Source of the DNA: Halarcobacter ebronensis
GTDB lineage: Bacteria; Campylobacterota; Campylobacteria; Campylobacterales; Arcobacteraceae
Assembly: GCF_013201825.1 (NCBI RefSeq)
Contig: NZ_CP053836.1
Coordinates: 2,480,001 to 2,544,000, forward strand
Direction: 5' to 3'
Length of the DNA: 64,000 nucleotides
Shown here: piece after piece, positions 1 to 64,000 of the stretch
Layout of the letters: the number at the start of each line of letters is the position of its first letter
How positions within the stretch are numbered: the first letter of the stretch is position 1
Notes under the pieces: model-generated
Databases searched by the model: none
What the model saw: only the letters and a program-made list of their open reading frames with translations
Told to the model about the DNA's origin: nothing
Translations under genes and position numbers: made by a program

Positions 1-30
1 TTTAAGGTTAATTTAATTATTTCAATTTTA

Positions 31-54
31 AGAGTGCCTAGAAATGGGCACTCT
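31..54. terminator. Hairpin terminator after the rluA-type gene
   Basis: An 8-bp inverted repeat (AGAGTGCC at 31-38, GGCACTCT at 47-54) with an 8-nt loop lies just beyond the 3' end of the minus-strand operon. AT-rich flanks on both sides would let it act in either direction. The T tract is weak, so this is a moderate call. Confidence 0.5.
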
Positions 55-74
55 AATTTTCAGGAAGCTTAAGG

Positions 75-824
75 TTAGTTAAAATCATACACTTTGAACT
101 CTTTTGGCTCAGGAGATTCAAATGTGTAATCAAATATTTTGGTAACTTTTGAGTGAAGAAGTACTCTATTTATGTTTGAAGCAACTTTTCCATACATTGC
201 ATCACCAATAATAGGAAATCCAGCATTACTTAAATGCACTCTAATTTGATGGGTTCGTCCAGTATCAATCACAACTTTTACTTTAGATTTATTACCCTCT
301 ACAAGCATTGGATAAATAGTTGATTTGGCACTTTTTCCCTTACTATCTACCTTTGATTTTGCCATTCCTCTATCTTTTGTAGTTAAAATAGGTTTATCAA
401 TCTCAATAGTCTCTATTACTTTCCCATCAACAATTGCAACATACTCTTTATAGACTCTATTATCTTTAAACTCTTTAATAGCCTTTTTTTGAAACTCTTC
501 ATTTTTTGCAAAAAGCATAACACCACTTGTCTCTTTGTCAAGTCTATTTAGCATAATATATTTTGGATATTTTTGTGCTACTTCATCACTTGTCATAAAG
601 CAAGGTTTATCTAAAGCTAAAATATCATCATCTTGAAATATAACTTTTATCTTTGCCATCTCTTTTACGCTAAACTTTGTATCAGCAGGTATTTCACCCC
701 TTGCAATCATAACTTTTTTACCATGAGCCCTTACAAGCCCTTTATCTATTAACTCTTTTGCTTTTGAGTTAGAGATCCCCTCTTGTTTTGCTAAAACTTT
801 GTAAGCTTTATCATATTCAGCCAT
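75..824 (-). CDS. RluA-family rRNA/tRNA pseudouridine synthase
   Basis: Predicted to isomerise uridine to pseudouridine in structured RNA in the cytoplasm. The first ~60 residues look like an S4-type RNA-binding domain. The catalytic motif is seen at residues 92-101 (LNRLDKETSG), with Asp96 as the expected nucleophile; the usual leading His is Asn here. A later RTHQIRVHL stretch is the family's second signature. At 249 aa it is of usual length. It is the last gene of a tight minus-strand operon, starting one base after waaA ends. The same position (after waaA) is held by HP0956 in Helicobacter pylori. The exact RNA target cannot be read from the sequence. Confidence 0.88.
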   Translation of the reverse strand: MAEYDKAYKVLAKQEGISNSKAKELIDKGLVRAHGKKVMIARGEIPADTKFSVKEMAKIKVIFQDDDILALDKPCFMTSDEVAQKYPKYIMLNRLDKETSGVMLFAKNEEFQKKAIKEFKDNRVYKEYVAIVDGKVIETIEIDKPILTTKDRGMAKSKVDSKGKSAKSTIYPMLVEGNKSKVKVVIDTGRTHQIRVHLSNAGFPIIGDAMYGKVASNINRVLLHSKVTKIFDYTFESPEPKEFKVYDFN

Positions 825-1976
825 TTATAAACCTTTTAATTCTTCAATAATAGGGTTAATATCACCCTTTTGTACTAATTTTGCACCCTTTAGATTTTGA
901 AGATTTTCAAGGGTACTTCTTAACTCTTCATTCTCAATTAATATATAATTATTCACACACTCAAAGAGTGATTTTTGATTAAATATATTTTTACCACTAA
1001 TTAACTTGCAACCAAAATAAGCTGGTTCGATTGGATTGTGACCACCAATATTTTCAAAGGCACCACCTAAGATAACCACATCTGAAATTGCATAGATATT
1101 ATTTAACTCACCTAATTTATCAACTAATATTATATCAGAATCAAAACTCTCATTTGAAGAAAATCTATGATATGTAAGATTTTTATCTTTAATATACTCT
1201 TCTATTAGTAGATTTACTTTTTCAAATCTCTCTGGGTGTCTTGGAACAATTACTAATTTCCCAAACTCTTTTTTATAACTCTCTAATATTAGCTTCTCTT
1301 CATTTTCATGGGTACTTCCAGCTGTAATTAATACTTCATCAACTCTTTTTAGCTCTTTTGTAACTATCGGAAGTTGCGCTAGTTTAATATTTCCAATTAC
1401 TTCTACTTCTTTTGCTCCAAGCTCTAAAAGTCTTTTTTTATCAATTTGAGTTTGGGCAAAAATTTTATCAATATTTTTAAAAATTTTCTTATAAAAAAAA
1501 GAGAACTTTTTATATGAAGCATAAGATTTATCAGAGATTCTTGCATTTATCAAATAGGTTTTTGCACCTCTTTTTTTTGCACACAAAAAAAGCATATACC
1601 AAAGCTCCGCTTCCATTACAACTAATACCTTCTGTTTTTTAATCCAAAAGGGTAAAAAAATCTCAAAAGGAAGATACCTAACATTAGTAGTTAGTTTTTT
1701 AGCCTCTTGAAATCCAGTATTTGTAATTACTGAAATATTTATTGGGAAATTATTTTTAAACTCATCAACTAAAGGTTTTATTGCTTTGGTCTCTCCCATT
1801 GAACAAGTATGAAACCAAATACCCTCTTCTTTAAAAGAGGGATTCTCTTTTAAAAAAAATTTCGAGGGTATTGCAACTTTATATTTTGGATTTCTTAGTT
1901 TAAATAGTAAATATGGAAATATTAATAAATATGCTAAAGAAGCTAATATATAATAAACCACACTAAAGAAGCTCAA
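825..1976 (-). CDS. waaA: 3-deoxy-D-manno-octulosonic acid (Kdo) transferase
   Basis: Transfers Kdo from CMP-Kdo to lipid A precursors at the inner face of the cytoplasmic membrane, in LPS core assembly. There is one N-terminal membrane anchor (about residues 5-25), then a GT-B fold. HTCSMGETKAIKPLV near residue 56 is the typical GEx motif. The GGAFENIGGHNPIEP stretch near residue 305 is diagnostic of WaaA. At 383 aa it is slightly short compared with Escherichia coli (425). It lies between the zinc-ribbon gene and the rluA-type gene with 0-2 bp gaps, so it is cotranscribed. Confidence 0.95.
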   Translation of the reverse strand: MSFFSVVYYILASLAYLLIFPYLLFKLRNPKYKVAIPSKFFLKENPSFKEEGIWFHTCSMGETKAIKPLVDEFKNNFPINISVITNTGFQEAKKLTTNVRYLPFEIFLPFWIKKQKVLVVMEAELWYMLFLCAKKRGAKTYLINARISDKSYASYKKFSFFYKKIFKNIDKIFAQTQIDKKRLLELGAKEVEVIGNIKLAQLPIVTKELKRVDEVLITAGSTHENEEKLILESYKKEFGKLVIVPRHPERFEKVNLLIEEYIKDKNLTYHRFSSNESFDSDIILVDKLGELNNIYAISDVVILGGAFENIGGHNPIEPAYFGCKLISGKNIFNQKSLFECVNNYILIENEELRSTLENLQNLKGAKLVQKGDINPIIEELKGL

Positions 1977-1978
1977 TA

Positions 1979-2701
1979 TTAAGCCTCTTCAGTTGATTCA
2001 TCTTCTTTATATAAAATTCTTCCACAGTGAGGACAGTTGATAATCTCTTCAGATTTTATTACTTCAGAATAAGTTTTGTCATTTATTTTCATAAAGCATC
2101 CATAACATGCTTGGTTTTTAACAGGAACAACAGCGCTATCTTTAGCCCATCTTCTAATTTTTTGATAGAAAGTTAAGATTTTTTTATCAAACTCTTCTAA
2201 TAATTCAGCTCTTTGTTGAGAAACAACATTTCTCTCTTGGTTAATCTCTTCAATTGCATTATCAACAGCAATTTGAATCTCTTTTATTGACTCTTCTTCT
2301 TCAGTCAATCTACTTTGAAGCTCTTTTAATTCCTCTTCTTTTGCAACTGCAATAGAATCAAGTCTCTCTATCTCTTCATTTGCAAATGAGATTTGTTCTT
2401 TTGCAATCTCTTCTTCAAGTTGTAAAGCTTTTAACTCTTTTTCATTCGTTACTTCATTGTTTTTTCTTGAGATGTCATCTAACTTTGATTTTAATTCAGC
2501 TAAGTGAATATTATTTTTTGTTCTTTTTGATTTAACATCATCAATTTGTGCATAAGTCTCATTTATTTTTGACTTAATTGACTCTGCAACCTCAACAAAT
2601 GTTGATAGCTTAGCTTTTTCATTCTCAATTTTTGGTTCAAACATACTAATAACACCATCATATTTAGACAGTTTTATTAGATCTTGTAAATATTTATTCA
2701 A
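1979..2701 (-). CDS. Coiled-coil C4 zinc-ribbon protein (HP0958/FlgZ-like)
   Basis: Residues 1-190 are a charged, heptad-rich coiled coil. The C-terminus carries a zinc ribbon with C199-x2-C202 and C223-x2-C226. This is the architecture of H. pylori HP0958, a chaperone of RpoN (sigma-54) that also binds flagellin mRNA. The order glyQ, Nif3, this gene, waaA, rluA is that of HP0960-HP0956, supporting orthology. Its start overlaps the end of the Nif3 gene by 8 bp. A role in flagellar gene expression is inferred from the homologue; no flagellar gene lies nearby. Confidence 0.85.
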   Translation of the reverse strand: MNKYLQDLIKLSKYDGVISMFEPKIENEKAKLSTFVEVAESIKSKINETYAQIDDVKSKRTKNNIHLAELKSKLDDISRKNNEVTNEKELKALQLEEEIAKEQISFANEEIERLDSIAVAKEEELKELQSRLTEEEESIKEIQIAVDNAIEEINQERNVVSQQRAELLEEFDKKILTFYQKIRRWAKDSAVVPVKNQACYGCFMKINDKTYSEVIKSEEIINCPHCGRILYKEDESTEEA

Positions 2702-3449
2702 CCGTTTCTCCTTGTATACAAAACTTAAATGGATTTTTTGAAGCTGTAATTATAGCTTTTAATTTATTTTTTTTCAAATATTCTTCTAATAGTCCCTCTA
2801 ATAAGGGGCTAAAATGCTTTTCACTTTCATAATGTCTTATGTCAATTAGAGATATCCCTCTTGCTTTTGCTTCCATTGCATCATGATATTTTATATCACC
2901 TGTTAAAAAACAATCCGCATTAACTTCATCTATTAAAGACATACCAGCACCAGTTACAAGTGCAACTTTTTTAACTCTTTGGTTGCACTTAACATATTTT
3001 AAATACTCCAAGCCCAAACTTCTTGCTATTTTTGTTGCAAAAGAGTCAAACTCTTCATCTACATTGGCATAACAAATATATTCATCACTTTCTATTAAAT
3101 CAAGCCCTAAAATCTCTTTGGCAACAAATCTATTTAAGTGAGTTTTATCAATATTTGTATGCATAGAGATAAGTGCTATATTTTTTTGAATCAAAATTTT
3201 TAGAAGCTTTGAACTATAAGTATCATAGTTAACTCTTCTTAATGGTGAAAAAATCAAAGGATGATGGGTAATCACTAAAGAGTTTTCATCCATTGATTCT
3301 AAAATCTCTTCATCTAAATCAATTGAGATATAAACTTTTTCTATTTCATCTTCAAAATTACCCACAAGAAGACCTGAATTATCCCATTTTTCTTGTAGTT
3401 CAAAGGGTGACAATTCATTTAAAAAATGATAAATCTCTTTTAATTTCAT
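2694..3449 (-). CDS. Nif3-like dinuclear metal protein (DUF34/YbgI)
   Basis: A 251-aa member of the Nif3/YbgI family, toroidal hexamers with a dimetal site, of uncertain cellular role (GTP cyclohydrolase I type 2-like is the historic name). The metal-binding motif ITHHPLIF (about residues 61-68) and a later HMHTN-type sequence (ISMHTNIDKTHLN) are visible, as is the C-terminal DIRHYESE stretch with His and Glu. It begins 3 bp after glyQ ends and overlaps the zinc-ribbon gene by 8 bp. Confidence in family is high; function is not established. Confidence 0.88.
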   Translation of the reverse strand: MKLKEIYHFLNELSPFELQEKWDNSGLLVGNFEDEIEKVYISIDLDEEILESMDENSLVITHHPLIFSPLRRVNYDTYSSKLLKILIQKNIALISMHTNIDKTHLNRFVAKEILGLDLIESDEYICYANVDEEFDSFATKIARSLGLEYLKYVKCNQRVKKVALVTGAGMSLIDEVNADCFLTGDIKYHDAMEAKARGISLIDIRHYESEKHFSPLLEGLLEEYLKKNKLKAIITASKNPFKFCIQGETVE

Positions 3450-3452
3450 AGA

Positions 3453-4337
3453 CTATTTTCTACCTACTCTTTTTAATCTATCTTCTTCTTGATTTTTATA
3501 TAAAACTGCACAACCTTGTGCTAGTTCTCGCACCTTTAGAATATAGTTTTGTCTCTCTGTAACAGAGATAGCTTTTCTTGCATCTAAAGTATTAAAAGCA
3601 TGTGAAGCTAACATACATTGATCATACGCTGGAAGAGGAAGTTCTTTTTCTAAACAAACTTTGCACTCATTAAAGGCATCATCAAAATGTCTAAATAGCA
3701 TATCTGTATTTGCTACTTCAAAGTTGTATGTAGAGAACTCATATTCACTCTCTTTGTGAACATCCCCATAGGTAGTTTTTCCATAACAGTTTTCATTCCA
3801 GATAATGTCATATACAGAATCAACACCTTGTAAGTACATTGCAAGTCTTTCTGTTCCATAAGTAATCTCAACTGCTACTGGATCACAAGCAAGACCCCCT
3901 ACTTGTTGAAAATATGTGAATTGAGTAACTTCCATACCATCAAGCCAAACTTCCCATCCAAGTCCCCAAGCTCCTAATGTTGGTGATTCCCAGTTATCTT
4001 CTACAAATCTAATATCATGTTTACTTAAATCAAGTCCTAAAAACTCTAAAGATTTTAGGTATAAATCTTGAATATTGTCTGGGCTTGGTTTAATCAAAAC
4101 TTGAAACTGATAATAAGCTCCAAGTCTGTTTGGATTCTCTCCATATCTTCCATCTGTTGGTCTTCTACTTGGAGCAACATATGCTGTAGACCAAGGAGTT
4201 GAATCCAAACTTCTTAAAAGTGTTGCTGGGTGGAAAGTTCCAGCACCTGCAGGTATATCATAGGGTTGAACAATATTACACCCTTGCTCCGCCCAAAACT
4301 GTTGTAATTTTAATAGAACTTCCGAAAATGTTACCAT
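3453..4337 (-). CDS. glyQ: Glycine-tRNA ligase alpha subunit
   Basis: Catalytic alpha chain of the heterotetrameric bacterial glycyl-tRNA synthetase. It activates glycine with ATP and needs the beta chain (glyS, not in this window) for tRNA binding. The N-terminus ([19 protein letters not shown]) and the motif [15 protein letters not shown] are characteristic. At 294 aa it is full length. It stands one base after the glutaredoxin gene. Separation of glyQ and glyS is common in Campylobacterota. Confidence 0.97.
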
Positions 4338-4338
4338 C

Positions 4339-4572
4339 TTATCTAATTCCTAATGCTTTATTTATTTTTTCTTTGTCAAAACCACAAATCCACTGATTCT
4401 CTATTAAAACTACAGGGGCACCACTGCAACCATGTTTTTTGCAGTCATTTAAAGCTTTTTTATTTGTGGAAAGATCAACTAAATTGTATCGAATCTTTTT
4501 TGCTTTAAAGTATGCTTTAGCCTCGTCGCACCATTTACATTTTGGAAGAGTAAATAGTGCAACTTGCTTCAT
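4339..4572 (-). CDS. Small glutaredoxin-family protein
   Basis: A 77-aa thioredoxin-fold protein with a C12-KW-C15 redox motif after the first strand ([12 protein letters not shown]) and a [11 protein letters not shown] cis-Pro segment, typical of glutaredoxin/NrdH-like thiol-disulfide oxidoreductases. It overlaps the purE stop by one base and precedes glyQ by one base, so the three genes should be cotranscribed. The substrate is not apparent from context. Confidence 0.85.
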
Positions 4573-5066
4573 TATAGTCTTACTTCAATTGTTGCTGAGT
4601 CAGTCTCAACAGCTTTTGATTTAACTAATCTATCTTCTTTTAATTTTACTGCTAACTCTTTATCAGTTATAGCTAAAATTTGCATTGCAAGATATGCAGC
4701 ATTAACTGCACCAGCTTTACCTAAAGCAACAGTTGCTACAGGCATACCTGAAGGCATTTGAACAGTTGAAAGCATAGCATCCATACCATCCATTGCCCCA
4801 CCTTTCATTGGAACTCCAATTACTGGTTTTGTTGTAGTTGCAGCAAGTGCACCAGCAAGGTGAGCAGCCATTCCAGCAGCAGCAATAAATGCAACTGCAC
4901 CTTTCTCTTCGGCCTCTTTTACATAATTTTTAGTTCTTTCTGGACTTCTATGAGCTGAAGAGACAATCATTTCGTACTTTACATCAAATTTTTCTAATGT
5001 TTCAGCACAATTTTTCATAATTTCATAGTCTGATTTACTTCCCATAATAATTGATACAAAATTCAT
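4572..5066 (-). CDS. purE: 5-(carboxyamino)imidazole ribonucleotide mutase
   Basis: Class I PurE of de novo purine synthesis, converting N5-CAIR to CAIR in the cytosol. The substrate-binding MGSKSDYEIM motif near the N-terminus and SSAHRSPERT (catalytic His) are present, with a GAAHLAG-like alanine-rich stretch after. At 164 aa it is full length. It heads a short run purE-glutaredoxin-glyQ on the minus strand after a 36-bp gap from the upstream GT9-like gene. Confidence 0.96.
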   Translation of the reverse strand: MNFVSIIMGSKSDYEIMKNCAETLEKFDVKYEMIVSSAHRSPERTKNYVKEAEEKGAVAFIAAAGMAAHLAGALAATTTKPVIGVPMKGGAMDGMDAMLSTVQMPSGMPVATVALGKAGAVNAAYLAMQILAITDKELAVKLKEDRLVKSKAVETDSATIEVRL

Positions 5067-5102
5067 ACATTATCCCTTATTTTAAAAATGGTAGATATTA
5101 TA

Positions 5103-6407
5103 TCAAAATTTTTCTAACAGTTTTATAATCTCAGAGGCTTTTAATCTGTTCCAACCTTCAAATTTATAGAGGGTTAAAAGATCATTTTTAAAGACAAGTT
5201 TACTAAATTTTCTTGACATATCTTTAATATAAATTGCTTTTGAATTAGAGTAAATATGTGGAGTCTCTCTTTTTTGATTATCTGTGAAAATTACAACAGT
5301 AGGAATAAAAAATGCTTCAGCAATATGATAGGTTGCAGTATTTACAGTTATAACTTTACTAGCATTTGAAACAATGTAAGAGTAGTCCAAAAATGTTTGA
5401 GAGAATCCCGATAAATCTGTAAATCTATCAAGTTCACTTTTTATATCAATTTTAATTACTGAGACAAAGTTATATTCAGGCATTTCATCTATTAACTCTT
5501 TTAATAAAGAGACTGCCTTCTCTTTTGGTATTGATTTATTTATATTTGCAGAGAAAGGATGAAAAAGAATAATTTTGCCATTTTGTTTTAATCTATCAAG
5601 TTTCTCTTTTAGACTATCTTTTGGTCTATACATACTAAAATTTATTGTATTGTATTTCTCTTCATCTGGTATTTTTTTATAGTCAATTCCAAATTTATAA
5701 AGCCATGCATCAATATGTGGGAACACTTCATAATAACTTCTTCTTGTAACAGAACTTGCATCAATAAAAAAATCATACTCACACAAACTCTTTACATCAA
5801 TTGAAAGACCTGAAACTTTATTAATAAAAGTTTGATTTGAAAAAATTGCTTTATCTCTAGTGAAATACTTATTTTCAGAAGCATTTATATATATATCAAT
5901 TTTTACATTTTTAAACTGTTTTTTTAAAGTTGTGTATAAAATTCTAAGAGCACTACATGCACATATCATTTCAGAGACACTTAAACCTAAACTTCCAAGA
6001 ATAACCAAAGAGATATCTTGTTTTGAGACTCTATCAACTTGTTTTAATAGATCAACACTATTTTCATCTAAAAACAAAGATTGAAGCTCTTCATTAGTCT
6101 CTATTAGAGTCTCTTTTTTTAATTTGTATTCAAGAGTGTTTGTAATTGTATACTCGTTTAAATTTGATATTCCAAGTTCTAAAGGGAATTGACCCAAATC
6201 TCTAACTCTTGTCTCATCAATTACTTTTGCTTTATACTTTCTTCCTACATTTGTAAAAACTTCTTTTAGAGATTCAAAATCCTCTAAAGTAGTAATATAA
6301 AGACCTTCATTAAGAAAATTTGCAGGATTTTTTAACTTGATGTATTTAATAAGCGAACCATCAGTTGTTTTTATATTTAAATTCTCAGTAACCCTAAATA
6401 CAACCAT
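5103..6407 (-). CDS. GT9/heptosyltransferase-like protein, function unassigned
   Basis: A 434-aa protein whose second half looks like the ADP-heptose:LPS glycosyltransferase (GT9) fold: KIILFHPFSANINKSIP resembles the nucleotide-sugar site entry, and VITVNTATYHIAEAFFIPTVVIF resembles the conserved (S/D)xxxxH...P(T/V)V(V/A)LFG segment. The first ~110 residues have no family I recognise. The start codon overlaps the end of the upstream U32 gene. It could modify surface glycans, but the donor and acceptor cannot be inferred. Confidence 0.6.
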   Translation of the reverse strand: MVVFRVTENLNIKTTDGSLIKYIKLKNPANFLNEGLYITTLEDFESLKEVFTNVGRKYKAKVIDETRVRDLGQFPLELGISNLNEYTITNTLEYKLKKETLIETNEELQSLFLDENSVDLLKQVDRVSKQDISLVILGSLGLSVSEMICACSALRILYTTLKKQFKNVKIDIYINASENKYFTRDKAIFSNQTFINKVSGLSIDVKSLCEYDFFIDASSVTRRSYYEVFPHIDAWLYKFGIDYKKIPDEEKYNTINFSMYRPKDSLKEKLDRLKQNGKIILFHPFSANINKSIPKEKAVSLLKELIDEMPEYNFVSVIKIDIKSELDRFTDLSGFSQTFLDYSYIVSNASKVITVNTATYHIAEAFFIPTVVIFTDNQKRETPHIYSNSKAIYIKDMSRKFSKLVFKNDLLTLYKFEGWNRLKASEIIKLLEKF

Positions 6408-7711
6408 TAATTACTACAACCACCATTTTCAAGCTCTTCTTCATTTTCTACTCTAAACATTGTAAGATATGGAAGTTTACCTGGAAGTTTTATTTTATTT
6501 GTATTTCCACTATGAACAGATTCTAACTCTTTATTTGTCTCAGTTAAAATCTTTTTAAAATTTATATAAAACTTGCCATTCTCTTTTTTGTAGATTTTTC
6601 CTATCTCATTATCTACTTCTTCAATCTTAGAATTTAAAGGAGCAAAAATCTCTATCTCTTCATTTGGATAGGTTTTATATTTACAATAGAAATGTTCTTC
6701 ATCCTCTGTTACAAGTCCGCTTACTTCAAAACTACCTTTACTTAAAGCATATTCATGATTTTGTGTATCATTTTTTTCAAAAGGTCTATGAATCAAATAT
6801 GCATCTGTAAAACCTCTGTTTTTAGTTGTATTTAACTCTGTTTGATATTTTTGTGCATTAAAACTATTTGCATAGAAATCATCTATTGCTTCTCTGTATG
6901 CATAAGCTGTAACTGCCGCGTAGTATGGAGATTTTGTTCTTCCTTCAATTTTTACTGAATCAACAGCACCACTTTTTAATATCTCATCTAAGTGAGAAGC
7001 CAGATTCATATCTTTAGCATTAAAAATATATGTTCCAACTCCTGGTTCCTCTTCAAGTCTAAAAAGGGTACTATGATCCTCATTTGCGGCATAAAGGGTG
7101 TATTGAAATCTACAATCATTTGCACAAGATCCTCTATTTGGAACTCTTCCCATTTGAACTGCACTAACTAAACATCTTCCACTATAAGCAAAACACATAG
7201 AACCATGTACAAAAATCTCTATCTCCATATCTGGAAGATATTTTTTTATCTCTTGCACATCTTTTAAAGATATTTCTCTAGCTGCAATAATCCTTCTAAC
7301 ACCCATATCATAATATACTTGGGCATCTAGGTAGTTCATCACATTTGCTTGGGTTGAGAGGTGTATTGGTATATTTGGAGCAAGTTCTCTACAAAGTCTT
7401 ACAACACCAGGTGCTGCTACAATCAAAGCATCTGGTTCTAATTTTGCCATCTCAACTATGTGTTTTTTTAGTAAATCTATTTGAGAGTTAAAAGGGAATC
7501 CATTGATAGTAGCATAAACTTTTTTGCCTAAAGAGTGAGCATAATCAATCCCCTCTTTAAATGTCTCATAAGTAAACTCTTTTCCACTTCTTATTCTTAA
7601 GCTAAAATGACTAACTCCACCATATACAGCATCTGCACCATATTTAAAAGCAATTTTCAATTTTTCTAGGTTTCCTGCTGGTGAGAGTAATTCAACTTTT
7701 TTATTATCCAT
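6407..7711 (-). CDS. trhP: Peptidase U32-family protein, TrhP/YegQ-like
   Basis: Begins VELLSPAGNLEKLKIAFKYGADAVY, the U32 signature, and carries the Cys-rich block CFAYSGRCLVSAVQMGRVPNR followed by GSCANDCRFQY, which in TrhP/RlhA binds an iron-sulfur centre. The KIEGRTKSPYYAA stretch matches E. coli YegQ (TrhP), which works in prephenate-dependent hydroxylation of tRNA wobble uridine. At 434 aa it is the length of TrhP rather than the longer RlhA. Assignment to tRNA rather than rRNA modification is inference. It likely starts the transcript that continues into the GT9-like gene. Confidence 0.8.
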   Translation of the reverse strand: MDNKKVELLSPAGNLEKLKIAFKYGADAVYGGVSHFSLRIRSGKEFTYETFKEGIDYAHSLGKKVYATINGFPFNSQIDLLKKHIVEMAKLEPDALIVAAPGVVRLCRELAPNIPIHLSTQANVMNYLDAQVYYDMGVRRIIAAREISLKDVQEIKKYLPDMEIEIFVHGSMCFAYSGRCLVSAVQMGRVPNRGSCANDCRFQYTLYAANEDHSTLFRLEEEPGVGTYIFNAKDMNLASHLDEILKSGAVDSVKIEGRTKSPYYAAVTAYAYREAIDDFYANSFNAQKYQTELNTTKNRGFTDAYLIHRPFEKNDTQNHEYALSKGSFEVSGLVTEDEEHFYCKYKTYPNEEIEIFAPLNSKIEEVDNEIGKIYKKENGKFYINFKKILTETNKELESVHSGNTNKIKLPGKLPYLTMFRVENEEELENGGCSN

Positions 7712-7809
7712 TATATTCCTTTAAAAGGGCAATTATATCAAATTTTTTTATAAAAAAGATTTTGTAATTATTTAATTGATTTTTATTAAGAAAAGTTTAG
7801 TTTAAGTAA

Positions 7810-7829
7810 GAAAGCTTTTAAAAGCTTTC
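7810..7829 (-). terminator. Perfect 20-bp palindrome over a stop codon
   Basis: GAAAGCTTTTAAAAGCTTTC is self-complementary and contains the TAA stop of the chemoreceptor gene, coding its last residues. On the minus strand it is followed by AT-rich sequence without a strong U tract, so it could be a weak terminator or mRNA 3' end stabiliser. Confidence 0.4.
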
Positions 7830-10721
7830 CCACTCATCATCGTCATGCTTGTTTGCAACTACTTGTTTTGGTTCACTTTTCGTTTTTGTAGGTTTTTCCT
7901 CTTTTTTTGGTACAGAAATAGGAGGAACTTCTACTTTTTTACTCTCATTTTTAGAGCTCTCATTAATTTTTGTCTCATCATTAGAGATATTTTTACATCT
8001 TTCAACTTTTATCATATCCATAATATCAAATAGTTTTGCTGTATAAGTTTCTAAATCCCTTGAAACTTTTTCAAGTTCATTATTAGGTGCTTTTTTTGCA
8101 TTTAAATTAACATATTCTTCAACACTATTATGAACCTTTTCATGGTACTCTTTCATCTCTTTCCAAATTGTAACTTTAGTGAAATCACAATTCTCTTTCT
8201 CTTGTTCTAAAATCCATTTTCCAAAATTACAATTTGTAGCTGAATTTACACTCCAAGTTTCAAAAGTTCCAACCTTAGCAAAATTAGTATTTTTGAAAAT
8301 TATATGGTCATTTTTTAACTCACATATTTTAAATACTAAATCAATATCACAAATCTCTTTTTTCTTATTTTTATTAAATACTGCTCTATCTGCTATATCT
8401 AAAAGGTTAGTTGATAATTTTGATACCTCATTAGCTAAATTGCTAATTTGTGTTGCAGATGAGGCATTTACTTGCGTTGCTCTATCTAAAGAGTTAACAG
8501 CATCATTAATTTGGATAATTCCACTCTCTTGCTCTTTACTTGCTGTTGTTACATCAGCAATTAGCTCTATAGTTTCATTAACTTTATTATTTAATGAGCC
8601 ATAACCACTTATCATATTATCTGCTATTTGTTTACCTTCATTGGCCTTAATTGTAGCACTCTCAACAAGTTCTTTTATCTCTTTTGCTGCATCTGCACTT
8701 CTGCTTGCAAGGTTTCTTACCTCTTGTGCAACAACTGCAAAACCTTTTCCAGCTTCCCCAGCAGTTGCAGCCTCAACAGCAGCATTAAGTGAAAGAATAT
8801 TTGTTTGGAATGCAATTTGATCAATAACAGTAATTGCTTCATTAATTGCATTTACTTGTTTATCGATATCATCCATAGCTTGTGTAGTTTTAGAGGCTAA
8901 TGATTCACCCTCTTGGGCTGAATTACTTAAATCATTAGCTAAAACAGACATTCTATTTACTTTTTCATTACTTGTTTTAATAATAGAAGTTATCTCTTCA
9001 ACAGCAGCCGCTGTCTCTTCTAAACTTGCCGCTTGTTCATTTGCAGAAGTAGAAAGTTTTGTTGATGAAGAGGACAATACTGCTGTATCACCATCAAGTT
9101 TTTCTCCAGTTGTAGTAATCATTGCTAAAAATTCAGAGATTGTTCCACCAAGAAGTCTTGTACTTGTATAGATTGAACCAATTATACCATTTGAATTTTT
9201 ATGATTATTTGCATCTGATTTATAATCAAAATTTGAATTACCATACTCAATTAGGATTCTATTTATCTCTTCTAATTTTTGATTTGTCCCTTCAATCATT
9301 GCATTAATAGAGTTTCTAAGCTGTTTTACCGAAGGATTAGATGATTCTTTTTCTACCTTATAAACATAAAAACCATTATTTACCTTTTGAATTACATTTT
9401 CTACCTCTTCAATTACTTTTGCATCCTCTTTAAAACCATCTTGGAGTTTATTAATATAAGCATTAAAGCTATCAACTACTTTTCCTATCTCATCATTTGA
9501 TTTTTTCTCAATTTGACTACTACTTGATGAATCATCAGAAGTAACTTTTATAATAGCCCTATTTAGATCATCCAAAGGTTTTACAATTGCTCTTTTAATC
9601 AAAAATGAAAATAATGCTAAAACAACCAAAACGGAAATAAATGTATAAACAAGGGTAAATATTACAACTTCTTTTATATCATTATTAGTTTCAGCTTCCA
9701 TCTTAATAATATTCTCTTCTATATCATCAACATATGCTCCTGTCCCAATAATCCAATCCCAAGGTTCAAATTTTTTTACATATGAAAATTTTTTCTGAGG
9801 CTCCTCTTTCCCTGGTTTTTCCCATAAATATTTAACTAATCCACCTTTGTTTTTAGTTTTTGAAACCTCTACCATTTCATTAAATAAAAACTTACCAGCG
9901 GGATCTTTTGATTTAGAAAGATCTTTCCCATCAAGAGAAGGTTTTATTGGATGCATTACCATTTTTGGGTGGGAATCATTTATCCAAAAGTAACCATTTT
10001 GACCATATCTCATTGCAGAGATAGATTTCAAGGCTTCAGCTTTTAAACTTGCAGATACATCTGATACATATTCTCCTGTTCCAATAACCCATCCATAGGG
10101 TTTAAAAAGTTTTACAAATGAAACTTTTGGTTGTGGCTCTTCAAAACCAGGTTTTGGCCAAACATAATCAACAAAACCCTCACCATCTTTTTTTGCTACA
10201 TTTGCAAATTCAACAAAGATTCTTTTTCCACCTTTGTCTTTAAACTCTGATAGGTCTTTCCCATTTAACTGTGGTTTTATTGGATGTACAACAATATTTG
10301 CATCTAAATCATTTACCCAGAAATATCCCGTTTCACCATATCTTGTTCCATCAATAATCTCAATAAGTCTTGCTTTAAGCTCATTTGTACTTAGAGTATC
10401 TTTATATTTATTGTACTCATAGTCTAAAATTGAGAATAGAAATTTTGCTTGTGCTTTTAAATCCTCTTGAACTTCAACTTTAATTTTATCTATTGCCGTT
10501 CTTGAATAATAAGATTCAACAGTTTTAAGTGCTAGTGAGACATAGTTTTCTAACTCTTTTTCTTTATTAGAGTATGACTCCTCTTTAAATTTTTCAATCT
10601 TCTCTTTTGAAAGTTTGTTTATAGAGTATATAGATTCAAAAGATATTGAAATTGAAACAATAACAATAGCAATCAAAGATATGATTAGAACTTTTGATTT
10701 AATTGATAGATTTTTAAACAT
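7818..10721 (-). CDS. Chemoreceptor with tandem Cache repeats and CZB domain
   Basis: A 967-aa methyl-accepting chemotaxis protein. One TM helix at about 10-32 and another at about 355-378 enclose a periplasmic sensor built from two internal repeats, each with GYFW(V/I)ND...HPIKPxL(N/D)GKDLS and ending (W)(V/I)IGTGxYV (two Cache_2-type units). A HAMP follows, then the kinase-control hairpin (about 635-675, [18 protein letters not shown]). Residues ~800-895 form a CZB zinc-binding domain with its ligands present (DH, CNFGKW, YHEKVH). CZB domains sense Zn or hypochlorous acid in other receptors. A charged tail ends in EWESF, similar to the CheR/CheB-docking pentapeptide. The ligand is unknown. 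Confidence 0.92.
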   Translation of the reverse strand: MFKNLSIKSKVLIISLIAIVIVSISISFESIYSINKLSKEKIEKFKEESYSNKEKELENYVSLALKTVESYYSRTAIDKIKVEVQEDLKAQAKFLFSILDYEYNKYKDTLSTNELKARLIEIIDGTRYGETGYFWVNDLDANIVVHPIKPQLNGKDLSEFKDKGGKRIFVEFANVAKKDGEGFVDYVWPKPGFEEPQPKVSFVKLFKPYGWVIGTGEYVSDVSASLKAEALKSISAMRYGQNGYFWINDSHPKMVMHPIKPSLDGKDLSKSKDPAGKFLFNEMVEVSKTKNKGGLVKYLWEKPGKEEPQKKFSYVKKFEPWDWIIGTGAYVDDIEENIIKMEAETNNDIKEVVIFTLVYTFISVLVVLALFSFLIKRAIVKPLDDLNRAIIKVTSDDSSSSSQIEKKSNDEIGKVVDSFNAYINKLQDGFKEDAKVIEEVENVIQKVNNGFYVYKVEKESSNPSVKQLRNSINAMIEGTNQKLEEINRILIEYGNSNFDYKSDANNHKNSNGIIGSIYTSTRLLGGTISEFLAMITTTGEKLDGDTAVLSSSSTKLSTSANEQAASLEETAAAVEEITSIIKTSNEKVNRMSVLANDLSNSAQEGESLASKTTQAMDDIDKQVNAINEAITVIDQIAFQTNILSLNAAVEAATAGEAGKGFAVVAQEVRNLASRSADAAKEIKELVESATIKANEGKQIADNMISGYGSLNNKVNETIELIADVTTASKEQESGIIQINDAVNSLDRATQVNASSATQISNLANEVSKLSTNLLDIADRAVFNKNKKKEICDIDLVFKICELKNDHIIFKNTNFAKVGTFETWSVNSATNCNFGKWILEQEKENCDFTKVTIWKEMKEYHEKVHNSVEEYVNLNAKKAPNNELEKVSRDLETYTAKLFDIMDMIKVERCKNISNDETKINESSKNESKKVEVPPISVPKKEEKPTKTKSEPKQVVANKHDDDEWESF

Positions 10722-10871
10722 TGATTATCCCTTAACCCATTGATTTATATATATTATATAGTGTAAAAATCTCTATGTCAAGAAAAGATAAAAGAAACTT
10801 ATTAATTGCTACGATAATGCTATTTTAGGTGCTATTTGGTAATTATTTATTGCCATAAAAAGTTGTTTTTA

Positions 10872-10915
10872 AACAAAAAAAACAAAGAGGTCTAAAAAAA
10901 ATTAGACTCCTCTTT
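10872..10915 (-). terminator. Intrinsic terminator of nadK-recN
   Basis: On the minus strand a stem (AAAGAGGAGTCTAA paired with TTAGACCTCTTT, with a two-base bulge) is followed by a long U tract (the A-rich run at 10871-10883 on the plus strand). The stem begins at the recN stop codon. Confidence 0.75.
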
Positions 10916-12443
10916 ATTCTAATAGATTTTTTGCAAAATTGTGAGCGTCTTCTGTAATATTTTCACCACTAATCATTCTTGCAATTTCATTGATTCTTGA
11001 CTCTTTATCAAGTTTTTTTACAGTTGAGATTCCATCTTTTTTATCCACTAAAAAGTGAATATTTGCAGCAGAAGTTAGTTGGGGTTGATGTGAGATTGCA
11101 AAAATTTGATAGTTTTTGGCAAGTTTTGTTAAAACTTTTGCAATTGCTGAGCTCTCTTTTCCACTTAAGTTCGCATCAATCTCATCTAAAAAAAGAATTC
11201 CATTTCCAATAATATCATATTCACTAATAGCAGTTAAAAGGGCAAGTCTAAGTCTATTAAATTCCCCACTACTAATCGTATCAAGGTTAACTTTATTTAA
11301 TTCAAAAACAACTTCATCTATTCCACTTGTATCAAGCTCTTTTTTTACTAAAAGTATTTTTGCATTTGAAAGATACAAATACTCTAAATAGTGATTGATT
11401 TTCTCTTCTAAAAGAGTACTGAACTCTTTTCTATATTGACTAATTTTATTAGCTTGCTCTTCAACTTCATTTGATAGTTTTTTTATATTTTTTTCTAATA
11501 TAGCTTTTTCAAAAGAGATGTTTTCATAAGAGTCCAACTCTTTTTGTTTTTGTTCTTTATACTCTAAAGCCTCTTTTATTGAACCAAATCTTTTTTGCAA
11601 AGATGAGAGTTTTTCTATTCTATCTAAAACACTCTCTATATCAAGATCCTCTAACTCATATAAAGAGTCATTAAATTTTTCATAGATATTATTCAACTCA
11701 TTTATTGCTTCATCAAAGAAACTGCTATCTTCATCTAAAAGATTCAAAGTTTCATTAACGAAAGAGCTGTAGTTAAAAATTGCATTTGATTTTTCAATTG
11801 CCTCTTGGATTTTCTCTTTTTTAGAGAGTCTCTTTTTTACTTCACTTAACTCTTCATACTCTCCAATTTGGGGATCAACAGAAGCAATTTTTTCTATCTC
11901 AAACTTTGCATACTCTTTTAAATCTTCAAGCTTTGATTCATCCTCTTTTATTTTGTTTAGCTCTTTTTGCATACTAAAAAGAGTTTTGATATTTTCATCA
12001 AAGCTCTCTTTTAGAGTTTTAAATTCAACCTTCTCTTTACTGCAAAGTCTATCTAGAAAGTTTATAAGTTTTGAAGAATCAAAATCTGTTGTATCTTTTA
12101 GATGAAGATGTTTTACTAAACTTTTTGAGAAGTCATTAAGATTTTTCTTTGAGATTGATTGGGCATTTAAAAAGTATCTTACTTTATCTTTTTTTATCTC
12201 TTTAATTATAATCTCATCACCTGCTTGAATATCATAAGCTTCATCTTCAATATCCAAATTAGATAAGGTCACCTCTCCCAAATCTGCTTTAGGTTCAGTT
12301 ATTGCAAAAAGAGATAAAATAGATTGCATTAAAACAGATTTACCTGCACCTGAAGGTCCTGTAAAAACCACTAAACCTTTGTCTAATTCCAAGTCAACCT
12401 CTTGAAATGACAAAAAATCTTTTAAATATATTCTATTTATCAA
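10914..12443 (-). CDS. recN: DNA repair ATPase RecN
   Basis: SMC-like ATPase of double-strand break repair. Walker A GPSGAGKS is at residues 29-36. A long coiled coil lies in the middle, and near residue 425 the ILFLDEIDANLSGKES segment gives Walker B and D-loop, with SSGEFNRLRLAL as the ABC signature before it. At 509 aa it is shorter than E. coli RecN (553), as usual in Campylobacterota. It starts directly after nadK (no gap), the same nadK-recN pairing seen in many bacteria. Confidence 0.95.
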   Translation of the reverse strand: MINRIYLKDFLSFQEVDLELDKGLVVFTGPSGAGKSVLMQSILSLFAITEPKADLGEVTLSNLDIEDEAYDIQAGDEIIIKEIKKDKVRYFLNAQSISKKNLNDFSKSLVKHLHLKDTTDFDSSKLINFLDRLCSKEKVEFKTLKESFDENIKTLFSMQKELNKIKEDESKLEDLKEYAKFEIEKIASVDPQIGEYEELSEVKKRLSKKEKIQEAIEKSNAIFNYSSFVNETLNLLDEDSSFFDEAINELNNIYEKFNDSLYELEDLDIESVLDRIEKLSSLQKRFGSIKEALEYKEQKQKELDSYENISFEKAILEKNIKKLSNEVEEQANKISQYRKEFSTLLEEKINHYLEYLYLSNAKILLVKKELDTSGIDEVVFELNKVNLDTISSGEFNRLRLALLTAISEYDIIGNGILFLDEIDANLSGKESSAIAKVLTKLAKNYQIFAISHQPQLTSAANIHFLVDKKDGISTVKKLDKESRINEIARMISGENITEDAHNFAKNLLE

Positions 12444-13313
12444 TTAATTTCCCCAACCTAATTTATCATTTAAAACTTCAAAAAAGTTTCTTTTTGTTCT
12501 ATGAATAAGTTTAGCTTTTTTATTTGCTATATTAACTTTGATAACAGTATTATCTGCAACTTCATAAGTATCTTGCCCATCTATTAAAAGAACAGCACCT
12601 TGTGAATCTTTTATTTTAAACTCAATTTCAATATCTGCAGGCATAACAAGAGCTCTTTGAGTTAAAGAGTGAGAAGCAACAGGAGTTATAATAAAAGCAT
12701 CCGTTAAAGGATAAACAATAGGTCCTCCAACTGATAGATTATATGCTGTTGAACCTGTAGGAGTTGAAATAATTACTCCATCTCCATGGTATGAATTAAA
12801 AGAGATTCCATTGATTTTTGCTTTTATTTTTATCATTGAAGAGACTGTTCTTCTTGAGATAACAATGTCGTTAAAAGCCACAAAACATCTATTATCCACA
12901 TGGCACTCAACCATCATTCTATTATCAATCTTATAATTACCAATTTTTAAATCTGTTAAAAAAGTATCAACCTCTTCAAAAAGAACATCTGTTAAAAAAC
13001 CTAATGTTCCCATATGAATACCTAGAACTGGCAGATTAAATTCAAAAGAGTTTCTTACAACTGAAAGCAGAGTTCCATCTCCACCAATTGAGACTAAAAA
13101 ATCAACTTCCTTGCAAAGCTCTTTTAGAGGTAAACCCTTTTCAAATCCTAACATTTTTGCAGAGTTCTTTTCTAATATAGTATCAATGCCATGATTTATA
13201 AAATGTTTTTTTATCTCTAGAAAATCATCAATCATATCTGATGAGTTTGGTTTTAAAACTACCCCTGCTTTTTTAACAGCTTTAAGTTTTTCATCACTTT
13301 TAGTAACTTTCAA
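12444..13313 (-). CDS. nadK: NAD kinase
   Basis: Phosphorylates NAD to NADP in the cytosol. The GGDGTLL motif is at residues 77-83, FNDIVISR follows in the middle, and TPTGSTAYNLSVGGPIV gives the second signature. At 289 aa it is full length. The 236 bp upstream (13314-13549) separate it from the fusA terminator and should hold its promoter. Confidence 0.96.
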   Translation of the reverse strand: MKVTKSDEKLKAVKKAGVVLKPNSSDMIDDFLEIKKHFINHGIDTILEKNSAKMLGFEKGLPLKELCKEVDFLVSIGGDGTLLSVVRNSFEFNLPVLGIHMGTLGFLTDVLFEEVDTFLTDLKIGNYKIDNRMMVECHVDNRCFVAFNDIVISRRTVSSMIKIKAKINGISFNSYHGDGVIISTPTGSTAYNLSVGGPIVYPLTDAFIITPVASHSLTQRALVMPADIEIEFKIKDSQGAVLLIDGQDTYEVADNTVIKVNIANKKAKLIHRTKRNFFEVLNDKLGWGN

Positions 13314-13477
13314 TATTTTTCCTACTCTACTTCAATCTTAATTTGTATAAACTTATTATTTAACTCTTATTTAGAATCTCAATTTTATCTAGTGATACCT
13401 TTAAAGTTTCAAAAAGAGTCAAAAAACTTTAAGATACTCTCTTTATATTTACAATAAGTGCTTTTTTATCAAACTAA

Positions 13478-13509
13478 TAAAAAAGGGGATATGTATAAAA
13501 CATATCCCC
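13478..13509 (-). terminator. Intrinsic terminator of the str operon (after fusA)
   Basis: GGGGATATGT at 13485-13494 pairs with ACATATCCCC at 13500-13509 across a 5-nt loop. On the minus strand it is followed by a run of T (A at 13478-13484 on the plus strand). It sits about 40 bp beyond the fusA stop. Confidence 0.85.
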
Positions 13510-13549
13510 TCTATTTTGAGTTGGTTATAAAAGCTTAAAGCTTTAATTA

Positions 13550-15658
13550 TTAACCATTTCTCTTTTTAATGATCTCTTCAGAAACATTTTTTGGAACTTC
13601 TTGGTATGCATCAAAAAGCATAGAGTAAGTTGCTCTACCTTGAGACATAGATCTAAGGTCTGTAGAGTAACCAAACATTTCAGATAATGGAATCATTGCA
13701 GTAACTAGTTTAACACCAGCTCTGTCATCCATAGATTGAACTTGTCCTCTTCTTTTGTTACAATCCCCAATAACGTCTCCCATGTAATCTTCAGGAGTCT
13801 CAATTTCAACTTTCATAATTGGTTCAAGAATTACCGCACCAGCAGCAGCAGATCTACAAGCTTGTTTGAAACCCATAGAAGCAGCAAGTTTAAACGCCAT
13901 CTCAGATGAGTCAACGTCGTGGTAAGAACCATCATAAAGTGTAACTTCGATATCAACCATTGGATAACCAGCTAAGATACCACCAGCCATTGCTTCTTGA
14001 CAACCTTTATCAACTGCAGGAATATACTCTTTTGGTACAACCCCACCTTTAATATCATTGTTGAATTTATAGTTAGGTTCACTTCCAGATGGTAGTGGAT
14101 TAATTTTTAAGAATACGTGACCGTATTGACCTTTACCACCAGATTGTTTTGCATATTTGTACTCTTGGCTAACAGCATTTTTAATTGTTTCTCTGTATGC
14201 AACTTGTGGAGCACCAACTTCTGCTTCAACTTTGAACTCTCTTTTCATTCTATCAACTAGAATTTCAAGGTGTAACTCACCCATTCCTGAGATAATAGTT
14301 TGTCCAGACTCTTCATCTGTAGCAACTCTAAATGATGGATCTTCTTCAGCAAGTTTACCTAATGCGATACCCATTTTCTCTTGGTCAGCTTTTGTTTTTG
14401 GCTCAACTGCAACAGAGATAACTGGATCCGGGAAATCCATTCTTTCTAAAATAACTGGATCTTTCTCAGATGCTAAAGTATCCCCAGTAATTGTAGATTT
14501 AAGACCAACAACAGCTCCGATTTCACCAGCATAAAGCTCTTTAATCTCTTCTCTGTTGTTAGCGTGCATTTTAAGAAGTCTTCCGATTCTCTCTTTTTTC
14601 ATTTTTGTAGAGTTTAATACGTAAGTTCCAGATTCTAAAACCCCTCTATAAACTCTTGTAAATGTTAACTGTCCAACAAATGGGTCAGTCATAATTTTAA
14701 ATGCTAATGCCGCTACTTCACCTTCATCAGCAGATTTAACAACTACAGGATCACCATCTTGAGTTTCACCTCTAATGTCAGCAACTTCTGTTGGAGCTGG
14801 TAAATATAGTGCAACAGCATCAAGTAGTGTTTGAACACCTTTGTTTTTGAATGCAGTACCACAAGTCATTGGAGTAATCTCCATAGCTAAACATCTAGCT
14901 TTTAAACCTGCAATAATTTCATCCTCAGTTAAATCACCCTCTTCAAGATATTTTTCCATTAACTCTTCAGAAGATTCAGCTGCAGCTTCAACCATCATTT
15001 CTCTATATTCTGCTGCTTTATCTTCCATATCTGCTGGAATCTCTTCTACGTGGTAGTGAGAACCCATAGCTGCATCTTCATCCCAAACGATAGCTTTCAT
15101 TTGAACTAAATCTACAATCCCTTTGAAAGCCTCTTCTGCACCAATTGGTAATTGAACAGGTACTGGATTTGCAGCTAATCTATCTTTTACTTGTTTTTCA
15201 ACATTGTAAAAATCTGCACCAGTTCTATCCATTTTGTTAACAAAAATCATTCTTGGAACTCTATATTTGTTTGCTTGTCTCCAAACTGTTTCAGATTGTG
15301 GTTGAACCCCACCAACTGAACAGAATACAGCAACAGCACCATCTAGAACTCTCATAGATCTCTCAACTTCAATTGTAAAGTCAACGTGCCCTGGGGTGTC
15401 GATTATGTTAATTTGTAGTTGTTCTTCTGTTTTTGGATGCTTCCAGAAACAAGTTGTAGCAGCAGAAGTAATTGTAATACCTCTCTCTTGCTCTTGTTCC
15501 ATCCAGTCCATTGTTGCAGCACCCTCGTGAACCTCACCGATTTTGTGAGATACACCAGTATAGAACAGAATTCTTTCTGTTGTTGTAGTTTTACCTGCAT
15601 CAATGTGCGCAGCAATACCGATATTTCTAACTCTTGAAAGTGGTGTTTTTCTTGCCAT
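13550..15658 (-). CDS. fusA: Translation elongation factor G
   Basis: GTPase that drives translocation on the ribosome. G1 [20 protein letters not shown]3 DTPGHVDF and G4 [10 protein letters not shown] are all present in the first 150 residues, followed by the EF-G domains to residue 702. It is the last gene of rpsL-rpsG-fusA, 18 bp after rpsG, and is followed by a strong terminator. The GC is a little higher than the neighbours, as expected for a highly expressed gene. Confidence 0.99.
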
Positions 15659-15676
15659 AATATTAGTTTCCTATTC

Positions 15677-16147
<471 letters not shown>

Positions 16148-16155
16148 CTATCCCT

Positions 16156-16533
16156 CTACTTTTTTTTAGGTCTTTTTGTACCATATTTAGATCTTGCAAC
16201 AGTTCTGTTTGCAACACCAGCAGTATCTAAAGCACCTCTTACGATGTGATACTTAACCCCAGGTAAATCCTTAACTCTTCCCCCTCTTACTAGCACGATT
16301 GAGTGCTCTTGAAGGTTATGACCCTCTCCACCGATATATGAGATAACCTCAAATCCAGTAGTTAATCTAACTTTAGCAACTTTTCTTAAAGCCGAGTTAG
16401 GTTTTTTAGGAGTTGTAGTATATACTCTTGTACATACTCCTCTTCTTTGTGGACAATCTTTTAATGCTGGTGATTTAGACTTTTTAATCACCTTTTTTCG
16501 CTCTTTTCTAACAAGCTGATTTATAGTAGGCAT
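16156..16533 (-). CDS. rpsL: 30S ribosomal protein S12
   Basis: 125-aa S12 of the decoding centre. [12 protein letters not shown] and [13 protein letters not shown] carry unsubstituted lysines at the two sites where streptomycin-resistance changes usually occur, so the allele reads as wild type. It leads the rpsL-rpsG-fusA operon. In the ancestral arrangement rpoC would lie directly upstream; here rpoC is about 46 kb away. Confidence 0.99.
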
Positions 16534-16901
16534 ATTTTCCCTTTTTTTAATTTATAGAGAGTCTTATAACAATGTGTGAATCTTATAGATTCTCTATTTC
16601 TTGGTTTGAGCTTTTAAGCGGCTCAGGCTTCTCGTTACGTCCCAATGACGCCATGACATATGACAAGTGCCATAATCAAAACGATACTACCATTCTAGAG
16701 AAACGTTGAGTGTTTTCTAAAAAAGTGTGATATTTTACTTAATTTAAACTTAAAACAGCCTTATAACAATAACGCAAATCAGGGGGAGAGGAATCATTAT
16801 AAGGCTTAATGACAAAATTGTTTTAGAAATTGTTAAATCTCATACGCTTCGTAGGGCGTAATGAAATTATAATGGGGTTGGGTTGCTATTGGGTTACAAT
16901 G
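16534..16901. promoter_or_regulatory. rpsL leader region with inverted repeats
   Basis: This 368-bp gap has no coding signal. It must hold the promoter of the str operon now that rpoC is not upstream. Two structures are visible: an imperfect hairpin just before rpsL (16555-16597, AGAGAGTCTTATAA facing TTATAGATTCTCT), and a perfect 10-bp inverted repeat AGCCTTATAA (16757-16766) / TTATAAGGCT (16797-16806) with a 30-nt loop. A short locally GC-richer stretch lies at about 16616-16665. Which parts are leader and which are residue of an insertion cannot be told by eye. Confidence 0.4.
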
Positions 16902-17303
16902 TCAGTCATTTGTAGGATAAGTAAATATTCGCAATAATTCAGAAGTTATCTTATAAAAACAATAAACTGTCCCACTAATTATTGGCATAATAATCAAATA
17001 TTTATTAGGGAAATCAATAAATAGTATACACACAGAAAATACTTCATAATAAAGTGCATGTTTATAAAAATCTTTCAATCTATGTAATTCAGTTTTATAC
17101 AAATAGTTACCTCTATCGTAGAGTGTCTTTTTTAAAGGAGAATTAAATAAAATTGAAAGAGAAGCGATCTTAAACCCTATCATTATTGATAAAAAATTTA
17201 TTAAATCAGAATAACGTTTATACTCCTCATCAAATATATAATTACCTAAAAATATTGAAAATACTATTATTGCAATAAATATATACAAATCATTACTTTT
17301 CAT
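16902..17303 (-). CDS. Small four-helix membrane protein, unknown
   Basis: A 133-aa protein with four hydrophobic segments (about 6-24, 34-53, 83-98, 101-118) and a charged loop between the second and third. No family was recognised. Its start overlaps the end of the upstream 263-aa gene by 11 bp, so the two form a translationally coupled pair. A soluble gene followed by a short four-helix membrane gene is the layout of phage lambda RexA-RexB, which suggests but does not prove an abortive-infection type role. Codon use is very AT-rich compared with the adjacent ribosomal genes. Confidence 0.6.
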   Translation of the reverse strand: MKSNDLYIFIAIIVFSIFLGNYIFDEEYKRYSDLINFLSIMIGFKIASLSILFNSPLKKTLYDRGNYLYKTELHRLKDFYKHALYYEVFSVCILFIDFPNKYLIIMPIISGTVYCFYKITSELLRIFTYPTND

Positions 17304-18084
17304 CTATTTCCTTCAATAATCCCTCTTTTATTTGATTAGAACAATATTTTCCATTTTCATTTTTAATTGCTTTTACTTCAATTTTTTTATTAAAAGTATC
17401 ATTATTAAATACTACCTCAAAATTACTTTCATCTAAACCAGTTATTACTAAATCCTTATAAGAGTCTTTTGAGTTTAATAAGTCTAATACAAAACCAAGA
17501 ATTTTACTCTTTTCATATGTTGCCTCAATTGTAAAGTTTTCTGGAGCATCTGTACCAGTAAGGTCAATTAAAGCTTGTCTTTTTTTACTATCATGAGAAA
17601 AGATATTAGTTAAATGTGTAAAAGATATTTTCTGTATTGAATTAATAATATTAATAAATTCTTCTTGTGTTTTATAAATTGTTTTTAAACAAAAATTTTT
17701 ATTTAGTTTACTTTTTAATACTGCTTGGAAAACATTCTTCTTTTTTAAATTTGATATGAAAAAACTTTTTGTTGAATAAATATATAAACAAAAAAATTGC
17801 TGAATTAATTCTGCTTCAACAGGTTCTCTTTCATTATCTCGTTTTTCACCTGTTAATATGTTAGTTAATTTCTCATCTCTAGGGCTTGTCTTACCAAAAT
17901 CAAAAGAAAACCAAATATAAGAACTATCTAATTCTATAATAACTTCGTAGTAGACATTATCTATTTGGATATTAAAAGATTCATCTAAATTTTTAAATGT
18001 ATCAACATCTGGGGAAACATATCTTTCTCCACAACTATTTTTTTCTTCTAAAATTTGTAATATATTAAATGCTAGTTTTTCCAT
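17293..18084 (-). CDS. Unrecognised soluble protein paired with membrane gene
   Basis: A 263-aa protein with no signal peptide or membrane segment. A motif LTGEKRDNEREPVEAELIQQFFCLYIYS at about 93-120 and a basic patch FFISNLKKKNVF stand out. The second half has a strand-rich ITGLDESNFEVVFNN segment followed by a basic C-terminus. I cannot assign a family. It is the first gene of a two-gene unit with the overlapping four-helix protein downstream, in the accessory zone between rpsL and an IS110 element. A nucleic-acid or nucleotide sensor acting on the membrane partner is a hypothesis only. Confidence 0.6.
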   Translation of the reverse strand: MEKLAFNILQILEEKNSCGERYVSPDVDTFKNLDESFNIQIDNVYYEVIIELDSSYIWFSFDFGKTSPRDEKLTNILTGEKRDNEREPVEAELIQQFFCLYIYSTKSFFISNLKKKNVFQAVLKSKLNKNFCLKTIYKTQEEFINIINSIQKISFTHLTNIFSHDSKKRQALIDLTGTDAPENFTIEATYEKSKILGFVLDLLNSKDSYKDLVITGLDESNFEVVFNNDTFNKKIEVKAIKNENGKYCSNQIKEGLLKEIDEK

Positions 18085-18192
18085 TTTAGTAATTTATTAT
18101 TGAATTTATTATAATTTTATTACAAGATAACTTTCTTTTTCCTTGGAATTTTCACTTTAACCCTTTCTTGTGCACGTGCGTGTGTCACGCTT

Positions 18193-18218
18193 ACAACCTT
18201 TTTATTGAAAAAGGTTGT
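18193..18218. repeat. 11-bp perfect inverted repeat
   Basis: ACAACCTTTTT (18193-18203) and AAAAAGGTTGT (18208-18218) form a strong hairpin with a 4-nt loop. It lies between the divergent 263-aa gene and the IS110 element, in a 467-bp stretch (18085-18551) with no coding signal. It resembles a terminator stem for a transcript now lost, or part of a dispersed intergenic repeat. Confidence 0.5.
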
Positions 18219-18342
18219 GCCAAAAGCAACCAAACAGTTGTTAAAGCTCTTACAGAGTCCCTTCTATTTTTACTTTTTAAAGCTAGTCTGCAAAACTTAT
18301 ATAATACATTTAAGGGAATATGATAATATATTTCCTTAGAGT

Positions 18343-18551
18343 TTGAAAGATAATATATCGGTGCGGAACTAAAGCAATTATAAAAAATAATTAGCTTGAT
18401 GGCGAGTTTGATAGTTATACTTTAAATTTGAGTGGCAACAAGAACAGCATTGCTAGTTCGTATTTTATAAGTCTAAATTTGGTGTAACAATTATCAGGTA
18501 GGAGAAATCCTACCCTAACGAACTCTTTATCCTAAAATAAAGGTTCTAGAA
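18343..18551 (+). ncRNA. Candidate IS110 bridge RNA / structured 5' region
   Basis: IS110-group elements encode a bridge RNA in the noncoding left end before the transposase (established for IS621). Here that region holds three hairpins: GAACAGC/GCT-A-GTTC at 18442-18459; a perfect GGTAGGA-GAAA-TCCTACC tetraloop hairpin at 18497-18514; and GAACTCTTTAT/ATAAAGGTTC at 18520-18543. The boundaries are estimates. The target and donor loops were not identified. Confidence 0.4.
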
Positions 18552-19523
18552 ATGTATTCTATCGGATTAGATATTAGTAAGTCAACAATCAATGTGTATG
18601 TTCCATATAATGATTTAGATTTGATTATTGAGAATAATCTAAAATCAATAAAAAGTTTATATTCTAAATTAAAAAAATATTATAAAAAAGAACTGGATAA
18701 ATTAGTGTTTGTTTATGAACCAACTTCTAATTACTCTTTTTTATTAAAATCTTTTTGTGCAAATCAAAATATAAAAAGTTTTATTGTCAATCCTAAAAAA
18801 AGTGCAAGCTTTGCGAAAGTAATCGGACATAGAAATAAAACAGATATAAAAGATGCTAGATTACTTTCTAAGATGATTGTAACAGCTAAAAATGAAGATA
18901 TTAAAGTACCTATAATTAATTCGGTTGAAGAAGAGTTAAAAGAATTAATAGCCTGTTATAAACTTATTATTAAACAACAAGTAATAGCCAAAAATCATAT
19001 TGCAGCTTTAAAAGCAAAAAGAGAAAAGAGCTATTCAATTAAAGAGTTAGAATCACAGTATCAATTTTTAAAAAAGCAAGAATTAAAACTTATTAAACAA
19101 ATTAAATCTATGATAAAAAAAGATGAGAAACTCCAAGAAGCATTTAAAAATATTCAAACAATTGATGGTATAGGAGAAATATCTGCAATAGTATTATTAT
19201 CACATTTCACACAATATCCAAATGCCAATCAAAAACAAATAGTATCCCTAGCAGGATTAGATCCAATAGAAAAGAGTTCAGGAAGTTCAGTTAAAGGTAA
19301 GACTAAAATATCAAAAGCAGGTTCAAAAATATGTAGAGGTACTTTGTTTATGCCAGCAATGACATCTGTACGACATAATGAAAGATTAAAAAGTTTTTAT
19401 GATAGGTTAAAAGAGAATGGGAAACACACAACAGTTATACAAGTTGCAATTATGCGAAAATTATTAATTATTGCTCATTCAATTTATAAAAATAATGAAG
19501 TCTATGAGCCAAATAGGATTTAA
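18552..19523 (+). CDS. IS110-family DEDD recombinase/transposase
   Basis: 323 aa. The N-terminal RuvC-like domain keeps the full catalytic set: Asp7 (GLDISK), Glu56 (VYEPTSNY), Asp98 and Asp101 (HRNKTDIKDA). After a coiled coil, the C-terminal Transposase_20 domain has GIGEISAIVLL and LAGLDPIEKSSGSS, with Ser242/Ser243 at the place of the nucleophilic serine of IS621. The reading frame is full length and looks active. The ribosome binding site sits in or next to a hairpin (18520-18543), which could limit translation from read-through mRNA. Confidence 0.93.
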   Translation: MYSIGLDISKSTINVYVPYNDLDLIIENNLKSIKSLYSKLKKYYKKELDKLVFVYEPTSNYSFLLKSFCANQNIKSFIVNPKKSASFAKVIGHRNKTDIKDARLLSKMIVTAKNEDIKVPIINSVEEELKELIACYKLIIKQQVIAKNHIAALKAKREKSYSIKELESQYQFLKKQELKLIKQIKSMIKKDEKLQEAFKNIQTIDGIGEISAIVLLSHFTQYPNANQKQIVSLAGLDPIEKSSGSSVKGKTKISKAGSKICRGTLFMPAMTSVRHNERLKSFYDRLKENGKHTTVIQVAIMRKLLIIAHSIYKNNEVYEPNRI

Positions 19524-19996
19524 TTCTTTTAATGATTATATTTATGTTTTTTTAAGGTGGCAACTCGCTAAAATGTGATATTAAATCACATTTCTTAACG
19601 CTCAAACAGTTTCGACTTTTTTAGCTTTAAATCATAAAAATCTTAGCTTTAACAAAGTCTGGACTAAAGAACTAGCTGCGAAATTTAAAGAATTAAAAAA
19701 TCTTTGATTTTTTATCAATATCCTTTCCAACCTCTGCAACTGCCGAAAAAACATAAAGATATTTATGATAAGCGTGAGGACTGTTTGACTGAGTAGAAGG
19801 TATTGAATATACCTTTTATGAAGGAGTTCCGCAACGCAATAAATATTTTTATATCTTTGAGGGTATTTGCTTTAGCAAACAGTGAAGCCGTTGGTGGCTT
19901 TTTACATTACTTTTTGCCACCAAAAAGTGATAGAAGCGCAACTCTTTGCAAAAAAGTGCAAGAGAGAATAAAAGCTTTAGCTTTTATAAAATTGTT
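19524..19996. other. Noncoding stretch after IS110 element
   Basis: No supported gene in 473 bp. It holds the 9-bp hairpin AAATGTGAT/ATCACATTT (19571-19593), and near 19890-19920 a GGTGGC...GCCACC inverted repeat. An open frame of 65 codons at 19803-20000 spans these repeats but has no family features and looks like chance. The sequence resembles a dispersed intergenic repeat rather than a gene. Confidence 0.4.
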
Positions 19997-20809
19997 TTAA
20001 TTAAGCAACCCTTTTAAACTCTTTACAGTAAAGAGTCTAAGACCCTGCCCTTTCTCAGCTTTTAGCTCATTTGTAAACCCAGCTTTAGAGAAAAGCATAA
20101 CTTCATCAGGAACAAGCTCTAGTTTCTCACAAAGCTCTTTTAATCTTGATAGTTCTGTTTTTTTCATCTTAGAGTTTGTATATCTACAAGAACCAATTAT
20201 AACTTTCCCACTTTTACTCTGAGCTAAAAGTTCTATCTCATTTTTATCTTCATCCCAATATCTTCCAATCTCTTCAATTTCATCTTCTGTAAAAATAGTT
20301 TTTACATATTCGTGGCAAAGTTGTTCAAAAATAAGGTGCATAAACTCATTTTGATAGTTATTAAATCTTTCAAAAACTTCATCATATTCCCCTCTTATAA
20401 CACCTCTATAAAGTGGAGAAACAAAAGCAAACCAAAATCTTAAAAATGGAGCTGTAAAAAGAAGTTTATCTGCCACATCATTATCTTCAAATTTATTTGT
20501 AAGAAAATCAAGTGAAGTCTCTGTTTGAATTATATTTAACTCTTCAAGCTCATATAAATCTTTAACACCCTCTTCATACTCAACTTCTGCTCTTTTAAAA
20601 GCTGAATTAACTCTTCTATCACCAAGGGCAATTCCTGTTAGAATTTTATGAAAAGGTGCATGATTTTTTGTAAGCTTTTCTATAAACTTTTCTATTTTTT
20701 CATACTCATTTAAAATATGTCTAATTATCAAACTTCTTAGAGGTTTTGACATATCAATTTTTGTATCAAGTCCACCAAAAACTGCAAAATAGTTTAGTGC
20801 TGTTTCCAT
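19997..20809 (-). CDS. DUF234-family protein, N-terminus probably frameshifted
   Basis: A 270-aa protein resembling the DUF234 C-terminal region found with archaeal-type ATPases and as a stand-alone protein in Campylobacterota; the fold is restriction-endonuclease-like (KSGKVIIGSCRYTNSKM). The ATG at 20809 is probably internal. Thirty-odd codons upstream are open in frame (ending IEQFQIFCETNRPKD) and read like real protein, but hold no ATG, GTG or TTG. An ATG at 20912, one base after the yaiI stop, would join this frame if one base were absent from the T7 tract at 20893-20899. The gene follows yaiI directly. Confidence 0.7.
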   Translation of the reverse strand: METALNYFAVFGGLDTKIDMSKPLRSLIIRHILNEYEKIEKFIEKLTKNHAPFHKILTGIALGDRRVNSAFKRAEVEYEEGVKDLYELEELNIIQTETSLDFLTNKFEDNDVADKLLFTAPFLRFWFAFVSPLYRGVIRGEYDEVFERFNNYQNEFMHLIFEQLCHEYVKTIFTEDEIEEIGRYWDEDKNEIELLAQSKSGKVIIGSCRYTNSKMKKTELSRLKELCEKLELVPDEVMLFSKAGFTNELKAEKGQGLRLFTVKSLKGLLN

Positions 20810-20913
20810 ATCTTTTGGTCTATTTGTTTCACAAAATATTTGAAACTGTTCTATTAGTGGTTTATCATTTAGTAATATGGGAGAGCCTTTTGTTTTTTTG
20901 GAAGTATAACATA

Positions 20914-21363
20914 CTATTTAATATATTTTTGTAAAAACATATTTAACTGATTTGCAAATCTTTGTGTATCATTTTTGGAAAAAGGCTTAGGTCCTTTTGT
21001 AATCTCCCCACTATCTCTTATCTCTTCCATTAAGTTTCTCATAGCTAAATACTCTTTGATATTGTCTTTTGTAAAGAGCTCTCCCCTATGATCAATTGTA
21101 TGGGCATCTTTTTCTATAACTCTATCTGCCAATGGAATATCGGCTGTTATAACCAAATCATGTTCGTTTACAAGTTCTACTATTCTATCATCTGCTTCAT
21201 TTGCGCCCAAAGAGACTATCTCATAGTTTACAAAGTTTGATTTTCCAATATCAATTTTTTTATTTGAGATTACAAAAGTTTTTAATTCTAATCTGTTTAT
21301 GGCTTTTAAAACTATAGGTTTTAGAAGATTAGGGAAGGCATCACCATCTATGTAGAGTATCAT
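20914..21363 (-). CDS. YaiI/YqxD-family (DUF188) protein
   Basis: 149 aa. The N-terminus MILYIDGDAFPNLLKPIVLKA and the central DLVITADIPLADRVI with HTIDHRGELFTKDNI are diagnostic of the YaiI/YqxD family, a PIN-like fold with conserved aspartates. The molecular function is not established. The DUF234 gene follows immediately downstream on the same strand. Confidence 0.9.
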   Translation of the reverse strand: MILYIDGDAFPNLLKPIVLKAINRLELKTFVISNKKIDIGKSNFVNYEIVSLGANEADDRIVELVNEHDLVITADIPLADRVIEKDAHTIDHRGELFTKDNIKEYLAMRNLMEEIRDSGEITKGPKPFSKNDTQRFANQLNMFLQKYIK

Positions 21364-21506
21364 ATTTTATCTATTTCCCTCTGTTACTTTTCAATTTATT
21401 TAGCATTAAAATATATAAATGCCTAATCTAAAGTTACCATTATTTTCCTAAACTTTAACATATGCTTTACGTCAGAAAATGTAAATAAAAAAAGATTTTA
21501 AGTTAG

Positions 21507-21534
21507 AAATAGAGGGAATACTTCCCCTCTATTT
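21507..21534. terminator. Terminator at 3' end of chemoreceptor gene
   Basis: AAATAGAGGG at 21507-21516 pairs with the following CCCTCTATTT, abutting the stop of the minus-strand chemoreceptor. T-rich sequence follows on both strands, so it can serve both directions. Confidence 0.65.
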
Positions 21535-23651
21535 TAATCTTTTCTAAATTTCTTTTCTTCAACACTATCTATAATATTTTGTGCAATTGATGAAGTGTCA
21601 ATTGCAATTTTATGTGTATGTGCTGCTACACTTGCATTTTCTTGGGTTCTTGTATCAAGTTTTGCAACTGCATCATTTATCTGTTCAATCCCTTGTTTTT
21701 GTTCATTTGCAGCACTCTCTATTTGTTTTATCAATTGAGTTGTTTTACTTATGTTCTCATTAAGTATTAAGTATCCATCTATCATTTCATCCGCATTTTT
21801 CTTACCTGTATTAGCTTTAGTTGTTGCATTTTCCACTAAATCTTTTATCTCTTTTGCTGCTTCAGCACTTCTACTTGCCAAATTTCTTACTTCTTGTGCT
21901 ACAACGGCAAAACCTTTCCCTGCTTCACCTGCTGTTGCTGCTTCTACCGCTGCATTTAAAGAGAGAATATTAGTTTGGAAAGCTATTTGATCAATTACTG
22001 TAATAGCTTCTGCAATTGCTGATGTTTGTTCATTTATTTCATTCATTGATTCAACTGTAAATTTTGCCAATCTTTGTCCATCATTGATTGAATTAGTTAA
22101 ATTATTTGAAAAATTTACCATTTTTGAAATATTTTGTGTTGTCTCAACTATTGTGGAAGTAATCTCTTCAATTGAAGCGGAAGTCTCTTCTAAAGAGGCT
22201 GCTGTTTCATTTGACGATCTATTTAAAATATCAACATTTTCTAAAAGTTGTTTTGCATTATTTTCTAAAGTTGCACCAAGTTTATAGTTCTCTTGCAACA
22301 TCTCATTAATAATATCACATAAGCCATTTAATCCTTGTGAGATTTTTCCCGTTGGATTTTCTATATCTTTTTCAAAATCAAGTTTTGAATAATTATCTAA
22401 AGAGTCTAAAATACTATTTATATTATTATTTACATTTAATCTTATAGTATCAATCATCTCATTTAAAATACTTTTTAATTCATCTAAAGATTTATTTGAA
22501 GTCATCTTCACAACTTGCACATCTAAACTTCCACTTTTTACTCTATTTACAACACTTTTAACATCTTCTATAAATGCTCTATCTTCATCTAAACCTTTTT
22601 TTACAGTTGCTATTTCTATATCAATTCTTTTGGCCATATTACCAAACTCATCTTTTGTATTGATATTTAGGTTATCTACACTACTTTTTTCACCTTTTAA
22701 ATATTCAAAAAAACCATTTAACCCTGATTCTAATGCTTTTAGAGGCTTTAACAATTTCAATAAAGTAAAATAGATAAAACTTAAAATTGCTATTAATAAT
22801 ACTATATACAATATTATTTCATAACCAATATTCTTTTTAATTTGTGCAAATATGGAATCCTTCTCTATTTCTAAAAGCAAGTACCAAGAAGTAAGGTTTA
22901 TTTTACTATAACTTACAAATTTTTCTACGCCATTCTCTTTTGCTTCAACAAATAAGCTATTTTTATCATTTTTAATTTTTTTAAAAAGTTCACTCTCTTT
23001 ATTTTGTAATTTTGTATTTTTATGAATTAATATCTTTCCTTCATTTGAAAGCAAATATGCCATTCCAGTATCTTTCATTTTTAAATTTAAGATTTTATTT
23101 ATAATAGTTTCAAGAAAAACATCTGCAGCAGCCACTCCGATTTGTTTCCCATCTTTTATTATTGGAGCAACAAAAGTGATAACAAGTTTTTTTCTTGCCA
23201 CACTCATAAAAGGTTCTGTAACACCTTTACTTCTTCTTTCTTCACAAAGTTTATACCAAGGTCTAATTCTTGAATCATAATTATTTTTATCTGGTCCTGC
23301 CGTAGTACCATTAGATCTAAGCACATTTCCATTTTGTGCTACTCCCGCATAAACACTTACAAAATCTCCAGACTGTTTTGCAAGCATCAATTTATCGATT
23401 AAATTTTGATTCTCAATAGTCAACTCTTCATTTTTAATCATCTCTGCGACAGATACCACTATTTGTAGTTTTGATTCTAAATAATCATCAATAAACTTTG
23501 AAGTTCCTTGAGATAAGGACTGTAGTTCTCGTTTTGCATGAGCATATTCAGATTCATATTCATTTGAGGTATTATAAAAACCTAAAATAAAAAATGAAAA
23601 AGATATGCTAATAAGTAATAATGCCAAAAGCTTTGATTTTACACTATTCAT
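21534..23651 (-). CDS. Methyl-accepting chemotaxis protein (dCache), paralogue 1
   Basis: 705 aa. TM helices at about 8-27 and 275-297 bound a periplasmic double Cache sensor with the [11 protein letters not shown] motif near residue 128. A HAMP-like linker follows, then the cytoplasmic signalling hairpin near 560-600 ([27 protein letters not shown]). It is a close paralogue of the receptor at 26281-28401, nearly identical in the signalling part and diverged in the sensor. It has no CheR-docking tail. The promoter region carries a TGTCA/TGACA inverted repeat also present before the paralogue. Ligand unknown. Confidence 0.92.
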
Positions 23652-23694
23652 TCTATCCCCTTTTAAATTTTGGGGCTAATAATATAATAACTTG

Positions 23695-23721
23695 TTGTCA
23701 TTTAGATGTCAAAAATGACAA
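23695..23721. promoter_or_regulatory. TGTCA/TGACA inverted repeat upstream of chemoreceptor
   Basis: TTGTCATTT (23695-23703) and AAATGACAA (23713-23721) are exact inverted repeats; an inner TGTCA-N4-TGACA (23707-23720) overlaps. It lies 44-70 bp before the start codon, at the same place as the ATGTCATATATATGACAT palindrome before the paralogous receptor. A shared regulator site is inferred. Confidence 0.45.
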
Positions 23722-23796
23722 ATTATTTTATTTATAATTTTCTAAATGCATATTGGTAGGGATTTTCTAACATAAATAATTAATATATAATTTTTA

Positions 23797-23994
23797 CTAC
23801 AATATCTCTTGGACTCGTCCTATTTGACCATCTTCAAGTCTTACTTTTATTCCCCTTGGATGAAAACTAGAGTTTGTTAAAATATCTTTTACAACACCTT
23901 GGGTTAGTTTACCTGTTCGCTGGTCTTGTTTAAGGACAATTTTTACACTAAGTCCAGCTTTTATATCTGCTCTATCTTTAGGGTCTCTTATCAT
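23797..23994 (-). CDS. ywbE: YwbE-family protein (DUF2196)
   Basis: A 65-aa basic protein with the whole YwbE family sequence (RADIKAGLSVKIVLKQDQRTGKLTQG..VKDILT..SFHPRGIKVRL..GQIGRVQEI). The function is unknown; the fold is a small beta barrel. It overlaps the stop of the 162-aa gene upstream by one base, so the two are coupled. Confidence 0.92.
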   Translation of the reverse strand: MIRDPKDRADIKAGLSVKIVLKQDQRTGKLTQGVVKDILTNSSFHPRGIKVRLEDGQIGRVQEIL

Positions 23995-24482
23995 TACTTC
24001 GCTTTGTAAAAAAGAACTTTTTTTATCTCATCAAGATGATAAAAGAAGATTGTTTTAAAAGCAAAAGTAACTTTTGTCTTTTTTTCTACACTTGTATCCA
24101 AAATATTAAAAGTAAAACTTCCACCTTCACTCTCTTTTGATTCAAAAGTAACAGTTACAGGTTTTAAAGCTCTTATAATATTCATTGTCGCTTTATACTC
24201 TTTTGGATTTGCACCATCAAGCATATCTCCATCTCTTTCCTCTTTTCTAATAGCCTCAAAAAGAGTAGTTAGTGTATCTTTGTATATTGCTTTGCTTAAA
24301 CTTATTCTTGCTTTTTTTGTGTGAAAAGCTGCACTTGTATTTAACAAACCATTTGGTTTTAGTGCTCTTATCTCTTCAACAATATTTAAAAAGAAGTTAG
24401 CTCCACCCATTTGTTGTGCATAGTTACTAAACTCTTCATGTAAAGACTCTTTTGTCTTTGTATCTAATTTATTGAAATCCAT
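23994..24482 (-). CDS. Conserved hypothetical protein, 162 aa
   Basis: A soluble protein with no signal peptide. The first half is helical (KTKESLHEEFSNYAQQMGGANFF), the second half predicted strand-rich (VTVTFESKESEGGSFTFNILD). No family recognised. It lies between a methyltransferase gene (9-bp gap) and ywbE (1-bp overlap), so a single transcript of three small genes is likely. Confidence 0.75.
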   Translation of the reverse strand: MDFNKLDTKTKESLHEEFSNYAQQMGGANFFLNIVEEIRALKPNGLLNTSAAFHTKKARISLSKAIYKDTLTTLFEAIRKEERDGDMLDGANPKEYKATMNIIRALKPVTVTFESKESEGGSFTFNILDTSVEKKTKVTFAFKTIFFYHLDEIKKVLFYKAK

Positions 24483-24491
24483 ATATCTTTT

Positions 24492-25151
24492 TTACTCTCT
24501 TGTATATTTGATTAGTTGACCCTTAAAAGCTTTTGTTAAATACTCATCAGTTTTTTTAGGTTTAAACTGCATAAATGAAAAACCTAAAGTTACCATAATT
24601 TTGCTAAACTTTGCATGATTTCCTCTTCCTGGGTCTGAGATTATTATTTCACACTTCTTTTTTGCATGTTTACTTACAAAAGAGGATAACTCTTCAATAT
24701 GCCATCTCTCATATAAAATATCACTTCCAATAATCAAATCAAATTTCCCTAAAGTATCATCCTCATCACTCCAACTTGTTCTCTCAAAAGGAATATTTTT
24801 TAGGTTATTTAATGCAGAATTATAATTTAGAAAACTTTCAACTTCAGGATGATAGTCTGTTGCAGTTATATCAACATTTTTGCTATTTAAGAGGTGACTT
24901 GATAAGGCTATGCCACATCCAATTTCTAATACTCTTTTCCCTCTTACATCATAATCTTTTATATATTTTGCTAAAACTTCTGATGCTGGCCAAACTACTC
25001 CAAAAAGAGACCAAGTTGCAGAAGATATTCCATATTCATTTAGCTCCTGCTCTTTTTCATTGTCATACTCTTGTTTGTCTCTAAGTGTTTTTAGGTGAAT
25101 GTCTATTTTATCAAATTCATAGGTGTTGTACTTTACACGAATATTACTCAT
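24492..25151 (-). CDS. Class I SAM-dependent methyltransferase (MTF16-like)
   Basis: 219 aa with the Rossmann motif I VLEIGCGIALSSHLL at about 76-90 and the post-motif FDLIIGSDILYE, of the type seen in METTL21/nicotinamide N-methyltransferase-like enzymes that often modify protein lysines. The first gene of a three-gene unit with the 162-aa protein and ywbE. The substrate cannot be told from context. Confidence 0.82.
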   Translation of the reverse strand: MSNIRVKYNTYEFDKIDIHLKTLRDKQEYDNEKEQELNEYGISSATWSLFGVVWPASEVLAKYIKDYDVRGKRVLEIGCGIALSSHLLNSKNVDITATDYHPEVESFLNYNSALNNLKNIPFERTSWSDEDDTLGKFDLIIGSDILYERWHIEELSSFVSKHAKKKCEIIISDPGRGNHAKFSKIMVTLGFSFMQFKPKKTDEYLTKAFKGQLIKYTRE

Positions 25152-25179
25152 TTATTTCCTTTATTTAGTTAATCAATAA

Positions 25180-25278
25180 ATAAAGTTAAATTAGTCCATA
25201 AAAGAGTAAAGAAGCAGAAGATATTAATTAAAATTTTTTTCATTATATAATTAATATCTTAAATTAACTTAACTTTAT
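25180..25278. repeat. Nested inverted repeats in intergenic region
   Basis: The 354-bp gap 25152-25505 between divergent genes has no coding signal. It contains a perfect 13-bp inverted repeat AAGATATTAATTA (25218-25230) / TAATTAATATCTT (25248-25260), nested inside a 10-bp pair ATAAAGTTAA (25180-25189) / TTAACTTTAT (25269-25278). The arrangement could be a structured RNA, an operator array or a small degenerate mobile repeat. Confidence 0.5.
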
Positions 25279-25505
25279 AAAAAAACAAGGGTAAGTTATA
25301 TCTTATATAATTGAAAATTTTTTATCTTACTTTGTCTAATTTTGACTCAAATAGATTAAGAAAAAATAGAAAAAGACAATATTATTGTGACTTTAAAATA
25401 CCTAAAAAAGCTATTGGTTTTGATTACTATATTATCAAATTGTATTTTTTGAGTATAGTGATGGTAAAATAATAAAATAATTCACATCTATAAAAAGGTA
25501 TATCT

Positions 25506-26258
25506 ATGATATATGATAACTTGAGAGAAGAGGCACTAAAAAGTGCAAAAAAAAATAGCCTAGTATTAGAGAGTTTTTTTGTTGGAGAGCTTTTTACCTA
25601 TGTATTAGTAAAAGGTGAAAATAGAAGTCAAGTGGGAATAGCCCTAACTCCAAATGGAGAGGGAAATATTTTAGAAAAGAATTTCAAATCGTTAGAAGAG
25701 TTATTAAATGAAACAAGTTATAACCCATCTTTAAGAGCAGTTACACTTGCTGCAATTAATGCAATAGGACAGTATGAACTTCAAGATGAGAATATTGATG
25801 TAAAAGATGACCTAAGAGATGAGATTTATGACCTAATTATAAAAAACAGTAGTGATTCTGATCATATTGTTTTTATTGGGCACTTAAGACCACTTATTAA
25901 AAAGATACAAGAGCAAAGAGAAAATACAACTATCTTCTCAAGAATAAAAATTGAGCCAGAACTTGGAGTTTATAATGATATCTTTGAATATGAAGCTATC
26001 TCAAAAGCAGATATTGTTGTAATAACAGGAACAACTCTTATTGGCTCAACAATAGATGCAATACTTAAATTTACCTCAAAAGCAAAAATGGTTGTTATCT
26101 CTGGTTTCTCAGCAGGTGCAAACCCTAATTGGTTTAAGAATAGTGGAATTACCCATGTGGCAAGTCTTAGCCTAAAAGAGTGCAAAAAAGAGGATGTACT
26201 TCTTAATGATTTGGAAACTATCTTTAAAAATGGATGTTATATACAAACAATCCAATAA
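25506..26258 (+). CDS. DUF4213/DUF364 domain protein
   Basis: 250 aa. The N-terminal part (DUF4213, enolase-N-like) includes RSQVGIALTPNGEG; the C-terminal DUF364 Rossmann-like part has VFIGHLRPLIKKIQ and VVITGTTLIGSTIDAIL followed by VISGFSAGANP. Members are often linked with metal or molybdopterin handling, but no biochemical role is established. It is a single plus-strand gene; its stop codon lies in a terminator shared with the converging chemoreceptor. Confidence 0.85.
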   Translation: MIYDNLREEALKSAKKNSLVLESFFVGELFTYVLVKGENRSQVGIALTPNGEGNILEKNFKSLEELLNETSYNPSLRAVTLAAINAIGQYELQDENIDVKDDLRDEIYDLIIKNSSDSDHIVFIGHLRPLIKKIQEQRENTTIFSRIKIEPELGVYNDIFEYEAISKADIVVITGTTLIGSTIDAILKFTSKAKMVVISGFSAGANPNWFKNSGITHVASLSLKECKKEDVLLNDLETIFKNGCYIQTIQ

Positions 26259-26280
26259 AATAGAGGGGAATCCTCTATTT
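26258..26280. terminator. Bidirectional terminator
   Basis: AAATAGAGG (26258-26266) and CCTCTATTT (26272-26280) form a 9-bp stem with a 5-nt loop and T tracts on both strands. It sits exactly between the converging DUF364 gene and chemoreceptor gene. Confidence 0.8.
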
Positions 26281-28401
26281 TTAATGTCTTCTAAATTTTT
26301 TCTTCTCAACATTCTCAATGATATTTTGTGCTATTGTTGATGTATCGATTGATATTTGATGTGCATGAGAGGCAACACTTGCATTTTCTTGGGTTCTTGT
26401 ATCAAGTTTAGCAACGGCATCATTAATTTGTTCAATTCCCTGTTTTTGTTCATTTGCTGCATTTTCAATCTGTTTGATTAAATGGCTTGTATTATTAATA
26501 TTTTCATTTAATACAGAATATCCCTTAATCATCTCATCTGCATTCTTTTTACCTGTATTTGCTTTTTGTGTCGCATTTTCAACCAATTCTTTTATCTCTT
26601 TTGCTGCATCTGAACTTCTTGAAGCTAGATTTCTAACCTCTTGGGCAACAACAGCAAACCCTTTTCCAGCCTCTCCTGCTGTTGCTGATTCTACTGCTGC
26701 ATTTAAAGATAAAATATTTGTTTGGAAAGCAATTTGATCAATTACTGTAATTGCTTCTGCAATTGCAGTAGTTTGTTCATTTATCTCATTCATTGACTCT
26801 ACTGTAAGTTTTGCCAATCTTTGTCCATCGTTAATCGATTCAATAAGATTATTTGAGTAGATAGCCATTTTTGCAATATTTTGTGTTGTTTCAATAATAG
26901 TTGAAGTGATCTCTTCAATTGAAGCGGAAGTCTCTTCTAGTGAAGCTGCTGTTTCATTTGAAGATTTATTCAATTTATCAACATTTTCTAACAGTTGTTT
27001 AGCATTATTTTCCAATGTTGTTCCAAGTTTATAGTTCTCTTGTAACATCTCGTTAATAATATTACATAAGCCATTTAATCCCTGTGAGATTTTTCCTGTA
27101 GGATTTTTTATATTATCTACAAAGTCTAAATTTGAATAGTTATCTAAAGAGGTCAAAATTGTATTTATATTATTATGAACATTTTGTTTTACTGTATCAA
27201 TCATCTCATTTAGAATATCTTTTAGATCATTTAATGATTGGTTTGATGTTTTATTAATAACTTGAACATTTAAATCACCCTCTTTTACCTTTGTTACTAC
27301 ACTTTTTACATTTTCAATTAATTTTCTATCTTCATCGATTCCTCTTTTTACACCCTCAATTTCAAAATCAATTCGTGTAGCCATACTCCCAAATTCATCT
27401 TTTGTATTAATATTTAACTTATCTACACTATCTTTTTCTCCTTTTAGATATTCAAAGAAACCATAAAGACCACCCTCTAATTTTTTTAAAGGATTAAGTA
27501 GTTTTAATAAAATAAAATATATAAAAGTTAAGATTGCAATTAGTAGAACAATATATAAGAAAACTTCTATTGCAATATCTTTTTTAATATCTGCAAAAAT
27601 TGCCTCTTTTTCTATCTCTATAACTAAATACCAAGAAGAGAGAGGAACTTTGTTATAACTAACTAATTTATCAACACCGTTATCTTTATATTCTGTAAAA
27701 AAAGTATCATTTTCAGTTTTTATGCTTTTAAAAAGTTGTCTCTCTTTATTTAAAAGTTCTTTCTCTTTATGTATTAATATTTTTCCATCATTTGAAAGAA
27801 GGTATGCATGTCCTCCTTTGATTTTTAGGTTCAAAATCTGCTCAACAATAGTATCTAAGAAGATATTTGCTCCTACTACTCCTATTAGCTTATCTTCTTT
27901 TAATACAGGAGCAAAGAGAGTTATTACTAATTTATTTGATGAAGCACTTATAAAAGGCTTTGTTACACCTTTTTTCTTAGTCTCTTTATATAATTTATAC
28001 CAAGGTCTTTCTCTTGAATCGTAATTCATTGTTGGAATGCTTTTCAAAGTACCATCAAACTTAATTAAATCCCCATTATCTTCCCTTCCAAAGTACATAC
28101 TAGCAAACTCACCAGCTTGTTTTCCAAGTAATAATTGATCAACTAAAACCTTATTTTCAATGGTTAAATTTTTATCATCAATCATATTTGCAACAGATGT
28201 TACAATTTGAAGTTTAGAAGAGAGATAATCCTCAATAAACTTTGCTGTCTGGGTAGATAAAGATAGTTGTTCTTGCTTGGCTAGAGAGTATTCAGATTCA
28301 TACTTATTATAAGCATTATAAAAACCCAATATAAAAAACGAAAGCGAAATACTAATCAACAATACTATTAAAAGTTTTGATTTTATACTAGTCATGAGCA
28401 A
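26281..28401 (-). CDS. Methyl-accepting chemotaxis protein (dCache), paralogue 2
   Basis: 706 aa. The layout matches the 21534-23651 receptor: TM helices near residues 10-28 and 275-297, periplasmic dCache with [11 protein letters not shown] near 128, then HAMP-like linker and signalling hairpin. The two proteins align end to end without large gaps; the sensor domains differ most in the membrane-distal part, so the ligands may differ. A perfect 18-bp palindrome (28439-28456) lies upstream. The MLMTSIKSK start offers two Met; the second may be used. Confidence 0.92.
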
Positions 28402-28438
28402 ATCCTTTTCTTTTATTATACAATTTTATTAAGTTAAT

Positions 28439-28456
28439 ATGTCATATATATGACAT
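28439..28456. promoter_or_regulatory. 18-bp perfect palindrome upstream of chemoreceptor
   Basis: ATGTCATATATATGACAT is fully self-complementary. It lies 38-55 bp before the chemoreceptor start and just after the 3' end of the histidine kinase gene. It could be an operator (same half-site TGTCA as before the paralogue) or part of the kinase terminator; no U tract follows. Confidence 0.5.
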
Positions 28457-28458
28457 TT

Positions 28459-31215
28459 TTATTGCAAAATATTATTTTTTGAAAGACTTATAATAAAAGC
28501 TGCCCCTTTATATTTTTTCTTATGATATTCAAACTCTTCATTATAAACATGTATTAAACCTTTATGTCTCTCCCTTATTATTTTATCACTCATAGAAAGA
28601 CCCAATCCTGTGCCAATTGATTGATGTTTTGTAGTAAAATATGGTTCAAAAATCCTATTAATTATCTTCTCTTCTATTCCCCTACCATTATCTAAAATTT
28701 TTACCTCCAAAGTATTTTTATCTACACTTTTTGTAGAAATAAAGATATATCTTTTTTGCTCTTTTTCTGATATCTCCTTTAACTTATCTTTAGCATTATT
28801 TATTATATTTATAAAAGCTTGTCCTAACTCATTTTTATTTCCTATAATTGTTAAATCATCTTGGATATCTTCAACAACAGTTATATAGTTACTCTTTATT
28901 GCTACTCTTGCTATTGCTATTGCATTTAGAAGTGCCTCTTTTACACTAATTTCACTATAATTTAAATCCTCTCTTATAAAATTTCTAAAATCATCAATTG
29001 TTTTTGAAAGATATTGGGCTTGTTCAATTATTTGATTAGAAAACATTATTACCTCATCACTTTTTATACTATCTAACATCTCTGCTTTTAGGGATAATCC
29101 ACTTGCACTTGTAGTGATTACACTTAAAGGTTGTCTCCATTGATGGGCAATATTTCCTATCATCTCTCCCATTGATGCCAATTTTGATTGAGACTCTAAA
29201 AGTTTTGTAGAAGTCATATCTTTTGCGGTTAATAAGAGTCTTGATTTATCTGGCATCAATGTTATAGTTATGTTTGTTGATACTCTTTTCCCATCTTTTC
29301 CTAAACAGACTTTTTCAAAATTGTCAATGTAACCATTTTCAAGAACCTCTTTAAATATCATTTCAATATTTTCTTTCTCTTCTAAACTTAAAATTTCTAT
29401 AAATTTTTTTCTCTTTATCTCTTCTGGTGAATAGCCTAACATCTTCAAATATGAAGAGTTAAAATCTATAAATCTTAGTTCGAAATCTAAAATTGCAATT
29501 CCATCTTTGCTATATCTAAATATTGCCTCAAACTCCTCTTTCTGTTTTATTAACTCTGATTGTGATTTATGCAATTCATCATTTATAGAAGTTATCTCTT
29601 CATTTGTCTCTTTAAGGATTTTATATCTCCATACACCTAAAAGAATCAATACAAAAATAACTATCAAAATTTTTAAAAGAAGAGAGTAATCTTGAACTTT
29701 TTGAATTTTTACCTCAGTCCAATTATTTACTATATTATCTATTTTAGATTTAGGGATGGTATCTATTGATTTTTGGATTATTCCTAAAAGTATAGGTTCA
29801 GATTTTATTACTGCAATAGAGAGTTTTAGAGGTTCTATTAACCTACCAATAATTTTTAAAGAGCTATAACTACTTTTTGCTTTATAATATCTTGCAATTG
29901 GATAGAGAGTCAAATGAGCATAAACCTCACCACTTTTGACCAAATCTAATCCCTCTTCAACACTATTTACAGTCCTAATCTTAATTGAAGGATATTGCTC
30001 TTTTAAAGCTTTTATTAGACTTGTATAAGAAACAACAGAGATTGTTTTATCTTTTAGCTCTAATAAATCAGAGAAGAAGGCTTTATCACTTTTCCCTATT
30101 GCAACATAAGGTAAGTTTAAATAAGGGCTTGTCAGATTATATTTATCTCTATTTTTCTTTGAATACTCTACCGTTGGCAAAACTTCACATTTCCCCTCTT
30201 TTAAGTAATCAAAAGTTGTTTTAAAAGAGTCTGTCTGTATTAGTTCAAACTCCAATTGTACATTTTCATAGAGTTCTTTTAATATATCAGAAATAATACC
30301 CTCAACATTCTCTTTATTTACATCACTAACTGGCATCGATTTAGGAAAAACACACATTCTTATTTTTGCTTTTTTATCTAAATACTCTTGTTCACTTAAA
30401 TTAAAGACTTGATTCCTAATTTTACCAAACCATCTATCTTGCAGTTTATTTAACAAATCAATACTAACATTCATATAGGCTTTATTTAAAATAGAAATTA
30501 AGATTGATTGCTCTTTTAGCGTGGCAAAATAGTACTTATCTAACTCTTCATTTTCTGATTCATTAACTTGATTAGCTACTTTGATATTTGTATAACCATA
30601 TTTTTTTATATAATAGTTTGCTATATTTCTGTCATTCATAAAAATATCAATTTTACCCATAGACAAAGCTTCAAGTTTGCTTTTAAGATTTTCATAATAT
30701 ATTTTTTTTACATTTGGGTATTGATTTACTATATTTTCTTCATGCCATCCCTTTGATACTCCAAATTTTTCATTTTTCAAAGATGCTAATTTTACATTTT
30801 TTCTATTATCTTTTCTTGTTATATAGTAATTTTCACTAATAAGATAAGGAGTAGAAAAATAAAGAGTCTCTTCCCTTTTGTTACTTTTATAAATAGTGTG
30901 TATTAAATCAATTTTTCCAGCATATAAGTCATCTAAAAGTTCAGTCCAAGGCTTAGTAACATACTCAACTTCTATACCAATTTTTTTTGCAAGTATATTT
31001 AGTAAATCAATAGAATATCCCAAAGCAATCCCATCAACACTAAAGTCCATAGGTTCATAATCAAACTCATTTGAAACTTTTATAACTTTTTTATCATTAA
31101 TATAAGCTATCTCTTCTTTAGTTAGATAAGAGTTAATTTCACCAATCAATTTATTATCTTCTGCATATAAATTAATAAGGAATAAAAAAGGTATTAAATA
31201 AAAAAACTTTTTCAT
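28459..31215 (-). CDS. Sensor histidine kinase, two SBP_bac_3 domains and PAS
   Basis: 918 aa from the chosen start at 31215 (MKKFFYL, signal peptide, GGAGG just upstream); an ATG 15 bp earlier would add MHWRV. Two periplasmic solute-binding (Venus-flytrap) domains lie at about 35-270 and 285-505, a TM helix near 518, a PAS near 560-660, then HisKA with GNIAHQWRQPL (His near 692) and HATPase_c with NIINNAKD, DNGRGI and GTGLGLSM. The layout is BvgS-like. There is no receiver domain and no response regulator gene next to it, so its partner is elsewhere. Confidence 0.9.
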   Translation of the reverse strand: MKKFFYLIPFLFLINLYAEDNKLIGEINSYLTKEEIAYINDKKVIKVSNEFDYEPMDFSVDGIALGYSIDLLNILAKKIGIEVEYVTKPWTELLDDLYAGKIDLIHTIYKSNKREETLYFSTPYLISENYYITRKDNRKNVKLASLKNEKFGVSKGWHEENIVNQYPNVKKIYYENLKSKLEALSMGKIDIFMNDRNIANYYIKKYGYTNIKVANQVNESENEELDKYYFATLKEQSILISILNKAYMNVSIDLLNKLQDRWFGKIRNQVFNLSEQEYLDKKAKIRMCVFPKSMPVSDVNKENVEGIISDILKELYENVQLEFELIQTDSFKTTFDYLKEGKCEVLPTVEYSKKNRDKYNLTSPYLNLPYVAIGKSDKAFFSDLLELKDKTISVVSYTSLIKALKEQYPSIKIRTVNSVEEGLDLVKSGEVYAHLTLYPIARYYKAKSSYSSLKIIGRLIEPLKLSIAVIKSEPILLGIIQKSIDTIPKSKIDNIVNNWTEVKIQKVQDYSLLLKILIVIFVLILLGVWRYKILKETNEEITSINDELHKSQSELIKQKEEFEAIFRYSKDGIAILDFELRFIDFNSSYLKMLGYSPEEIKRKKFIEILSLEEKENIEMIFKEVLENGYIDNFEKVCLGKDGKRVSTNITITLMPDKSRLLLTAKDMTSTKLLESQSKLASMGEMIGNIAHQWRQPLSVITTSASGLSLKAEMLDSIKSDEVIMFSNQIIEQAQYLSKTIDDFRNFIREDLNYSEISVKEALLNAIAIARVAIKSNYITVVEDIQDDLTIIGNKNELGQAFINIINNAKDKLKEISEKEQKRYIFISTKSVDKNTLEVKILDNGRGIEEKIINRIFEPYFTTKHQSIGTGLGLSMSDKIIRERHKGLIHVYNEEFEYHKKKYKGAAFIISLSKNNILQ

Positions 31216-31356
31216 GACCCTCCAATGCATTGTATATAATAATTTTAGTTATATGTTACTATATACTTATTAATCGCAAAATTAAAAAAAAAAATTACTT
31301 TTTTCACTTATTAAAGGAATTTTTTACTAAAATCTTCAAAAATTTTGAGGGATGAG

Positions 31357-32112
31357 ATGTCTAGTTTAGGATATAAAACAATAGGAAAAGGGAAAAATTA
31401 TATTATTTTTTTGCATGAGTTAATGGGAGATTGTAGAAACTATGAACCCATATTTAACTATTTAGACCAAGAAATTTTTACCTGCTTATTTGTAGATTTA
31501 AGGGGCTATGGTTTATCTAAAGAGATCCATGGAGAGTATAATTGCCTTGAAGCGTCCAATGATGTTAAGGATTTAATTACCTCTTTAAATATAACTACTT
31601 ACTCTTTAGTTGGGCACTCTATGTCAACACTTATAGCACAAAAGATTGCTTTGATTGATATTAGAGTAAAAAAATTAATTCTAATAACACCCATTCCAGC
31701 CTTTGGAATAAAGATGAATCACTATGCAAAAGAGGCACTTCTAAATCAAATGCAAGAAAATAGTAATAAAATAGAGCAGATAGTAGAAGACTCTTCAAAA
31801 AGATACAATAACTCTTGGAAAAATTATAGAATAAAAATGGCTTACAGCTCTTCAACACTAGAAGCAAGAGTTGGTTATATGAAGATGTACTTAAATGTAG
31901 ATTTTCAAGAAGAGGCACAAGAAAAAATTGATATTGCTATTAAGATTATTGTAGGAAAACATGATTTTCCTGTTTTTGCATATAACCAAGTAAATAAAAA
32001 CTTTTCCAAATACAAAGATGTTGAGATAATTGAATGTAATGAAGCGGGGCACTATCCCATGATAGAAACTCCCATATTTTTTGCTTCACATATTGAAAAA
32101 TGGTGTTTATAA
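31357..32112 (+). CDS. Alpha/beta hydrolase
   Basis: 251 aa, with the oxyanion strand FLHELMGDCRNYEP, nucleophile elbow GHSMS (Ser) near residue 92, and a C-terminal catalytic His in CNEAGHYPMIE. The start at 31357 is preceded by GAGG at a good distance; an in-frame TTG at 31345 would add four residues. It is alone upstream of an MFS gene with a 92-bp gap. The substrate cannot be assigned. Confidence 0.88.
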   Translation: MSSLGYKTIGKGKNYIIFLHELMGDCRNYEPIFNYLDQEIFTCLFVDLRGYGLSKEIHGEYNCLEASNDVKDLITSLNITTYSLVGHSMSTLIAQKIALIDIRVKKLILITPIPAFGIKMNHYAKEALLNQMQENSNKIEQIVEDSSKRYNNSWKNYRIKMAYSSSTLEARVGYMKMYLNVDFQEEAQEKIDIAIKIIVGKHDFPVFAYNQVNKNFSKYKDVEIIECNEAGHYPMIETPIFFASHIEKWCL

Positions 32113-32204
32113 AATCAATTTTTCTTTAAGTTCAAAATAAACTTTTTTCACTAGAATTCCAAAACTTATAATAAATATAAATTTTTCTAATTCAAAGATA
32201 TTAC

Positions 32205-33350
32205 ATGAGAAAACAACTATTCCCTCTTGCCCTTGGCGGTCTTGGTATTGGTACCACAGAATTTGTTATTATGGGATTACTTCCTGATGTAGCAAAAGAT
32301 ATTGATATCTCTATTCCTTCTGCTGGACATCTAATCTCAGCTTATGCCCTTGGAGTTGTAATTGGAGCGCCTATTTTAGTTGCTCTTAGTGCAAAATTTT
32401 CACCAAAACATATATTAATTACCCTAATGGCACTTTTTACAATATTCAATTTTTTATCTTCAATTGCTCCTGATTACTATACTCTAATGCTTACAAGATT
32501 TCTAAGTGGTCTTCCCCATGGAGCTTTTTTTGGAGTTGGAACTGTTGTTGCATCAAAACTTGCAAAAGAGGGTAAAGCTGCCCAAGCAATAGCCTCTATG
32601 TTTACAGGACTTACTCTTGCAAATTTAGCAATGGTTCCTTTAGTTACTTTCATAGGGCACCATCTTCATTGGAGATACGCTTTTGGTATAGTTTCACTAA
32701 TTGGAATAGCAACTATGCTATTTTTATACTTTTGGATGCCAAAACAAAAAGCACTTAGAACAGTTACCTTTAAAGAGGAGTTAGAGTTTTTTAAAACCAT
32801 CAAAGCTTGGCATATTCTAACTATTGTATCAATTGGATTTGGAGGACTTTTTGCTTGGTTTAGTTATATTGCGCCACTTTTAATCCATGTATCAAACTTT
32901 GAAGAAGGCAGTGTCTCTTATCTTATGATTGTTGCAGGGGCAGGTATGGTTGTAGGAAATATTTTTGGAGGATATTTGGCTGATAAAAAAGATCCAATAA
33001 AAGTCTCTATTCTTTTACTTTCACTACTTGTTACTTCATTAATTATTGTATTTTTCTTCTCGGAAAGCAAACTCTTGTCTATTATTCTAACTTTTATTTG
33101 TGGAGCATTAGCTATGTCTCTTGGCTCTCCTATAAATATGGTTATGTTAAAAAGTGCAAAACATTCAGAGATGCTAGGAGCTGCCTTTTTACAAGCAGCT
33201 TTTAATGTTTCAAATACACTTGGAGCATTTTTCGGAGGAATACCTTTAGTATTTGGACTTGGATATAATTATCCTGCTCTTGTGGGTGCAGGTATGGCAA
33301 TTTTTGGAGTTGCACTTTGTATTTTATTTCTTAAAAGATATAATATGTAG
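32205..33350 (+). CDS. MFS transporter, AraJ/drug-exporter type
   Basis: 381 aa with about 12 hydrophobic helices. The N-terminus LALGGLGIGTTEFVIMGLLPDVAKDIDISIPSAGHLISAYALGVVIGAPI is typical of the DHA1 (AraJ/YdhP/PbuE) exporters. A proton-driven efflux pump in the inner membrane is expected; substrates of the family include arabinose-like sugars, purines and drugs. The next gene starts directly after the stop, so the two are probably cotranscribed. Confidence 0.9.
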   Translation: MRKQLFPLALGGLGIGTTEFVIMGLLPDVAKDIDISIPSAGHLISAYALGVVIGAPILVALSAKFSPKHILITLMALFTIFNFLSSIAPDYYTLMLTRFLSGLPHGAFFGVGTVVASKLAKEGKAAQAIASMFTGLTLANLAMVPLVTFIGHHLHWRYAFGIVSLIGIATMLFLYFWMPKQKALRTVTFKEELEFFKTIKAWHILTIVSIGFGGLFAWFSYIAPLLIHVSNFEEGSVSYLMIVAGAGMVVGNIFGGYLADKKDPIKVSILLLSLLVTSLIIVFFFSESKLLSIILTFICGALAMSLGSPINMVMLKSAKHSEMLGAAFLQAAFNVSNTLGAFFGGIPLVFGLGYNYPALVGAGMAIFGVALCILFLKRYNM

Positions 33351-34274
33351 ATGAATATAAAAATTGCAACCTTTAACCTTTTTCAATTTTGTGCGCCCCC
33401 ATACTCTTGGTACTTTAAAAAAGATAAATTCAATGAGAATGAGTGGGAAAAGAAAAAAGAGTGGCTAAACTCTCAAATTGAAAGTATAGATTGCGATATA
33501 ATAGGTTTTCAAGAGGTATTTTCACAAAAGGAGTTACAGAGGCAAGTTAAAGCTTTAGGTTTTAAATACTTTGTAACTGTCGATAAGCCCAAACTTGATG
33601 AGAACAATGAAACAATTTTTACAACTACAACTTTAGCCCTTGCTTCAAAATTTCCAATTAAAAAAGTTGAAAAAGTTACCTCAACATTAGAAGGGTTTAA
33701 CTTTTCAAGGAAACCAATAAAAGCTTTGATTAGCTTACCAAATGGGATAGATATAACCTTTTATGTAAATCATTTTAAATCAAATAGATTAAATGAATTT
33801 GAACATATATTTAAAAAAGAAGATAGTGTAGAGTATAAGAAAAAAAAGGTATTTGAACTATTAAATAATCTTCCCTCACAAAAACAAAGATTGCAAGAGG
33901 CTTCTCTTCTCTATTCTGATTTTTTAAAAACAGAAACTCCCATCATCTCCCTTTGTGATTTAAATGATAAAGAGTTCAGTTTAACTCTAGATTGTCTAAC
34001 AAATCAAACTTTTCATCAAGAACAAGAGAAGAACTCTTTTCTTCTTTTTGATGCCTTTTATCTTTTAAACAGTGATGAAAAAAGAGTTCCAACAAGTTAT
34101 TACAAAGGAGTTGGAAATGTACTTGACTATATTCATGTTTCAAAAGAGTTCTTAAAAGAGATAGGAGAAGTTGTATCATATAAAGTTTGGGATGAACATC
34201 TAAAACAGAATAAAAATGGCTCTTTATTGCAAAGTGATCATGCAATAGTTAGTTGTGAAATCTCTATTTACTAA
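33351..34274 (+). CDS. Endonuclease/exonuclease/phosphatase-family protein
   Basis: 307 aa with no signal peptide. Metal-dependent EEP fold motifs: ATFNLFQF at the start, IIGFQEVF (catalytic Glu), SLCDLNDKE (Asp/Asn), and QSDHAIVS (Asp-His) at the C-terminus. Substrate class (DNA, inositol phosphate, phosphodiester) cannot be told. It starts immediately after the MFS gene. Confidence 0.87.
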   Translation: MNIKIATFNLFQFCAPPYSWYFKKDKFNENEWEKKKEWLNSQIESIDCDIIGFQEVFSQKELQRQVKALGFKYFVTVDKPKLDENNETIFTTTTLALASKFPIKKVEKVTSTLEGFNFSRKPIKALISLPNGIDITFYVNHFKSNRLNEFEHIFKKEDSVEYKKKKVFELLNNLPSQKQRLQEASLLYSDFLKTETPIISLCDLNDKEFSLTLDCLTNQTFHQEQEKNSFLLFDAFYLLNSDEKRVPTSYYKGVGNVLDYIHVSKEFLKEIGEVVSYKVWDEHLKQNKNGSLLQSDHAIVSCEISIY

Positions 34275-34341
34275 AGGCAAAGTTCTATACTTTTAAAAAA
34301 CAAATGTTACTATAATAGAACTATTTTATAAAAGATTTATA

Positions 34342-35553
34342 ATGAAAACTCTATTTTTATTAATAATATTTTCTTTTTGTTTTGCCAAAGCAAATCTTTT
34401 GCAAGAGAGTATTAACAAAGCCTCTGCCTATTCTACACTTAAACTTCAAGATGGAGTTTATCAAGGAAATATAAAAATAAACAAACCTATTTCCATAGTA
34501 GCAAAAGGGAAAAATGTAGTTATTTTAGGAGACAATAAAAATAGTGTAATTGAGATAAACTCTTCAAATGTAAACCTAAAAGGTCTTATTATTAAAGGAA
34601 GTGGTAATAGACTTGATAATCGTGACTCTGCAATAAAAATTTCCAACTCTCAAAATAGTATTATTGACTCTTGTACAATAAAAGATTCTTTATATGGAAT
34701 TGATGCAGGAATACTAACAAATTCAAAAATTATTAATAATAAGATTAGTTCAAAAAACCTTGATCTCTCTTTAAGAGGAGATGCCATAAAACTTTACTAT
34801 AGTAACAACAACTTAATAAGTAATAATGAAATATACAACTCAAGGGATATAACTTTTTTGTACTCAAATAGTAATACTTTTACAAAAAATCATATTGAAA
34901 ACTCTAGATTTTCTCTCTATTTAGAAAGATCTAATGAAAATATAATTGAAAATAATCACTTTTTTATGAACTATGTTGGATTGATTTTTGAAGGGGCAAA
35001 AGATACCCAAATTAAGGCAAATATTATAAAAAACAATCTCAAACAAAATAGTATTGGTGTGATGATAAAAGGTGTTTCAAACTTCCTTTTTGAAGACAAT
35101 ATTGTTACATTTAATACAAAAGCTTTTTATATAGATTCAAAACACAATGAAGATACAATCAAAAGATATTTTAACTCAAATGAGATAAGCTACAACATTG
35201 AAGCTTTTCATTTTCATGGAGCCATAAAACAAAACCAAATTAAAGAGAATACAATATTTGGAAATATTGATGATGTTGTAAAAACAGTAAGAGGGAACAA
35301 AACTTCAAATAATATAGTTGAACAAAATTATTGGGATAACTATAGTGGATTTGATTCAAACAAAGACTCTATAGGAGATACTCCTTATAAAATTTTCCAA
35401 TATGCTGATAGACTCTGGCACTACAATAATAAAGTAAAATTTTTCTATGCAACACCAATTATATCAATACTGGATTTTATACTAAATTTAGCTCCTTTTG
35501 TAGAACCTGTTCTTCTTTTGGAAGATACTAAACCAAAAGTAAGTTTAAAGTAA
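34342..35553 (+). CDS. nosD: NosD-like periplasmic beta-helix protein
   Basis: 403 aa with an N-terminal signal peptide, then right-handed beta-helix repeats rich in Asn/Ser/Ile (about 45-330) and a C-terminal DRLWHYNNKVKFFYATPIISILDFILNLAPF segment like that of NosD, which assists CuZ assembly in nitrous oxide reductase. No nosZ, nosF or nosY gene is in the window, so it may be a stand-alone copper or glycan-related relative. Its last 9 bp overlap the 3' end of the converging SGNH gene. Confidence 0.75.
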   Translation: MKTLFLLIIFSFCFAKANLLQESINKASAYSTLKLQDGVYQGNIKINKPISIVAKGKNVVILGDNKNSVIEINSSNVNLKGLIIKGSGNRLDNRDSAIKISNSQNSIIDSCTIKDSLYGIDAGILTNSKIINNKISSKNLDLSLRGDAIKLYYSNNNLISNNEIYNSRDITFLYSNSNTFTKNHIENSRFSLYLERSNENIIENNHFFMNYVGLIFEGAKDTQIKANIIKNNLKQNSIGVMIKGVSNFLFEDNIVTFNTKAFYIDSKHNEDTIKRYFNSNEISYNIEAFHFHGAIKQNQIKENTIFGNIDDVVKTVRGNKTSNNIVEQNYWDNYSGFDSNKDSIGDTPYKIFQYADRLWHYNNKVKFFYATPIISILDFILNLAPFVEPVLLLEDTKPKVSLK

Positions 35554-36072
35554 CTTCAACTCTTCTATCAATTGTTTTAACTTATATGCCCAGACTTTAT
35601 AGGCCATTTGCCCCAGATGTAAACCATCTGTTGTTAACTCTTCTTTTAAAAGATTTTTTTCATTGGAAAAATAACTATTCAAATCTACAAAAGATATCTT
35701 CTCTTTTTGGCAATACTCTTTTAATAAAAGATTAAAAACTTCAACTTTTTTATTAACTGAAGGCATTTGAGTCACAAATAGAGCATGAACAACAGTTTTT
35801 ACTGATGCTTTTTTTAAAATCTTTAAAAGACTTTTATACTCTTCAAAAACATTTTCCAAAGGAGTTGAGATACAAAGATCATTTATTCCTATCATTAAAA
35901 AAACAATTTTAGGTTTTATATCTATAACCTTGTCAACTCTTTTAATAACCCTATTTATTGTATCTGCATCAACTCCAAGATTGATTATTCCCTCTTTTTC
36001 TAAAAGGGTCTTCCACTCTCCTCTTTTAATAAGAGAATCTCCAAGTAAAACAATCTCTATATTATTTTTCAT
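35545..36072 (-). CDS. SGNH/GDSL hydrolase
   Basis: 175 aa, with the block I GDS (IVLLGDSLIKRG), block III GINDL and block V DGLHLG all visible, the Ser/Gly/Asn/His catalytic set of the esterase superfamily. No signal peptide, so it should be cytoplasmic. It is the last of three minus-strand genes (LysE, racemase, this one) with short gaps. Confidence 0.88.
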   Translation of the reverse strand: MKNNIEIVLLGDSLIKRGEWKTLLEKEGIINLGVDADTINRVIKRVDKVIDIKPKIVFLMIGINDLCISTPLENVFEEYKSLLKILKKASVKTVVHALFVTQMPSVNKKVEVFNLLLKEYCQKEKISFVDLNSYFSNEKNLLKEELTTDGLHLGQMAYKVWAYKLKQLIEELKLL

Positions 36073-36080
36073 ATTATAAA

Positions 36081-36776
36081 CTATGAGATTGCTTTTTCAA
36101 TAGCAGCTATTGCATGGATTTTTGTTGTATCATAAATTGGAATATCAACATATCCTTGTTTTATTAGCATAGAGATTTCAGTACATCCAAGAATAACTCC
36201 CTGACACTGTTCTTGTTCTTCTAATCTTTTTATTATTTTTATATATTTATCCCTTGAATCTTTGTTACAAACTCCAAGACAAAGCTCTTTGTAGATTACT
36301 TTATGAATAAAATCTTGCTCTTCTTCGTTTGGAATTACAACTTCTACACCAAATTTTTCTTTAATTCTATCTTTGTAAAAAGCTTCGCTCATTGTAAATT
36401 TAGTTCCCAATAAAGCTACTTTTGTTATCTCATCTTTTACCAAAGCTTCCCCTGTGGCATCTGCAATATGTAAAATTGGTATATTGATATTTTTCTCAAT
36501 TTGAGGAACAACTTTGTGCATTGTATTTGTACAAATAATCAAAAAATCTGCTTGTGCCTTTTCTATTGCTTTTGCTTCATTTGAAAGAATTACTGCTGTC
36601 TCATCCCAAAGTGAACTGTGTTGAAATTTTTCAATCTCTTCAAAATCTACACTTGAAAGGATAATTTTTGCACTATGTAAACCACCTAGTCTATTTTTAA
36701 TCTCTTCATTTAAAAGTTTATAATATGTAGCTGTACTCTCCCAACTCATACCACCTAACATTCCTATTTTTTTCAT
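36081..36776 (-). CDS. Aspartate/glutamate racemase family protein
   Basis: 231 aa. GMLGGMSWESTATYYKLLN at the N-terminus, ICTNTMHK (first catalytic Cys) and GVILGCTEISMLI (second Cys) define the YgeA/RacD branch, amino-acid racemases that work without PLP. The start overlaps the LysE stop by 4 bp. Coupling to a LysE exporter fits amino-acid handling. Confidence 0.9.
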   Translation of the reverse strand: MKKIGMLGGMSWESTATYYKLLNEEIKNRLGGLHSAKIILSSVDFEEIEKFQHSSLWDETAVILSNEAKAIEKAQADFLIICTNTMHKVVPQIEKNINIPILHIADATGEALVKDEITKVALLGTKFTMSEAFYKDRIKEKFGVEVVIPNEEEQDFIHKVIYKELCLGVCNKDSRDKYIKIIKRLEEQEQCQGVILGCTEISMLIKQGYVDIPIYDTTKIHAIAAIEKAIS

Positions 36777-37402
36777 ATCTTCTCCATTGCAAGTTTAAGT
36801 CCAAAGCCAATAAAAAGTAGTCCAACTACTTTTTTAACCAAAGTTGAAATAAAAGTTGAAACTCTCATATTTGAACTAACTCTTATTGCAAAAAATGAGA
36901 TTGTAATATTAACTATTGTTCCAAAAAATATAAAAATAACTCCCAAAATAAATGGAGCTAAAACTTTATGTTGACTATTTATATCTATAAATTGAGGCAA
37001 AAATGTTATAAAAAACAGAGCAACCTTTGGATTTAGAACATTTATAAAAAACCCTTGCCAAAAAAGTTTCTTAATCTTTTGAGTATCTTTTTGGTTAACA
37101 TTAATATCTATCTTCTTTTCAACACTAATTAACAATGATACTCCAAGATAAATCAAATATATTACCCCTAAGTACTTAACTATCATAAAGGCTGTATCAG
37201 AGCTATGTAAAAGTGCACTAAGTCCAGAAGCAGCTAAAAAGACATGAACAAAACATCCAAAACTTACCCCAAAACTTGAAACAACTCCACCTTTGAAACC
37301 TCTTTGAAAACTACTTTTTAAGATATAAAGCATATCGGCACCAGGAGTGATGTTTAGAAGAAGTCCAGCTATTATAAAAAGATATAAATCAGTTATACCC
37401 AT
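36773..37402 (-). CDS. LysE/RhtB-family amino acid exporter
   Basis: 209 aa with six hydrophobic segments; LLNITPGADMLYILKSSFQRGFKGGVVSSFGVSFG is the LysE/RhtB signature. It probably exports an amino acid or derivative through the inner membrane. It overlaps the racemase gene (ATGA), so both would be made together. Confidence 0.9.
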   Translation of the reverse strand: MGITDLYLFIIAGLLLNITPGADMLYILKSSFQRGFKGGVVSSFGVSFGCFVHVFLAASGLSALLHSSDTAFMIVKYLGVIYLIYLGVSLLISVEKKIDINVNQKDTQKIKKLFWQGFFINVLNPKVALFFITFLPQFIDINSQHKVLAPFILGVIFIFFGTIVNITISFFAIRVSSNMRVSTFISTLVKKVVGLLFIGFGLKLAMEKI

Positions 37403-37474
37403 TTTTTACCTTCATCTTTGTAGAATATAAAATTGTAACAAAGAAAAGATATATCAGTGTTTATTTTTTACTAT

Positions 37475-38125
37475 TTAGAGTCTATTTAATCCATCTTTAT
37501 TTAGTTTATACACAGTTGGCGCAAGTTTTTCAATAAAAGTTTTATGGTGAGATACTATTATCATAGATTTTTTTATTGAGTTTAAAATATCAATAATTTT
37601 TTGTTCTGCATCTTCATCAAGGGCATTTGTTGGCTCATCTAAAAGAAGTATTTTAGGCTCTGTTATTAAAATTCCAGCTAATGCTACAATCTTTTGTTCT
37701 CCACCACTTAGATCATAGATATTTCTATTTTCTAAATGTACAATTCCTAAACTTTGCAGCATTTCATAAGATTTTTTATATGCATCGTCTTTGCTTTTAC
37801 CCTTTGCTCTTAGGGCAAACATTACATCTTCAATAACTGTTGGACATAAAAAATGATCACTTACATCTTGGGGAAGGTAACCTATGTCACATCTATATTT
37901 TCTAAAATCTTTTAAAGATTTCATCTCATCATGAAAAAGAAAGACTCCACCAGAAGTTGGAGTTATTAATCCCGCAATAATTTTTAAAAGAGAGCTTTTC
38001 CCACTTCCATTTGCACCTATGATTGCTACCTTTTCTTCATGGGATACATTTAAAGTTACACTATTAAAAACATCTTTTGTTGAATTTTTATAACCAAGTT
38101 CCTTCAAGTTTATGGAACAACTCAT
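37475..38125 (-). CDS. nikO: ECF transporter ATPase, nickel/cobalt type
   Basis: 216 aa from the ATG at 38125, which overlaps the permease stop (ATGA) behind an AGAGG; an ATG at 38155 is also in frame. Walker A GANGSGKSS, signature LSGGEQK, Walker B ILLLDEPTNALDED and an H-loop SHHK are present, as in CbiO/NikO. It powers the nickel or cobalt importer encoded by the four genes upstream. Metal choice (Ni) rests on the DUF4198 partner and is inferred. Confidence 0.88.
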   Translation of the reverse strand: MSCSINLKELGYKNSTKDVFNSVTLNVSHEEKVAIIGANGSGKSSLLKIIAGLITPTSGGVFLFHDEMKSLKDFRKYRCDIGYLPQDVSDHFLCPTVIEDVMFALRAKGKSKDDAYKKSYEMLQSLGIVHLENRNIYDLSGGEQKIVALAGILITEPKILLLDEPTNALDEDAEQKIIDILNSIKKSMIIVSHHKTFIEKLAPTVYKLNKDGLNRL

Positions 38126-38769
38126 ACAACTACCTCTTTTACATACAACATACAAATTATAAAGAGTAACAACACATCATAATAAGTAAGTGAAGAACTG
38201 TTTATTAAGTAGATTCTACCATTAAATCCCCTTAATTCAAATGAGTCTTGCAATGCTGCTGCTTTTTTTATTGATTTTACAAAGATATGACCAAAAAGAT
38301 TTCCATAGGTTTCATAGGTAAACAAAGAAGAGTTTGCTCTAAAACCTCTTGATTTTAAAGTCTGTTTCATCTTTTTAAACTCATCACTTAGAGTCTGTAT
38401 CATCTTTAGTGAAAAATATACACTACTTACAAACTTTTTTGGAAACCTTAGCTCATTTAAAGCTCTAACAACATCATAACCACTTGATTTTAGGAAAAGA
38501 AGAAGATTGAAAAATATAATCATATTTGTTCTAATATAGATATTAAGAGCATTTTCAAAATCCCCTTGTAGAAGCAATATAATAAAAATCATCCCTATAA
38601 ATAGATTTAAAAATAAAAGTTTTTTAATAAGTTTTATAAGCTCTTTATACTCAAAAAGAAGCAAAAAAGCTATAGGTAATAAAAAGATTAACTCAACGCT
38701 ATTAAAGCTAATAAAAATAGAGTATAAAAAAGCACTAACTAAAATAACAGAAGAGTTAAACTTACTCAC
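38122..38769 (-). CDS. nikQ: ECF transporter T component CbiQ/NikQ
   Basis: 215 aa with several hydrophobic helices and the T-component motif ALNELRFPKKFVSSVYFSLKMI followed by KQTLKSRGFR, the coupling helix region that contacts the ATPase. It overlaps both neighbours by 4 bp in the nikKMLQO-like operon. Confidence 0.88.
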   Translation of the reverse strand: MSKFNSSVILVSAFLYSIFISFNSVELIFLLPIAFLLLFEYKELIKLIKKLLFLNLFIGMIFIILLLQGDFENALNIYIRTNMIIFFNLLLFLKSSGYDVVRALNELRFPKKFVSSVYFSLKMIQTLSDEFKKMKQTLKSRGFRANSSLFTYETYGNLFGHIFVKSIKKAAALQDSFELRGFNGRIYLINSSSLTYYDVLLLFIICMLYVKEVVV

Positions 38770-39164
38770 TTTTGAAACCTCTTTAAACCTAAGAAAATTA
38801 GAAAGATCAATATTATACCAACTGCTGCTTCAACTAAATTGTAATTGTGAACTTCCTCTTTATGTGTTGCCAAATTTTTTACTTCAAATTCACTTTGGGC
38901 ACCATGTCCACCCATAGCTTCTGCTTTTATAAGAAGTTTTGATTCAACATTTTTTACTATATAATCCCCATCTTTATTGGTTAAACCTTTTTCTAATAGT
39001 TTATTGTCTTTATCATAAACTTCTATTTTACACTCATTACAAAAAGTACCTGAAGCAAAATATGTTGAAGCTATTACTTTGCCATCCTCTTCAAATACAA
39101 AAAGATTCAATTTATGAGCAAATAATGAGCTAACAAAAAGAGCAATTAATAAAATTTTTTTCAT
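38766..39164 (-). CDS. nikL: NikL/CbiL-like small membrane-anchored protein
   Basis: 132 aa. A signal peptide (1-16, ending FAH), a periplasmic beta-sandwich with C38-x2-C41 (FCNECKIEV), a GHGAQ stretch, and one C-terminal TM helix (about 108-126). This is the layout of NikL, an accessory of nickel ECF transporters. The position between NikM and NikQ supports it. Confidence 0.75.
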   Translation of the reverse strand: MKKILLIALFVSSLFAHKLNLFVFEEDGKVIASTYFASGTFCNECKIEVYDKDNKLLEKGLTNKDGDYIVKNVESKLLIKAEAMGGHGAQSEFEVKNLATHKEEVHNYNLVEAAVGIILIFLIFLGLKRFQK

Positions 39165-39763
39165 AATTTTACCCCATCAAGTAGATTTGGAATTGATTTT
39201 TTTAGATAATTTATTAAGAAAATTGTAATCAATCCTTCAATAAACATAGCTGGTGCATTTGCTAAAATAAGGGTGTATGAGGCATATAAATACTCATCTT
39301 TAGAGATTGCTAATACAAGAGCTAAAAGAAGAGTTGACAGCAATACAGGAATAAATCCTATCATAAAATATTTAATCTTTATATTCATAAAATTTAAGTA
39401 ACCCCTTTTTACAAATAGATAGGTAAGGTATGAAGGGAGTGCCATAATTATTAAGTTTGCACCAAGAGAGGTTAGTCCTCCATACCCTAAAAGTATTGCT
39501 TGAAACAGAAGTGCTATAAGTATGCTAAGAAAAGCTAAGGGGCCTATTAATATACCTATAACACCTGTTAATATTAGATGTATACTTGTTGGTCCCAAAG
39601 GAATATGTATAAATGAAGCAATAAAAAATATAGCACCCATTGCTGCAATAAGTGCTATATTCTCTGTTTTTAAATTTTTAAGTGAATATGCAACCATAGC
39701 AACACCAATAACTGATGTTGCTATAACTACTTCACTTGATAAGATACCATCTGATATATGCAT
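39161..39763 (-). CDS. nikM: ECF substrate-binding membrane protein NikM/CbiM
   Basis: 200 aa, six to seven hydrophobic helices. It begins MHISDGILS; in this family the N-terminal Met-His chelates the metal, so this Met is the true start. Later IHIPLGPTSIHL carries conserved histidines. It is the S component that binds Ni or Co. It overlaps the nikL-like gene by 4 bp. Confidence 0.93.
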   Translation of the reverse strand: MHISDGILSSEVVIATSVIGVAMVAYSLKNLKTENIALIAAMGAIFFIASFIHIPLGPTSIHLILTGVIGILIGPLAFLSILIALLFQAILLGYGGLTSLGANLIIMALPSYLTYLFVKRGYLNFMNIKIKYFMIGFIPVLLSTLLLALVLAISKDEYLYASYTLILANAPAMFIEGLITIFLINYLKKSIPNLLDGVKL

Positions 39764-39766
39764 TTT

Positions 39767-40489
39767 TTAATAAGCCTTTAACCACATTAAAGCACCGTTT
39801 TCAATTGGATACTTTTTACCTTCAAACTCTTTTTCACCCTCTTCTATTAATGCAGCAAATCCCCACCAACCTTTGTGGTTCATAACAAAAGAGAATACTC
39901 CGTTATCATCGGTTTTAACAACTTGTGTTATATGTGCATCAGTTGGAGCTTTTAATCCAAATTTATTTAACAACTCCACTTCAACTTCCACATTTGAAAC
40001 TGCTTTACCATTATGCAATACTTTTCCTTGAAAAATATTTCCTGCATATAGTCCAAAAGGTTTTGTTAAAGGAACTATTTCATACTCTAAACCAATTGGC
40101 TCATCCCATCCATCTTCCATACCAAAAGCTGATACAATAACTTTTGGAACATGAGAGATATATTTACTCTCTGCTGGTTCAAAATATGGTTTTGGAACAG
40201 TATAAAATTTATAAACACCTGGTCTATTTATTTGATATGTTGTTTTCCATGCTTGGTGATCTAATACTTTAGTCTCTTCTAAAGGTAAAGATTTTTTATT
40301 TTTTTCGTAGAAGATACCTTCTGGTTTTACCATTGTCATACCTGTTTGTTCAAAAGGGTGAATAAACATTGCATCAAGGGTTATTTTAGAGTTATCTTTA
40401 GATGTTACATTATCCGTTGAGGGTAAGAATGTAAGGAAATGTGCATTTGCACAAATAGCTAATACTCCTGCTAAAACTAATTTTTTCAT
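39767..40489 (-). CDS. nikK: DUF4198 periplasmic metal-uptake protein (NikK-like)
   Basis: 240 aa from ATG 40489, chosen because GGAG stands 6 nt before it (the ATG at 40501 overlaps that site). A signal peptide ends near residue 18 (CANAHFL). The mature part has [10 protein letters not shown] and a C-terminal [12 protein letters not shown], typical of DUF4198 proteins encoded with NikMLQO. It is thought to deliver nickel to the transporter. It is the first gene of the operon. Confidence 0.85.
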
Positions 40490-40611
40490 TGTACTCTCCA
40501 TGTTTTTAATGGGAAAATTATAGATATTTATAATTCAATTGAAATAAATTATTTTTTCTCTTATGTATTTTTAGAACCAATTTTTTAATTTTATATTTTT
40601 ATATAATTATG

Positions 40612-40626
40612 TATATAAATATATAG
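40612..40626 (+). repeat. AT-rich module-border repeat, copy 1
   Basis: TATATAAATATATAG, identical to copies at 47134, 54034 and 54251 and in the same orientation. It is preceded by TATATTTTTATATA (about 40592-40605), a partner element also seen in other copies. It lies between the nickel operon and allA. Confidence 0.6.
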
Positions 40627-40665
40627 AAAAAATCTAAATGCTTATTATTGATTTTGATGTTTTAA

Positions 40666-40700
40666 TCCAAGCCATAAGAAGCTGTGTTAGCTAGCTTGGA
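40666..40700 (-). terminator. Stem-loop after allA
   Basis: TCCAAGC (40666-40672) pairs with GCTTGGA (40694-40700), 14 bp beyond the allA stop on the minus strand. The loop is long and no U tract follows, so a terminator role is tentative. Confidence 0.35.
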
Positions 40701-40713
40701 AGTTGTATAAAAT

Positions 40714-41232
40714 TTAATCTCTTATTAAATAGATTTCTTCATTCCTCATATTAAATTCTATTTGTTCAACTATTAATTTTTCTTTTTTATTTGCTTCTGC
40801 TCTATCTAAAACATAAAACTCTTCTTTATCTTTTATGCAAATCAGTGGGAAATGCCAAATCCCTTTATTATAGTGAACACCTTGTTCTCCATTTGTTTCA
40901 AAAATTTCAAGAGTTGATAAATCTGGCTCCCTTCCTCCTAATGCAACTACACAATAAAATGGTTCTTTACTTCTTGGTAAAAATGTTTGAGAAAATAAAG
41001 GATGTTTTTCCAACATATCAATATGTAAAGGGAATTTTCTTTTATTACCTACATAAATATGTAAAGTTGTAATTCCATTCTTTTCATTTGTATCCATATT
41101 GCAAATTTCATAAAACTTTTCTGCAGACTCTCTATTTATAAGTATAGAGTCTCTATCCTCTTTTTCTATTACTTCACCAAATTTTTTAAAAGCTTCTCTT
41201 GTTAGAGGTTTTGGTTTTATTTCTACTCTCAT
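40714..41232 (-). CDS. allA: Ureidoglycolate lyase
   Basis: 172 aa. Splits ureidoglycolate to glyoxylate and urea in allantoin breakdown. The family features are EAFKKFGEVIE near the N-terminus, the cupin strands with FLPRSKEPFYCVVALGG, and GVHYNKGIWHFPLI with the conserved His residues. It is divergent from a TRAP transporter cluster. Urea release fits the nickel importer next door (urease needs nickel), but no urease is in the window. Confidence 0.88.
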   Translation of the reverse strand: MRVEIKPKPLTREAFKKFGEVIEKEDRDSILINRESAEKFYEICNMDTNEKNGITTLHIYVGNKRKFPLHIDMLEKHPLFSQTFLPRSKEPFYCVVALGGREPDLSTLEIFETNGEQGVHYNKGIWHFPLICIKDKEEFYVLDRAEANKKEKLIVEQIEFNMRNEEIYLIRD

Positions 41233-41730
41233 ACTCTACCTTTAACCCATCTTTTTTTGTTTAATATTAAACCCTACTATTTAATTTTGTTCGTTGTATT
41301 TTTCATTTTTATAGACAAAGCAACTTAACCACAATTGCCTCTTTCAAAGGTTTAATAATTCCAATATTATCATAAATACCATTACAATTGTAATATCTAA
41401 TTATAGATTTTGGTATGTAAATTTTTTAACCATGTCATGTATAGATTATATACATTTAGTATGTACAATTATTTGTAGAAAATATCTTTACAAAAATATT
41501 CTCAAGTTATAGAATACCTTTAGAAAACATATTTGAGGGATTAACTTTACTAAAACTTAATAGCAATATTACAAAATTCAACCTACGTAAATTGCAATAA
41601 AAAAAAATAATTATCTAGTAAGTATAAGTAACTCTTGAGTGTTTTAAACATATTAGCTCTTGCAATTCAAGAGCAATGTCATTAGGTGGATTTGTACAAA
41701 ATCTAAATTTTAAAAATGAGGAAAACAAAA
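41233..41730. promoter_or_regulatory. Divergent promoter region with palindromes
   Basis: About 500 bp without a gene between allA and dctP. Visible: a 14-bp palindrome ATTACAATTGTAAT (41381-41394); an inverted TACAT/ATGTA pair with 5-bp spacer (41452-41466); and a perfect 7-bp stem GCTCTTG/CAAGAGC (41656-41674) in the dctP leader. These are candidate operators and a leader hairpin. No regulator gene is adjacent. Confidence 0.45.
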
Positions 41731-42828
41731 ATGACTAACGAAAGAAGAGATTTTATTAAAAAAACAGGTTTAGCTGGAATTGGTGCAGCTATTGCTGTCC
41801 CATCAATTGCTAGTGCAGACTCTAAAAAGACATTTAGATGGAAGATGACTAACTGCTATGGTGCAGGTGCTCCTTTTTATTCTACTGGCCCTGGAAGTGC
41901 TAGCTACTTTTGTAAAAGAGTTGAAGAGTTAACGGATGGAAGACTTAGAATCAAACACTATCCTGCAGGTGAGTTAATTCCTGCTATGGAAGGTTTTGAT
42001 GCAGTATCAAAAGGAACAATTGAGATGAACTGGGGTAACTCATTTTTCTGGGCTGGTAAAACTTTTGCAGCACAATACTTTACAGCTGTTCCATTTGGAA
42101 TGAACTTCCAAGGAACAAATGCTTGGCTTCAATTTGGTGGAGGACAAGAGTTATGGGATGAAGTTTATAAACCATTTAATGTAATTGGTCTTGCTGCTGG
42201 AAATACAGGTGTTCAAATGACAGGATGGTTTAAAAAAGAGATTAAAGATGTAAAAGATTTAGATGGTCTAAGAATGAGAGTTCCAGGACTTGCAGGAAAA
42301 GTTTTAGAGCAACTAGGAGTTAGTGTTAAACTTCTTCCAGGTGGTGAAATTTTCCCAGCATTAGAAAGAGGTGTAATTGACGCGGCAGAGTTTGTTGGAC
42401 CATTTCAAGATAGAAGAATGGGATTCCAAAAAGCTGCAAAATTCTACTATACAACTGGATGGGGAGAACCAAGTAACACAACTGAGTGTTTAATAAACAA
42501 AGATGCGTGGGCAAGCCTTCCAAAAGATATTCAAGCAATAGTAAAAACTGTTGCAGCTGAGTGTAACCTAATGGGTCTATCTTGGTCAGAAGCAAATAAC
42601 TCAGAAGCATTAGAAGATTTAGTTAAAAACCAAGGCGTTGAAGCAAAAACTCTACCTGATTCAGTTATTGAAAAATTAAGAGAATTAACATTTGCAACTT
42701 ATGCTAAATTAACTGCAAATGATCCTCTTGTAAAAAAAGTTCACGAAAGTTACTTCGCTTTTAAAGCAATGCATGATGACTGGCAAAACAAAAGTGAAGA
42801 AGTTGTGATGACTAAGTTATCATCATGA
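41731..42828 (+). CDS. dctP: TRAP transporter binding protein, TakP-like
   Basis: 365 aa from ATG 41731, which follows a GAGG at 9 nt; the ATG at 41716 overlaps that site. The Tat signal ERRDFIKKTGLAG suggests export in folded form. NTGVQMTGWFKKEIKD, LRMRVPGLAGKVLEQLGV and GEIFPALERGVIDAAEFVGPFQD closely follow the pattern of TakP, a 2-oxoacid (pyruvate) binding protein; the metal-site Trp next to Glu is Phe here. The ligand is likely a small 2-oxo or oxamate-type acid given the enzyme downstream. Confidence 0.88.
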   Translation: MTNERRDFIKKTGLAGIGAAIAVPSIASADSKKTFRWKMTNCYGAGAPFYSTGPGSASYFCKRVEELTDGRLRIKHYPAGELIPAMEGFDAVSKGTIEMNWGNSFFWAGKTFAAQYFTAVPFGMNFQGTNAWLQFGGGQELWDEVYKPFNVIGLAAGNTGVQMTGWFKKEIKDVKDLDGLRMRVPGLAGKVLEQLGVSVKLLPGGEIFPALERGVIDAAEFVGPFQDRRMGFQKAAKFYYTTGWGEPSNTTECLINKDAWASLPKDIQAIVKTVAAECNLMGLSWSEANNSEALEDLVKNQGVEAKTLPDSVIEKLRELTFATYAKLTANDPLVKKVHESYFAFKAMHDDWQNKSEEVVMTKLSS

Positions 42829-43334
42829 AAAACCTACTTCTTATCTCAAAAAGACTAGATGCGTTAATTGAACGCATCGGTCAAATTAGCTCATGGCTTA
42901 TCTTTGTTCTTGTAGTTTTAGTTGCAGGAGATGTTCTATTTAGATACTTTTTTCACATTAGTTCAATTGCTGAACAAGAGTTTCAATGGCACATATTAGC
43001 TGCAATTGCAATGTTTGGTTCAGCTTATACTTTCCAACAAGGAGAGCACGTAAGAGTTGACCTTTTTTATCACAGTTATAGTGAAAAATTAAAGATATGG
43101 ATGGATTTATTGATTCCTTTATTAATTATTATTCCTTACTCAGTTTTTATTATCTATTTATCAAGTGATTATGTTGCCCAATCATTTACAACAGGAGAAG
43201 TTTCACCAGATCCTGGAGGTTTGCCATATAGATATTTAGTAAAATCTTTGATTCCCCTTGGATTTACACTTATTCTTATTCAAGCAGTTGCAATACTCTT
43301 TAGATCAATTACAAAGATAAAGGAAGGAAATTAA
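42825..43334 (+). CDS. dctQ: TRAP transporter small permease
   Basis: 169 aa with four hydrophobic helices; the motif SIAEQEFQWHILAAIAMFGSAYTFQQGEHVRVDLFY is the DctQ signature. The start overlaps the dctP stop (ATGA). It forms the inner-membrane complex with DctM. Confidence 0.92.
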   Translation: MKNLLLISKRLDALIERIGQISSWLIFVLVVLVAGDVLFRYFFHISSIAEQEFQWHILAAIAMFGSAYTFQQGEHVRVDLFYHSYSEKLKIWMDLLIPLLIIIPYSVFIIYLSSDYVAQSFTTGEVSPDPGGLPYRYLVKSLIPLGFTLILIQAVAILFRSITKIKEGN

Positions 43335-43337
43335 TTT

Positions 43338-44663
43338 ATGGATCCGCAAATATTAGCAATCATGATGGTTGTAAGCCTCTTTGCACTTATTCTACTTGGA
43401 GTACCAGTAGCATTTGCAATTGCAGGAGCTGGACTATTTTTTGGTCTAATTGGGGTAGATATGAATATGTTTAATCTACTGCCAGCAAGAATTTTTGGTG
43501 TACTTACAAACTATACACTTCTTGCAATACCTCTATTTGTATTTATGGGAATACTTTTAGAAAAATCTCGCTTAGCTGAAAAAATGCTAGATGTATTAGG
43601 ACTACTATCAGGTAAAAAACCCGGAGGAATGGCTATTGCAATAATAGTTGTAGGTATTCTTATGGGTGCTTCTACAGGGATAGTTGGTGCTACCGTTGTA
43701 ACTCTTACTATGATTGCCCTACCAACTCTTTTAAAAAGAAACTATAGTCATAGTGTCTCTTGTGGTACTATTTGTGCTTCGGGAACGTTAGGTCAAATCT
43801 TACCGCCAAGTTTAGTTTTGATTCTCTTGGCAGATATTAGTGGTGAAGCTATTGGTCCTTTGTTTGCTGCGGCACTAATGCCAGGACTTCTCCTTGCAGG
43901 ATGTTATATAGTCTATATTGTACTTTTGAGTAAATTTGCACCTCATCATGTTCCACCAATAGATGAAGAAGAGAGATCTCTATATTCAAAAAAGGAGTTA
44001 TGGATTGAGTTTTTTAAATCTGTTGCACCTCCTTTTGTTCTGATTTTTGCAGTATTAGGTTCAATTATTGGAGGACTTGCAGCTCCAACTGAAGCTGCTT
44101 CTATGGGTGCTATTGGTGCTCTTCTGATTGTTTTTCTTAGTAAAAGATTAACTTTGGATATCTTAAAAGAGACTTTATTTGAGACAATGAAAGTTACAGG
44201 TATGATTATGTTCGTTCTTATTGCCTCTCAAGTTTTTGGACTAAGCTTTAGAGGATTAGAAGGGGATTATTTAGTAGAAGATCTTTTTGCTGCAATACCT
44301 GGTGGAATGTGGGGTTCAATTATATTTATGATGCTTGTTCTTTTTGTTCTTGGATTCTTCTTAGAATGGATTGAGATATCATATATTGTTTTACCATTGG
44401 TTTTACCAATTTTCCATGCAATGGATATAGATATGATTTGGTTGGGGATTTTAGTTGCACTAAACCTTCAATCTTCATTTTTAACTCCTCCTTTTGGTTG
44501 GTCATTATTCTTCCTAAAAGGTGTTGCTCCAAAAGAGATTAAGACTATGGATATATATAAAGGGGTATTACCATTTATTGCAATTCAAATTATAGTAATT
44601 GGACTTGTAATGGTTTTCCCACAAATAGCAACTTGGCTACCAAAAGCAATAGGATGGATGTAA
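43338..44663 (+). CDS. dctM: TRAP transporter large permease
   Basis: 441 aa, about 12 hydrophobic helices. It contains LLAIPLFVFMGILLEKSRLAEKML and GTLGQILPPSLVLILLADISGE, the DctM ion/substrate motif. It performs sodium-driven uptake of the ligand delivered by DctP. 3 bp after dctQ and 3 bp before the proenzyme gene. Confidence 0.95.
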   Translation: MDPQILAIMMVVSLFALILLGVPVAFAIAGAGLFFGLIGVDMNMFNLLPARIFGVLTNYTLLAIPLFVFMGILLEKSRLAEKMLDVLGLLSGKKPGGMAIAIIVVGILMGASTGIVGATVVTLTMIALPTLLKRNYSHSVSCGTICASGTLGQILPPSLVLILLADISGEAIGPLFAAALMPGLLLAGCYIVYIVLLSKFAPHHVPPIDEEERSLYSKKELWIEFFKSVAPPFVLIFAVLGSIIGGLAAPTEAASMGAIGALLIVFLSKRLTLDILKETLFETMKVTGMIMFVLIASQVFGLSFRGLEGDYLVEDLFAAIPGGMWGSIIFMMLVLFVLGFFLEWIEISYIVLPLVLPIFHAMDIDMIWLGILVALNLQSSFLTPPFGWSLFFLKGVAPKEIKTMDIYKGVLPFIAIQIIVIGLVMVFPQIATWLPKAIGWM

Positions 44664-44666
44664 AAT

Positions 44667-46262
44667 ATGCAAAATTTACCAATAACGCAAACTTCAAAAA
44701 ATGGCATGGTGGTTTCACCCCATCATGCTGCTTCAGATGCTGGAGTTGAAATTTTAAAACAAGGGGGAAATGCTATTGAAGCTGCAATTGCTATAGCCTC
44801 TTCTTTATGTGTACACTACCCACATATGACAGGAATAGGTGGAGATGCTTTTTGGCTAATCTATGATCCAAAAGAGGGTGTTAGTTTTATTGAAGCTTCT
44901 GGATACTCTGGCTTTGATGTTAATATGAGTTTGTACTCTGGGTTAAAAACAATACCTTTTAGGGGAGCACTTGCTGCAAATAGTGTAGCAGGAGCTGTCT
45001 CAGCTTGGAGTTTAGCTTATGAAAAAAGTAAAAAAGAGTGGGATGGAAAGATCTCTCCTTCAATATTAGTAAGTGAGGCTGTAAACTCTGGTAAAAATGG
45101 TGTTATAGTTTCACAATCTTTAGCACAAACGTTAAAAGATAAAAAAGAAGAACTTATCGGGGATGAAGAGTTTGCTAAAATCTATTATCCAAACAATAAA
45201 GATTTAAAACAAAATGATATTTTAGTTCAAGAGAAACTCTCAAAGACTTTAGAAACATTAGGGAAAAATGGTTTTGATGATTTTTATAGGGGTGAGATTT
45301 CAACTAAAATAATAGATGATTTTCATAAAAAAAATGGTTTATTAAATAAAAAAGATTTAGAAAAGCACCAAGCAATTTGGAAAAAACCTTTAAAAATGAA
45401 ATTTTCAAAAGGAGAGCTTTATAATGCTTCTGCTCCAACACAAGGAATTGCATCACTTATGATTTTAGGGCTTTTTGATAGATGGAAAGAAAAACTTCCA
45501 GATAAAGACTCTGCAAATCATATTCACCTTCTTGTTGAGGCTACAAAAATTGCCTTTAGACATAGAGATATAATGGATACAGCTTCTACGAGTGAGGAAC
45601 TTCAAGCTTGGTTAGAGCCAGAGTATTTGGATAAATTAAGTAAAGAGATAGATTTGGATAAAGCACTTCCTTGGGGAGAAAAAACCCAAGCAGGAGACAC
45701 AACATGGTTTGGAGCAATAGATGATAAAGGAAGAGTAGTTAGTGCCATACAAAGTATTTATCATGAATTTGGAAGTGGTTTTACCCTACCTCAAACTGGT
45801 ATTGTTTGGCAAAATAGAGGTTGCAGTTTTAGTTTAGATGAAACTCATATTCAAACATTAAAACCACATAAAAAACCTTTCCATACATTAAATCCAGCAA
45901 TTGCACTATTTGATGATGGAAGAGTTATGGCTTATGGAACAATGGGTGGGGATGGACAACCACAAACCCAAGCAGCACTCTTTTCAAGATATGCCTATTA
46001 TGATGAAGATTTACAAAATACTATTAACAATCCCAGATGGCTTTTAGGTAGAACTTGGGGTAACTCTTCACAAAGCCTAAAATTAGAAGCAAGAATAGAA
46101 GATGAAATAATAAATGAGCTTCTAAACAAAGGGCATGAAATAGAGATGTTAAAAGAGTTTGATTCGGCTGTTGGGCATGCAGGAGCAATAGTTTTAAATC
46201 CTTCAAAAATTTATGAAGGTGCTTATGATCCAAGAAGCGATGGAAAAGCTTCAAGTTTTTAA
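44667..46262 (+). CDS. Gamma-glutamyltransferase-family, oxamate amidohydrolase-like
   Basis: 531 aa Ntn-hydrolase proenzyme. NGMVVSPHHAASDAGVEILKQGGNAIEAAIA and HMTGIGGDAFWLIYDP lead the large subunit. Self-cleavage is expected before Thr345 (AGDTTWFGAID), giving the N-terminal nucleophile of the small subunit, which has YGTMGGDGQPQTQ. No signal peptide, unlike secreted GGT. The pattern resembles HpxW, which hydrolyses oxamate to oxalate and ammonia. Linkage to a TakP-like transporter and allA favours a small amide acid over glutathione. HpxW identity is inference. Confidence 0.75.
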   Translation: MQNLPITQTSKNGMVVSPHHAASDAGVEILKQGGNAIEAAIAIASSLCVHYPHMTGIGGDAFWLIYDPKEGVSFIEASGYSGFDVNMSLYSGLKTIPFRGALAANSVAGAVSAWSLAYEKSKKEWDGKISPSILVSEAVNSGKNGVIVSQSLAQTLKDKKEELIGDEEFAKIYYPNNKDLKQNDILVQEKLSKTLETLGKNGFDDFYRGEISTKIIDDFHKKNGLLNKKDLEKHQAIWKKPLKMKFSKGELYNASAPTQGIASLMILGLFDRWKEKLPDKDSANHIHLLVEATKIAFRHRDIMDTASTSEELQAWLEPEYLDKLSKEIDLDKALPWGEKTQAGDTTWFGAIDDKGRVVSAIQSIYHEFGSGFTLPQTGIVWQNRGCSFSLDETHIQTLKPHKKPFHTLNPAIALFDDGRVMAYGTMGGDGQPQTQAALFSRYAYYDEDLQNTINNPRWLLGRTWGNSSQSLKLEARIEDEIINELLNKGHEIEMLKEFDSAVGHAGAIVLNPSKIYEGAYDPRSDGKASSF

Positions 46263-46279
46263 ATTAAGGATAAATATAT

Positions 46280-47086
46280 ATGAATGAATTATTAGTTTTA
46301 TTGCCAATTCTGCTTGTCTGTGGTGTAGTTGCTGGAGTATTAGCAGGACTGTTAGGTGTAGGGGGAGGAATTGTTATTGTTCCAATGCTTTACCACGTCT
46401 TTATCTATATGAAGATAGATATCTCTATTGCAATGCCTTTAGCAATTGGTACCTCACTATCTACAATAGTTGTTACCTCAATTATCTCAGCAAGAGCTCA
46501 CCATAAAAAAGGTGGAATTGATTGGGATCTTGCAAAGAGATGGGTCCCTTTTGTTATTATTGGAGTTTTAATTGGTTCATTTTCATCTAAATATATTGAT
46601 GGAAGTAGCCTAAAGTTTATGTTTGGTGTTTTACTTTTGCTTGTTTCACTTAATATGATAATTAGCAACTTCAAAAAACTTGTAATTGCAGATGAATTAC
46701 CAGGGAAAGCTGGTCAATCAATCTATGCTGCACTTGTAGGTGGTTTTGCTTCACTTCTTGGAATTGGAGGGGGAACACTTTTAGTTCCACTTTTAACCCT
46801 TTATTCTTTTCCAATTCACAGAGCTGTTAGCACTGCTTCTTTATTTGGACTTATTATTAGTATTCCAGCAACTGTTGGTTATGTTATTGTAGGTTCTGGA
46901 GTAGAAAATTTACCTTTTGCATCAACTGGATATGTTAACTGGTTAGCATTTATAATTCTTGTTCCAATGACAATGATATTTGCACCACTTGGTGTAAAAC
47001 TAGCTTATATCTTAAATGTAAAACAACTAAAATTTGCCTTTGCAATATTTTTAGCTTGTGTTGGGGTTAAAATGGTATTGGTTTAA
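46280..47086 (+). CDS. TauE/SafE-family anion permease
   Basis: 268 aa with about eight hydrophobic helices and the duplicated glycine-rich motif LAGLLGVGGGIVIVPML and FASLLGIGGGTLLVPLL. Family members export sulfite, sulfoacetate or other small organic anions. It is 17 bp after the proenzyme gene and probably ends that operon, so it could export a product such as oxalate (inference). Confidence 0.87.
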   Translation: MNELLVLLPILLVCGVVAGVLAGLLGVGGGIVIVPMLYHVFIYMKIDISIAMPLAIGTSLSTIVVTSIISARAHHKKGGIDWDLAKRWVPFVIIGVLIGSFSSKYIDGSSLKFMFGVLLLLVSLNMIISNFKKLVIADELPGKAGQSIYAALVGGFASLLGIGGGTLLVPLLTLYSFPIHRAVSTASLFGLIISIPATVGYVIVGSGVENLPFASTGYVNWLAFIILVPMTMIFAPLGVKLAYILNVKQLKFAFAIFLACVGVKMVLV

Positions 47087-47094
47087 CCAATACC
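47074..47094 (+). terminator. Hairpin over TauE stop codon
   Basis: GGTATTGGTT and AACCAATACC flank a single T, forming a near-perfect 21-nt palindrome that contains the TAA stop. No U tract follows; it may protect the mRNA end. Confidence 0.4.
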
Positions 47095-47133
47095 TCCCAA
47101 AAAACCTCAGTCTAATATTTTTATATAAAAATA

Positions 47134-47148
47134 TATATAAATATATAG
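47134..47148 (+). repeat. AT-rich module-border repeat, copy 2
   Basis: TATATAAATATATAG, preceded by TTATATAAAAATA. It lies 103 bp before the SDR gene, between the TRAP cluster and the lipid operon. Confidence 0.6.
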
Positions 47149-47250
47149 GAAAAATAAAACTCACTTTTAATCTTTTAATTTTTATAAATAAACATTTAGC
47201 CCATACAAAATATATATAAAGTCATTATAATTAGACAAAAGGAGCTTACC

Positions 47251-48009
47251 ATGGAAAATCAAAAAAGAATTTGGCTTGTGGGAGGTAGTTCAGGTATAGG
47301 ACTAGAACTTGTGAAACTTCTTTTAGAAAATGATTACAAAATAGTAGTTAGTGCAAGAGATGCCACCAGCTCAAAAGATTTAATTGACTTATGTTTAGCA
47401 TATCCCCAAAAACTTTATTTATTAAATTTTAATGTGTTAGAAGAGGATTTAAGCCTAAAAATAAAAGAGGCTTGGAGTATCTATAATGGACTTGATATTT
47501 GGTTTTACAATGCTGGAGTTTATGATATGATGAGTATTAAACAATGGGATAAAAATAAGTTTATAAATATGAACAGTACCAACTATCTGGGTGTAATAAA
47601 AATTATGACAGATATTGTTCCATATTTTATAAAACAAGGGCATGGAAGATGGATTTGGAACTTGAGTTTATCAACTTATTTTGGTCTTCCAAATGGGGGA
47701 GGATACTCTGCTCCAAAAGCAGCACTATTAAATTTAGCCCAATCCATACAACCTGAATTAAAACTAAACAATATAAACTTACAAGTGATAAACCACGGAT
47801 TTGTAAAAACAAGACTAACTGCAAAAAATAGTTTTGATATGCCCCAACTAATGACTCCACAATATGCAGCTAAAAAGATATATGAAGGTTTAGAAAAAAA
47901 TAGTGGATTTGAGATAAGTTTCCCATTTAAACTAGGTTTCTTTTTGAGATTGTTAAATCTATTACCATATAAAATATCTTTAGCTCTAACTAAAAAGATG
48001 CTGCCATGA
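47251..48009 (+). CDS. Short-chain dehydrogenase/reductase
   Basis: 252 aa classical SDR: cofactor loop GGSSGIGLELV at about 10-20, NAG in WFYNAGVY, and the catalytic Tyr-x3-Lys in GYSAPKAAL. A clear AGGAG precedes the ATG. First gene of an eight-gene plus-strand operon ending with DUF3833. SDRs occur in the same gene set in other bacteria that carry the FAD/DUF1365/methyltransferase trio. Confidence 0.9.
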   Translation: MENQKRIWLVGGSSGIGLELVKLLLENDYKIVVSARDATSSKDLIDLCLAYPQKLYLLNFNVLEEDLSLKIKEAWSIYNGLDIWFYNAGVYDMMSIKQWDKNKFINMNSTNYLGVIKIMTDIVPYFIKQGHGRWIWNLSLSTYFGLPNGGGYSAPKAALLNLAQSIQPELKLNNINLQVINHGFVKTRLTAKNSFDMPQLMTPQYAAKKIYEGLEKNSGFEISFPFKLGFFLRLLNLLPYKISLALTKKMLP

Positions 48010-48425
48010 TTGCCAAAAATTATGCCGATTTTTTTGAAACACTTAATGAGAATATTAGTATTGTTGAATATAAAAAATATTTTGATGAAGGAACCCTTTT
48101 TAAAGACCCTTTCCATGAAGTAAAAGGGGTGGGAAATATCTATAATATTTTTATGAAAATGTATAAAAACCTTGATAATCCAAAATTTAAAATTGAAGAG
48201 ATAGTAGAAAATGATACAACTTCATATATTAAATGGATTTTTTATTTTTCCTTTAAAGGAGAGGAAAAAAGAGAAAGTTTTTCAGGTGTTAGCAGGGTTT
48301 ATTTTAATGATAAAAAAATGGTGATTAGCCATGAGGATTTTTGGGATGCAGCTGAAAATATATATGAAAAGATTCCACTTTTAAAATACTTTATAAAACT
48401 AGTAAAAATAAAAATAAAAAATTGA
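48006..48425 (+). CDS. NTF2/SnoaL-like protein
   Basis: 139 aa with the cone-shaped alpha+beta fold pattern: an N-terminal helix with YKKYFDEGTLFKDPFHEVKG, then strands SYIKWIFYFSFKG and SGVSRVYFNDKKMVISHEDFWD. Catalytic role unknown; family members act as small isomerases or stability factors. The start overlaps the SDR stop (ATGA). It is the second gene of the lipid operon. Confidence 0.82.
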   Translation: MIAKNYADFFETLNENISIVEYKKYFDEGTLFKDPFHEVKGVGNIYNIFMKMYKNLDNPKFKIEEIVENDTTSYIKWIFYFSFKGEEKRESFSGVSRVYFNDKKMVISHEDFWDAAENIYEKIPLLKYFIKLVKIKIKN

Positions 48426-48426
48426 T

Positions 48427-49680
48427 ATGAAAACAAAAACATTTCTAATCTATGCACTTTTAGCTATGCCCCTATCAATAGTAGGGCTTCCGCTATATAT
48501 CTATCTACCTACATTTTATGCCACACAAATTAATATAAATATAGCTACTGTTGGATTGATTTTATTTATTGCAAGACTTAGTGATGTTTTTACTGATCCG
48601 TTAATTGGATACTTAAGCGATATTTCACAAAAAAAATTTAATAGCAAAAAACCAATAATGTTAATAGGTTCTATTATGTTAATATTTAGTTTTTATGCGC
48701 TTATTAATCCAAATATGGATTTTGCAAATCTTTGGTTACTTATTTTTTCCATCTTAATCTATTTTGCATGGAGTTTAATTACTATCCCTTATTTAACTTG
48801 GAGTTCAGAACTAAGCAATGATTATTATGAAAAAACTAAACTTAATAGTTATAGGGAGAGTTCTACAATAATAGGACTTGTTTTAGCTCTTGTATTACCC
48901 TATTTTTTTACACAAAATATTATTAAAGAGAAACTTGATAGTCTTTTTTATATTTTTACTTTTTTATTTATCCCTTTTCTAATAATTACAATGTTGACAA
49001 TCAAAACACAAAATAGCCAAAAATATTCTACTTATAACTTTAATGATATAAAAATGCTCTACAAAAAAATACCAAATCTAAAATCTCTTCAAGTTGGTTA
49101 TTTCTTAAATAATCTTGCAAATGCAATCCCCGCAACACTCTTTTTACTTTTTATAGAAACAATTATTGAAAAAAAAGAGTTTGCCGATACTATTTTGATT
49201 TTATATTTTATTGCAGGGGTGATTGCCCTACCTTTTTGGACTCTATTATCAAAAAGAATTGGTAAAAAAAGAGTTTGGATATACTCTATAATTTTGGCTT
49301 GTAGTGCCTTTTTCTTTGTAGTTTTTTTACAAAAAGGTGATCTATTACTATTTTCCATAATATCTTTTTTAAGTGGTCTTTGTTTGGGTGCAGATATTGC
49401 CTTCCCAACCTCTATTCAAGCAGATATTGTACAAAAATCAAAAAGTTTAGAAAAAAACTATTCAGGACTCCTTTTTGGCATATGGACTATGCTTACAAAA
49501 TTTGCCCTTGCAATCTCTGTTGTTATAGCTTTTGGAATTTTAGGACTTGTTGATTTCAATAAAGATGAACTTACAAAATTATCAATATATACTCTTATTT
49601 TTCTTTATGGATTTTTACCTATTTTATTAAAACTTTTTTCATTATTTTTCATACGTAAATATGCTGATATAATAGATTAA
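48427..49680 (+). CDS. MFS transporter of the GPH (MelB) type
   Basis: 417 aa with about 12 hydrophobic helices. RLSDVFTDPLIGYLSDISQKKFNSKKPIMLIGS is the MelB-type loop. Sugar or lipid-like substrate unknown. One base after the NTF2-like gene, so part of the same operon; related MFS genes occur in comparable clusters of other phyla. Confidence 0.87.
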   Translation: MKTKTFLIYALLAMPLSIVGLPLYIYLPTFYATQININIATVGLILFIARLSDVFTDPLIGYLSDISQKKFNSKKPIMLIGSIMLIFSFYALINPNMDFANLWLLIFSILIYFAWSLITIPYLTWSSELSNDYYEKTKLNSYRESSTIIGLVLALVLPYFFTQNIIKEKLDSLFYIFTFLFIPFLIITMLTIKTQNSQKYSTYNFNDIKMLYKKIPNLKSLQVGYFLNNLANAIPATLFLLFIETIIEKKEFADTILILYFIAGVIALPFWTLLSKRIGKKRVWIYSIILACSAFFFVVFLQKGDLLLFSIISFLSGLCLGADIAFPTSIQADIVQKSKSLEKNYSGLLFGIWTMLTKFALAISVVIAFGILGLVDFNKDELTKLSIYTLIFLYGFLPILLKLFSLFFIRKYADIID

Positions 49681-49752
49681 CAAACATTTTTTCAATACAA
49701 AAAGAGTAAAAAAACATATAAAATATTAAAAAATAAAAAGGGGATCAAAGTT

Positions 49753-50277
49753 ATGAGATTAATAATTGTTTTATTTTTTTCACTTTGTATCGCTTACGCT
49801 AAACAAACAAAAACACCCTTGGCTGTGGAATATGTAAACCCTATTAATTTTAGTGGACTTTGGTATGAGATTGCACGAACTTATAACAGTTTTGAAAAAA
49901 ATTGTGTGGCAGCTACTGTTGAATATAAACTAGAAAAGAATAATAACTATAGTGTTACAAATAGATGTTTTGAACATGAAATAGATGGGAAATTGATAGT
50001 TTACAATGGTACAGTTCAAGCCTTAGAAAAAGATAATATGGCGAAAATCAAAAGTACCTATTTTTGGATATTTAGTAAAAACTACCAAATTATATATTTA
50101 GATGATTATCAAACTGCTGTAATGGGTGACAAAAATATGGAAAATGTATGGATAATGAATAGAGAACCTTTTTTGGATGAAAAAAAATTAAAAGATATTC
50201 TTGGTATGTTAGAAAATTATATGAATATTCAAGAGTTTATTTTTACAAAACAAGATAAAAATGGGAAATATAAATAA
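49753..50277 (+). CDS. Lipocalin, bacterial Blc-like
   Basis: 174 aa with a signal peptide (cleavage near AYA). The lipocalin kernel FSGLWYEIARTYNSFEKNC and a later IYLDDYQTAVMGD are visible. No clear lipobox, so it may be soluble in the periplasm rather than an outer-membrane lipoprotein. It likely binds fatty acids or lysolipids. The next gene starts at its stop codon. 72 bp precede it, the largest gap in the operon. Confidence 0.88.
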   Translation: MRLIIVLFFSLCIAYAKQTKTPLAVEYVNPINFSGLWYEIARTYNSFEKNCVAATVEYKLEKNNNYSVTNRCFEHEIDGKLIVYNGTVQALEKDNMAKIKSTYFWIFSKNYQIIYLDDYQTAVMGDKNMENVWIMNREPFLDEKKLKDILGMLENYMNIQEFIFTKQDKNGKYK

Positions 50278-51524
50278 TGGAAAAAAGATTTAAAATAGCT
50301 GTTTTAGGCGGAGGAATTAGTGGATTATCTACTGCTTATCTTTTAAGTAAAAAACATGAAGTTGATTTGTATGAAAAAGAGCCAAGATTAGGTGGTCATG
50401 CTAGAACAACCATGGTAGAAGAAAATGGCAAAAAGTTTGGTGTTGATACTGGTTTTTTAGTCTTTAATTATGAAACCTATCCCCTACTTACTAAACTATT
50501 TTCTATGCTTGATGTAAAAATAGAAAATAGTGATATGAGTTTTGCATTTTGGGATACAAAAACAAATATAGCTTACAATGGGCAATCTTTAAGTGGAATG
50601 TTTATACAAAAAAGAAATATTTTTAATTTTAAACACTATAAAATGATCTTTGATATTTTAAAATTTAATAAAAATGCAAATGATGATTTAGAAAAAAATT
50701 CATCTAATTTAGATAAAAGTTTAGGGGAATATTTAAAACCATATTCAAGATATTTTAAAGAAAGATACCTAATCCCAATGGGAGCTTCAATTTGGTCAAC
50801 TCCCTCAGATAAAATGAATGAATTTCCAGCAAGAACATTTTTAACTTTTTTTAAAAACCACGGATTGTTGGGAGTAAATACTCATCATCAATGGTTAACA
50901 GTTAGTGGAGGTTCTATAAATTATGTAAATAAAATCCAAATGCAAATTTCTGGAAAAGTGATAGTTAATTCAGATGTAATAAAAATAAGAAGAAAAAAAG
51001 ATTTAGTTGAATTAATTCATCAAGATGGTAAAAAAAGTCTTTACGACAAAGTTATTTTGGCTATGCATGCACCTGAGGCTTTAGAGATTCTTGAGGATGC
51101 CAGTGAAGATGAAAAGAGAATTCTATCTTGTTTTAAATATAAACAAAACGATGCCCTTCTTCATAATGATACTACAGCTTTATATCCTAAAAAAGAAGCC
51201 TATGCAGCATGGAACTATAAAACAGAAGGGAAAGATAGCTCTATTACCCTCTCATACTGGATAAATAAATTGCAAAATCTAGAATCAAATAAAGAGTATT
51301 TTGTCTCACTAAATGAAACTAAAAATTTATCAAATGTAATAGAAAAAATCTCCTATTCTCATCCTCAATTTGATCAAAAAGCAATAGATATGCAAAAACA
51401 AAGGGGGATAATAAATGGACAAAACAACACCTATTATGCTGGAGCTTATTGGAGATATGGCTTCCATGAAGATGGTTTATATAGTGCAAATACTATAGCA
51501 AAAGAGTTTGGATGTGAACTATGA
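50277..51524 (+). CDS. FAD-dependent amine oxidase-like oxidoreductase
   Basis: 415 aa. Dinucleotide motif VLGGGISGLSTAYLLSKKHEVDLYEKEPRLGGHART in the first 45 residues, typical of the NAD(P)-binding flavoprotein always found with DUF1365 and a cyclopropane-synthase-like methyltransferase. In alpha-proteobacteria a related flavoprotein desaturates methylated fatty acyl chains for furan fatty acids; this role is inferred here. It overlaps both neighbours. Confidence 0.87.
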   Translation: MEKRFKIAVLGGGISGLSTAYLLSKKHEVDLYEKEPRLGGHARTTMVEENGKKFGVDTGFLVFNYETYPLLTKLFSMLDVKIENSDMSFAFWDTKTNIAYNGQSLSGMFIQKRNIFNFKHYKMIFDILKFNKNANDDLEKNSSNLDKSLGEYLKPYSRYFKERYLIPMGASIWSTPSDKMNEFPARTFLTFFKNHGLLGVNTHHQWLTVSGGSINYVNKIQMQISGKVIVNSDVIKIRRKKDLVELIHQDGKKSLYDKVILAMHAPEALEILEDASEDEKRILSCFKYKQNDALLHNDTTALYPKKEAYAAWNYKTEGKDSSITLSYWINKLQNLESNKEYFVSLNETKNLSNVIEKISYSHPQFDQKAIDMQKQRGIINGQNNTYYAGAYWRYGFHEDGLYSANTIAKEFGCEL

Positions 51525-52261
51525 GTCATCAATTTTTAGATGGAGTTATTTACCACAAAAGATTTTTACCAAAAGAGCATAAATTTGAGTATAAATTTTT
51601 TATGGTTGATATTGACCTACAAGAGTTAGATTCACTAAAAAATAGATTTTTTTGCCAAAATAGTTTTAATCTCTTCTCTTTTAATACAAAAAATCATTTT
51701 GGCAAAAGTGATGATTTTATAGAAAATGTAACCTATCTATTAAAATATTTTGATATTAAAAGGTGCCATAAAATGAGGTTTATAACCCTTCCTTCTATTT
51801 TAGGCTTTGTATTTAATCCAATTAGCCTTTTAATACTTTTTGAAAAAAACATCCCCACATATCTAATAGCAGAAGTTCATAACTATAATGGAGGAAGGGT
51901 TATTTATCCCACAAAATTACAAAGTGAAGATGGGATAAATTTTAAATCAAGTACAAAAAAAGATATGTATGTAAGTCCATTTTTTAAAAGGGAGGGGAAC
52001 TATGAGTTTAGACTTAAATATGATGAAAAACAACTCTTTCTGAATATTTTACTTTTTGAAGATGAAAAAAAGATGTTGTGTTCAACACTAAAACTAAAAC
52101 CATTAAATTTTAGTCAAACAAATATTTTAAAACTGTTTTTTAAACACACTTTTTTAACCCTATGGGTTGTTACAAGAACCCTTTATCAAAGTTTCAAACT
52201 AAAAAGAAAGGGTTTAAAATGGTCAAACCCAATTAAAGAGGATCAAATAAGGAGATTATAA
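51521..52261 (+). CDS. DUF1365 protein
   Basis: 246 aa. FLDGVIYHKRFLPKEHKFEYKFFMVDIDL is the DUF1365 start, with GFVFNPISLLILFE and AEVHNYNGG further on. The biochemical role is unknown; it is a constant partner of the FAD protein and the methyltransferase. It overlaps the FAD gene stop by 4 bp. Confidence 0.9.
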   Translation: MSHQFLDGVIYHKRFLPKEHKFEYKFFMVDIDLQELDSLKNRFFCQNSFNLFSFNTKNHFGKSDDFIENVTYLLKYFDIKRCHKMRFITLPSILGFVFNPISLLILFEKNIPTYLIAEVHNYNGGRVIYPTKLQSEDGINFKSSTKKDMYVSPFFKREGNYEFRLKYDEKQLFLNILLFEDEKKMLCSTLKLKPLNFSQTNILKLFFKHTFLTLWVVTRTLYQSFKLKRKGLKWSNPIKEDQIRRL

Positions 52262-53487
52262 TGAACTTTTTCTGGAAAAGAATAGGTGAAAAATTTTTAT
52301 CAAAAATTGAATATGGAGATTTGGAAGTTCAATTTCCCAACAATCAAATAAAAAAATTTGGCAATGGAACTTTCCCAAAAGCCAAACTTATTTTGAATAA
52401 TTGGGATCTATTTAGAAGATTATCTTTTTATGGTGATATAGGTTTTGCAGAAAGTTATATGGATAAAGACTTTGAATGTGAAGATTTAACCTCTCTAATT
52501 CAAATTGCACTTATAAACTCAAAACAACTTCAAACAAAAAGTGAAGATGAAAAAAAACTAAGTTCATATAATCTTTTTCCTATATTTAATAAAATTAAAC
52601 ATAATATGAGAAAAAATTCAAAAACAAAAGCACAAAAAAATATCTCAAAACACTATGATTTGTCAAATGATTTTTTTAAGCTCTTTTTAGATGATACTAT
52701 GATGTACTCCTCTGCTGTTTTTTCCCAAAATGATGAAACACTTTTTGAGGCCCAACAAAGAAAAATTGAGCTTCTAGCAAAAAAACTAAATCTAAAAAAA
52801 GACTCAAAAGTTCTGGAGATAGGTTCAGGCTGGGGAGCTATGGCTTTACATTTAGTAAAAGAGTATCAATGTGAAGTTAAAACTCTAACCCTATCAAAAG
52901 AACAAAAAAGATTATGTGAACAACGATTTAAAGAAAATAAAATAGAAGAATTTGTGGATGTTCTCCTAAAAGACTATAGGGATATGAATGGAAAATTTGA
53001 TGCAATTATTGCAGTAGAGATGTTTGAAGCAGTAGGTCAAGAATATTTTCATATTTTCTTTAAAAAATGTGAAGAACTACTAAAAGAAAATGGAGTTTTA
53101 GTAATGCAAATTATAACTATTCCTGATCAAAGATATAAATCCTATTCAAAAGGAACAGACTTCATCCAAAAATATATTTTCCCAGGGGGTCACCTTCCAA
53201 GTGTAAATAAAATACTTAATGTAACGTCAAAACATACAAAATTAAATCTTCTAAGCCTAGATGATTACACTGAACACTATGCAAAAACTCTAAATATATG
53301 GCATAAAAACTTTAAAGAAAAACTTGAAGAAGTAAAAAAGCTTGGCTTTGATGAGTACTTTATAAGAATGTGGGAGATATATCTTTGTTATTGTGAAGCT
53401 GGTTTTTTAACAAGAAATATCAATCTTATTCAAATATCTTTTACTAGATATGAGAATATGCAGTTAAATAAAGGATTAGTAGCATGA
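52261..53487 (+). CDS. cfa: Cyclopropane-fatty-acyl-phospholipid synthase family
   Basis: 408 aa SAM-dependent methyltransferase. HYDLSNDFFKLFLDDTMMYSSAVF and VLEIGSGWGAMALHLVKEY (motif I) are diagnostic; the catalytic-site EMFEAVGQEYF and FIQKYIFPGGHLPS follow. It acts on unsaturated acyl chains of membrane phospholipids. Given the FAD and DUF1365 partners it may make a methylated olefin rather than a cyclopropane ring. Confidence 0.92.
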   Translation: MNFFWKRIGEKFLSKIEYGDLEVQFPNNQIKKFGNGTFPKAKLILNNWDLFRRLSFYGDIGFAESYMDKDFECEDLTSLIQIALINSKQLQTKSEDEKKLSSYNLFPIFNKIKHNMRKNSKTKAQKNISKHYDLSNDFFKLFLDDTMMYSSAVFSQNDETLFEAQQRKIELLAKKLNLKKDSKVLEIGSGWGAMALHLVKEYQCEVKTLTLSKEQKRLCEQRFKENKIEEFVDVLLKDYRDMNGKFDAIIAVEMFEAVGQEYFHIFFKKCEELLKENGVLVMQIITIPDQRYKSYSKGTDFIQKYIFPGGHLPSVNKILNVTSKHTKLNLLSLDDYTEHYAKTLNIWHKNFKEKLEEVKKLGFDEYFIRMWEIYLCYCEAGFLTRNINLIQISFTRYENMQLNKGLVA

Positions 53488-54032
53488 AAAAGATTTTAAC
53501 AGTTGTAGCAAGCCTACTTACCATACTAATTTTTACAGGATGTTCAAAAATGCAAATAGAAGACTTTAATAACACAACTCCAGAGTTTATACCCCAAGAG
53601 TATTTCAATGGAAAACTTACAGCCTATGGCATAGTAAAAGATAGAAGTGGCAAAATCATAAAAAGTTTCAAAGGTGATTTAGTTGGAAGCTGGGATAAAA
53701 ATGGCATTGGAACTTTAGATGAGAAATTTGTCTATAGTGATGGGAAAAAACAAACAAGAGTTTGGAAACTTGTTCCAACAGGAGATAAAACCTTTGATGC
53801 AACAGCAGGGGATATAGTAGGAACAGCAAAAATGATTGCAAATGGAAATACAGTTATGATTGATTATGTAATGAGAGTTCCATACAATGATTCAACAATA
53901 GATATTAGTGTAAAAGATTGGTTACATCTTCAAAGTGATGGGGTGATAATAAATCATTCAAAAATGAAAAAATTTGGTTTTACAGTTGGGGAGTTAGTAA
54001 TCACTATAATAAAAGATTTCCCAAGAAATTAG
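53484..54032 (+). CDS. DUF3833 lipoprotein
   Basis: 182 aa with a lipoprotein signal (LTILIFTGC, Cys20). The mature part has GKLTAYGIVKDRSGKIIKSFKGDLVGSWDKNG and GTAKMIANGNTVMIDYVMRVPY, the DUF3833 pattern. Function unknown; it co-occurs with cyclopropane-synthase-like clusters. It overlaps the cfa stop by 4 bp and ends the operon; a repeat copy begins 2 bp after the stop. Confidence 0.88.
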   Translation: MKKILTVVASLLTILIFTGCSKMQIEDFNNTTPEFIPQEYFNGKLTAYGIVKDRSGKIIKSFKGDLVGSWDKNGIGTLDEKFVYSDGKKQTRVWKLVPTGDKTFDATAGDIVGTAKMIANGNTVMIDYVMRVPYNDSTIDISVKDWLHLQSDGVIINHSKMKKFGFTVGELVITIIKDFPRN

Positions 54033-54033
54033 A

Positions 54034-54048
54034 TATATAAATATATAG
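54034..54048 (+). repeat. AT-rich module-border repeat, copy 3
   Basis: TATATAAATATATAG, 2 bp after the DUF3833 stop and 235 bp before parA. Confidence 0.6.
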
Positions 54049-54063
54049 AGATATTTAAATTTC

Positions 54064-54088
54064 CTATATATAATATAAAAATATATAG
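54064..54088 (+). repeat. Variant and inverted repeat copies
   Basis: An inverted CTATATATAATATA followed by the variant TATAAAAATATATAG (54074-54088, one mismatch). Together with copies 3 and 4 they make a 230-bp AT-rich array before parA. Confidence 0.5.
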
Positions 54089-54230
54089 AATAAATTTAAT
54101 ATTCTCTATTTTATAGGCTTTTAAAATCCATCAAACCACTTAAAATCAGAATTTTTATTCAATAAAATCCTCATCACTTATATTTTTTATTCTTACTAAA
54201 GCTATTTTAATATAATATTTTTCTATTAAA

Positions 54231-54265
54231 TATAAAAATATATAATTTTATATATAAATATATAG
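54231..54265 (+). repeat. AT-rich module-border repeat, copy 4, at parA promoter
   Basis: TATAAAAATATATAA (54231-54245, a variant) followed by the exact TATATAAATATATAG (54251-54265), ending 17 bp before the parA start. The place matches the operator/centromere of type Ib partition systems. Confidence 0.6.
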
Positions 54266-54282
54266 TAAAAATAGGAATATAG

Positions 54283-54879
54283 ATGTCATATGTTGTTTAT
54301 AGTATAAAAGGTGGTGTTGGAAAAACAACACTATCTGTTCAAATTTCACAGATGTTAGGATTAACCTATGTAACTAATGATTCTCACTCTTCTGCTCACA
54401 ATCTTATGCCAGAGGAAAAGGGGTTTTTAGTTTCAAAAGAGGAGTATGAAGAGATACCTTTTGATGAAAATGTTGTTTATGACTTTGGTGGATTTAAAGA
54501 TACAAGAATCAATAGTATAATCAAACAAGCAAAAAAAGTAATCATCCCAACACTTACTTCTATTGTTGACCTACAAGCAACTATGGCAACACTTAAAGAT
54601 GTAAAAGAGATAAATGAAAACATAATAATTGTGGTTAATAGAGCAAAAAACAATAACAAAGCAGTTGAACTAAAAGAGTATCTAAATGAAGAGATTAAAA
54701 AACTTTACAAAGATATCAAAATACCTATAGTTTTTGTTAGAGAATCTTCTGTTTTAGAGGATTCACTTTTTGATTGTGAATATGTAGAGACAAAAGCAGG
54801 AGAGAATAGATTTAAAAGACATATCTATAGAAATGCAATAGAAGATATGCAAGAGATAAAAAAACTACTAAAGGCATAA
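54283..54879 (+). CDS. parA: Small ParA-family ATPase
   Basis: 198 aa. The deviant Walker A KGGVGKTTLSV is at about 9-19, followed by DFGGFKD (A') and VVNRAKNNNKA. No N-terminal DNA-binding extension, so it is of the small (type Ib) ParA class. AGGA precedes the ATG by 6 nt. The RHH gene follows after one base. Such pairs partition plasmids; here it is flanked by chromosomal genes (rpoC, rpsL in the same window). Confidence 0.88.
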   Translation: MSYVVYSIKGGVGKTTLSVQISQMLGLTYVTNDSHSSAHNLMPEEKGFLVSKEEYEEIPFDENVVYDFGGFKDTRINSIIKQAKKVIIPTLTSIVDLQATMATLKDVKEINENIIIVVNRAKNNNKAVELKEYLNEEIKKLYKDIKIPIVFVRESSVLEDSLFDCEYVETKAGENRFKRHIYRNAIEDMQEIKKLLKA

Positions 54880-54880
54880 T

Positions 54881-55150
54881 ATGAGCTATGCAGATAAACT
54901 AAAACAAAACTCATCTAAAATAAAAACAAATGAAAGTGTTTTAGAAGAGAAAAATACAAAAACTAAAAAAGCTGGAAGACCTAAAAAGAAAAAAGAAGAG
55001 GTAAGAAACAGTGCTATTCCAGTAGCTCTAAGTCAAAATGAAAAAGAGTGGATAGAAAATCAAGCTTTAGAGATGTCAAAACAAGTGGGGATAAAAATCA
55101 CAACATCTGCTTGGATGAGAATGACCCTTTTAAAGGGGATGAAGAAGTGA
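54881..55150 (+). CDS. Ribbon-helix-helix ParA partner
   Basis: 89 aa. A basic, disordered N-terminal half (KAGRPKKKKEEVR) and a C-terminal ribbon-helix-helix (SAIPVALSQNEKEWIENQALEM, ITTSAWMRMTLLKG). The layout matches ParG/omega-type centromere-binding proteins, whose flexible tail stimulates the ParA ATPase. It would be expected to bind the AT-rich repeats upstream of parA. It is cotranscribed with parA. Confidence 0.72.
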   Translation: MSYADKLKQNSSKIKTNESVLEEKNTKTKKAGRPKKKKEEVRNSAIPVALSQNEKEWIENQALEMSKQVGIKITTSAWMRMTLLKGMKK

Positions 55151-55161
55151 AAAGTCTTTAT

Positions 55162-55635
55162 CTAATTAAATATCTCACGGGTCACCACATCGTTTAACTC
55201 AATATCCAACTCATTTTTATACATTTGTTGTAATACCTCTATGGTAGTATCAATTTTACTCTGTTCTATATCACCCAAAAAATTTTTAGTTGTATTACGA
55301 CCTAGTTCTTCAAGTGTTTTTTGCAGTTTAAAAGCTTTTTCAGTAGCTTCAATAAGAAGAGCTCTTTTATCTTTTGGATGCTTTACTTTCTGAATATATC
55401 CCCTTTGTTCCATTCTTTTAAGGGTGATAGTAATATTTGAAGGTTCAGTTAAAGTCTTTTCACAAAGTTCCCTTTGTGACATTGCACCAAAAGTAAAAAG
55501 TCTTAAAAGTATTTGCCTTTGCTCTATGGTTAAATCATATTTACGAAGCTTTTGATTAAGTCTATGTCGAAGTTTATGATGCACTTTTGCTAGTAAGAAA
55601 GCAATACATACTTTTTCATTATTTTTCATAGACAT
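55162..55635 (-). CDS. MarR-family transcriptional regulator
   Basis: 157 aa winged helix-turn-helix: LTIEQRQILLRLFTFGAMSQRELCEKTLTEPSNITITLKRMEQRGYIQKVKHPKDKRALLIEAT is the full DNA-binding domain. It follows the ABC ATPase gene by 18 bp and is probably the last gene of the TonB/ABC operon, which it may control. The converging RHH gene ends 11 bp away with no clear terminator between. Confidence 0.9.
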   Translation of the reverse strand: MSMKNNEKVCIAFLLAKVHHKLRHRLNQKLRKYDLTIEQRQILLRLFTFGAMSQRELCEKTLTEPSNITITLKRMEQRGYIQKVKHPKDKRALLIEATEKAFKLQKTLEELGRNTTKNFLGDIEQSKIDTTIEVLQQMYKNELDIELNDVVTREIFN

Positions 55636-55653
55636 AATAATACAAAAGTTTTT

Positions 55654-56400
55654 CTAATAAATCACTTTTTTTTCTCCTTTATAATCTATTAGCTCAATAT
55701 CTACACCATATGCACTGCTTAGTATCTTTTCATTAATTTCATTTTTATCTCCATAAAATATATTCTCTCCATCTTTCAAAAGTAAAATTTTATCTGCATA
55801 TTTAAAAGCAAGGTTCAAATCGTGCAATACTACAAAAGTTGTTATCTTTTTCTGCTTTGTCATTTTTTTCGTAATATCCATAATCTCTAGCTGATTTTTT
55901 ATATCAAGGTGATTAATAGGCTCATCCAAAAAAAGAATATCAGATTCTTGAACTAAAGACCTTGCAATAAGCACTTTTTGAAGTTCTCCACCACTTAGAC
56001 TTAATACATTTTTATTTTTTAACCTACTTAAATGAAGTTCATCCATTATTTTTTCACACTTTTCATAATCTGATTTTTTAGGGAAAAACTTCATATGTGG
56101 TTTCCTTCCTAATAAAATACAATCTTCCACACTACAAGATACTGCTTTTGTGGTCTGAGGAAGATAGGAGATTAATTTAGAGAGTTCTTTGTTTTTATAG
56201 CTTTGTATACTTTTTCCTGCTAGATCTATCTGACCAGATGTAATTGGTAAAAAATTCCTTAGTAATTTTATAAATGTAGTTTTACCTGCACCATTTGGTC
56301 CAATAATTGCAGTTATTTGAGTATTTTTGGTATCTAATACTATATTTTTTAATATATGTTTGTGTTTTACTTTATAGTTTAAATTTTTTACATTAATCAC
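55654..56400 (-). CDS. ABC transporter ATPase, FepC/BtuD type
   Basis: 248 aa. Walker A GPNGAGKTT, Q-loop YLPQTT, signature LSGGELQK and Walker B ILFLDEPINHLD. It provides energy for uptake of an iron chelate, haem or corrinoid through the FecCD permease with which it overlaps by 8 bp. Confidence 0.93.
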   Translation of the reverse strand: MINVKNLNYKVKHKHILKNIVLDTKNTQITAIIGPNGAGKTTFIKLLRNFLPITSGQIDLAGKSIQSYKNKELSKLISYLPQTTKAVSCSVEDCILLGRKPHMKFFPKKSDYEKCEKIMDELHLSRLKNKNVLSLSGGELQKVLIARSLVQESDILFLDEPINHLDIKNQLEIMDITKKMTKQKKITTFVVLHDLNLAFKYADKILLLKDGENIFYGDKNEINEKILSSAYGVDIELIDYKGEKKVIY

Positions 56401-57409
56401 GCATTGACCTTTTTATAAGAATAAATAAAAATAGAGGTACACCTGCAAAAGCAGTTAATATACCAACGGGTAAAGATATTGGTGATAGTATTTGCTTTGC
56501 TAATAAATCAGATGCCATTAGAAAAATTCCCCCTAAAAAAGAAGAAGCGAAAAATAGAAAATGGTGTTTAGGATTCTCAAAAAGTAGTTTAATAATATGG
56601 GGTGCAATAAGCCCTACAAATCCTATTATTCCATAAAATGCCGTCGCAATTGCAGCAAGAATTGAAGAGAATAATAAAGAGTAGATTCTTAAAGTCCAAA
56701 CTTTAACTCCTAAACTTTTTGCATGGGTATCTCCCCACACTATTGCATTAAAATCCCAACCTCTTATAATTACAAAAACCATTCCTATTAGCCAAAAAGT
56801 GCATACCAAAGATATTTCTACCCATTTGCCTTTACTTAAATCCCCAAAAGTCCAAAATACTGCTGCTGCTAATTGATTATCACTAGAAAAATATTGTAAA
56901 AGCATTGTTGCTGCATTAAAAAAAGCTGCAACTGCAACACCTGCTAAAATAAGACCTTCTGAGCTTACACCTTTGATTATAGAGAATAGTAAAACTATCA
57001 TTGATGAGATAAGAGCACCTATAAATGCTCCTATTACAATATAACTAACATTTTGAAAAATTCCAAAACTAAAAGTTGCAGAACCCAAAATAATTATACT
57101 AAAAGATGCACCAAATGCAGCTCCTTGAGATAATCCTAGTGTAAAAGGTGAAGCTAGGGGATTTCTTAAAGTACTTTGTAATATTGCACCTGATAGTGCC
57201 AATACAGCACCTACACTAAATGCTGCTAGCATTCTAGGAATACGAATATTCCAGAGTAAATATGATAGATTTTCATTTGTTGATGTAAAAAAAAGTACAT
57301 TGAAAACTTCAGAAAAACTACTATTTATATATCCAACTTTTAATGTGAGCATTACTATAAAAAATGCAAATAAGATTGTTGCAATCCAAAAAGTTCTTTG
57401 AGTAATCAT
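56393..57409 (-). CDS. FecCD-family ABC permease
   Basis: 338 aa with about ten hydrophobic helices; RIPRMLAAFSVGAVLALSGAILQSTLRNPLASPFTLGLSQGAAFGAS is the FecCD signature, and GFVGLIAPHIIKLL lies near the C-terminus. Only one permease gene, so it forms a homodimer. It overlaps both neighbours (8 and 1 bp). Confidence 0.94.
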   Translation of the reverse strand: MITQRTFWIATILFAFFIVMLTLKVGYINSSFSEVFNVLFFTSTNENLSYLLWNIRIPRMLAAFSVGAVLALSGAILQSTLRNPLASPFTLGLSQGAAFGASFSIIILGSATFSFGIFQNVSYIVIGAFIGALISSMIVLLFSIIKGVSSEGLILAGVAVAAFFNAATMLLQYFSSDNQLAAAVFWTFGDLSKGKWVEISLVCTFWLIGMVFVIIRGWDFNAIVWGDTHAKSLGVKVWTLRIYSLLFSSILAAIATAFYGIIGFVGLIAPHIIKLLFENPKHHFLFFASSFLGGIFLMASDLLAKQILSPISLPVGILTAFAGVPLFLFILIKRSMRD

Positions 57410-58470
57410 TATAAAATACTTTTTAATTTTAATTTTTCATTTTCTAAATAGACCTTTTGAAATCCACCTGTATCCTCTTTAAACATATCATATAAAGGCT
57501 CTCCCACAAAAGCTTCAAATATCTCATTTGATTTTTTTATTGGATCTAAATCTTTATATTGTTTAGGATAAATTGTTTTTGCTATAAAAAAACTATTAGC
57601 AAGCATTTGATCTATATTAATATAATAAAAAGTGTTTGCTAATATCAAATAAGAACTATCTTTAAATGCTTTAAGTCTTTTAAAATAGCTTTTATCCTTA
57701 TTAAACTCTTGTAATATTAACTCCCATCCTGCATTGTCCAAAAAAATTCTTGAAGGATTTTTCATTAGAAGATACTCTTTATCTATAAAAAGATGCCCCT
57801 TTTTCTGTAAATCAAAGGCAATATTTTCAACTTGTGAAAATCTAAATGGCATAAAATCAGTTTTTGTACTTGTAATACCTTGTAAACCTTTATATGCAAC
57901 TGCTCCAATATAGGCTCTACTTCTTTTTTCAACTCTTTTAAACTCTTTTTGCAAGTTTTTTATATAGCTAATTAAACTCTCTGCTCTATTCTGTTTATTT
58001 AGAATTTTTCCCATAATCTGTAGAGATTTATAAATATCTTCAAACTCTACTGATTCTACTCCATATCCTACAACAACTACAGGAATATTTAATTGCTTTG
58101 ATAATAGATCTGCTTCGCTCTTATCTTGAACAATAGTAAAAATCACATCAGGTCTAAGGGTTATTATTGCTTCTAGATTTGGTCGTTTTGCTTTTCCACC
58201 CTGCCCTACAATAGGAAGACTTTTTATTTTATTCCTATTTACATAGGTGTAAGCTCTTTTTTTTACATCTTTTAACTCTATAGCCTCTATACCAATAACC
58301 TTATCAACTGAATTTAAATAGGTAACATAACTTAGACTAGTACCTAAAGCAATAACTCTATTTGCAGGTTTTTCAAGGCTTACCTCTCTATTTAATAAAT
58401 CCGTTACAGTTAGGGCAAAAGCTGGCAAACTAAATAAAAACATAAATAAGATATATTTTATTTTTCCCAT
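57409..58470 (-). CDS. Periplasmic binding protein, TroA/FepB type
   Basis: 353 aa with a signal peptide (1-19, ending AFA). TVTDLLNREVSLEKPANRVIALGTSLSYVTYL is the class III binding-protein start. An unusual C-terminal extension (ending FVGEPLYDMFKEDTGGF) is like that of binding proteins from tungsten/iron or corrinoid systems. It binds the metal complex delivered by the TonB receptor. The start overlaps the methyltransferase end by 13 bp. Confidence 0.9.
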   Translation of the reverse strand: MGKIKYILFMFLFSLPAFALTVTDLLNREVSLEKPANRVIALGTSLSYVTYLNSVDKVIGIEAIELKDVKKRAYTYVNRNKIKSLPIVGQGGKAKRPNLEAIITLRPDVIFTIVQDKSEADLLSKQLNIPVVVVGYGVESVEFEDIYKSLQIMGKILNKQNRAESLISYIKNLQKEFKRVEKRSRAYIGAVAYKGLQGITSTKTDFMPFRFSQVENIAFDLQKKGHLFIDKEYLLMKNPSRIFLDNAGWELILQEFNKDKSYFKRLKAFKDSSYLILANTFYYINIDQMLANSFFIAKTIYPKQYKDLDPIKKSNEIFEAFVGEPLYDMFKEDTGGFQKVYLENEKLKLKSIL

Positions 58471-59186
58471 AATATTAACTCCAATTTTACATCTAAGCTA
58501 TAGATTAACTTTCCACTCTTTTCAATTGAGATTATTATATTTTCAATCTCCATATTTGATAGGTTTATATCTGTTTTTGAAATATATTCATTTATCTGTG
58601 TAACTGCATTATCTCTACTCATCTCCCTTGTAAGAGTATCTTCAAATATTGTTGATTTATACTCAATACTCTCTTTTTCAAGCCATTTTTTAAAAGCTGT
58701 TGTATCATCAAATTTTCTAAACTCTATATTTGGATAGATTTTTAAAATCTCATTTTGAATATTTGATCTCTTTACTCCTGCCCACCCCAAATATGCTACA
58801 TATTTATTTGAATAGTCTGCCATTTTTTTGTAATCTTTTGACTCTTTTATTGCTGGTGTTTTAGAAGCAAAAACCACATCAAACTTCATCTCTTTTAAAT
58901 CTAATTCATCCCATGTGGAGTGAATGGTTTTGATATTATTCACACTATAATTTTTTGCATCTTCTTCTAATATATCTAGCATTTTAGAGGATATATCCAT
59001 TGCATACACCTCTTTAAACATTTTTCCTAAAGGAATTGTATATACTCCTGTACCACAACCAATATCAAGTAGTCTATAATCTTTGCAAATTGCACCCTCT
59101 TTATTTAATATTTCCCAAACTCTATTTTGAAAAATTTCACTATTTGGATTATATCTTGGATAATTTTCTGACTTTTTATCCCACAT
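58458..59186 (-). CDS. Class I SAM methyltransferase in metal-uptake operon
   Basis: 242 aa from ATG 59186, preceded by GAGG at 8 nt; an ATG at 59213 is also in frame but overlaps the receptor gene. Motif I LLDIGCGTGVYTIPLG, then YAMDISSKMLDIL and FDVVFASKTPAI. It lies between the receptor and binding-protein genes. It has no signal peptide, so it would act on cytoplasmic ligand. A role in modifying or releasing the imported chelate is a guess. Confidence 0.85.
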   Translation of the reverse strand: MWDKKSENYPRYNPNSEIFQNRVWEILNKEGAICKDYRLLDIGCGTGVYTIPLGKMFKEVYAMDISSKMLDILEEDAKNYSVNNIKTIHSTWDELDLKEMKFDVVFASKTPAIKESKDYKKMADYSNKYVAYLGWAGVKRSNIQNEILKIYPNIEFRKFDDTTAFKKWLEKESIEYKSTIFEDTLTREMSRDNAVTQINEYISKTDINLSNMEIENIIISIEKSGKLIYSLDVKLELILWEK

Positions 59187-59202
59187 TATTTTTTCCTCTT
59201 TT

Positions 59203-61302
59203 TTAAAATACATACTTAAAACTCGCTCCTATTATAGTACCTGCAGTTGGGTAACCAAATACCTCTTCATAATTTTCATCCATAATATTTTCTGCATAAA
59301 GTTCTACAACAGCACCTTTTGCTAACTCATATTGAACTGAAGCATCTACTGTTGTATATCCACTTAACTTTTCCACATCATCAATTGTTCTTTGATAATA
59401 TCTCTCACCTATATAAGTTACTAAAAAGTCTGTTTTTATTTTAGGAGTAACTTTCCATTCAAAGCCTGCATTTATTTTTAAATCAGGTATATAGTCTAAT
59501 TTATCCATTCTATTGTTTGGATCTAGGGCATCTCCTTCTTTTTTTGCTTCTTGATATGAAAAACCACCTTTTAGTGCAAAATAGTCATTTATCTCATAGA
59601 AACTATTCATACTAACTCCAAAAAAAGTTGCATTATCCACATTATATGCATACCTTCCCCCACTTATTGGAGTTTTAAACAATAGGTAATCATCTACATC
59701 ATAATAAAAAATAGAGGCTTGAAAGATACTTCTTCCACTAAAACTATGCCTATAAATTAAATCTAAAGCATCTGCTTTTTCTGCTTTTAGATTTTTACTT
59801 TCCAACTCACTTAAAGCATCTCTACCCACAGTATAGTGATATGCTTCTGTTGCACCAGGGGCTCTAAACATTTGGTACAAATAGATACCATAAGAGTCTT
59901 TTGCATTAGGAGTATAAACTAATCCTAGTTTTGGTGATATTTTATCTTCACTTTGAGTGAAAGTCTCACCTCCATTTGGCATGTCTATTTCATAATTATC
60001 ATATCTTGCCCCTATATTTAATTCCAGTTTTTCGTTTAAAAAGTAAGTATCTGATATAAATATTCCATCTAGTTGTATATCTGTACCTTCATTTACAATA
60101 CCTACAGAGTTATTTTTATTTCCACCTCCCCCTGCATTTCCATTGTATTGGGTATTTATAAAATTGATTACATTTTCCCCTGACCTTAAAACTCTTCTTT
60201 GGACTCCAAGTAAAATATTATGGTTATCTAATGTTATTGTTGCTTTTGACTTATATCCATAGCTTCTATCCATCTCTATATCTCTTTGCATTACTAAATC
60301 ACCATTATTTAATGAAGTACCTCCAACCAATGAGGTATCAGCATAGTTCTTTTCATCTCTATCTTCTCTATTTGCATATGCACTTAAATCAATTGTTAAG
60401 TTTTTGTTTATTGGTTGGGAGTATGCAATATCAAAAAGGTTTTTCCTTTTATTTGAGTTAGCCCCTTCTCCTACTACAGAAAAAGCTCTATTTGCACCAC
60501 TTTCTCCAGCAAAAGTTTCACCCAAAGATAGAGGATATTTATTTGATATTTTTTGATTATACAAAGGAGTATTTGGATTAGTACTCTGTCTATTTGTTTT
60601 AACTACTCCCCTTGTAGTGTCAGAATGAATAATACCTAATGATAATTCACCATCATTTGGAGTAAAATAGTATAATTTTGCCGAAATAGAGTCAGACTTA
60701 TAATCATTATTCCAAAGATATTCATCAGACTCTTGGTGACTAGCCCCAATACTTATACCAAAATTACCAAATCTTTGGGAATAACTTGTTCTAATATTGT
60801 AATAATTATCAGCATCCCAACCTCCCAATGTTCCATATATACTGAAATATGGCTTCTCTTCTGGACTTTTTGTATAAGCATTTATAACTCCACCCAAAAC
60901 ATTTCCATACTCAACTGAGCTTCCACCTTTAAGGACTTCAATTTTTTCTATATTATCCATAGAAATAGTTCCAAAATCGATATAACTTCCACCCATCTGC
61001 CCTAAAGAGTTAATATTATGTCCATCAATATTTAAAGCAATTCTATTGCCACCTTGCCCTCTTATTAATAAGGTATCTCCATTGTCTCCATAATTTGACT
61101 TTCTTTTTATAGTTATTTCAGGATCATCTTTCAAAAAATCTGCAATATTATTACTCTGCTTTTTCTCTTTTATAAGAATATTTTTATTCTTAAAATCATC
61201 CCCAACTACGTCATAAATATCTATTGTTTCATACATCATTGATTCTGCAAATGATGTTGATGATAATAAAGATATCCCCCACAAATATTTAGAATAATTC
61301 AT
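59203..61302 (-). CDS. TonB-dependent outer-membrane receptor
   Basis: 699 aa. Signal peptide (1-19), a TonB-box-like segment ETIDIYDVV near 25, plug domain with LLIRGQGGNRIALNIDGHNI and IEKIEVLKGGSSVEYGNVLGGVIN, then a long beta barrel ending VIGASFKYVF with the C-terminal aromatic. It imports an iron chelate, haem or corrinoid. A Fur-like box lies 15 bp before the start; first gene of the operon. Confidence 0.95.
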   Translation of the reverse strand: MNYSKYLWGISLLSSTSFAESMMYETIDIYDVVGDDFKNKNILIKEKKQSNNIADFLKDDPEITIKRKSNYGDNGDTLLIRGQGGNRIALNIDGHNINSLGQMGGSYIDFGTISMDNIEKIEVLKGGSSVEYGNVLGGVINAYTKSPEEKPYFSIYGTLGGWDADNYYNIRTSYSQRFGNFGISIGASHQESDEYLWNNDYKSDSISAKLYYFTPNDGELSLGIIHSDTTRGVVKTNRQSTNPNTPLYNQKISNKYPLSLGETFAGESGANRAFSVVGEGANSNKRKNLFDIAYSQPINKNLTIDLSAYANREDRDEKNYADTSLVGGTSLNNGDLVMQRDIEMDRSYGYKSKATITLDNHNILLGVQRRVLRSGENVINFINTQYNGNAGGGGNKNNSVGIVNEGTDIQLDGIFISDTYFLNEKLELNIGARYDNYEIDMPNGGETFTQSEDKISPKLGLVYTPNAKDSYGIYLYQMFRAPGATEAYHYTVGRDALSELESKNLKAEKADALDLIYRHSFSGRSIFQASIFYYDVDDYLLFKTPISGGRYAYNVDNATFFGVSMNSFYEINDYFALKGGFSYQEAKKEGDALDPNNRMDKLDYIPDLKINAGFEWKVTPKIKTDFLVTYIGERYYQRTIDDVEKLSGYTTVDASVQYELAKGAVVELYAENIMDENYEEVFGYPTAGTIIGASFKYVF

Positions 61303-61316
61303 ATCTTCTCCTATTA

Positions 61317-61331
61317 TGATAATAATTATTA
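61317..61331. promoter_or_regulatory. Candidate Fur box of the TonB operon
   Basis: TGATAATAATTATTA matches the 7-1-7 Fur pattern TGATAAT-N-ATTATCA at 14 of 15 positions (palindromic core TAATAATTATTA). It lies 15-29 bp before the receptor start. A second AT-rich TTATTA array follows at about 61351-61370. Confidence 0.65.
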
Positions 61332-61506
61332 AAATTGGTAATGAAATTTATCTTATTATTATTTAATAATTGCTTAAATACTTATTCGCATAAGTTTATT
61401 TACAGAAAATCATAAATTTTTCGTTTTATATTTTAAACTTTTAAAATAATTATTATTTTATGTGATATTAAAGTTTGTATTTGTAAGAAAAAAAAGAATA
61501 AAAGAG

Positions 61507-61530
61507 GCTCTATAGATATAAGTATAGAGC
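61507..61530. terminator. Terminator after yciI
   Basis: GCTCTATA (61507-61514) pairs with TATAGAGC (61523-61530), with T runs on both sides (long on the minus strand). It ends the minus-strand YciI transcript and could also act for plus-strand transcription. Confidence 0.7.
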
Positions 61531-61540
61531 TTTTTAGATA

Positions 61541-61828
61541 TTAATCTTTAGGAAGTAGCTTCACAGGTACGATTTGGAACTCGTCCATATTCCATACACC
61601 ATTTTGTACATATGGTTCATTTTCTAACCACTCATTTATCTCATCATCACTTTCAAAATCAACAAAAAGTGTAGAACCAACCATTTGATCCTCTTCAATT
61701 AAGGCACCTGCATTTATGATTTTACCTTCTGCTATCATTTTTTTTGCACCAGCAACATGTGCATCTCTAACTTCAAGTCTTTTTTCTAAGGCACCGTCAT
61801 TATCATAGGCTATTACTAGGTATTGCAT
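61541..61828 (-). CDS. YciI-family protein
   Basis: 95 aa from ATG 61828 behind GGAG at 6 nt; a TTG 12 bp upstream would overlap that site. MQYLVIAYDNDGALEKRLEVRDAHVAGAKKMIAEGKIINAGAL is the YCII start, with the DPY-type ENEPYVQNGVW later. YciI proteins are small dimeric proteins of unclear catalytic role. It stands alone with its own terminator. Confidence 0.92.
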   Translation of the reverse strand: MQYLVIAYDNDGALEKRLEVRDAHVAGAKKMIAEGKIINAGALIEEDQMVGSTLFVDFESDDEINEWLENEPYVQNGVWNMDEFQIVPVKLLPKD

Positions 61829-61896
61829 GGGGAACTCCAATATTAAATTTGAAAGTATTTTATCATTTAATATTTACAAAAGGTTTAAGATGAAAA

Positions 61897-62286
61897 TTAA
61901 AGATTAAAATAGTTTTCTGATAAAAGAAAAGTTATAGGGTAAATAATTGCATTTAGATATCTAAAAAGAAAGTTCATTTTTATATTTGGCATTACCTCTT
62001 CCAAAGCTATATTACTCTCTATTTTTTTTATAATATTTAGTTTTAAAGCTATATCCATAAACTTAACACCAATAATACTAAGCATTAAAAAACTGTTATT
62101 ATGTAAGTATATAACTAAAAAAAGTGAATATATAAATCCAAGATTTAATATAAAAAAAAGAAAAATGCTTTTTTTATATATTGCGTAGTTGTTGTGGATT
62201 ACTCCATATAAAGTATCTGATTTTTGCCAATTTGATTCAAAGATTTCAATGGCTATGAAGATAAGGAAAAGTGAGATTATATCCAT
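61897..62286 (-). CDS. Small membrane protein, unknown
   Basis: 129 aa with four hydrophobic segments (about 2-14, 40-60, 66-80, 107-125) and a short charged NIIKKIESNIALEEVMPN loop. No family recognised. It follows rpoC by 27 bp on the same strand, so it may be transcribed by read-through. A conserved companion of rpoC in this genus is possible but cannot be shown here. Confidence 0.6.
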   Translation of the reverse strand: MDIISLFLIFIAIEIFESNWQKSDTLYGVIHNNYAIYKKSIFLFFILNLGFIYSLFLVIYLHNNSFLMLSIIGVKFMDIALKLNIIKKIESNIALEEVMPNIKMNFLFRYLNAIIYPITFLLSENYFNL

Positions 62287-62293
62287 AGTTTTA

Positions 62294-62311
62294 TTAGGGC
62301 CTAAGCCCTAA
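62294..62311 (-). terminator. Stem-loop after rpoC
   Basis: TTAGGGC (62294-62300) and GCCCTAA (62305-62311) with a 4-nt loop start 2 bp after the rpoC stop. No strong U tract follows on the minus strand, so termination may be partial. Confidence 0.5.
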
Positions 62312-62313
62312 TA

Positions 62314-64000
<1,687 letters not shown>

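Follow-up and report, generated by a model that had tools for sequence, protein, structure and literature searches.

A chromosomal ParA–RHH-type gene pair with an upstream TATATA repeat array near yciI–rpoC in Halarcobacter ebronensis and its relatives

1. Introduction

What does a gene pair of the plasmid partition type do in a bacterial chromosome? In bacteria, RHH-type ParA systems are known mainly from plasmids, and bacterial chromosomes are usually credited with an HTH-type ParB; the archaeal SegAB is a chromosomal exception. The question is raised by the window, that is, the whole stretch of 64,000 nucleotides analysed here, which belongs to the 3.17-Mb, single-contig genome of Halarcobacter ebronensis (G000 below) and carries a short parA, a small partner gene and an AT-rich repeat array ahead of them (Table 1). 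The first-pass annotation had taken this for a type Ib-like arrangement placed in a chromosome, and the short ParA, the RHH-type partner, the upstream repeats and specific extra sites were indeed all found. According to two accounts (PMC5016525, PMC7308502), type Ib systems have upstream repeats, an RHH protein that serves as repressor and centromere protein and has a flexible activating tail, and a ParA motor.

At about even chances, we infer that the pair is a chromosome-resident ParA–RHH segregation cassette working like type Ib or SegAB. If this is true, a conserved chromosomal ParA–RHH cassette with phased repeats would show how a plasmid-type centromere can be domesticated. The cassette also marks a hot spot for integrase islands beside rpoBC in the family.

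Table 1. Features of the cassette and its surroundings (positions in the window)
Feature	Position	Strand	Basis or remark
Satellite site 2	40583–40632	+	exact 15-mer at 40612–40626; intergenic, DUF4198 / ureidoglycolate-hydrolase-like gene
Satellite site 1	47115–47154	+	exact 15-mer at 47134–47148; intergenic, ahead of SDR operon
AT-rich repeat array, putative operator and centromere	54034–54271	+	exact TATATAAATATATAG copies and degenerate copies
Exact TATATAAATATATAG in array	54034–54048 and 54251–54265	+	sequence match
One-mismatch TATATAAATATATAG in array	54074–54088	+	sequence match
TATAAT, possible -10 of parA	54211–54216	+	sequence
parA, 198 aa	54283–54879	+	open frame, deviant Walker A KGGVGKTT, Walker B-like VVYDFGG
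RHH-type partner, 89 aa	54881–55150	+	basic GRPKKKK tail; putative beta-alpha-alpha C-terminus
yciI, rpoC neighbour, anchor of the conserved place	61541–61825	-	in relatives, 3′ end = island attachment site

2. ParA and Its Partner

The description of a short 198-aa ParA with a deviant Walker A motif followed by an 89-aa partner holds, since both are open frames, the motif reads KGGVGKTT and the two genes of the window are one base apart. ParA passes the Pfam CbiA cut-off (E 3.7e-9), and its AlphaFold model has a single domain (pLDDT 77). Sequence searches of the PDB gave no useful match; with the model, Foldseek retrieved ParA-family structures, namely ParA 3cwq (E 2e-7) and the TP228 ParA/ParF entries 5u1g and 4e07, the identity to ParF in these alignments being 14–17%. 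At all 19 loci with a close orthologue (see Section 4), the protein is 197–198 aa long and carries KGGVGKTT from residue 9. That is to say, it has the traits of a type Ib ParA: small size, no N-terminal DNA-binding domain and a deviant Walker A with the signature lysine. A relaxosome pair of the VirC1/VirC2 type is not supported, the VirC1 match being below the cut-off (15.2 bits vs 24).

The partner had been called an RHH protein, and this label stands by profile homology to relatives, without a direct match: the window protein gave no RHH match in Pfam, NCBIfam or PHROGs. Among nine partners of distant ParAs that were scanned, three are above the Pfam cut-offs for RHH_7, NikA-like or RHH_1, three gave matches below threshold, and three, all plasmid partners, gave none. 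When the window partner family was aligned by hhalign with a family of six distant relatives, which includes the three above the Pfam RHH-type cut-offs, the result was 97.4% with E 1e-11 over 57 columns, which suggests an RHH-type protein. The AlphaFold monomer (pLDDT 68.6) begins with a loose N-terminal part, followed by two helices in the expected order, and the strand is missing from it; Foldseek with this monomer returned nothing. The strands of RHH proteins pair in dimers, and therefore a monomer without a strand neither proves nor refutes the RHH fold. The partner is 87–94 aa long at all 19 loci, with an N-terminal tail strongly conserved among them, so the small RHH partner with a flexible N-terminus known from type Ib is present here by homology only.

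3. The Upstream Repeat Array

The AT-rich array had been said to stop 17 bp before parA, and its final copy does end 17 bp ahead of the ATG, with TATATAAATATATAG exact at 54034 and 54251 and with one mismatch at 54074. At up to two mismatches, this 15-mer has 10 matches in the window against 1.6 expected (maximum over 100 shuffles, 6). Direct or inverted repeats ahead of the operon, another type Ib trait, are thus found. In the 150 bp ahead of parA, TATATA occurs 6.05 times on average over the 19 loci (range 2 to 10), compared with 0.72 in 69 control stretches taken between other genes at these loci; the 25 controls with less than 20% GC average 1.20.

These units are also regularly spaced. 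Start-to-start distances of 10 bp were observed 29 times against 1.0 expected in shuffles, and those of 20 bp 13 times against 1.1, counts which come from 19 related arrays and are therefore, like the TATATA means, not independent. Because 23 bp is enriched as well (10 vs 0.8), and likewise 8, 9, 12 and 33 bp, the register is not purely a multiple of 10. The phased form TATATA-N4-TATATA is present in 17 of the 19 arrays and absent from G058 and G115. Relative to a TATAAT, phased duplexes, TATAGA-type halves included, lie downstream at 12 of the 19 loci, upstream at 11 and on both sides at 7; a sigma-70 scan at the array found promoter-like sites no more often than in shuffles (9 vs 8.2). In G058, a second array (L035:877-999) without parA–RHH lies about 9 kb from the pair of that genome; it agrees with the parA-proximal array of G058 in 102 of 123 columns (83%), including the RBS region, and the comparison scored 148 against 67 for the best of four control intergenic stretches.

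4. Distribution and Selection

Close ParA orthologues (E <= 1e-40) were found in 18 of 104 family genomes, the window's own included, at 19 loci; the cassette is therefore dispensable, as it is missing from the other 86 at this threshold. The first-pass annotation had allowed that the closest kin might be solitary regulators without repeats. This did not turn out to be so, for both genes and a TATATA-rich upstream region occur at 19 of 19 close loci, where the pair is intact and the partner lies 0–2 bases downstream of parA. In a set of 100 related genomes, close orthologues of both genes were found in the same five besides the window's own, and weaker matches of ParA and partner occurred together in four more. 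A scan of named genomes gave five loci, including two Aliarcobacter MAGs, Poseidonibacter lekithochrous and Arcobacter caeni, all among the 19; L077–L081 are the same places as G117, G118, G137, G103 and G115 and were counted once.

For both genes dN/dS is about 0.1 (11 loci), with synonymous changes near saturation, and ParA and its partner are under strong purifying selection. The ParA+RHH tree is weakly supported (4 of 16 branches), and ParA+RHH distances follow those of yciI only modestly (r 0.55, p about 0.02, 13 genomes), from which it follows that exchange of the pair has also occurred. A search of the literature, covering titles and the starts of abstracts and mostly without subscription papers, found, among the papers listed, no report describing such chromosomal systems in this group.

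5. Chromosomal Place and Islands

The pair usually lies in one chromosomal region. In 12 of the 13 genomes with both on one contig, it is at most 37 kb from yciI, which adjoins rpoC; the exception is G020, where the distance was taken to rpoC. In five genomes the pair and yciI are on separate contigs, and for G004 and G058 tens of kb is the minimum separation. We considered and rejected a fixed distance from the origin: with dnaA at base 304, the pairs of G000, G014 and G033 lie at 0.79–0.81 of the chromosome because the rpoC neighbourhood is shared, and that of G020 lies at 0.36. G109 has two cassettes, at G109:C1:2368705 and 2064897, separated by about 304 kb; the second is some 338 kb away from yciI, has an integrase-like gene nearby and is flanked on either side by a copy of a 454-aa gene. 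Since G020, G004, G058 and the second G109 copy have the cassette elsewhere, it must be able to move. Its orientation relative to yciI is the opposite one in G101 (L134), G105 (L135) and G118; compared with G115 and G122, the cassette of G101 and G105 is inverted relative to yciI–rpoC, which suggests a local inversion at the same place.

The same place receives islands. Whether or not they carry the pair, several genomes have integrase-like genes adjoining yciI (by BLAST or by N-terminal likeness); such genes are also seen beside yciI in the pair-less G012 and G001, with a remnant in G013. The 3′ end of yciI forms part of direct repeats that bracket islands of about 21–28 kb and differing content in G014 (16 bp), G033 (31 bp), G126 (24 bp), G105 (45 bp) and G109 (22+15 bp), and this end of yciI, beside rpoC, is thus a recurrent island attachment site in the family. 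The pair lies outside the island by about 68 bp (G014), 410 bp (G033), 1,085 bp (G126), 925 bp (G105) and 10 kb (G109), by which membership of the integrase islands is ruled out in all five genomes with definable ends; in G115, G101 and G122 the pair is about 0.05–0.9 kb from yciI with no island between. The suggestion that the pair stabilises an integrated accessory element is therefore not supported. Of the seven loci where pair and yciI are over 20 kb apart, island membership is settled for five, G100 and G108 having no defined repeats; in G108, moreover, yciI has no integrase-like gene beside it. A second yciI-type copy beyond the pair was seen only as partial matches in the stretches scanned. 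In G010 and G002 the region is present and the pair absent. No array-type site scoring above 14 occurs in 12 yciI-region stretches scanned. Taken together, the pair looks like a long-term resident of an integration hot spot.

Phage cargo was rejected, as the phage-looking neighbours in G014 and G033 gave only weak excisionase/AlpA-type matches (Pfam, PHROGs). ParA had no match in phage records, neither of two short peptide patterns matched an encoded relative in IMG/VR, and the 52 stretches picked up in viral contigs by a motif scan have a single match apiece.

A pair of plasmid origin, shifting from one chromosomal place to another and lingering near islands without any function for the host, would agree with the other locations and the second G109 copy, the opposite orientations and the modest fit with yciI distances just described. 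Against this, dN/dS is low over near-saturated synonymous divergence, the pairs are intact at 19 of 19 loci and in the same region in 12 of 13 measurable genomes, and there is no recombinase frame within the 1.1-kb unit, so that a mobile or relict cassette is judged highly improbable. Its own array of evenly spaced AT-rich repeats, and the same spot being occupied in many relatives, make it probable that the cassette is functional in the chromosome rather than left over from a plasmid.

6. Satellite Sites

Matching sites about 7 and 14 kb from the array had been pointed out, and both are real. The 3.17-Mb genome has just four exact copies of TATATAAATATATAG, all on one strand and all within the window (40612, 47134, 54034 and 54251), the two extra copies preceding the array by 6.9 and 13.4 kb. 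With at most one mismatch, there are 12 matches in the genome, eight of them with one mismatch (one of these in the array), and a reversed-pattern control gives 9; because these totals barely differ, the clustering of the exact 15-mers, not copy number, counts as evidence.

At the inner loci, TATATA-N4-TATATA near pairs but outside arrays was confined to the window and G122, where it lies 5.9 kb upstream. The background is 1 match in about 373 kb of other loci, a count which omits L045, overlapping the window's own array, and includes L093–L095, which are near pairs. In ten complete genomes, 400 kb of outer stretches about 10–40 kb from pairs hold this form twice (G108 and G109), and another 400 kb remote from pairs hold it once. 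The stricter TATATANWWATATATAG occurs twice in the inner 195 kb (G000 and G122) and in neither of the two 400-kb sets of the ten complete genomes. Two of 10 complete genomes thus have strict satellites outside arrays; the looser satellites of G108 and G109 represent one homologous site, which in G108 lies between a dehydrogenase-like gene and yciI. A PWM from 11 arrays gave a weaker candidate 3′ of the pair in G033 and another, of 16.5 bits, ahead of the SDR operon in the pair-less G010; a looser whole-genome pattern found few matches in six genomes, with controls alike. In summary, satellites exist, yet they are few and differ from genome to genome.

In the window, the ureidoglycolate-hydrolase-like gene at satellite site 2 opens a TRAP-transporter block, and satellite site 1 separates this block from the SDR-to-DUF3833 operon, which stops one base short of the array. 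These intergenic positions, one next to the ureidoglycolate/TRAP block and one ahead of the SDR operon, together with a G122 satellite that precedes a TetR-like/efflux operon, would suit an RHH protein that is chiefly a local repressor of parA–RHH and of the operons behind the satellites, in the way that omega of pSM19035 acts from parS sites to repress several promoters (PMC4498918, PMC5016525). Such a role as main function is nevertheless quite unlikely: strict satellites occur in only 2 of 10 complete genomes, the 47134 copy is clear of the likely -10 of the SDR operon, ending about 78 bp ahead of that element, G103 has the pair and the same efflux operon as G122 with the site missing, and the G108 site lies between two gene ends and not at a promoter.

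The satellites may also be traces of rearrangement. The window blocks 40714–47086 and 47251–54032 are each flanked by same-orientation repeat copies (40612, 47134 and 54034), and G014 has neither, its order being DUF4198, one dehydrogenase gene, then array and pair. It can be supposed that satellites are pieces or copies of the array left when blocks were inserted or when the cassette was duplicated, lost or moved, and are thus border marks without function, which would be compatible with the preferred explanation of the pair itself. The order in G122 (site, efflux operon, array), the G108/G109 site at the yciI-side border of a block, the gene-less array of G058 and the two cassettes of G109 are in line with this supposition. 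It is judged unlikely, as the window satellites share little with the array except the motif and AT-rich surroundings, the G122 satellite has an exact 27-mer in common with the window array that is absent from G122's own array, and the G108 satellite lies beyond the far side of the genes, a position that splitting of an upstream array alone cannot yield. The satellites of the window are either functional sites or repeat copies left by rearrangement.

The SDR...CFA-synthase-like...DUF3833 operon (47251–54032), which abuts the array in the window, lies elsewhere in 11 same-genus genomes, being followed by thiD- or cbiX-like genes in 10 of the 11 as judged by eye; in the regions upstream of it in these 11 genomes, the motif is missing apart from the G010 match.

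7. Plasmid Relatives

A freshly integrated plasmid as the main reading is ruled out by the single-contig genomes and the conserved place, and no obvious replication gene was seen among the frames beside the window pair. Because G000, G014, G020 and G033 are single contigs, there is no plasmid in sight for the cassette to serve. The search for homologous pairs proposed by the first-pass annotation gave close pairs within the family, in the 18 genomes counted above, and more distant relatives of ParA on plasmids: the plasmid ParAs are 24–41% identical, many over half the length (best 40 of 246 records), and the window partner has no plasmid match at E <= 1. At the nucleotide level, 212 plasmid records matched, 208 of them from Campylobacter, and the ten matches listed of these 212 are 72–74% identical over the promoter and the start of parA; two nucleotide-matching plasmids that were examined carry a different repeat sequence.

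Campylobacterota plasmids including pTet nevertheless have a ParA followed by a small RHH-like gene, and the chromosomal pair with its array could compete with the partition machinery of such incoming related plasmids, so that these would be lost. The patchy distribution beside an integration hot spot is consistent with this, and the lone ParA ParI of a Pseudomonas putida genomic island offers a precedent (PMC9178275). Interference usually needs shared specificity, however, and the divergent, often half-length plasmid ParAs, the partner without a plasmid counterpart and the differing upstream repeats of the relatives examined make plasmid loss an unlikely purpose.

8. Comparison with Known Systems and Proposed Mechanism

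Like TP228 ParF/ParG–parH, the cassette has a short ParA of about 200 aa starting at the Walker A motif, an RHH-type partner with a loose N-terminus and AT-rich repeats upstream and around the promoter, and the Foldseek matches are to TP228 structures. Unlike TP228, it is chromosomal and near yciI–rpoC, and its TATATA units are mostly in a 10-bp register, whereas parH is made of degenerate tetramer boxes with AT-rich spacers (PMC7308502). Carriage on a low-copy plasmid, which belongs to type Ib, is not found in these single-contig genomes, and because the cassette is carried on the chromosome, it is classed as working like type Ib and not as a plasmid partition system. The plasmid pairs of Campylobacterota (pTet and others) have the same gene order, similar sizes and KGGVGK and DFGGF in common with it, but they are plasmid-borne, with the ParA divergence given above (<=41%, best 40 of 246) and different upstream repeats. 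For delta/omega of pSM19035 with parS1–3, PMC4498918 describes RHH binding to iteron arrays at several promoters, which serves both partition and repression; that system differs in being a plasmid one, with 7-bp heptads, a delta of 284 residues and separate promoters. ParI shares a chromosomal position near an island but is described as an orphan ParA (PMC9178275); a ParI-type orphan was ruled out here, the partner being present at 19 of 19 loci and accompanied by repeats.

Among chromosomal systems, the cassette resembles in layout SegAB of Sulfolobales, described in PMC12284271 as a chromosomal ParA plus RHH protein whose sites lie directly ahead of segA and gather around the locus. What is seen here of such sites is an array at 19 of 19 loci (17 strict), the strict satellites of G000 and G122 only, the looser satellite of G108 and G109, and the gene-less array of G058. 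In contrast, SegAB is archaeal and has about 45–49 TCTAGA-type palindrome sites in S. solfataricus (PMC12284271), where the cassette has one array and few satellites. A bolder proposal, which we put forward tentatively and hold to be possible rather than probable, is that the cassette is a bacterial counterpart of SegAB: an RHH-based system of chromosomal segregation or positioning beside the usual ParABS, with a helically phased TATATA centromere at an rpoBC-side integration hot spot, selected in Arcobacter-type genomes and with satellites at the borders of inserted blocks. The few satellites, the presence of the pair in only 18 of 104 genomes and the lack of the strict phased form in G058 and G115 speak against the segregation reading.

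The anatomy, conservation and location of the cassette are observed, and whatever goes beyond them in the following scheme we infer. RHH dimers would bind TATATA half-sites side by side, on one helix face, around the parA promoter; this binding would both repress the operon and assemble a partition complex. Through its conserved N-terminal tail, the RHH protein may then contact and stimulate nucleoid-bound ParA, and the complex would tether or position its own chromosomal region, with no plasmid being maintained.

9. Other ParA-Type Loci

Further loci of related layout were seen in the course of the analysis. In the Campylobacter plasmids L195, L196 and L111, pTet among these, the ParA and RHH-like genes have the layout of a partition module, yet their annotation is only that of hypothetical proteins. 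A distinct second family of ParA plus RHH-like pairs (MQIIIYNQKGGVGKSM...) occurs in G020, G046 and G056 (L044:9239-10111, L039:10527-11385 and L040:286-1144). Finally, the window's own genome at L020 (G000:C1:1023975-1027565) and G014 at L021 both contain one more ParA-like gene, of about 227 aa and with GYKGGIGKS, ahead of a long frame that resembles P-loop NTPases.
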